26,155 bases of DNA from a virus (IMGVR_UViG_3300012354_000012:1-26155), one strand, 5' to 3'; positions 1 through 26,155 are shown, numbered from the stretch's first letter. Numbers and translations: made by a program. The notes: generated from the sequence alone by a model not told the origin.

Positions 1-453
1 ACCCACGAATCGATCCTCGGCCAGGTCCCCATTGTGAGTCGCGTTCATGATGACTACAGCAGCCTTCGCGCTGAGCACGTAGAGGAATCCTGAGCAATAG
101 GGCGCCATGTAGCCACCGCTTGCGCCTCTCACTCTGCCCCAATAGTCAAAAGCGTCACAGCCGGACTTAATCAGCCGGTCGGTTGCCAGGAAGACATCAT
201 CGTCCGTTTTGGCTGTGTGGGTGTACCCGTGAGCGTGAGACCAGGACAGCGCCAGCTTGAGTTTCAGCGGCAGAGCTTCGTAGGTGTCATCGACGTCGAG
301 AAATACCTCGTCCGGGCCGGGCTCACGGTCAAGACCGCGTGCGCCCAGAAAGAATCGGACATCACAGGCCGGGTTTTTTGCCCAGGTCAGTCTTTGAGCG
401 TTCGCGCGCGCCAGATTTTGCTGGCAGGTTAAGACGGCCACCAGGAGTTTCAT
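1..453 (-). CDS. GT31-like glycosyltransferase (3' end outside window)
   Basis: I read 151 codons of an open frame starting with ATG at 453 and running off the left edge. The protein opens with KLLVAVLTC, then has VRFFLG (residues 32-37), a region resembling the GT31 block before the metal site (about 58-80), KTDDDVF (82-88) with the D-D-D metal-binding triad, and AEDRFVG (145-151), which matches the E-D-V-x-V-G block of the beta-1,3-galactosyltransferase (GT31) fold. There is no signal peptide or membrane anchor, so it should act in the cytoplasm. The start has a short GGAG about 4 nt upstream and overlaps the end of the upstream 94-aa frame by 92 bp. The family assignment comes from motif order; donor and acceptor sugars cannot be told. 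It is the second glycosyltransferase of this tail region. Confidence 0.75.
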   Translation of the reverse strand, partial: MKLLVAVLTCQQNLARANAQRLTWAKNPACDVRFFLGARGLDREPGPDEVFLDVDDTYEALPLKLKLALSWSHAHGYTHTAKTDDDVFLATDRLIKSGCDAFDYWGRVRGASGGYMAPYCSGFLYVLSAKAAVVIMNATHNGDLAEDRFVG

Positions 454-646
454 ATTGCTCCATGAACTCACGCATTGCAGCGCCGACTTCTGTATCCTGG
501 GCGATTTCATAGCCTTGCCAGGATTGCAAAAGGATCTGCGCCACTTCCGAGCCGGTAAATTTCTTCCGGTCGTGAAGCTGAAAATATAAAGCAAGCCGCG
601 TCGTTGCGCCTTTGACCGCAATCTCAGCAGGATTCAGGGCTCTCAT
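362..646 (-). CDS. Small hypothetical phage protein (94 aa)
   Basis: ATG at 646 lies inside the end of the 58-aa gene (23-nt overlap) with GAGG about 9 nt upstream. The first 65 residues look like a real helical protein with evenly mixed charged and hydrophobic residues (for example EVAQILLQSWQGYEIAQ). The last 30 residues are basic and serine/glycine-rich and overlap the start of the glycosyltransferase, so this tail may be only a by-product of the other frame. No known domain, signal or membrane segment is recognised. Position after the tail-tip genes fits a late accessory protein. It could also end earlier in relatives. Confidence 0.55.
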   Translation of the reverse strand: MRALNPAEIAVKGATTRLALYFQLHDRKKFTGSEVAQILLQSWQGYEIAQDTEVGAAMREFMEQYETPGGRLNLPAKSGARERSKTDLGKKPGL

Positions 647-800
647 TGTCGTCGACCTCGATGATGGACAAGCCCTGAGAGATTACACGACCGCCGTACG
701 AGATCGTAATAAAAAGCAAGGCTTGGCTCTTGAGGGTTCGGAGATCCTCTGTCAAAAGGATGAGCTCCCATTGAGCTTCGGTTGTGATCTCTGACGCCAT
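624..800 (-). CDS. Small hypothetical phage protein (58 aa)
   Basis: The start is taken as ATG at 800, 4 nt after the stop of the DUF2793 gene. A longer frame reaching 869 would overlap that gene by about 65 bp and adds a less natural N-terminus. The protein begins MASEITTEAQWELILLTEDL, with an amphipathic helix and a central hydrophobic strand (ALLFITI), and ends acidic (EVDDNESPES). The ribosome binding site is weak (GGA about 10 nt upstream), so translation is probably coupled to the gene before it. No family is recognised. Confidence 0.5.
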   Translation of the reverse strand: MASEITTEAQWELILLTEDLRTLKSQALLFITISYGGRVISQGLSIIEVDDNESPESC

Positions 801-804
801 TTTT

Positions 805-1215
805 TTACGGTCCAACGTGAGAGAGCAATAAATCCCAGGCCGCGCCAGCCCAAACATAGATTTTGTCATCCGCTTCGTTGTAGACCATCATGCCCTTCCA
901 TGGGGTCATGAATTCCCACTTCGCGGTTTTCGTATTGTTGTCGACGCCAGGAGAATCAGCGAACCAGACCGCCAGGGCCGCGTCATGGCCGGTCCAAGCC
1001 CCCGAGCCGGTCGCCAGGACAATATAGCCGTCGCCGTCGGCTGGTGAGCCAGGAGGCGCGCTTACGGCAAGGCTCTTAACGTCAATGCACCCACCTGAGA
1101 GGACGCTTATCCAGCGGTCCATTTTCCGCCTGGAATTGCCGTGGTAGGCGCCGAGGTCGCCGTACTGAATCAGCCCGGTGCGCGGGTGAAGCGTTACGCT
1201 TGCATCGTCAGCCAT
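805..1215 (-). CDS. DUF2793-type tail-associated protein
   Basis: This 136-aa protein shows the pattern of the DUF2793 family: APPGSPADGDGYIVLATGSGAW (two short runs around residues 53-74), then WEFMTPWKGMMVYNE and a closing VWAGAAWDLL. In many phages such proteins lie next to tail-fibre or tail-tip genes and are thought to be structural; their function is not known. The ATG at 1215 has a strong AGGAGG 6 nt upstream, and the start overlaps the stop of the J-like C-terminal half by 8 nt, implying coupled translation. Family recognised from sequence pattern; a role at the tail tip is inferred from context. Confidence 0.75.
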   Translation of the reverse strand: MADDASVTLHPRTGLIQYGDLGAYHGNSRRKMDRWISVLSGGCIDVKSLAVSAPPGSPADGDGYIVLATGSGAWTGHDAALAVWFADSPGVDNNTKTAKWEFMTPWKGMMVYNEADDKIYVWAGAAWDLLLSHVGP

Positions 1216-2635
1216 TCTTTCCTCCTAAGAAATCGCCCAAACACATACCCAGGCCGGTCATCTGAAAGGCATCTGTCAGCCTGACCGTTCCCTCGAGGGC
1301 GCCGTTTGTGGGCGTGATCTGAAATTGAACTGTTTTCCTGCCGTCCCCGTCGCCATCCGCCACGCGGTCGAGCGTTGTGTAATCGTAGCTGGTGTCATGA
1401 CCGCTTGAGAGATCGCGCACGTCGACGCTGTCAATGAGAACGTGAACGCTGTAATCGCCCTCAGGCGTGGCCGTCGTATCGCCAGCATCCTGCTGCACCA
1501 GGTCAAGATCGGTGAGCCGGTGACGGTGAGCCAAGGTGAGATTCGCCGTCCCGACCGTGCTTGCGGGCCATGGCATGGCATTTACGCGCACGTTGCCCGG
1601 TGGATATGGATCCTGCGCTCGCGATGAGGTTGTTACCAGGACCGGCGTTACATCGTCAGGCGTTAGTACTCCTGACTGAGAACGGGGAACCAGCCACACT
1701 TCAACCGGGCCGAGGTCGACCGTGTAAGGCTTGTCCCTCAGGCTTGAGAACGTGCCGGGCTGGAAAAGTATCACGGGTTCGTTTTCCAGATGATCGACCG
1801 GGATGGTATCCAGGGCGCCGCGTAGAATGCCTGACAGGTTGAAGGTGCCGTCGCCATTGTCGAGGATGGTTGTCCAGCCAAAGAATTCGCCCGTGGTGAC
1901 GAATAGGCCGAGGCCGTCGCCGCGCCGCATTGCGGCATCATCCACGCTCTCGACAAAAGCTAAATCGTGATCCGTTTTTAATACAAAGCCGGTGGCATCT
2001 AGGGCGTCGCTCTTGCGCGTGTAATCTGCGTTCAGAAGAGCGCCCGGCATGAATCCATCGAACTCATTGTAAAACGAAGGCGTATCGCTGTTGGTCTCGT
2101 CAGCAAACGCTTGAAAGCCTATCGACACATTGTCGCCCCTGACGATGCCGACCAGGATGCGTCTCTCCTCGGAGTTGATAAGAAAGTAGGGCGCCTCGAT
2201 TGCCATCTGAGCCGCAGGAACGTTGGGGTCCTGCGCCGGTTCTTCCCATCCCGTGTCTTGAGGAGAGGCGTATCCGGTTGCCGCGACCGCAAAGATATCC
2301 TCGACCACATCCATTTCTACGACGCCGTCTGTCAGATTCCCGTAATTTATATTTGTGACGCGGACCGCCATGCGCGTGAAACCCCGCCTCTCATCCGGCT
2401 TGAAGGTGAGAGCGAACACGCCGCCGAGCTTGAACTGATACCCGATGCGTTTCATTTTCAAGTGGAACCTGGCGATAGGGTACGAATTCACCTTGAGTTC
2501 CCGCGCCGCCACTAATTGCGCCAGATCAGGGCTTGAGATGCCGCGAAAGTCCGAGGTCACCGCATGGCGTATGCCTTGCGCCGCGAAGTTCGCTGCCTCC
2601 TGGGCCTGGGCAATCCTATCTTTGAAATAAGTCAC
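1208..2635 (-). CDS. J-like tail-tip protein, C-terminal half
   Basis: The 475-aa product begins MTYFKDRIAQAQEAANFAAQ, which in intact relatives lies in the middle of a single tail-tip polypeptide (Phage-tail_3 / J-like). Residues 1-115 contain the remaining part of that domain, including IARFHLKMKRIGYQ, KLGGVFALTF and GVVEMDVVEDIF. Later segments (ILRGALDTIPVDH and beta-rich repeats) are typical of the downstream part of such proteins. The GTG start has GGAGG 6 nt upstream, inside the end of the glycosyltransferase gene (20-nt overlap). With the N-terminal half at 3223-4383 it would make about 860 residues, a normal size for the intact protein. The two halves probably assemble without a peptide bond at the tail tip. 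Confidence 0.8.
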   Translation of the reverse strand: MTYFKDRIAQAQEAANFAAQGIRHAVTSDFRGISSPDLAQLVAARELKVNSYPIARFHLKMKRIGYQFKLGGVFALTFKPDERRGFTRMAVRVTNINYGNLTDGVVEMDVVEDIFAVAATGYASPQDTGWEEPAQDPNVPAAQMAIEAPYFLINSEERRILVGIVRGDNVSIGFQAFADETNSDTPSFYNEFDGFMPGALLNADYTRKSDALDATGFVLKTDHDLAFVESVDDAAMRRGDGLGLFVTTGEFFGWTTILDNGDGTFNLSGILRGALDTIPVDHLENEPVILFQPGTFSSLRDKPYTVDLGPVEVWLVPRSQSGVLTPDDVTPVLVTTSSRAQDPYPPGNVRVNAMPWPASTVGTANLTLAHRHRLTDLDLVQQDAGDTTATPEGDYSVHVLIDSVDVRDLSSGHDTSYDYTTLDRVADGDGDGRKTVQFQITPTNGALEGTVRLTDAFQMTGLGMCLGDFLGGKNG

Positions 2636-3230
2636 GCCTGACCTCCGCGACCTGCGCGCCGAAGCGAGATCCTATCCGGTCTTTCCCGGAGAGGTCCTGG
2701 TGGTAAAGACATTCGCTAAAATAAAAGGGATTGAGCTTCCAGACACGGGAATAAAATTCCAGGCTGACGCCGTACTCCTTCGTCAGATCATACCCACCAA
2801 TCTCCTCATAAGCCTCCCGCTGTATCACTACCAGGGGCGTCATCTCCCACGGGCCGGTTGTAGCGCGCGCGCGGTTGGGATTGCGCCTTGAGATCGTGCC
2901 CTCAAAATGTTGAATGTTGCTGGTGTACATTGCCCGCGCCCGAGGATGAGCTTGAAGGAAGGATGCGCATTTTCCCAGGGCGTTGGGTTCAAGCCAATCA
3001 TCATCGTCGACGCAGCATACCCATTTGTTTTTTGAGGCTTTTATACCGGCATCCTTGACTTTGCCATTAAGCCCACAGTGATCGAGAGGAATGATCTTGT
3101 CTCCGAGTCCATAGACCGGAGCGTCGCTTCCGTCATCTACTATGATGACCTTATCAGCGCCCTCAAGAGACGATATGCAGCGTTGTAACTTCTCGGGGCG
3201 GTTGTAGGTTGCCACGATAACATCAATCAC
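2616..3230 (-). CDS. Family 2 (GT-A) glycosyltransferase inserted in tail-tip locus
   Basis: This 204-aa protein has the classical GT2 core. It starts MIDVIVATYNRPEKLQ, then VIIVDDGS (28-35) for nucleotide binding, NGKVKDAGIKAS (55-66) and CVDDDDWLEPN (73-83) with the metal-binding DxD, followed by ALGKCASF and a region of acceptor-side residues with GGYD. It lacks a membrane segment, so it should be cytoplasmic and use a nucleotide-sugar donor. The GTG start has GGAGG 5 nt upstream and overlaps the stop of the N-terminal tail-tip half by 8 nt; its own end overlaps the C-terminal half by 20 nt. The gene therefore splits a tail-tip gene and is translated in line with it. Substrate unknown; the tail tip itself or a host surface sugar are both possible. 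Confidence 0.85.
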   Translation of the reverse strand: MIDVIVATYNRPEKLQRCISSLEGADKVIIVDDGSDAPVYGLGDKIIPLDHCGLNGKVKDAGIKASKNKWVCCVDDDDWLEPNALGKCASFLQAHPRARAMYTSNIQHFEGTISRRNPNRARATTGPWEMTPLVVIQREAYEEIGGYDLTKEYGVSLEFYSRVWKLNPFYFSECLYHQDLSGKDRIGSRFGAQVAEVRRDLFQR

Positions 3231-4383
3231 TTGGGCCTCCGCAGGGATTCAAAAAGCGCTTACGCTCGACATACTGAATCTTCATTTCGTTGATCGTCTC
3301 AGGCCAGGACGGGCGTCCTCCCTCAGGCGCGCCGATCAGGTCTGATTCAGTGATCTCTATGAGCGCATCCGGGTCGTAATCGCCACGCGCCAATTTGATT
3401 TCCCAAAGCCCGGTGAGCGGATCAGTGTAGACCACCGCGTCGATATGTCTCTGTATTTCCATGATAAAAGCATCGACATCGCCAGCCGTGTCTTGCAGGA
3501 AGCTCAGCCCAAAGCCCTCCTCAAATAAAGCCTCTGCAACCAGTTTCCACGATTCGCCCATGCGTGAGAGCGGGCGCGCCAACCCCCATTTTTCGTTTGT
3601 CAAGCACTCAAAAATGATTGCAGCCGGGTTCATGTCGCCGCTAATGTTGTACTTCGCGGTATCTAAGTCAGGGATCAAAACCTTTGGCGTCGTGCGCCTC
3701 ACCATGAACGCCCAAGGCTTTATGTAGTTAGAGGTTCCAAAGTAAGTCCCTTTGCCGTTGAATCCGCGCAGCACGATATGAGATAGACCATTGTAAGAAG
3801 GTGCCTCAGACAATCCTAATTTTGAAGCTATCGCTGAATTGCTTTCCTGGTCATCACCGCCGAAGTAGTAATCCGCAGTTCCGACGATGCCTCCCTCTTC
3901 AAACTCGCCGCCAAACATCATGCGGAAATCGATAGCGAAGGTCGTTTTCGTATGACCGCCTGGATTTGCCGCAGGCAGGCTCGGGGCAATGGTTGTGAAT
4001 ACTTGCCCTTTGTAATTGTTCCCTGGGAATGCCCTCAGGCTCTTTTCGCCAATCTGAATATCGATGAGCGCGTCGATAGGGCCGTAACAGAGCGCCATCC
4101 ACATGAACATGAAGTATCGATAGCCAACAATGACCGAGGCTCCGAAGCCGAACAGGCCGGCAGATTTTTTCACCTTAGTGCTGCTGAGGCTCCCATACCA
4201 GACTACGTTCGGACCGGAGAGAAGAACCGTCCCAAACGGTATCGGAATAGGGCGGTCCTCTGTCGCCGTAGGTGCGTTGAAATCTCCGAGAGAACTTGGC
4301 TTTGGTCCTTGCGGACGTTTCGCCAGCAAGGCGCTGAGAGCCGTTGTCGCGATATAGAGCAGAGCAAGTAACCAGAATGGCAT
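3223..4383 (-). CDS. J-like tail-tip protein, N-terminal half
   Basis: The 386-aa product begins with a hydrophobic stretch (FWLLALLYIATTALSALLA) as is usual in the Phage-tail_3 family, then RPIPIPFGTVLLSGPNVVWYG, a motif common at this point in J-like proteins of many siphophages. Later blocks include IIFECLTNEKWGLA and WPETINEMKIQYVERKRF near residues 363-380, where the intact family continues into the segment found at the start of the 1208-2635 gene. Here it instead ends after LNPCGGPSD. ATG at 4383 directly follows the TAA of the DUF2163 gene (TAAATG). Its last codons carry the ribosome binding site of the glycosyltransferase. The protein is expected at the tail tip, contacting the hub and host receptor. 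Confidence 0.8.
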   Translation of the reverse strand: MPFWLLALLYIATTALSALLAKRPQGPKPSSLGDFNAPTATEDRPIPIPFGTVLLSGPNVVWYGSLSSTKVKKSAGLFGFGASVIVGYRYFMFMWMALCYGPIDALIDIQIGEKSLRAFPGNNYKGQVFTTIAPSLPAANPGGHTKTTFAIDFRMMFGGEFEEGGIVGTADYYFGGDDQESNSAIASKLGLSEAPSYNGLSHIVLRGFNGKGTYFGTSNYIKPWAFMVRRTTPKVLIPDLDTAKYNISGDMNPAAIIFECLTNEKWGLARPLSRMGESWKLVAEALFEEGFGLSFLQDTAGDVDAFIMEIQRHIDAVVYTDPLTGLWEIKLARGDYDPDALIEITESDLIGAPEGGRPSWPETINEMKIQYVERKRFLNPCGGPSD

Positions 4384-5202
4384 TTAACTCGCCGCCTGTG
4401 AGATAGAACTGCTAAATGGGTTCCGATTAGGGACCCACTTAAAGCCTTGATAGTTGGTCGCATTGTCGAACTTATTCACACAATCGCCGTTAAAGTCGCG
4501 GTCGCATCCAGCGAAGGCAAAGATGGCGTCGCCCGCTTGCAAACCGTTCAATGGGGCAATGAGCGTGACCGTGTCGCCGCTGTGCGTCAAGATCATTCGC
4601 CGCTGCAAACCCTTCTGGATGTAGCCGTTCTGAAACCAGTTCGCCGTTTCATCTCCGAAGGCATCGGCAGTGAGAGTAAGCCCGTCAGCGGAAACTGTCA
4701 GGATGGTCGCAGAGCGCTTGAAATCCTCTGGATCAATTTTGCATCCCTTGTCATAGAGAATGTGATTGCACTGCGTCTGAAAGGTTCCCGCTGGGATCTG
4801 CTTTTTGAGATCGTCGGTATCAGGGACACAGAGCAGGGTTAGAGGATCTCCAAAAATAGCTTGGTTCACGCGACCGTTAAAGATCACCACTACTGCCGCG
4901 TCGGCCTCTCCATCGTGATTGCGCCTGATAGTCAGAAACAATGGCGTTGATGGCATGTAAGCGACGAATAGCCCGGCGATCTCATGGTTGGGATCAATCA
5001 TCACGTTGACCTTGCCGCGCCGCTGCTCTTGGTCGTCTGAAATCTCCGAACGTGAGAGAGCGATAGATGTGTAAGTGTCGCCGTCCAGTGTTAAATCGAT
5101 ATCGGCGCTAGTTAGCCGCCAGGTCTGATCGGTCGTTGCGAATTCATAAAACTCCAGCGGAGAACCGGAGTTTATTCCTGTTTCTCTCTCGTCGTAACTC
5201 AA
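4384..5202 (-). CDS. DUF2163 / phage_BR0599-type tail hub protein
   Basis: I place the start at TTG 5202, because GGAGG lies 6 nt upstream, the preceding gene stops just before it, and the resulting N-terminus (SYDERETGINSGSPLEFYEF) is what the family usually shows. A TTG at 5229 is open but overlaps more. The 272-aa protein has four spaced cysteines (145, 154, 233, 241) in QCNHILYDKGC and GCDRDFNGDC, then NYQGFKWVPNRNPF, all features of this family. Lambda gpL, at the same place in the tail, binds an iron-sulfur cluster through four cysteines, so a similar cluster is plausible. It likely forms the hub between distal tail protein and the J-like tip. Confidence 0.8.
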   Translation of the reverse strand: MSYDERETGINSGSPLEFYEFATTDQTWRLTSADIDLTLDGDTYTSIALSRSEISDDQEQRRGKVNVMIDPNHEIAGLFVAYMPSTPLFLTIRRNHDGEADAAVVVIFNGRVNQAIFGDPLTLLCVPDTDDLKKQIPAGTFQTQCNHILYDKGCKIDPEDFKRSATILTVSADGLTLTADAFGDETANWFQNGYIQKGLQRRMILTHSGDTVTLIAPLNGLQAGDAIFAFAGCDRDFNGDCVNKFDNATNYQGFKWVPNRNPFSSSISQAAS

Positions 5203-5203
5203 C

Positions 5204-6472
5204 TCATACCTCCACGTTGAAAGCCGCAACTACCATGACCCATTTAATCGCACTGGTGCCATCTGTTATAACAGTCGCCCTCAGGTTGCTGCCCGGCACA
5301 ACGGTTGCGTTTTCTCCGATTGCATTGTCTTGACCGGAATTCGATGAGCCTTGCTGGGTATACCCCGCACCAGCCGATAAGACAGGAGAAACAACCGATT
5401 TAAATTGGCAATGCCCGACACAAAACGATTTGTTTGTGTTCGTGCCCAGCACGGCGCTATCAGGTTGAGCCGTGCCTGAACCTCGCCCGGCTTGCGCAGC
5501 AAAAAATGGATTGTCTTGCAATCCCGGAACGCTCATAAGCGTTGCCATCGCAGTCTCTAAGCCGGTTCCAGAACCATCCATAGTCACAGTTACAACGGTT
5601 GCGCCTGGCGTCGGGTTGTTACACACGTAAACCCACCAACTATATAAGCCATCACCTTCCTCGGCGTTGACTTGCTCCCAAATATTCCCCTGGCTGTCAG
5701 TAACCGAATTGACGCCTGCGCCGAGCGTTGCAAACTGTGTGATGACAAGAATCATCTTGTCACCCGCGTTTGGACTGAATCCGAATATCCCGCACAGGGT
5801 AGCTATCGCCGCAGCCGTTCCTGTGATCGCCGCGCTCGGTAGGATTGCCGTCAGCCCAAGCGGGGGGACCTCAAAAGGAAGTTCTACTACCGCGATGCTG
5901 ACCTCAAGACGGTCGGGGGAGGTCCAGGTCATCTCAACATCATCTGAAGCCAGTCGCACCAGGCGTAAGAATGAAGCGAGAAAATCATCCTTGCCCATGG
6001 CCGAGAGCGGGTCGTCAATGGTTATGACTTCCTCGGCTCCCAGATTCCCCGCGTCGCTGATATGCGTGTACTGGAAGGTGGGACCTGACGTGATGATGGC
6101 CAGGAAGTCTCTCGCCCCATTGCCGAATACGCCCAGATCGGTGTACCCCACGTTCTTACAGGTGAGTTGCTGATCGCTCTCAGATACATCCTCGGTCGGC
6201 TGAAAATCTTTGTTCCAGCTTGGCATCCAAAAAACGCCGAGACGCCCCAGCACGGTGTACATGAAATCGAACCAGGCATTTATCTGGTCGCGCCCTTCGC
6301 AGATGAATTTCACCGAGGGCTGAGAAGGGAACGGCACGAGCGCCCGGTCATAGAGATCACGTGGGCCGGTTGCCGGGTCAAAGGTTGTCATGGCACGTTC
6401 GAAGGCGCCCTGGCTATCCTCACCCGCGTCAGGCTCAAGCTCGAGGACCGGAATGTCAAGGTACGTGTTCAC
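5204..6472 (-). CDS. Distal/minor tail protein with C-terminal beta-sandwich domain
   Basis: The start is taken as GTG 6472, 1 nt after the previous stop (TAAAGTG) with AGGAAGG upstream; an open GTG at 6508 would overlap by 35 nt. The 422-aa protein appears to have two parts. Residues 1-220 resemble a minor tail protein, with an alternating alpha/beta pattern and GVFWMPSWNKDF. Residues 225-422 look like a separate Ig/lectin-type beta-sandwich rich in Gly, Thr, Ser and Val (VNSVTDSQGNIWEQV, ATVVTVTMDGSG, KWVMVVAAFNVEV), a module seen on phage fibres and bacterial surface proteins and often linked to carbohydrate binding. Such an added domain at the tail tip suggests surface attachment. The first domain's assignment rests mainly on position. 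Confidence 0.6.
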   Translation of the reverse strand: MNTYLDIPVLELEPDAGEDSQGAFERAMTTFDPATGPRDLYDRALVPFPSQPSVKFICEGRDQINAWFDFMYTVLGRLGVFWMPSWNKDFQPTEDVSESDQQLTCKNVGYTDLGVFGNGARDFLAIITSGPTFQYTHISDAGNLGAEEVITIDDPLSAMGKDDFLASFLRLVRLASDDVEMTWTSPDRLEVSIAVVELPFEVPPLGLTAILPSAAITGTAAAIATLCGIFGFSPNAGDKMILVITQFATLGAGVNSVTDSQGNIWEQVNAEEGDGLYSWWVYVCNNPTPGATVVTVTMDGSGTGLETAMATLMSVPGLQDNPFFAAQAGRGSGTAQPDSAVLGTNTNKSFCVGHCQFKSVVSPVLSAGAGYTQQGSSNSGQDNAIGENATVVPGSNLRATVITDGTSAIKWVMVVAAFNVEV

Positions 6473-6473
6473 T

Positions 6474-7067
6474 TTAACTGCCTTCCTCGAGGAGGGTGAT
6501 GTACTCACAGGTAAAATCGAGCTTGCCGCTCTGTACTCTGCTGGCCGTTATGGCATGGTCGACCTTGTCAGTCAGGCGCCCGATCAGAAAAGGGATGACC
6601 CAGGTTTCACCGTCAGCCGGGTCAAATGAACCTTCGACCGGCGAGGAAAGATTTAACACTCCATCACCGACGTCATGAATGCGCCGCAGTTCCGTTTCTC
6701 TCACGCCCCTGGTAATCATGATGCCTTCGAGATCGGCAAAGCGCGCAAAAGAGGTATCAACAGTGATTGCCGTGTCGCCTGGGGTAATCACAGATTCGAG
6801 ACGGACTCCATCCATCCATAAAGGAACGGCGTAATAATTCGCTTGTGTGACCCACAGGAGGTTTCTGAGGTACTCAAATTCCTCTATCTCAACCGTCATC
6901 ATGTCAAAGGTTATGACCGCCCGCTCACGCCGCCGCAGTTGAATGCGTTGTTCTGAGTTGTCATACCCCTGCAGGACATTTGTGAGCCAGGAGCGCGTCT
7001 CAGGAATGCCGTTGGTCCAATCGGGCGGAATATCGAACGGCGTCAGGTCCTCAATGTTCACGGTCAT
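6474..7067 (-). CDS. Minor tail protein
   Basis: A 197-aa protein encoded directly after the tape measure gene with an ATGA overlap at 7064-7067. The N-terminus (PFDIPPDWTNGIPETRSWLTN) followed by EQRIQLRRRERAVITF and YYAVPLWMDGV resembles phage minor tail proteins that open with a Pro/Trp segment and an LR-rich strand and carry a PLW motif, often found between tape measure and DUF2163 genes. No catalytic motif, signal or membrane segment is visible. It probably forms part of the distal tail between the tape measure tip and the hub. Function is inferred from gene order and pattern. Confidence 0.65.
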   Translation of the reverse strand: MTVNIEDLTPFDIPPDWTNGIPETRSWLTNVLQGYDNSEQRIQLRRRERAVITFDMMTVEIEEFEYLRNLLWVTQANYYAVPLWMDGVRLESVITPGDTAITVDTSFARFADLEGIMITRGVRETELRRIHDVGDGVLNLSSPVEGSFDPADGETWVIPFLIGRLTDKVDHAITASRVQSGKLDFTCEYITLLEEGS

Positions 7068-9628
7068 TTACCGAGCGCTCCGTTCATCGCCTTGCGGTGA
7101 TCGTTCGCGGTTGTAATGACCAGGCGCGCGAAGCTGGGAGAGCCTTTAAACTTTTCAACTACGAGAGCCGGGTCAAGACCTAACTGGATGAAGGCGCCGC
7201 TCTCGCTTAGGTTGTTGGCACTCGCGGTCGTGTCTTTCCCTGTCACAACCCCGCCCGATGCAAAGTAACCCTTGGGGCTTTGCATTACGCGGGCGCCCAG
7301 GTTGTTAATTGCCTCGAGCATGGGCAGGATGCCAGGCTGTTTTACAGCCGCCGCCTTGACCACAAATTCCCTATTCGACAAGCGGGTAGGGATGCTGTCG
7401 CTGGTTGCGGTTCCAGGGCCGGTGACCAGCCCGCCCTCAGCTTTGCCGCCAATTCCGAACAACCCACCAAGAAAGCCAAAGAACCCGCCTCCCCCACCGC
7501 CGCCTCCGCCCTCTTTGTGCTTGTCGAGGAGATCTCCAAAGAGCTTGGCTTGAATTTGTGCCGCGATCAGTGAGGCGATGACCTGCTGCATCGATTGCAG
7601 GACGCTTAAAGCCAATCCGCGGAATGCGTCGCCCAGGCTGTCGGCCTGAGTAATGCCCTGGGCGAGGAATTGTTGCAAGCTGGATCCAACCGCGTTTTCT
7701 ATGCCCGTTTTGAGCGCTGCAGTCGACTGTGCAGCCCGATTGGTGGCCGTGGCAAGGTTACTGACCTCCTGAGCGAGACGGCGCGCGTTTTCGATTCTTT
7801 CAGGATCTCCGCTGGCCTGGGCCGCAACCGTCGCCTGGTTGGCAATCTCTGTAAGGGTAAAGAGCCGCTGTCTTTCGAAGTTGAGCAGCTGCTGATCGGC
7901 CTGGCTCTGGAAAAGGGTACCGTTTGCCACCTGGTTCGACAGATCAGCTTGCTTTGCAGCGATGTCATTCAAAGCCACGTCGCCCGCTTGTTTGAGATCG
8001 TCAAACTGTATCTTTGCTTTGCCGACGTTCAAGAAATTGTCGACCTGCTCTTGCTGGTCGGGTGCGCCCGCCTGCTTGAGCAGGATGGAGAACTGATTGG
8101 CTTCTTTCTGCAGCGCCGCCAGTTCCTTTTCATGGCGGTCGCCTTGAAGGGCGCCCAGCTTCGATTCGAAGTCTAAGAGTTTTTGCGAGAGCGCGGTTTC
8201 ATCCGCCGCCTGGTCAGCAGCCAGCTTGCTGAGTTGTTTTTGGCCATCGATCTCGGCCAGGGTTGCTTTTGCGTGTTCGTCGTCGATGGCTTTTTGCCGC
8301 GCTGCTTGCGTCTCCCCCGCGCCGAGAGGCGCCCTTTTCAGGACCTCTATGGCCTGGTCCGTAGCATCGATCTCGGCTTGAGACTGATTCAAAATTATGT
8401 TAGTGCGGTCCTCGTAATACCGCTGCAAGCTCTTCAATCCTTGGGCATAGGCTTTCTGGTCATCCGCTTCCTGTTGAGAGAGCGCGGCCTGCCGAATCTT
8501 GCGGGCGTTATTGATTGCCGCCAGCTGCGCGTTCAGGGCATCCTTCGTGGCAGCGCTGTTGGTGATGTTCGCCGTGCCGGTCGCTGCCGCAGGGTCAGGC
8601 TGACCTTTGGGCGCCAGGGCTGATTCAATCGCCGCCAGCCGGGCCTTCGCTGCCTCCTCTTGCTCTTTAAAAACACGGATTAAGGCTGCTTTGGCTTGGG
8701 CCGCGTCGCGGGTTGAGATGAGCACAAAAAGCCCGGTCAACCCAGCTGAGATCGCTGCTACAAAGCCATCCACGGCGTTGAACACTTTGACGAGGCCAAT
8801 GGTAAAGGCGGTTAAGAACACCCCGAGATCCTCACCGAGTTGTTTGGCGCCGCCGTCGCTGCTGGTGATGATGTTCGCAATAATCCGGGCGGTCTGCGCA
8901 ACCGCAGGGACCAGCCCGGCTGTGAATTGGGTAGTCAGGGCGGTTGAGGTAGCTTTCAGGTCATCCAGCGCGTCGTTCGCCGCTTTAAACGCCTCGACGT
9001 CCTCCACACCCAACACCAGGCCTAGTTCTTTTGCTTGCGCCGTCAGGGCGGGCAGCTTGTCGCTGGAGATCGAATCTAGGATAGGAATGAGCTCAGAGCC
9101 CCCGCGACCAAAAATCCTCTGTGCCAGGGCAGCCTTGTTGAAAGACGGGGGTAATCCGGCGAGCTTGTCAATGACCGCCTGCAGTTTCTGAGTGTCAGTC
9201 AGTCCGGAGAGCGCGTTGGGGTTTCCAAACAGGCCGGTGATGGTGTCTTTTGCTTGCTGGCTTCCCTCTTGAAGTTCTGTGAAGAACTTCGCGGACCGCT
9301 GCAGTCCGGTGTTCATGGCCTCCGTGCTGACGTGAGCCTTGCGGGCCGCAAGCTCATAAACCTGCAGCTGCTGGGTGCTAATCCCGATGCGCTGCGCCAT
9401 TTTGGTTTGCGCGTCGACCGTGTCAATGGTCTTGTCAACCAGGGCCGCGAGGCCGGTCACAGCAGCGCCGACCGCGAGGGCGCCCAGGGTGTTTCCAATT
9501 GAGGTAAAGGCTTTATCGATCGCGCCCGCATCGAGAGCGCTCTTTTTGCCCTGGGCGCTGATTTTCTTAAAGGCGTCTAAGACATCTTGCACGCCCTCCG
9601 CACTCAGCCTAACCCTAACGTCAGCCAT
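7064..9628 (-). CDS. Tape measure protein
   Basis: The 854-aa product is the longest in the window and has the usual tape measure layout. Its N-terminal region has a hydrophobic segment (LGALAVGAAVTGLAALV, about 48-64), followed by TQQLQVYELAARK and a globular part. There is a second hydrophobic region near 250-300, a long alanine/glutamine-rich coiled-coil region, and a glycine run near 695-720. The C-terminal block contains GGLVTGPGTATSDSIPTRLS, REFVVKAAAV and YFASGGVV, a signature of this family. With the usual 1.5 angstrom per residue, the tail would be about 125-130 nm. ATG at 9628 overlaps the stop of the frameshift extension (TGATG). It sets tail length and is expected to leave with the DNA. 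Confidence 0.92.
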   Translation of the reverse strand: MADVRVRLSAEGVQDVLDAFKKISAQGKKSALDAGAIDKAFTSIGNTLGALAVGAAVTGLAALVDKTIDTVDAQTKMAQRIGISTQQLQVYELAARKAHVSTEAMNTGLQRSAKFFTELQEGSQQAKDTITGLFGNPNALSGLTDTQKLQAVIDKLAGLPPSFNKAALAQRIFGRGGSELIPILDSISSDKLPALTAQAKELGLVLGVEDVEAFKAANDALDDLKATSTALTTQFTAGLVPAVAQTARIIANIITSSDGGAKQLGEDLGVFLTAFTIGLVKVFNAVDGFVAAISAGLTGLFVLISTRDAAQAKAALIRVFKEQEEAAKARLAAIESALAPKGQPDPAAATGTANITNSAATKDALNAQLAAINNARKIRQAALSQQEADDQKAYAQGLKSLQRYYEDRTNIILNQSQAEIDATDQAIEVLKRAPLGAGETQAARQKAIDDEHAKATLAEIDGQKQLSKLAADQAADETALSQKLLDFESKLGALQGDRHEKELAALQKEANQFSILLKQAGAPDQQEQVDNFLNVGKAKIQFDDLKQAGDVALNDIAAKQADLSNQVANGTLFQSQADQQLLNFERQRLFTLTEIANQATVAAQASGDPERIENARRLAQEVSNLATATNRAAQSTAALKTGIENAVGSSLQQFLAQGITQADSLGDAFRGLALSVLQSMQQVIASLIAAQIQAKLFGDLLDKHKEGGGGGGGGGFFGFLGGLFGIGGKAEGGLVTGPGTATSDSIPTRLSNREFVVKAAAVKQPGILPMLEAINNLGARVMQSPKGYFASGGVVTGKDTTASANNLSESGAFIQLGLDPALVVEKFKGSPSFARLVITTANDHRKAMNGALGK

Positions 9629-9846
9629 CAGTCGCTCCTGAGAATTCCGGGCATCTCTGGTGCTTTGACTTTCCCACCGAATGCCGTCTTAGCTGCCCAC
9701 ACCACTATCTGAAATCGCCATTCCTCCTGCGCCTCGCGCCGCTTTACTTCGTGGTAAGCCCAGAGCGCTTCCGCGAGAGTGAGGTCAAGAACTTTCTCAA
9801 ACCGGAGAGGGTCTTGCCCGGAGAGCGTCCTGACGACGCTGTCCCA
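9628..9846 (-). CDS. Frameshift extension of tail assembly chaperone (gpT-like part)
   Basis: This frame has no start codon of its own near its 5' end but encodes a natural-looking peptide: WDSVVRTLSGQDPLRFEK, then LAEALWAYHEVKRREAQEEW and AAKTAFGGKVKAPEMPG. It ends at TGA 9630-9628, overlapping the tape measure ATG. It lies in the -1 frame of the upstream chaperone gene and is open from about 10043 down to 9628. In lambda and most siphophages, gpG/gpGT is made by exactly this arrangement. I place the shift near TTTTGGG (9849-9843), because the chaperone frame reads naturally up to there and this frame only after it. The alternative heptamer T TTT TTG lies at 9999-9993. Either site gives a 245-aa fusion that would load the tape measure during tail assembly. 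Confidence 0.75.
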   Translation of the reverse strand, partial: WDSVVRTLSGQDPLRFEKVLDLTLAEALWAYHEVKRREAQEEWRFQIVVWAAKTAFGGKVKAPEMPGILRSD

Positions 9847-10364
9847 AAATCCAAAGCTCCGGAATCCTGGGAGCGTGACGCATCGGTCCAGCGTCGTTGG
9901 TTTTCGTTTCCGCCGCGCGCGGGCGCCTGGCCGTTCAGGCGTTGGCTTACTGACAAGATTTGGGAACGCTTGGAGAACTCGCTCGCGGCCTGCAAAAAAC
10001 TGAGAAGGATGCCCTCGGCCAGCTGCTGGACCTTTTCCTTATCGGTCTGGTCCGTCAATTTCATGATGAACTCTGCGGTCGTATCGCACACGTCAGGCGT
10101 CCAGTCACTGTCTCGCAATTCATCCGGAACAATACAAACGCCGAGCATATCGCCAAACCTTCCCGCAGCCACCATGCGGCTATAAAGGCGCTGAGAGAAC
10201 TCATCAGCGGTTTCGCCCTGGATGTCGCTAACCAGGCCAGCGATGCCGAGTTGATAGAGAAGCGATTGCAGCCGGTGATCCTGTTTGACCATCGTGGCCA
10301 CGCATGAACGGAACTTTCTGCCAGCGAGAGTGAACTGAATGGGTATTACATCTGTGGGCGTCAT
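9744..10364 (-). CDS. Tail assembly chaperone (gpG-like)
   Basis: The start is ATG 10364, with GGAG 7 nt upstream; a TTG four codons earlier lies inside that ribosome binding site. The 206-aa protein begins MTPTDVIPIQFTLAGRKF and is mostly helical and acidic to residue about 125, as in tail assembly chaperones. The last 30 residues (after SGALDFG) become serine/arginine/lysine-rich and look unlike a selected protein, while the -1 frame becomes protein-like at the same point. Gene order (tail tube, this gene, extension frame, tape measure) is the standard one for gpG/gpT. A terminator-like hairpin lies upstream at 10396-10427. Confidence 0.75.
   Translation of the reverse strand: MTPTDVIPIQFTLAGRKFRSCVATMVKQDHRLQSLLYQLGIAGLVSDIQGETADEFSQRLYSRMVAAGRFGDMLGVCIVPDELRDSDWTPDVCDTTAEFIMKLTDQTDKEKVQQLAEGILLSFLQAASEFSKRSQILSVSQRLNGQAPARGGNENQRRWTDASRSQDSGALDFGTASSGRSPGKTLSGLRKFLTSLSRKRSGLTTK
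9843..9849 (-). other. Candidate -1 frameshift site TTTTGGG
   Basis: In the chaperone frame the codons are GAT TTT GGG. A one-base backward slip lets the TTT codon re-pair perfectly on the run of four T. Coding character passes from the chaperone frame to the -1 frame right here, which is why I prefer it. The site is not a perfect X XXY YYZ heptamer, because GGG would re-pair on TGG with one mismatch. Confidence 0.45.
9993..9999 (-). other. Alternative -1 frameshift heptamer T TTT TTG
   Basis: The chaperone codons AGT TTT TTG (residues 122-124) contain a perfect X XXY YYZ heptamer, and the -1 frame stays open from here to 9628. Canonical sequence supports it; against it, the -1 frame peptide for the next 45 codons is very basic and looks non-coding. 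Confidence 0.35.
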
Positions 10365-10395
10365 AGAATTCTCCAAAGAATAAAATTGAAATTCA

Positions 10396-10427
10396 AGGGC
10401 GTCGCGCGGGTGAGCACGAGACGCCCT
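10396..10427 (-). terminator. Terminator-like hairpin after tail tube gene
   Basis: An 8-bp perfect inverted repeat (AGGGCGTC at one arm, GACGCCCT at the other) with a 16-nt loop lies between the tail tube gene and the chaperone gene. On the minus-strand transcript it is followed by a moderately T-rich stretch. Partial termination here would make tail tube mRNA more abundant than chaperone mRNA. Confidence 0.5.
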
Positions 10428-10464
10428 ATCATCACAAAAGCGGGAATCGGAGAGTTAACCGCCC

Positions 10465-11295
10465 TTATGAACCTGATTCGTCGTCGGGCCGCTCATCCAT
10501 GCGACCGTACTGATCGCCAGCGACGCGCGCCGTGTCTTGAAGAATCTTGCACTTCAGGGTGAACGCCGCGTAATCGTCAGAAATCAGGCCGATGGCCCCA
10601 TCGGGTGTGAGTTGGCACTTGTAGAAAACATAGTTGTCTTTGGGTCCTTGCAAGAGATCATCGGCAGAGATGAACCTCACACGCCCCAGGATTTTTCCGT
10701 TGGACAACATGCTCACTTTTTTCAGGCCGTCAGCTGAGTCATAGCCTGGGATCGAACCGCGCCAGGTCGATATTGCTTCTGTCAGGGCGCCGCTTTCGAG
10801 AATGCGGATTAAGCCTGCCGCCCGGTTGACCTCATAGTCCGTACCTTCCAGGCTGCTTGTCGTCGAACCGTCTGACACTCTGAGCACGAAGGGGTTGATG
10901 GCAGGATCTTCATCTCCATCAGTCGCGAATAGTGGATACCACACGCCAAATGAGATCGCCACGCCGCCGTTCAGACTGGCGCCGTCGCGCGAGATATCGC
11001 TCTGTGTGAGCGTTGAGGCGTCACCTAGCAGAGCCAGCGCCAGGTTCTCGGGATCGAACTCGGTAAGCTCTAAGCTGACCTCGAGGTTGAGTCCAACGAC
11101 AGTTGACGCCAGCAGCGCGCGCAGCCCGGTCATAGAACTGGTTTTGTCTTTTGTGTCAGCAGCCGGCGTGAGGTCCACTTTGTCAACGTTGCCGAGATGC
11201 CGCCATTGATTGTTGAAAGAACCGTCCGCAGCAAAACGCGAGAAAAACACTGCGCCCGCGCCTAGTAGGAGATTCCTTGAATCAGGGGTACTCAT
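10465..11295 (-). CDS. Major tail tube protein
   Basis: The 276-aa product starts MSTPDSRNLLLGAGAVFFSRF, followed by WRHLGNVDKVDLTP, the N-terminal signature of a large group of siphophage tail tube proteins (a G-x-G plus FxRF strand, then an L-G-N strand). The rest is beta-rich with few cysteines and no signal peptide. It lies just upstream of the chaperone and tape measure genes, the usual place of the tail tube gene. GGAGG stands about 10 nt before the ATG in an A-rich leader. Many copies should polymerise around the tape measure. The 276-residue length suggests an extra domain (roughly 120-190) beyond the minimal tube fold. Confidence 0.82.
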   Translation of the reverse strand: MSTPDSRNLLLGAGAVFFSRFAADGSFNNQWRHLGNVDKVDLTPAADTKDKTSSMTGLRALLASTVVGLNLEVSLELTEFDPENLALALLGDASTLTQSDISRDGASLNGGVAISFGVWYPLFATDGDEDPAINPFVLRVSDGSTTSSLEGTDYEVNRAAGLIRILESGALTEAISTWRGSIPGYDSADGLKKVSMLSNGKILGRVRFISADDLLQGPKDNYVFYKCQLTPDGAIGLISDDYAAFTLKCKILQDTARVAGDQYGRMDERPDDESGS

Positions 11296-11333
11296 TTTTT
11301 TGTTTCCTCCATGTTCCGCTCACGCGGGGATTT

Positions 11334-11993
11334 CTACTTCCCAAAAATCGCATAGAGCAGCGCGCCGCCAGCCGCTCCGATTGCCGCGCCCTCAGGGCCT
11401 TTAGCCGCTCCGATTGCCGCGCCGCCGCCTGCCGCGCCCGCATAGAAAAGTCCTTTTTTCGCGCGGGTCCATTTCGTTCCACCTTTTGCCGCTGTCTCCC
11501 ACTTGTCCGCGCTCTCCTTCGCCAGCTTATATTGCCCCTGGGTGTCAGTGAGGTCAGCCCGGCAGGCGCCGAGCGTAAGCTGATCTTGCTCACATTGCAG
11601 TAACCGCTTGCCCATGAGAATTGCCGTCGACTCAGGCGTGATCGAGAACGAGGGCGCGCTCGGGAGAGTCTTGCGGAGATCCTCAGGCAGCTGGTCCGCG
11701 GTGACCGTTTTGATTTGACCCTCGGTGCCAGGCACAACCTGGTTGATCGCCTTTACGGCGTCAGCCATTGTTTTCAGAGTTTGTTTTTGTTGGTCCAATA
11801 TCTGGGATTGCTTTTCGAGAGCAGCATCTCGCGCGTCAATGCGTTTCTGAGCATCTTCCATCTGCGCGACGGCCGTTTTTTTAAATTCGTCCGCCGCCTC
11901 GAGCTTGCCGTCATAGTGACCGATCACGGCGCCGAGGCCGCAGCCAACGATCAATAGGACCGCCCCTGCGATGATGCTAGTTTTCCCCGTCAT
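11334..11993 (-). CDS. Membrane protein with coiled coil and glycine-zipper end
   Basis: The start is taken as ATG 11993 (AGGTG 6 nt upstream); a GTG at 12002 is also open. The 219-aa protein has one hydrophobic N-terminal segment (TSIIAGAVLLIVGCGLGAVIG), a long helical coiled-coil region rich in Ala, Lys, Asp and Gln (about 30-90), a cysteine pair (C-x8-C) near 134-143, and a C-terminal glycine/alanine zipper (YAGAAGGGAAIGAA and GAAIGAAGGALLYAIFG) that could form membrane-active helices. I do not recognise the family. Its shape recalls inner-membrane spanin-like or DNA-injection proteins, but neither is shown. It lies between a fibre-like gene and the tail tube gene, an unusual place for a membrane protein. 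Confidence 0.7.
   Translation of the reverse strand: MTGKTSIIAGAVLLIVGCGLGAVIGHYDGKLEAADEFKKTAVAQMEDAQKRIDARDAALEKQSQILDQQKQTLKTMADAVKAINQVVPGTEGQIKTVTADQLPEDLRKTLPSAPSFSITPESTAILMGKRLLQCEQDQLTLGACRADLTDTQGQYKLAKESADKWETAAKGGTKWTRAKKGLFYAGAAGGGAAIGAAKGPEGAAIGAAGGALLYAIFGK
11371..11423. repeat. 20-bp direct repeat in the glycine-zipper coding region
   Basis: A perfect 20-bp direct repeat occurs at 11371-11390 and 11404-11423, 33 bp apart, so exactly 11 codons. It encodes the duplicated GAAIGAA unit at the C-terminus of the membrane protein. In-frame spacing points to a recent internal duplication that lengthened the hydrophobic zipper. Confidence 0.85.
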
Positions 11994-12026
11994 TAGAATC
12001 ACCTTTTCTTTTTATGCTCAGGTTAG

Positions 12027-12104
12027 GGCTGTAGGTCTTTGAGTGCATCGTCGTAGACTGCTAATCTGCCGATCAACAGGCGACCTTTCCAGTTTCCTAC
12101 AGCC
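12027..12104 (+). ncRNA. tRNA-like structure, possibly a degenerate tRNA-Ser(GCT)
   Basis: A perfect 9-bp inverted repeat (GGCTGTAGG at 12027-12035, CCTACAGCC at 12096-12104) encloses a 60-nt loop. Inside, at 12053-12069, is a 5-bp stem with a 7-nt loop CTGCTAA, an ideal anticodon arm with GCT (serine) flanked by C-T and A-A. It begins 26 nt after the first base of the repeat, the distance expected in a tRNA. The D and T arms do not pair properly and no CCA follows, so this is not a functional canonical tRNA. It lies on the strand opposite to all genes. It may be a decayed tRNA, an RNA structure, or chance. Confidence 0.2.
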
Positions 12105-12122
12105 GTTCCCCTTCTCTAGTTA

Positions 12123-12142
12123 CCACGTGCGGTGACACGTGG
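12123..12142 (-). other. CCACGTG hairpin after fibre-like gene
   Basis: A 7-bp perfect inverted repeat (CCACGTG, 6-nt loop, CACGTGG) lies 15 nt past the stop of the fibre-like gene. No T-run follows on the minus strand, so it is not a typical intrinsic terminator. It may stabilise the fibre mRNA end or bind a protein. Apart from this and the tRNA-like element, the 12003-12156 gap shows nothing I can name. Confidence 0.4.
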
Positions 12143-12156
12143 CCCTTCTAGATTCC

Positions 12157-13611
12157 TTACGCGGTCAAGTACACAAGCGGGATTGGATAGCTTCCCGACC
12201 CGCCGTCCGATCTTGACCCCGGTAACGTTGAGGGAATATGCCCTCCCGAGATTTGCGATGACTTGAAAGACAAACACCGCGTAGTGCCGCGTATTATCCG
12301 TATCACGTTTCCCAGCGCTGTGCCCGCCACAAAAACGGACGAGGATGATATGTCAAACCCAAAGGCCATCGTATACGGGCCTGGAACTATCAATGATGGG
12401 TTTGTAGTGAGAACTCCGGCGACGACTGCCAGGCCGGTACCGAACGTGAACACTACCTCAAGCGCCAAGTTACCACTCGAATCGTAAAGACCTAGATACA
12501 TCTTCTTGCCGTTGGCCGCGTCCCCCGTGTTGATGTTTAAGTCGACGTTGGCTCCGGTGACTGAGATATACCTATTGATTTCAATCTCCACGAACCACAG
12601 AGCGTTCGCGGCTAAGTTGGAGGTTGGATAGCTTGACTCAGCAAGCCATATATCCAATGGCAACAAAAGCCCACTAACCCCAGCCACGGATTGATTTGCT
12701 CCTGCTTGCGCGGGGGTGGCTTTGTTAGTTAAGTCCGCAAAATTGGGTTGAGCCTTTGAGACCGATCCGTCCGTACCAATCTGAGTCAAAAATTGGTGAG
12801 CCGCAGAGGCGCTGGACATCACGCCGCCTTTTGTGGATGACGATGGGTTAGGCAGGTCCGCGCCTACTAAGTCCCGCGCTGATATGACGTGCGCCGCATC
12901 TTGCGCCAGTAATTTTGTAAGGCCACCAGATGCTGATAGGTCCACGCCAGTTCCGCCGTTAGCCAGAGCTTGAAAGTGAGCCAGGATCTGCGCATCGATG
13001 TAGGCTTTCACGGCCTTTTGGGACGTGTACTTAGTGTCACTATTTGCCGCCAGTAACACATCAGTGTCTTTGTTCGCCACATCCTCAGCTGTGAATCCCA
13101 AAGAGTTTTGTTTCGTGGCCAGCGCCGTGTTAACCGCTTTCTGTGAAGGGTATTTCGTATCGCTATTGGCCGTAAAGGCTGAGTCGGTGTCTTTGTTCGC
13201 CACATCCTCAGCCGTGAACCCCAGGGCCGCTTGCTTTCCTGAAATTGCCGTCGCCAGAATCGCGTCTGCTCCAGCCCTGGCACTCGCCTCGGCGGATATA
13301 TCGTCAGCAAGATTGTTCAGGGCGGTCTGCAATGCCGCAATATCGGAGATCACGAGGGCGCGGTTTGCCCACGTAGTTCCGTTGTAAACGAGGGCTTGTG
13401 CAGCGCCAGGAGAACTGAGCAGCACATCTGTTAGGTCAGCCAGGGCTGTGACGGCTGTGGTCACTACTTGAACCGGGTCGCCATCATCGTCACCGACGAA
13501 TAGTTTGTGGCTGTCGGTTGCTAAGGCAAGCTCTCCGGGAAGGACTGTCGGAAGGTTGGCCTCGAGACCGCGTTTCACGAGAATATTTGCAAGAAGCCTA
13601 AAGTCTGCCAT
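12157..13611 (-). CDS. Tail fibre-like / receptor-binding protein
   Basis: The N-terminus (LVKRGLEANLPTVLPGELAL, then ATDSHKLFVG) matches the short trimerising domain at the start of many fibres (major tropism determinant/hyaluronidase N-terminal type). LTDVLLSSPGAAQALVYNG and TTWANRALV follow, another common fibre motif. Residues 130-205 hold a 41-residue tandem repeat (LGFTAEDVANKDTD, then SDTKYPSQKAV or SDTKYTSQKAV). The C-terminal third (about 335-484) is beta-rich with no cysteine until near 455, probably the receptor-binding head. Total 484 aa. ATG directly follows the upstream stop (TAAATG), with GGGGG about 10 nt before. Its place between terminator-like and tail tube genes, rather than after the tip genes, is unusual. 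I see no diversity-generating element. Confidence 0.75.
   Translation of the reverse strand: MADFRLLANILVKRGLEANLPTVLPGELALATDSHKLFVGDDDGDPVQVVTTAVTALADLTDVLLSSPGAAQALVYNGTTWANRALVISDIAALQTALNNLADDISAEASARAGADAILATAISGKQAALGFTAEDVANKDTDSAFTANSDTKYPSQKAVNTALATKQNSLGFTAEDVANKDTDVLLAANSDTKYTSQKAVKAYIDAQILAHFQALANGGTGVDLSASGGLTKLLAQDAAHVISARDLVGADLPNPSSSTKGGVMSSASAAHQFLTQIGTDGSVSKAQPNFADLTNKATPAQAGANQSVAGVSGLLLPLDIWLAESSYPTSNLAANALWFVEIEINRYISVTGANVDLNINTGDAANGKKMYLGLYDSSGNLALEVVFTFGTGLAVVAGVLTTNPSLIVPGPYTMAFGFDISSSSVFVAGTALGNVIRIIRGTTRCLSFKSSQISGGHIPSTLPGSRSDGGSGSYPIPLVYLTA
12995..13224 (-). repeat. Two-copy 41-codon repeat in the fibre-like gene
   Basis: Two adjacent copies of a 41-residue unit share LGFTAEDVANKDTD and SDTKY-SQKAV at the protein level, and long identical stretches at the DNA level (for example around 13076-13090 and 13198-13212). 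The second copy is shorter at its end and differs at DSAF/DVLL. Such repeats lengthen the fibre shaft and can recombine to change its length. Confidence 0.75.
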
Positions 13612-14085
13612 TTAAAATGTACCCCCGTCTATGAAAAGACGGATTGCAGTTAAAGAACTCTGCAATGTTCCCCTGGGCGTCTGATAGCGAAACGACCAGT
13701 CGGTGTGAGCGCAAATTTTTGATTGATCAACCTTGCCGCTGTATTCCCATTCGGTGTCGATCTCTGTGGGGAACTCCGAGACGAGCCCTTTGAAAAGTAT
13801 TCGCGCGATCTGGCCGACCGCCTGGACGCCGAGATTGCGAAGATCTTCTGCCTGTGACTTTGTGCCGATTACACACGAGCTCAAGAGCACTGTCAGGCGC
13901 CGGTCGTCAATCGGGAAGGCGCCACTCTTGCTGAGGTTGCCGTTGTCGACGCGTTCGCTCCGAATTGCCAGCCGGAAATACTCAGCCACGTTGTCAGGAA
14001 CCGTGGCGCCTGTGTCATAAACGGCCACGCCCTGGCTCTGTAACGCTTGTTTCAGGATCTCCGTCACTGCATCCACGACAGTCAT
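13612..14085 (-). CDS. Tail terminator/completion-like protein
   Basis: A 157-aa protein translated with an ATGA overlap after the 103-aa connector gene. It begins with an amphipathic helix (VVDAVTEILKQALQSQ), contains an alternating strand region ending DDRRLTVLLSSCVIG and a helix QAEDLRNLGVQAVGQIARIL, then strands with WEYSG and DWSFRYQTPRG. This helix-strand layout and the position after head-tail connectors and before tail tube fit a tail terminator or tail completion protein such as lambda gpU/gpZ. No catalytic motif is seen. The assignment is by context. Confidence 0.55.
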   Translation of the reverse strand: MTVVDAVTEILKQALQSQGVAVYDTGATVPDNVAEYFRLAIRSERVDNGNLSKSGAFPIDDRRLTVLLSSCVIGTKSQAEDLRNLGVQAVGQIARILFKGLVSEFPTEIDTEWEYSGKVDQSKICAHTDWSFRYQTPRGTLQSSLTAIRLFIDGGTF

Positions 14086-14393
14086 TTTTTGAGTAAGAGC
14101 CGGGTCACGGCGCCATCCTGCAGCTTGCGTGCTTGTAAAATTGTGCCGGTGAATAAGGTCGCGGTGTCGGCCACGGTGACGGCGGAATCTTGCGCGCCGT
14201 TCGCCGCCAGGTAATCGGTCGTCCGCATTAGGACCGTGCTGTATTCGTCTATGCGCCCGCCTTGCCCCTGGTAGTTATCTTCCGCGTCGCGCTGACCGAA
14301 CTCGCAGGGAATCGGGTCTGAGGTTTCGATAACAATCGTCACCCCAGATTCACGAAAAGCCGCGAGAAGGTCAGCGTCGCCGTAGAAGGTCAT
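14082..14393 (-). CDS. Head-tail joining protein (FII-like position)
   Basis: The 103-aa product starts MTFYGDADLLAAFRESGVTI and ends with ARKLQDGAVTRLLL. The mix of TVLMRTTDYLAA, VTVADTATLFTG and the closing RKLQDG motif resembles head-tail joining (stopper) proteins related to lambda gpFII, which commonly end with a strand describing parameter changes between head and tail. It sits after the capsid gene and before a terminator-like gene with a 4-nt ATGA overlap. It likely closes the portal and accepts the tail. Family is inferred from pattern and order. Confidence 0.6.
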   Translation of the reverse strand: MTFYGDADLLAAFRESGVTIVIETSDPIPCEFGQRDAEDNYQGQGGRIDEYSTVLMRTTDYLAANGAQDSAVTVADTATLFTGTILQARKLQDGAVTRLLLKK

Positions 14394-14395
14394 TG

Positions 14396-14719
14396 TTAAT
14401 GAGCCTTACCCGTCTTGCCTTTTTTGGCCGTGTCGCCCTGGGATGACGCTGCCGGTTTAGGGGCAGCACCTTCCTTCTTTGAGGCGTCGAGGTTCTCAAG
14501 AAATTGTGAGGAATACTTACCGAGTTTATCGGCGCCTTGCAGCGTGAATTCCTCCCCCTCTTTGAACATGGTTTGAGCGGTTGCCACGTAAACCCCAGAC
14601 TTCCCTTTTTGCTGCATGACACCCGCGCGACGCCTGATCTGGTCCGGTGAAAGATCGGCCAGGGCTGTGCCTTTGATGACGACGTAAGGACCGCCGCCTT
14701 GCTTAACTTTTACTCTCAT
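14396..14719 (-). CDS. Hypothetical protein after capsid gene (107 aa)
   Basis: ATG 14719 is preferred over an open start at 14749, since GGGGAG lies 6 nt upstream of it. The protein starts MRVKVKQGGGPYVVIKGTAL, has DLSPDQIRRRAGVMQQKG and ATAQTMFKEGEEFTL, and ends with a lysine/alanine/serine-rich tail (SSQGDTAKKGKTGKAH) that is probably disordered. Small proteins of this kind often follow the capsid gene in siphophages, sometimes as connectors or fasteners, but I do not recognise the family. Confidence 0.6.
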   Translation of the reverse strand: MRVKVKQGGGPYVVIKGTALADLSPDQIRRRAGVMQQKGKSGVYVATAQTMFKEGEEFTLQGADKLGKYSSQFLENLDASKKEGAAPKPAASSQGDTAKKGKTGKAH

Positions 14720-14749
14720 GGGAATCTCCCCGTTTTTTTGAATGACCAA

Positions 14750-14776
14750 AGCGCGCGCCCGTTTAAGACGCGCGCT
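14750..14776 (-). terminator. Hairpin after the major capsid gene
   Basis: An 8-bp perfect GC-only-type stem (AGCGCGCG with CGCGCGCT) and an 11-nt loop lie in the 83-nt gap between the capsid gene and the next gene. Only a short T run follows on the minus strand, so it may act as a weak terminator or as an mRNA-stabilising hairpin at the end of the capsid message. Confidence 0.45.
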
Positions 14777-14802
14777 AATGGGTTACTACCTCCCTCAGCT
14801 TT

Positions 14803-15735
14803 CTATGTGAAGGTCGTGAGAACCGAGCGCTGCCACAATCCGTAACCCACGTTACGAATTGCGCTCACGCCGTAGTGGTGTTTCCGCTCTTTGAATTCAA
14901 GCTCGGAACCCTCAGCGATTGCCGCGACCTTGACGCCTTCCTCTTCCTGACGAATCAGCGACTGCACATCTCCGTCCGTGCGGAATGTGGCGAACGCATT
15001 GGAGATGCTCATGCGTGCATTGACAGCAAGCTCAAACTGCCAGCCACCCAGGGTAGTCAGCGTGTTCGTGCGCGAGGTCGAGCCGTCAATGATGATGGGA
15101 TTATTGAGAGCCGCTGCAGCAGCCTTCAGGTGAGAAGGTTTCACCATCACCAAAAACTTACGCGCGTTTTCGTTGATGGGTTCGCCCTGGTCATCCAGGA
15201 AACCGTACATGGCCTCGACAGACGAGAGAATAGCGCTCTCGAATTCCCCTGCGGTTGGCGCCGAAGCTGTCGCGGCATCGAAGCTCACATCGTTAGACTG
15301 AGAGCCTGAGTCACCCGTGACGTGATCGGTGTCAAAAAAGAATTGCCCGTCATAGCAGACCGTGGAAGGTCCGCCGTTGATAAGAGCGCTCAACAGCTTC
15401 GCCCAATGAGCATTGGTGCGCTGTGCAAGCTCACCGATGCGGACCAGGATTTGTCCTGTCTTGTCGCGCCGCAGATCGTCGATATCGATCTCCAGGGTCG
15501 CTTCATACAGAACATTCTTGATGGTCACACCGTCAACGCGCAGCCCTTTCGCTTGCCGCCCGCCGATCCACTCGCGCATTCCCGGAACCTGCCCAAGCCA
15601 TTTGTAGGTCTCAGATTCCTGGCTGCTGGTGAAATAATTGGACACGGCAGCTTGCCACGTGTTGCCGAGATCCTGCTCAAGCCGAGCGTAATATTCTCCG
15701 ATGATTGCCCGGCTCCCTAGATCGCCTAACCCCAT
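14803..15735 (-). CDS. Major capsid protein, Mu gpT family
   Basis: The 310-aa product has the strongly conserved block of Mu-like major head subunit gpT: SETYKWLGQVPGMREWIGG, then RQAKGLRVDGVTIKN, EATLEIDIDDLRRDKTGQI and RIGELAQRTNAHWAKLL. The middle part has YDGQFFFDTDH, then VMVKPSHLKAA, and the C-terminus GVSAIRNVGYGLWQRSV. It forms the icosahedral shell with an HK97-type fold. ATG 15735 has AAGGAG 6 nt upstream. It follows the S49 protease gene, which should cleave scaffold or capsid during maturation. No decoration domain is fused; a separate decoration-like gene lies upstream at 17229-17651. Confidence 0.92.
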   Translation of the reverse strand: MGLGDLGSRAIIGEYYARLEQDLGNTWQAAVSNYFTSSQESETYKWLGQVPGMREWIGGRQAKGLRVDGVTIKNVLYEATLEIDIDDLRRDKTGQILVRIGELAQRTNAHWAKLLSALINGGPSTVCYDGQFFFDTDHVTGDSGSQSNDVSFDAATASAPTAGEFESAILSSVEAMYGFLDDQGEPINENARKFLVMVKPSHLKAAAAALNNPIIIDGSTSRTNTLTTLGGWQFELAVNARMSISNAFATFRTDGDVQSLIRQEEEGVKVAAIAEGSELEFKERKHHYGVSAIRNVGYGLWQRSVLTTFT

Positions 15736-15757
15736 ATCGTGCTCCTTGTTTTGAAAT

Positions 15758-15780
15758 CCGTGCGCGGGTTACGCGCTCGG
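15758..15780 (-). other. Hairpin in the capsid gene leader
   Basis: A 9-position stem with one A-A mismatch and a 5-nt loop (CCGAGCGCG, loop, CGCGCACGG on the minus strand) lies 22 nt before the capsid start codon, upstream of its AAGGAG. It may protect or tune the capsid mRNA. No T-run follows, so termination is unlikely. Confidence 0.4.
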
Positions 15781-15806
15781 TCCTGCCGGTTCTTATCGAA
15801 GAAAAT

Positions 15807-16268
15807 CTAGCTGGCTTTGTGCTGGAAAATTGAAACTTTGCCGGACGCCTTCGCCTTGCAGAAAGAAACATAGCCTTCAAGGGTCAGGAACTCTTTGTGA
15901 AGCCGGTCATCCGCTGCCCATTCCTTTTTGCAGCGGTCCTCGACGGTCAGCTTTGCATCCGCCGCCGCCTCTGCCGCCTTGCGCGTCTTTTCCGCGTCAT
16001 CGTTCGGGGCTTCAGCTGCAGCTGCCGGCTTCGGGGCGTCGGCCTTTATATCCGCCGCGACCTGTGCTTTTTTTGTTTTCTCGGCCTGAAGGATCTTCAG
16101 ACCAGCCGCCTCGATGCTGGAACCATCGACGATGCAAGCCTCCACCAACTTTTCATGACCTGGGAGAGAGAGCGCCTGGATGCCCAGGACACGCGCGCGC
16201 TCGTCGGTCGTTGCCTTCGTTGCCCGGTCTTGAGCTTCCGTCTCCGACAGGGTTTTGTCGTCTGCCAT
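15807..16268 (-). CDS. Nested scaffold-like protein from internal start in protease gene
   Basis: Inside the protease gene an in-frame ATG (codon 298) at 16268 has a strong AAGGAG 7 nt upstream. It would give a separate 153-aa protein, starting MADDKTLSETEAQDRATKAT and rich in Ala, Lys, Glu and Asp, with predicted long helices and no enzyme motif. In lambda, scaffold Nu3 is made exactly this way from within protease gene C. The composition (helical, charged) and the clear ribosome binding site support a scaffold role. It would help shell assembly and then be cut by the protease. Confidence 0.7.
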   Translation of the reverse strand: MADDKTLSETEAQDRATKATTDERARVLGIQALSLPGHEKLVEACIVDGSSIEAAGLKILQAEKTKKAQVAADIKADAPKPAAAAEAPNDDAEKTRKAAEAAADAKLTVEDRCKKEWAADDRLHKEFLTLEGYVSFCKAKASGKVSIFQHKAS

Positions 16269-17159
16269 TGTTTTGCTCCTTGTTGCTGAGATTGACGGTC
16301 GCCCGCCTTGTTGACTCGTGGCCTGATATTCATCATTAAGTTGCTTAATGACGGCGTCGAGTGTTAGCTCTCCATCCACCAGGCCAGCGTTAATAGCTTG
16401 CTTGCCCGTGAACTCACGGCCATCTGCCATTTTTTCCAGCACCTGGTCAGAACTGACGCCTCGATAGTCCGCGACGCTGTTGACGAAAACCGAGTAAACG
16501 TAATCAATCATCTCCTGGATTGACTGACGCCCCTCTGTGCTCAGCGGTTCGTATTGCGAGGCGATGCGCTTGTATTTGCCAGCAGTGATCTCTGTGACCT
16601 TGATACCGCGCATCTCCAGGTACTTGCTGAAATCCTCATGGGTTGCAACCACGCCGATGCTGCCGGTCAAGACCGTATCATCGGTGATGTACACCTTTGA
16701 CGCCGCCGAGCCTATCCAATAGGCCGCGCTGGCCATCATGCTATCGGTGACCGCAACAATCGGTTTCTTTGAACGAGCGTCAAAAATCTCCCGCGCCAAC
16801 AGTTGCACTCCTGAAACCTGACCGCCAGGGCTGTCAATAGCAAGCACGATGCTGTGAGCCTGAGGATTGCCCAGGGCGTTCGCCAGCATTGCGGATATTC
16901 TTTCTGTGCTCACGGCGCCCGACAGGCTTTCAAACATGCTCATGCGCTGCTCGATGATTCCTTCGACGGGAAGGATCGCCACGCCATTCTTGACCGTGTA
17001 CACGGGCGGTTTATTGTCCAAAGGCTTGCCGAGGCGCGCCTCAATTGCAGCGATGTCGGCCTTCTCCCCGTGGCAGTGCTGAAGGTAGATATTGCAGATC
17101 TCCAGATAGTTCTGTGACCTGATCGGCCACGGGCTGGATAGAATATCGGTCACCCTCAT
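15807..17159 (-). CDS. S49 (SppA/gpC-like) head maturation protease with scaffold end
   Basis: The 450-aa product has an S49 peptidase domain at residues 55-270. It contains VAILPVEGII (60-69), VLAIDSPGGQVSG (105-117), SMMASAAYWIGSAA (140-153) with the probable nucleophile Ser144, GSIGVV (166-171), and AGKYKR (193-198) in which Lys197 aligns with the catalytic lysine of bacterial SppA. Residues from about 298 onward form a charged helical region like a scaffold. ATG 17159 has GGAGG 7 nt upstream. The first 54 residues lack a signal peptide, so it acts in the cytoplasm inside the prohead. Neighbours (decoration, capsid) fit head maturation. Confidence 0.9.
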   Translation of the reverse strand: MRVTDILSSPWPIRSQNYLEICNIYLQHCHGEKADIAAIEARLGKPLDNKPPVYTVKNGVAILPVEGIIEQRMSMFESLSGAVSTERISAMLANALGNPQAHSIVLAIDSPGGQVSGVQLLAREIFDARSKKPIVAVTDSMMASAAYWIGSAASKVYITDDTVLTGSIGVVATHEDFSKYLEMRGIKVTEITAGKYKRIASQYEPLSTEGRQSIQEMIDYVYSVFVNSVADYRGVSSDQVLEKMADGREFTGKQAINAGLVDGELTLDAVIKQLNDEYQATSQQGGRPSISATRSKTMADDKTLSETEAQDRATKATTDERARVLGIQALSLPGHEKLVEACIVDGSSIEAAGLKILQAEKTKKAQVAADIKADAPKPAAAAEAPNDDAEKTRKAAEAAADAKLTVEDRCKKEWAADDRLHKEFLTLEGYVSFCKAKASGKVSIFQHKAS

Positions 17160-17183
17160 GCTGTCGCCTCCGGGATATCAAAC

Positions 17184-17208
17184 TGGCCGTTTTTGCGGAG
17201 AACGGCCA
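17184..17208 (-). terminator. Hairpin between decoration and protease genes
   Basis: A perfect 8-bp stem (TGGCCGTT with AACGGCCA) and a 9-nt loop lie in the gap between the decoration-like gene and the protease gene. On the minus strand the hairpin is followed by GTTTGAT, too few T for a strong intrinsic terminator. It would fit partial attenuation, giving more decoration protein than protease. Confidence 0.45.
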
Positions 17209-17228
17209 AACTCGTTCATTGATGCGGT

Positions 17229-17651
17229 TTAACTTCCGAAGGCGTAGGCCATGTGATCAGTGAGCGCCTTGAACTTGATCACAGCCAAGTCCGTACCGCT
17301 CACGCGCTGCACCACGCCCACAAGCGAATTGCTGCCCGCAGTCAGGGTGTAGGTGTCACTGTCAGAGGCAAACACGGGAGCACCTTGGTCGGTGACCGCG
17401 ACGCTCGTGATGGTCTTTTCGACCTTGCCTTCGTCAAACAGTTTCACGTTGATGGCGCCGTTCGCGCCTGCTGAGTTGTCAGCTTGCTTCTCAGCAAAGC
17501 CGACAAACAGGTCACCCGCAACCAGCGGACGGGCATATCCTGACGACAGCCCCACTGCGCTGCCTTGATAAATTTTGGTGCTGGCCTTTACGGGGAGCTC
17601 ATTCTGTAGACCGAGTTCCTTTTTGATGGCCTTATCTTCAGTCGCTGCCAT
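17229..17651 (-). CDS. Head decoration/cement-like protein
   Basis: A 140-aa, beta-rich, nearly cysteine-free protein with the pattern of small capsid cement proteins: KIYQGSAVGLSSGYARPLVA, then FVGFAEKQADNSAGANGA, VAVTDQGAPVFASDSDTYT and SLVGVVQRVSG. Such proteins bind the outside of the shell and stabilise it. ATG 17651 has GGAGG 8 nt upstream. The gene sits between portal and protease rather than between protease and capsid as in lambda (gpD). A hairpin follows it. Family recognised from pattern; binding to this Mu-type capsid is inferred. Confidence 0.8.
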   Translation of the reverse strand: MAATEDKAIKKELGLQNELPVKASTKIYQGSAVGLSSGYARPLVAGDLFVGFAEKQADNSAGANGAINVKLFDEGKVEKTITSVAVTDQGAPVFASDSDTYTLTAGSNSLVGVVQRVSGTDLAVIKFKALTDHMAYAFGS

Positions 17652-17669
17652 TGAAAAAACCTCCAGGGG

Positions 17670-19343
17670 TTAGTAGTTTTGTTGCGTTTCGTTCTCAGTG
17701 TCGGAACCTTGCTGCTGGTTCCCCTTCTTTGAACCGTCTTTGGTCTGGTTATCCGGCGTTCCTTTTGCCGGTGCGACCTGACCAGGGGGCGGAATCAAAC
17801 CATCTTTTTTCGCAAGGGTCTGCTCCTTGACGATCTGCGTATGGTTCTCAGCCCAATCCGTACCGTTAATTTCCAGGGTTTCCTGCTCAAGCGTTGACAG
17901 CCTGGCGCCCATACGCGCAATAGCCGCCTCGACGTCTTTGTTCGGGTCGATACTGCCCTGGGCATCTCCAATCCAGTCACAGCGCAGATAGGCCATACGA
18001 ATTGCCGGGTCCGCAAAAAAACCTGGGGCATCGATGCGCCCTGAGGAAACCGCTTCCCACATCCAGGTTTCAAAAATCGGGTCACACCATTGCGAGGACA
18101 TGAACGAGCGCCGGTTCTTAAAGAACCGCCAGGCTTCCAACAGAGCCGCGCGAGCCGCGCTGTAAGACGCTGTGAAATGTTTCACCAGCACTTCGAACGG
18201 TAAGCCAAGGGTCACGCCAACCTGCCTCAGGATCGCCTCGACAAACGGGTCGAATTGCGAATTAGGCCGCGTCGGCTGGAACGGTACAGGCTCTTCACCA
18301 TCAGCCAGGTCAACGATTGTGCCGCTGCCAATCGCGATGTCCGAATTCTTCTTATCGCCCACGATCTCGGTGAGCTCATCGTCGCTGGTCGTGAAACCTT
18401 CTTTGCTCTCGGTCTTGATGAACACAGCGAACATGGCATTTACAACCGCCGCCATGATCTCAGCCTCGGCATAGCGGTCGAGTTGCTTCAATGGTTCAAT
18501 GACAGGAGCCAGGTAAGGGATACCCCTTGATTGCCCTGGACGCGTGCGGTCGAAGGTGTGAATTATATTTTGCCGCTGCGTGCGTGAGCCATAGATCGGG
18601 TAAAAGTCTGCCTCTGTGCTCGTGCGTCCATTTATCGACCCCGGATGATAACGGCGAATCCAGTAACCTTGAGGCTTGCCGGTCACGCTCGGAGGCGCGC
18701 CGTCTGCGGCATACTGAACGCCCGCGATGAGAACGCCTTCCTGGTCACGCTTGCCCTGAGGATTGTCAAGCCGGTCCGCCTCGATTAGCTGCAACCGCGT
18801 CTGGTAGACAGCGCGGTCGGTCAAGATCATCGGCAGGATGGTGATGAGGTCCCCCGATTCCAGAATGCTGCGGAATGCGAGGGCTTGCAGCTGATAAAAA
18901 TTATTGTGGCCGGTGAGGTCGCACTCGCGAGAGTCGGCAAAGAATCGCCACTCGCGCTCGATCTGATCTTTCAGGACCTCTACCTGGGCGTCGCTCTTTT
19001 TGAGCGTCTTACCGTCTGGCCGTGACCTCAGGCACAACCCAGAACCCACGACGTTGCTGACCACCGTGAGAACGGCGCCACCAGCGATAGGAGCATTCCG
19101 GGCGAGGTCACGGCTTCGGGTTCTCAACAAAGCGAGATCTGGTATGGCGTCCGCGTCAGGCGAATTTAAAGCCACACTCCAGGCCTCGGTCGCCTTGCGG
19201 TCACGGCGGGCGCCGATATAACCGCCAGCGACTGACATGGGCGCGCGTGCGCGCAATCGCTTTGCTGCCCACTGAGGCGCCACGGCCTCAATGACCTTGT
19301 CGAGCGGGTTCGCCTTGATAGGCCGCAATACGCGCCTGCTCAT
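17670..19343 (-). CDS. Portal protein (lambda gpB type)
   Basis: The start is ATG 19343, which forms an ATGA overlap with the gpW-position gene and has GGAGG about 12 nt upstream; an open frame extends to 19415 but without support. The 557-aa protein has features of lambda-type portals: YIGARRDRKATEAW, RTRSRDLARNAPIAGGAV (about 75-92), GSGLCLRSRPDG, a WRFFADSRECD block, QLIEADRLDNP, HTFDRTRPGQSRGIPYLAPV and KHFTASYSAARAALLEAW near residue 395. A C-terminal tail rich in Gln, Lys and Gly is probably disordered. It forms the dodecameric ring through which DNA enters, and binds the terminase. Confidence 0.92.
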   Translation of the reverse strand: MSRRVLRPIKANPLDKVIEAVAPQWAAKRLRARAPMSVAGGYIGARRDRKATEAWSVALNSPDADAIPDLALLRTRSRDLARNAPIAGGAVLTVVSNVVGSGLCLRSRPDGKTLKKSDAQVEVLKDQIEREWRFFADSRECDLTGHNNFYQLQALAFRSILESGDLITILPMILTDRAVYQTRLQLIEADRLDNPQGKRDQEGVLIAGVQYAADGAPPSVTGKPQGYWIRRYHPGSINGRTSTEADFYPIYGSRTQRQNIIHTFDRTRPGQSRGIPYLAPVIEPLKQLDRYAEAEIMAAVVNAMFAVFIKTESKEGFTTSDDELTEIVGDKKNSDIAIGSGTIVDLADGEEPVPFQPTRPNSQFDPFVEAILRQVGVTLGLPFEVLVKHFTASYSAARAALLEAWRFFKNRRSFMSSQWCDPIFETWMWEAVSSGRIDAPGFFADPAIRMAYLRCDWIGDAQGSIDPNKDVEAAIARMGARLSTLEQETLEINGTDWAENHTQIVKEQTLAKKDGLIPPPGQVAPAKGTPDNQTKDGSKKGNQQQGSDTENETQQNY

Positions 19344-19579
19344 AAAGGAATGACCCTCCGCATCCTGGCGCCGCGCCCGCTCGGGCTGGAAAGTTCCTGG
19401 ACCTTGCGTTCCCACTTATCCAGGCCATCTTCAAGAAGTTTGAGGTCCGCTTTTGTGAAGGTGCGTGAGCCGTCAAGACCCGCAATGGTGTAAGACTGGT
19501 TGCCGGTAGTGACCGCCGCGATGGCTAAACGGTAGTTTTCTAATTGCTCTTGAGCTTGGGTTAGAGAGATTCCCGCCAC
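19340..19579 (-). CDS. gpW-position head completion-like protein (DUF6148-type)
   Basis: A 79-aa helical protein: AGISLTQAQEQLENYRLAI, a QSYTIAGLDGSR strand turn, and TKADLKLLEDGLDKWERKV, the two-helix layout of lambda gpW and of the DUF6148 family. It lies just upstream of the portal, as gpW does, and overlaps it by ATGA. The GTG start at 19579 lacks a clear ribosome binding site, but the MAGISL opening is typical. It probably joins the head after DNA packaging. Confidence 0.75.
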   Translation of the reverse strand: MAGISLTQAQEQLENYRLAIAAVTTGNQSYTIAGLDGSRTFTKADLKLLEDGLDKWERKVQELSSPSGRGARMRRVIPL

Positions 19580-19624
19580 GCCGTGCTAAATATCGCGCGA
19601 GCGCGAGACAGTCAAGGAAAAGTT

Positions 19625-19861
19625 TTAAGAGAGGTTCAACATTCTCTGGAATAAGCCGACTAACCTCTTCCAGCGTATGGGGTTAGCGATGGGTGTGAAA
19701 TTGTGCTCAACTACGTCAGGGCAAAGGCGAAATTCTACAGGCGGGCTTCCCGGTGCGTTTTTCTCATCCAGGATGAAGGTGACAGTCTTGCAGTGGGCGC
19801 AATGGAAAATTAAAATCGCGCCGCCGTGAGAAGTGATAGATTCAATTTGTAAGGCTGACAC
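19625..19861 (-). CDS. Small protein with CxxC (78 aa)
   Basis: GTG 19861 has AGGAG about 9 nt upstream, which supports the start. The protein contains FHCAHCKTVTF (a CxxC pair at residues 21-24) and a third cysteine in RLCPDV (47), with no fourth near it, so a full zinc ribbon is uncertain. The C-terminus is basic and hydrophobic (RWKRLVGLFQRML). I do not recognise a family. It is the last of the small-gene block before the head genes. A hairpin at 19883-19904 lies in its leader. Confidence 0.6.
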   Translation of the reverse strand: MSALQIESITSHGGAILIFHCAHCKTVTFILDEKNAPGSPPVEFRLCPDVVEHNFTPIANPIRWKRLVGLFQRMLNLS

Positions 19862-19882
19862 TGGTTTTTTCTCCTGAGGATG

Positions 19883-19904
19883 ACGGCGCCTGCGAGGGCG
19901 CCGT
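19883..19904 (-). other. GC-rich hairpin in leader of 78-aa gene
   Basis: A perfect 8-bp stem (ACGGCGCC with GGCGCCGT, 6-nt loop) lies between the stop of the zinc-ribbon gene and the ribosome binding site of the 78-aa gene. On the minus strand no T-run follows, so it more likely affects mRNA stability or translation than termination. Confidence 0.45.
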
Positions 19905-19907
19905 TAT

Positions 19908-20126
19908 TTATTTGCTGACCTGCTGCCCTCGAACCGGCGTGAGCACGTGCCGACCGTAAAAGCCGCGCTGCCTGATCTGAATATAGAGCGCGCCGCATTT
20001 TTCCGGGCATTCGATGAGGGCCTTATAATCTCTGGGCGCGCCGATCTCACAGGCTGCGCCGCATTTCACACAGCTAAAGTCGTATTGATTACGCCCGTCA
20101 CGTTTGCGGGAAATCATCTCCACCAT
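19908..20126 (-). CDS. Small zinc-ribbon-like protein (72 aa)
   Basis: I start it at ATG 20126, which has AAGGA 7 nt upstream; an open frame reaches 20210 but would overlap the gene before and has an arginine-rich, non-natural beginning. The protein holds SCVKCGAACEIG and ECPEKCGALY, four or five cysteines arranged like a small zinc ribbon, and ends RQRGFYGRHVLTPVRG. Such small proteins bind nucleic acids in other phages (for example Com-like regulators), but no function is shown here. Confidence 0.65.
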   Translation of the reverse strand: MVEMISRKRDGRNQYDFSCVKCGAACEIGAPRDYKALIECPEKCGALYIQIRQRGFYGRHVLTPVRGQQVSK

Positions 20127-20136
20127 GACTCTCTCC

Positions 20137-20331
20137 TTATGCCTGAGCCGCTGCCTTGCGCCTCGACGCCTCAGCTGAGATCGCCATGCGCGTGCTGAGG
20201 TCCATTTCATAATAACGCCGCTTGTCTAAAGGGTTCGATTCGTAATAACCCTCAAGAGCCAGGGCGAAACTGTTGTTATCAAGTTCGACTGAGAACTCTT
20301 GCGGGAAGGTTTTGTAATTTGAGCTTTCCAT
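20137..20331 (-). CDS. Small hypothetical phage protein (64 or 70 aa)
   Basis: ATG 20331 has GGAGG 7 nt upstream. A second in-frame ATG at 20349 lies exactly 6 nt after the -10 of the promoter-like element, so a leaderless 70-aa form (MINGGN...) is possible too. The protein is acidic then basic: SVELDNNSFALALEGYYES, PLDKRRYYEMDLSTRMAISA and a closing SRRKAAAQA. It looks like a soluble helix-strand protein of unknown family. Confidence 0.65.
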   Translation of the reverse strand: MESSNYKTFPQEFSVELDNNSFALALEGYYESNPLDKRRYYEMDLSTRMAISAEASRRKAAAQA

Positions 20332-20349
20332 ATTGCCTCCGTTGATCAT

Positions 20350-20401
20350 GAGGCTATATTACAGCCCTGGGCGTCACCCGTGAAGATCACTATAGTACTA
20401 G
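20350..20401 (-). promoter_or_regulatory. Promoter/operator-like element, copy 1
   Basis: Minus-strand reading gives -35 TTCACG (20384-20379), a 17-bp spacer with GACGCCCAGGGC, -10 TAATAT (20361-20356), then 6 nt and ATG 20349. Upstream of the -35 are GTGATC and AGTACT at the positions where copies 2 and 3 have GTTATC and GTTACT. A 14-bp perfect palindrome AAGTAACGTTACTT lies further upstream at 20407-20420. This copy is the most diverged of the three. Confidence 0.55.
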
Positions 20402-20406
20402 CTCCA

Positions 20407-20420
20407 AAGTAACGTTACTT
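20407..20420. promoter_or_regulatory. 14-bp palindrome AAGTAACGTTACTT
   Basis: A perfect palindrome overlapping the stop codon of the 89-aa gene, upstream of promoter-like copy 1. It contains AGTAAC and its complement GTTACT, the half-site also found upstream of copies 2 and 3. It may be a dimeric protein binding site. Confidence 0.5.
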
Positions 20421-20684
20421 AGGGATACGCCCGGTCGAAAAGTCAAACAGCAAAGACCGTGCCTCATCCGCCGCGCCCGCCCAGGCATGGTCTGTGGTTG
20501 CGTCAAGGTCTTTTAGGGCTTGCACTTTCTCAGCAGCGCTCAGGTATGCAAACTCAACAATAAGACCGCCCAGGCGCCCGCCCAGGGTCTGATTCAAACG
20601 GGGTTCAGCTTTGGTGAGGGCGCGTTGATTATTCTCAGCAATTGCTGCGCGTATTCCTTGGTCGGCGGGCGTGTTGTTTTTCAT
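20415..20684 (-). CDS. Small hypothetical phage protein (89 aa)
   Basis: ATG 20684 follows the stop of the 66-aa gene by 2 nt and has GGAGG about 10 nt upstream, within that gene's last codons. The protein is helical: QGIRAAIAENNQRALTKAE, GGRLGGLIVEFAYLSAAEKV, ALKDLDATTDHAWAGAADEA and ends with TGRIPK. No domain is recognised. It is probably expressed from promoter-like copy 2 together with the 66-aa gene. Confidence 0.65.
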   Translation of the reverse strand: MKNNTPADQGIRAAIAENNQRALTKAEPRLNQTLGGRLGGLIVEFAYLSAAEKVQALKDLDATTDHAWAGAADEARSLLFDFSTGRIPK

Positions 20685-20686
20685 GA

Positions 20687-20887
20687 CTACTTAACCTCCA
20701 GAATTTCATTTTTGAGAATCTCAGCGTAATGGTTCATGTCACCGACGAACCCCCAATTTCCGGGGTTTTTCTCTTGCTTGAGTTCATGCTGTGCAATGTG
20801 CTGCTGCAACCTGAACATGAGGGTTTTAACTTCCGCCGTTGCCGTCTTGTACGCCTGATTCGCGTCGGTTTTTGATTGTGTTTTCAT
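20687..20887 (-). CDS. Small hypothetical phage protein (66 aa), probably leaderless
   Basis: ATG 20887 has no ribosome binding site; instead the promoter-like -10 ends 6 nt before it, so the message should start at the ATG. The protein has a helical body (TAEVKTLMFRLQQHIAQHEL) and NWGFVGDMNHYAEILK, a motif seen in small proteins of many phages with unknown function. Length 66 aa. It shares an operon with the 89-aa gene just downstream. Confidence 0.7.
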   Translation of the reverse strand: MKTQSKTDANQAYKTATAEVKTLMFRLQQHIAQHELKQEKNPGNWGFVGDMNHYAEILKNEILEVK

Positions 20888-20939
20888 GTTGTAATCGTAC
20901 GCCCAGGGGCGTGCTGTGCCTAGATAACGAAAGTAACCT
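20888..20939 (-). promoter_or_regulatory. Promoter/operator-like element, copy 2
   Basis: Minus-strand reading gives GTTACT, 3 nt, GTTATC, then -35 TAGGCA (20922-20917), 17-bp spacer with CACGCCCCTGGGC, -10 TACGAT (20899-20894), 6 nt and ATG 20887. The layout is identical in spacing to copy 3. The hexamers are imperfect against TTGACA/TATAAT, so activation through the GTTACT/GTTATC sites or the spacer motif is likely. Confidence 0.65.
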
Positions 20940-21141
20940 AGTCAGACACTACAAAGTACGCCGTGAACCTCACGGCCATGCTGAGTTTATTGAAAGTCAG
21001 CGCCTTGCGAATCGCGCCCTCTCGGCTGTATGAAAAGGCGTCAGTCTTATTCTGAGATACCCAGGCATCACCAGCCTTGCCTGTGTAAAAGAACTCTTTG
21101 CCGCTCTGATCTAAACCGCGAAGGATATATAGCGTTGACAT
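20938..21141 (-). CDS. Small hypothetical phage protein (67 aa), probably leaderless
   Basis: ATG 21141 lacks a ribosome binding site, and the promoter-like -10 lies 6 nt before it. The protein begins MSTLYILRGLDQSGKEFFYT, followed by AWVSQNKTDAFSYSREGAI and RFTAYFVVSD, an alpha/beta pattern typical of small phage accessory proteins. Its stop codon overlaps the upstream end of promoter-like copy 2. No family or enzyme motif is recognised. Confidence 0.7.
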   Translation of the reverse strand: MSTLYILRGLDQSGKEFFYTGKAGDAWVSQNKTDAFSYSREGAIRKALTFNKLSMAVRFTAYFVVSD

Positions 21142-21193
21142 GAGATGAATGTATGCCCAGGGGCGTCAGCCAACAAGATAACAAGAGTAACTC
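21142..21193 (-). promoter_or_regulatory. Promoter/operator-like element, copy 3
   Basis: Minus-strand reading gives GTTACT, 3 nt, GTTATC, -35 TTGTTG (21176-21171), 17-bp spacer with GACGCCCCTGGGC, -10 TACATT (21153-21148), 6 nt and ATG 21141. It lies in the gap after the large terminase gene. The rest of that gap (21194-21223) shows nothing I can name. Confidence 0.65.
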
Positions 21194-21223
21194 GGATGGG
21201 TTACTTGTTCCAGCGCATGAGGA

Positions 21224-23158
21224 TTAAGGTAAACGCTGACCGGCTGACCGGACGCGTCTGACGCGCCTCACAGCAACATGCTTGACGCCCTGACGGTTCT
21301 TTTCGACGCACGCCGTCAGGTTGCGGTATGACGGGTCCATGATCTCAAGAGCCTTCAGCGCGCCCAGAGAATACACCCACATGTCGAGGGCCTCGTTGCG
21401 GGTGTGCTGCTTAACATAGATCTTCCTCAGGCCGCGTGTCCGCCCATCTCTGACCGTGATCTTCTTTTCACTGAAAAGCTGGTCAAAGTATTCCTCGGTG
21501 GTTGCATATCCCGAAGGCGTCTCGACGGGAAAGTGAATATACTCGGCGCCGACCTTCGCAATCTTCAATCGGGCGTAAAGCCGGTCCTTCGCCGCGGTGC
21601 CGCTCACATTGAAAAGACGTACGTGCGCGCGCTTGCCGCTGCCCTCCATGATCAGACCAGGGCGCGGGAGGAATTCAAAGCCCTTGCAAGCGAACACGCG
21701 CCGCGCGCTGCCCTGACGCGGGAGTACAAAATCATAGACCGCATCGGTTGAGTCTCCGGAGTCAATGAACGTGATCGCGGGCCGCAGGGCCAGGCCGTTC
21801 GGTAAGGACCACTCACGCAAGAGAAAATCGTCGAGGTCGTCCCACACGCTATTGCCGGTCGTGGAATTTTTCACGCTCGTACTAGGATCTCCATAAAACA
21901 TGTCATGTTGAATGAGCCAGGCTTCCTCCCCAACCCCAAAGCCGACAACTTGTACCTCAATGCGGTCGCCCTGGATATCAGCTGCCGCAACCAGGACGCC
22001 TACGCCGTCAGGAACATCGGCTTCATATTTCTCGCAGCGGTTGCGGACCGATGCGGGCTTGAAATTGTCATCGGCGCCGCCGTTCCAGGTCTGACCGAGC
22101 ATGGTGTTTAGGAACGTCTTGAGCTTTTCCGGGTTCTGATAACTGCTCACCCATTTCTGCGCCATCTTTTCCCAGACAGGCTTCCAGGGCGCGTATAGGG
22201 CATTGATATAAAAGCCTCGGACCTCTTTTCGCTCGGGGAATTTGTGATACCACTGACCAGCGTCGATCATGCTCTGTTTAAATTTCTCATCTATGCCTTT
22301 GCTGCACTTCGCACAAATGTAATGCACAGAGCCCGGCACGACCTGGCCGGCATTCTTTTCAAACTTCAGCCGGTAGGCCATGGCCTCGTCGCGCCATACC
22401 AGGGGCTGCATGAAACCGCAAAATGGGCATGGAATGTTAAAGACGCCCTGGGATGAGGCGAGATATTCATCCTCGATTCTTGAAAACCCTTGCTCACGCG
22501 CGGGGGTTGAACCCATGGCAATGCGCGCGTCGTCAAAGGTGTCTGTACGACGTTCAGCAATTTCTATCGGGTCACCCTCGCCACCGATGTCTAACTCGTA
22601 AGCGTCAACCTCATCCAGTTCAACGATTGCGACCGGGTCGGAACGCAAGCCGGTCGGAGAGTTCGCGCCGGTGATCCTGAGAAAGCCGCCCGGATATTCC
22701 TTCAGCAGCATCGTATTGCCCGCCTGGCGTGACACTGATTCCTTAACTTTCTCGCGCAGGACCTTCGTGTGCTCGATCATCGGGGCAATGCGTTTTTTGC
22801 TGTAATTCTTTGCCGCGTTCTCTGTTGGTTGCACCAGCAGCTGCGGGCGCGGGTCTTGGTCAATGAAATAGCCGATAAGACTATTCAACATTTCGGAATA
22901 CCCGATCTGTGTGCTCTTGAGCCAGATGATGCGTCGACACAAAGGCTCGGTAATGAAAGTGTCAAGGGGTTCGATCTGAAATTTTTCGAGCCTTAGCGGG
23001 CCTGGTCTTGCGCTTCGTTCCTGACTCAGAACGATGTTTTTCTGCGCCCACTGGCTCGGCAGCATCCTCTGGGGCGGGCGCCACAGGAGGTTCAGGCGGT
23101 GATTGACCAGGCTTAGAGCCGTTGCCGTTGCCGGTGATAGGGCTGTCGTGGTTGCCAT
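21224..23158 (-). CDS. terL: Terminase large subunit (GpA family)
   Basis: The 644-aa product has the GpA terminase layout. An N-terminal WRPPQRMLPSQWAQ leads in. KSTQIGYSE (81-89) matches the unusual Walker A of lambda gpA, VAIVELDEVDAY (176-187) is Walker B, and IAMGSTP (213-219) is the coupling motif. Cys244, Cys247, Cys282 and Cys285 form a zinc-ribbon-like insert. The nuclease has probable acidic residues Asp394, Asp466 (FIDSG) and Asp592 (RNEALDMW). It cuts and drives DNA into the prohead through the portal. The ATG at 23158 lies inside the small subunit gene; the next ATG (codon 32) would remove the conserved WRPP segment, so the long overlap seems real. Confidence 0.95.
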   Translation of the reverse strand: MATTTALSPATATALSLVNHRLNLLWRPPQRMLPSQWAQKNIVLSQERSARPGPLRLEKFQIEPLDTFITEPLCRRIIWLKSTQIGYSEMLNSLIGYFIDQDPRPQLLVQPTENAAKNYSKKRIAPMIEHTKVLREKVKESVSRQAGNTMLLKEYPGGFLRITGANSPTGLRSDPVAIVELDEVDAYELDIGGEGDPIEIAERRTDTFDDARIAMGSTPAREQGFSRIEDEYLASSQGVFNIPCPFCGFMQPLVWRDEAMAYRLKFEKNAGQVVPGSVHYICAKCSKGIDEKFKQSMIDAGQWYHKFPERKEVRGFYINALYAPWKPVWEKMAQKWVSSYQNPEKLKTFLNTMLGQTWNGGADDNFKPASVRNRCEKYEADVPDGVGVLVAAADIQGDRIEVQVVGFGVGEEAWLIQHDMFYGDPSTSVKNSTTGNSVWDDLDDFLLREWSLPNGLALRPAITFIDSGDSTDAVYDFVLPRQGSARRVFACKGFEFLPRPGLIMEGSGKRAHVRLFNVSGTAAKDRLYARLKIAKVGAEYIHFPVETPSGYATTEEYFDQLFSEKKITVRDGRTRGLRKIYVKQHTRNEALDMWVYSLGALKALEIMDPSYRNLTACVEKNRQGVKHVAVRRVRRVRSAGQRLP

Positions 23159-23615
23159 GAAGCGTCTCTAAGAGTTCATGGGCCGCAACGATAAGTTTTT
23201 CCCTGATCGCGTAGCGGTCCAAAAATTCAAGTTGAGCAGCCCACCGTGCGGGGATCTGCAGGATACGCTGTTTCGTTGCGATGATTCGCGCGGTGTTTTC
23301 CGTTTCATAAACTGTGAGAGGAATGACGAGTCCGCGTTCGCGGTCAAGCTCGAGCTCGGCCATATCAGCCTGGGCGGTGAGATGGCGCAGCCTTGTTTTG
23401 CGGAGTTCGTCATCCTCAACGCGTTCCTTTTCAGGGTCCCCGTCCAGAGTCTCGCGCTCTTGCTTGTAAGCAATAAACGCCGCCATGTTCCGCCCGAGAT
23501 CGTACTCGCCGCGCGTTTTAGGCCGCTGAAGTACTCCCTGGCTGACAAGCCGCTGAACGTGTCGCGGGTCAATTTTGAGAACTTCCGCGAGTTTGTGAAG
23601 TGAGACGGTCGCCAT
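22962..23615 (-). CDS. terS: Terminase small subunit (Nu1-like)
   Basis: The 217-aa product has an N-terminal helix-turn-helix (SLHKLAEVLKIDPRHVQRLV), then GVLQRPKTRGEYDLGRNMAA, a helical oligomerisation part with DELRKTRLRHLTAQADMAEL, and RERGLVIPL, the pattern of Nu1-type small subunits. It recognises the packaging site and recruits the large subunit. The last 65 residues are a Pro/Gly/Ala and then basic tail that overlaps the large subunit gene by 197 bp. ATG 23615 has no clear ribosome binding site and is preceded by short tandem repeats. Confidence 0.88.
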   Translation of the reverse strand: MATVSLHKLAEVLKIDPRHVQRLVSQGVLQRPKTRGEYDLGRNMAAFIAYKQERETLDGDPEKERVEDDELRKTRLRHLTAQADMAELELDRERGLVIPLTVYETENTARIIATKQRILQIPARWAAQLEFLDRYAIREKLIVAAHELLETLHGNHDSPITGNGNGSKPGQSPPEPPVAPAPEDAAEPVGAEKHRSESGTKRKTRPAKARKISDRTP

Positions 23616-23642
23616 GTCATGTCGTCATGTCGTGTCGTTTCG
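23616..23642 (-). repeat. Tandem CGACATGA repeats before terS
   Basis: The minus strand just upstream of the small terminase start carries CGACA, CGACATGA, CGACATGA in tandem, continuing into CATGGCGACC at the start codon. In lambda-like phages the small subunit binds repeats near its own gene (cosB), so these may be packaging-site elements. They could also just be a short slipped repeat. Confidence 0.4.
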
Positions 23643-23653
23643 CGCCCTTGCCC

Positions 23654-24151
23654 TTAATTCCCTTTCCCTTTTTTCTTTGACTTGGCGCCTGGGTAATTAT
23701 CAGGGCAATTGGCCTTGAGAACGTTGTGACAGGGGCATAAAGATTCATCCACTTTGCCGACCTGGCTCTCAGCATCGTCTCCCTGGGGCGTGTCTTTAGG
23801 AATATTAAACTGTAATTCTTCCTGTTTTTCTTCCCAAGTCATCTCCTCGGTAACAACGCACGCACTCGTGTCCATGCGGTAAAACGATTTTTGGCCTGGG
23901 GTTGGGTCGTTATAGCGAATGTCACAGGTGATCGTTTCAATCGCGTAACCCTTTTCCATTTTGCGTGAGAGCGCGCCGGTCTCAGCTTTTATGGTTGTGA
24001 TTTTCTTGTTGTACTCGCTGTCCGCGACCTTTTTTTCCGTCTGAATCCTATCGAGTTCAACGAGCATGAGGGCAAGCGAGTTGCCCATGTTGATCTTATC
24101 GAGATCAGCCCATTCCGTTCTGATCTCACGACCGATTGTATCTGGCCTCAT
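23654..24151 (-). CDS. Conserved phage protein with coiled coil (165 aa)
   Basis: The ATG at 24151 overlaps the previous stop by ATGA. Residues 25-65 form a charged helix likely to be a coiled coil (LVELDRIQTEKKVADSEYNK). A beta part follows with TITCDIRYNDPTPGQKSFYR, MDTSACVVTEEMTWEEKQEE. Small phage proteins with this helix plus CDIRYD...RxDT..VV...MT.EE pattern are common near recombination and replication genes, with no known function. The C-terminus has four cysteines among CPCHNVLKANC and a lysine-rich end. Confidence 0.65.
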   Translation of the reverse strand: MRPDTIGREIRTEWADLDKINMGNSLALMLVELDRIQTEKKVADSEYNKKITTIKAETGALSRKMEKGYAIETITCDIRYNDPTPGQKSFYRMDTSACVVTEEMTWEEKQEELQFNIPKDTPQGDDAESQVGKVDESLCPCHNVLKANCPDNYPGAKSKKKGKGN

Positions 24152-24717
24152 TTTGACTCTCCGTTATTAAAAGTGAAGTGTGGAATCGGATAGCTCACTC
24201 CCAAGCAAAAGCTGCGGTCCCTCGGCCAGCCAGCATTCTTGAGATTCGTGAGCGGGTGTTTAGTCAGTGTGCTCATATCGACCGTGGCGCCGGAATGTAA
24301 CAAATTTTCTTTGGCGTGAAGTAAAGCAAATTGCAGCAAGCGAATCTCCTGGACAAAGTCAGAGGCCGCGCGATGCTCAGCCGCTTTAATCATCCGCAGC
24401 CCTCTTCCCGAGGGTTGCAGTAACCCATGTCCTGGATAGAGAGCCTCAACCTTTTCAGGCGTGACCATGCCCCTGGGCGTCAGGAAAAACCGCCAGTTAC
24501 CCAGGCGGTTGCCGTGATCTTTAAACTTGTTCGCATGGAAATCTGAAAGCGATACTTTGCATTCGACAACGATAGAGCCGTACATCCTGCCTCCGGTCGA
24601 CCAACCAATGGCGTCGGGAATTTCCCGCGTTGACGAGATTCCTGACAGCGCGATATTGCACCTTGAATTGAGCCAGCCGACCGCTAGATCACAGAATTCG
24701 CCGTGGTCACATTTCAC
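24148..24717 (-). CDS. PD-(D/E)XK-like nuclease-fold protein (189 aa)
   Basis: GTG 24717 overlaps the previous stop (GTGA). The protein has IPDAIGWSTGG (33-43) followed by VVECKVSLSDFHANK (50-64): Asp35, Glu52 and Lys54 fit the D...ExK core of PD-(D/E)XK folds. Then RFFLTPRGMVTPEKVE and GHGLLQPSGRGLRMIK. This is a known phage pattern where the protein resembles DNA-repair or resolvase-type nucleases, or an inactive relative. The first 25 residues hold four cysteines or histidines (CDHGEFCD...C). Activity is inferred from the motif only. Confidence 0.65.
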   Translation of the reverse strand: MKCDHGEFCDLAVGWLNSRCNIALSGISSTREIPDAIGWSTGGRMYGSIVVECKVSLSDFHANKFKDHGNRLGNWRFFLTPRGMVTPEKVEALYPGHGLLQPSGRGLRMIKAAEHRAASDFVQEIRLLQFALLHAKENLLHSGATVDMSTLTKHPLTNLKNAGWPRDRSFCLGVSYPIPHFTFNNGESK

Positions 24718-24902
24718 CGAACGCGCCTCAATGCGGACCGGCTTGTGATTGCCCGGTGTCCGTCCCTAAATTCAACCGCGCATGAGTTCATTTTCCCCCG
24801 CGCGAGAACTCTGCAAAGCTGATCTTTACGCCCCATGCGGTTCCAGGCGTATCTATACCAGGTCACTTCTTGGGGCGTCTTTGTTTTTTCGCTTCGTTCC
24901 AT
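24714..24902 (-). CDS. Small basic phage protein (62 aa)
   Basis: The ATG at 24902 lies 40 nt inside the end of the methyltransferase gene. The protein is strongly basic with KDQLCRVLARGKMNSCAVEF and DGHRAITSRSALRR, a beta-rich pattern found in short phage proteins encoded near replication genes, possibly nucleic acid binding. Its stop overlaps the next gene's GTG start (GTGA), so the three genes are translated as a coupled series. Confidence 0.65.
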   Translation of the reverse strand: MERSEKTKTPQEVTWYRYAWNRMGRKDQLCRVLARGKMNSCAVEFRDGHRAITSRSALRRVR

Positions 24903-26155
24903 GTGAGGTTCTCAGCTTTCAAGAGTGCGTCGCCGCCAGTCTGTTTTTGCCAGCGCCTGATAATCACGTCGGCATAGTTCGGAACTTTCTCCGCAACAAA
25001 GCAAACCCTATCCATTTTTTCCCCCGCCATGAGGGTTGAGCCAGAGCCTCCAAACAGGTCCAGGACGACGTCGTTCGCCTGCCCGTACTTGTCGAAACAC
25101 CACTCGGCCAGGGCGATGGGTTTCTGCGTGGGGTGAACGCGTTTCTCGCCGCGCTCACTGGCTTTAATCAAACCGTTCCAGGTGTGCTGGAAAATACGGA
25201 CGGACGTTTTCAGATTGGTCCAGGCAAGCTCAGCGTCAGCAAAGAACGAGGCGCCGTTATTTTTGTCCCAGACAATCCAACAGGATGACGGGGGGAGGGC
25301 GTCAGCATAATAATTGCCTCCCCAAAAGATCATGACCGGGCGCGGTTTGAGGGAAGCGACGACTTTGTAAGCTGCGCGCGCCGCCTCGGTTGTGTCATCA
25401 CCCTCGATAGGTTCGTAAGTGTTCGCCGCAATGATGGGCTTCGCTTTCATGCCTTTGTGAATTCCACCGACCTTGCCGCGCACGCGTTGAGCGAGATCTC
25501 CGAAGCCCGCGCCCGCGTCAGATTTTCCGCGCGTCGTGCCGAACGCTTTGTCGCCGCCGACCTTGCCCTTCATCAAACCAGGGCCGAACTTGTCTGAAAT
25601 GGAGGTCGTTAATCCAGTTTGCTGAACAATCTCGACGCCATAAGGCGGATCAGTGTAGACCATCGTGACGTGCGTACCTTGCGTGAGCCGCTTGAAAAGC
25701 GTGGTATCACTGACGCAATCGCCACACATGAGCCGGTGTTTCCCCAGGGTCCACAGGTCGCCAGGACGACTGATGGGGATAGAGTAAGGTTCGGGCGCGC
25801 TCTCCTCTTGTCCCTCTTCTGTCGCCTCTGGCTGTACATCCGCCAGTAGGTCATCAATCTCGCTTTTCTCCAGGCCGGTGTTCGCCAGATCGTAACCCGC
25901 ATGTTTCAGGTCAGCGAGTTCCACCTTGAGGAGATCGTCCGCCCAGGTCGATTCTTCCGCTAGGCGGTTGTCAGCAATTCGGTAAGCCGCAACCTGTGAC
26001 GGTGAGAGATGTGTCGCTACGAAAATAGGAACGGTCCGCCGTTTTAAAAAGCGGGCCGCCTCGAGCGCGCCGTGACCGGCGATGATTACAAATTTTTTAT
26101 CGACAACGATGGGCTTATTGAATCCGAATTCGGCAATCGAGGCTGCAAGTTTCCT
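24863..26155 (-). CDS. ParB-domain/DNA methyltransferase fusion (5' end outside window)
   Basis: The frame is open to the right edge, giving 430 residues in view. Residues 1-78 match a ParB/Srx-type N-terminal domain (FNKPIVVDKKFVIIAGHG, then HLSPSQVAAYRIADNRLAE). A methyltransferase follows: LWTLGKHRLMCGDC, TDPPYGVE (catalytic DPPY near window residue 169-172), a target recognition region, HPTQKPIALAEW, and DLFGGSGST (SAM-binding motif). DPPY before FxGxG is the beta-class order of N6-adenine or N4-cytosine methyltransferases. No cognate nuclease is nearby, so it is probably an orphan enzyme that protects phage DNA or marks it for packaging or replication. Confidence 0.9.
   Translation of the reverse strand, partial: RKLAASIAEFGFNKPIVVDKKFVIIAGHGALEAARFLKRRTVPIFVATHLSPSQVAAYRIADNRLAEESTWADDLLKVELADLKHAGYDLANTGLEKSEIDDLLADVQPEATEEGQEESAPEPYSIPISRPGDLWTLGKHRLMCGDCVSDTTLFKRLTQGTHVTMVYTDPPYGVEIVQQTGLTTSISDKFGPGLMKGKVGGDKAFGTTRGKSDAGAGFGDLAQRVRGKVGGIHKGMKAKPIIAANTYEPIEGDDTTEAARAAYKVVASLKPRPVMIFWGGNYYADALPPSSCWIVWDKNNGASFFADAELAWTNLKTSVRIFQHTWNGLIKASERGEKRVHPTQKPIALAEWCFDKYGQANDVVLDLFGGSGSTLMAGEKMDRVCFVAEKVPNYADVIIRRWQKQTGGDALLKAENLTWNEAKKQRRPKK

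Follow-up and report, generated by a model that had tools for sequence, protein, structure and literature searches.

A glycosyltransferase gene inserted into the central tail hub gene of a siphovirus-like phage, at a predicted beta-hairpin turn

Essential phage genes interrupted by a free-standing gene have been described in phage Aeh1, where nrdA is split by the homing endonuclease gene mobE and its pieces still make a fully functional enzyme, and in T4, where the topoisomerase gene (gene 60) is split by mobA; the reading frames of endonuclease genes and of the genes upstream of them overlap by up to about 24 nt (PMC2988022). In Campsomeris wasps the mitochondrial gene cox2 has undergone insertional fission into two complementary translated genes (PMC5374615). 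The locus described here, in which a glycosyltransferase gene lies between the two halves of a tail hub gene, has its nearest precedent in Aeh1 nrdA/mobE, together with T4 gene 60/mobA, since there too a free-standing gene sits in an essential phage gene and leaves two separately translated pieces. It differs from them in that their inserts are homing endonucleases, which explains the mobility of those genes, whereas the present insert encodes a glycosyltransferase without a mobility function, and in that their targets are enzymes, whereas the target here is a virion structural protein whose function in two pieces we infer. The wasp cox2 is alike in that foreign ORFs recently entered an essential gene, but unlike in being a mitochondrial gene with a 3-kb, multi-ORF insert. 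The open-licence literature that we searched contained no report of a comparable case, that is, of a glycosyltransferase cargo splitting a virion ring protein.

The window, that is, the whole stretch of DNA analysed, is a single linear IMG/VR record of 26,155 bases, and the case consists of this one metagenomic contig. Its minus strand carries a siphovirus-type structural operon with terminase, portal, S49 protease, major capsid protein, major tail protein, tape measure, baseplate genes and the hub. The gene order, from the tape measure through phrog_1082 genes and a Phage_BR0599 gene to the hub, is the one expected of a central tail hub. Four other minus-strand ORFs of the window deserve mention. 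At 1-621, near the hub genes and truncated by the left edge, lies a second glycosyltransferase-like ORF (Galactosyl_T, PF01762, 6e-10), which was found in 0 of the 27 relatives' records searched, many of which are fragments. The ORF at 5204-6508 encodes 434 aa, against 211 aa in its counterpart in the relative L003; by eye, the additional C-terminal half is similar to a domain in the final ORF of L003, and the codon usage of the gene agrees poorly with that of the core genes (0.007 bits/codon). Between the head-tail genes and the major tail protein, 12157-13611 encodes a fibre-like protein of 484 aa with a weak Mtd_N match just below the cut-off, and between this gene and the major tail protein an ORF at 11334-12002 has an Rz-like spanin match (phrog_214, 1e-4), an unusual location for a lysis gene.

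The split gene is the central tail hub, of the lambda J / T5 pb3 / JBD30 gp53 type. Both parts match phrog_1101, a tail family of PHROGs with a profile length of 1405, and once the halves are aligned to intact relatives the two together match them end to end. The initial annotation had placed the break within a Phage-tail_3 domain; the tail-hub identity holds, but the Pfam match itself is weak and under the gathering score (20 vs 23 bits), and it is PHROGs, alignments and structure search that identify the hub. The coordinates and reading frames first assigned to the three genes were correct (Table 1), as were the overlaps between them, of 8 nt between the hub N-part and the GT2 ORF and of 20 nt between the GT2 ORF and the hub C-part.

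Table 1. Coordinates of the split hub gene, the inserted DNA and its translation signals in the window
Feature	Position	Strand	Details
Hub N-part	3223..4383	-	386 aa; phrog_1101 positions 7-351, E 5.8e-96; alignment to intact relatives
Hub C-part	2635-1208	-	475 aa; phrog_1101 positions 355-783, E 1.4e-78; alignment
Inserted DNA	2625..3250	-	626 nt; junction sequence and alignments to L003 and closest relatives
GT2 / GT-A glycosyltransferase ORF	2616..3230	-	204 aa; PF00535, 57.7 bits vs cut-off 23.3
Shine-Dalgarno GGAGG	3236..3240	-	for GT2 start GTG (3230-3228); anti-SD duplex -9.5 kcal/mol
Shine-Dalgarno GGAGGT	2641..2646	-	for C-part GTG (2635-2633), within the GT2 reading frame; -10.2 kcal/mol

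The limits of the insertion were set with two-sequence alignments. The hub-derived part of the N-terminal product ends in YVERKRF and that of the C-terminal product starts with FKDRIAQAQ, where the intact IMG/VR relative L003 has YIDRSLF/FTERVVQAH, with zero gap or overlap; in alignments to the closest relatives (L013-L016 and L023, 43-46% identity) one Phe codon occurs on both sides of the junction (YLDRT-SFKERVVQAQ). No hub coding sequence was lost at the insertion. The length of the insert is no multiple of three, and its ends are ambiguous by 3 nt because TTT is present at both sides. A search for a target-site duplication gave only 2-3 nt (TT/TTT), indistinguishable from microhomology, and repeats close to the insert ends look like chance. 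The N-part is hub-derived to about residue 377 (RKRF); its frame then runs for 9 residues into the insert (LNPCGGPSD) and ends at a TGA that overlaps the GT2 start. In the C-part, residues 1-3 (VTY) come from the insert and hub sequence begins thereafter. The insert thus brings a stop, a start and a restart, but the last residues of the GT2 ORF (about FQR) and its stop codon TAG (2618-2616) are read from the hub gene in a different frame, and the enzyme is therefore not encoded by an entirely self-contained gene. It had been described as complete; the ribosome binding site of its own and the overlaps on both sides are indeed there, while self-containment is not.

A separate translation start is predicted for each of the two hub pieces. 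The Shine-Dalgarno of the C-part is the joint strongest among the gene starts checked, and the chance that an in-frame start with a Shine-Dalgarno at least as strong as -9.5 kcal/mol would fall no more than 5 codons from a randomly chosen point is 0.38%. We picture the origin of the locus as follows. A segment of about 626 nt with a small GT2 gene entered the central hub gene of a siphophage-like virus at a predicted beta-hairpin turn. Translation of the hub would now end 10 codons into the insert. The GT2 ORF, which overlaps this end, would start from its own Shine-Dalgarno and GTG, and the strong Shine-Dalgarno and in-frame GTG at the 3' end of GT2 would restart translation of the remaining hub, to give three proteins. 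The two hub pieces would most likely co-fold into a working hub encoded by a gene in pieces, with the strands beside the cut pairing where the turn had been, and GT2 would, in the most economical view, be a passenger gene.

Scans with both halves yielded about 100 loci, some of them duplicates of one contig, and in all of the 97 that cross the junction the hub is open, in one frame and uninterrupted. A query of 140 aa spanning the junction matched 574 GenBank phage records, 573 of which cover it in one place, and among the 60 matches listed all are single pieces of normal length. Hence a conserved two-gene arrangement in the family is rejected, and relatives span both products, so that the two findings named beforehand as able to overturn a split gene are both removed. 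A search for PF00535 in the records of 27 relatives, many of them fragments, found none. The GT2 gene is thus inserted into an otherwise continuous hub gene, and the unbroken hubs together with the lack of GT2 in the relatives' records indicate that the insertion is private to this phage. One scan of genomes with the hub C-part found no relative.

Some relatives depart from the normal hub in other ways. Among the GenBank records listed, Synechococcus virus S-ESS1 alone has two annotated genes under the junction query; the reading frame shifts close to the site there, but nothing is inserted. Its hub (L112, 788-4576) is annotated as several tail genes, and homology runs through the frame changes, which suggests either sequencing errors or real frameshifts. 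Stops flagged in L031 and L099 are away from the junction: one is that of the normal 3' end, the other falls at residue 63. The hub of Xanthomonas phage Elanor (L009, 3906-6677) has a long in-frame insertion that resembles a von Willebrand A domain (LDTSTSMN), in a different loop, and the hub of V18 (L012) has an insertion at a place similar to Elanor's. Finally, L026 has a short hub ORF (2300-4321, 674 aa), to which the C-part matches over its first 124 residues only, suggesting a swapped C-terminus.

Since the cut lies inside a domain, the pieces would have to reassemble. Its position was examined in an AlphaFold2 model of the closest intact relative, L014 (45% identical; mean pLDDT 85). The model has the hub fold and matched the hubs of JBD30, Chi, T5 and lambda (8rk3, E 1.7e-52; 8vjh; 7zhj). 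Homology by structure search extends over nearly the full length, and the JBD30 and Chi hubs are also homologous by sequence. The trimeric hub of JBD30 makes up the core of the baseplate and is where fibres and receptor-binding proteins attach (PMC11445458). In the model the junction residue, F358, lies in a turn of four residues (355-358) between the strands of a beta-hairpin (347-354 and 359-366). The relatives carry indels, or vary in length, at this turn. Turns of this kind hold 39 of the 819 residues of the model (4.8%), so placement in a hairpin could by itself be a coincidence of about 1 in 20, in a structure that is predicted and belongs to a relative of 45% identity. By alignment, the cut corresponds approximately to residue 279 of JBD30 gp53. 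Unlike here, JBD30 gp53, the Chi hub, T5 pb3 and lambda gpJ are each one polypeptide across the cut region. A natural division of the hub, which counts in favour of a working two-piece hub, does occur in Chi and in Yuavirus-type phages, near residue 75: in the tail-tip structure of phage Chi a separate chain of 76 aa corresponds to residues 4-74 of L014, and AXL_1 and Aergia have small separate genes upstream, in that N-terminal hub region. The split in the window lies instead at the hairpin turn.

The locus has the features of insertional fission: a gene that relatives carry in one piece is here divided by a separate ORF, with no coding loss and with starts of its own for the pieces. Our best reading, which we hold to be probable, is insertional gene fission with restart and no coding loss, in which the two hub pieces co-fold and GT2 is a passenger; likewise, we expect the hub to work in two pieces rather than to be lost. 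Translation, co-folding and function of both pieces are predicted. The competing explanation to be taken most seriously is that the insertion broke the hub and that the record comes from a defective phage, a prophage remnant or a minority variant, with both halves decaying. The branches of the hub parts are longer (0.86-0.90) than those of the neighbouring gene (0.68), which is compatible with mild relaxation, and the phage is known from one 26-kb record in which no end repeats were detected. Against decay, the 386 and 475 codons of the two parts contain no internal stops or frameshifts, the remaining structural ORFs of the window are open, and most family-invariant residues are kept, 66/76 in the N-part and 54/71 in the C-part, to be compared with 66/76 and 54/69 in the intact hub of L031. 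The strong in-frame restart and the insertion in a hairpin turn also argue against a broken hub, and we consider this explanation rather unlikely. The initial proposal of a maintained split protein, not a broken gene, is therefore supported by the turn, the restart, the invariant residues and the open frames, short of proof.

The inserted enzyme has, by model and structure search, a GT2 fold of the GT-A type, with matches to the GT2 structures K4CP, 6p61 and a PglI-like enzyme. It shares with the GT2 / GT-A family (PF00535) the Rossmann-like core and the motifs of the DDG and DxD type (the nucleotide-binding VVDDGSD and VDDDDW), but is short, has a C-terminus made by hub DNA, and shows 21-25% identity to the relatives aligned. 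Inverting GT2 enzymes usually employ the ED-motif Asp as catalytic base. Here it aligns to Ser (YGVSLEF vs YAEDGQF), in a remote alignment and a region of modest model confidence, and the apparent change makes the activity of the enzyme uncertain. No close relatives of this GT2 were found in viral contigs, phages or bacterial genomes, its matches being generic GT2 polysaccharide and protein enzymes.

It had been suggested that the enzyme modifies the tail tip or is dosed with it. As a special case of a working split, GT2 would then be kept in the hub gene for glycosylation of the hub or tip, or because its production has to keep step with that of the hub. The overlapping cistrons with strong Shine-Dalgarno sequences and the second glycosyltransferase-like ORF at the left edge of the window speak for this idea, as does virion glycosylation by phage-encoded enzymes, which is discussed for mycobacteriophages in passages of PMC11256854 that cite Freeman (2023). 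However, position alone links the enzyme to the hub, and it is explained by the insertion, which itself places GT2 there and has co-translation as an automatic consequence; the generic matches, the Ser aligned to the predicted catalytic base and the 0/27 count in relatives point the same way. The suggestion is thus not supported, and retention of GT2 for such a role seems a slim prospect. We think it equally doubtful that the enzyme glycosylates the hub or tip and that its placement couples dose to hub assembly, which would make host recognition or DNA ejection dependent on an enzyme encoded within the split gene.

An assembly chimera, in which a GT2 sequence came to lie in the hub gene through an in silico misjoin, would fit a single metagenomic record. 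It is nevertheless very improbable, given that both junctions are exact relative to the hub with just the 3-nt TTT shared, that the insert resembles the flanking hub genes in GC (53.4%) and codon fit, and that an in-frame Shine-Dalgarno and start would be hard to obtain from a chimera. Nor does the insert encode a homing endonuclease; its ORF matches GT2-type glycosyltransferase families only. Least credible of all is that the insert is removed as a self-splicing intron or skipped by ribosomes to give one intact hub protein: the join is seamless within one codon, but Rfam gave no group I or group II intron match even at permissive E-values, the insert folds worse than its shuffles (z +1.74), the 615-nt ORF fills it and continues into the downstream part, and the C-part has a strong start of its own.

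With fission and restart as the preferred reading, the earlier phage precedents compared are enzymes split by selfish endonuclease genes, whereas this locus concerns the tail-tip ring. Should the two pieces both function, it would follow that a load-bearing virion protein tolerates a cut within a domain, and a specific turn would be identified for splitting hub proteins in their study. It would also mean that ordinary cargo genes can settle in essential phage genes, bringing with them a stop, a start and a restart.
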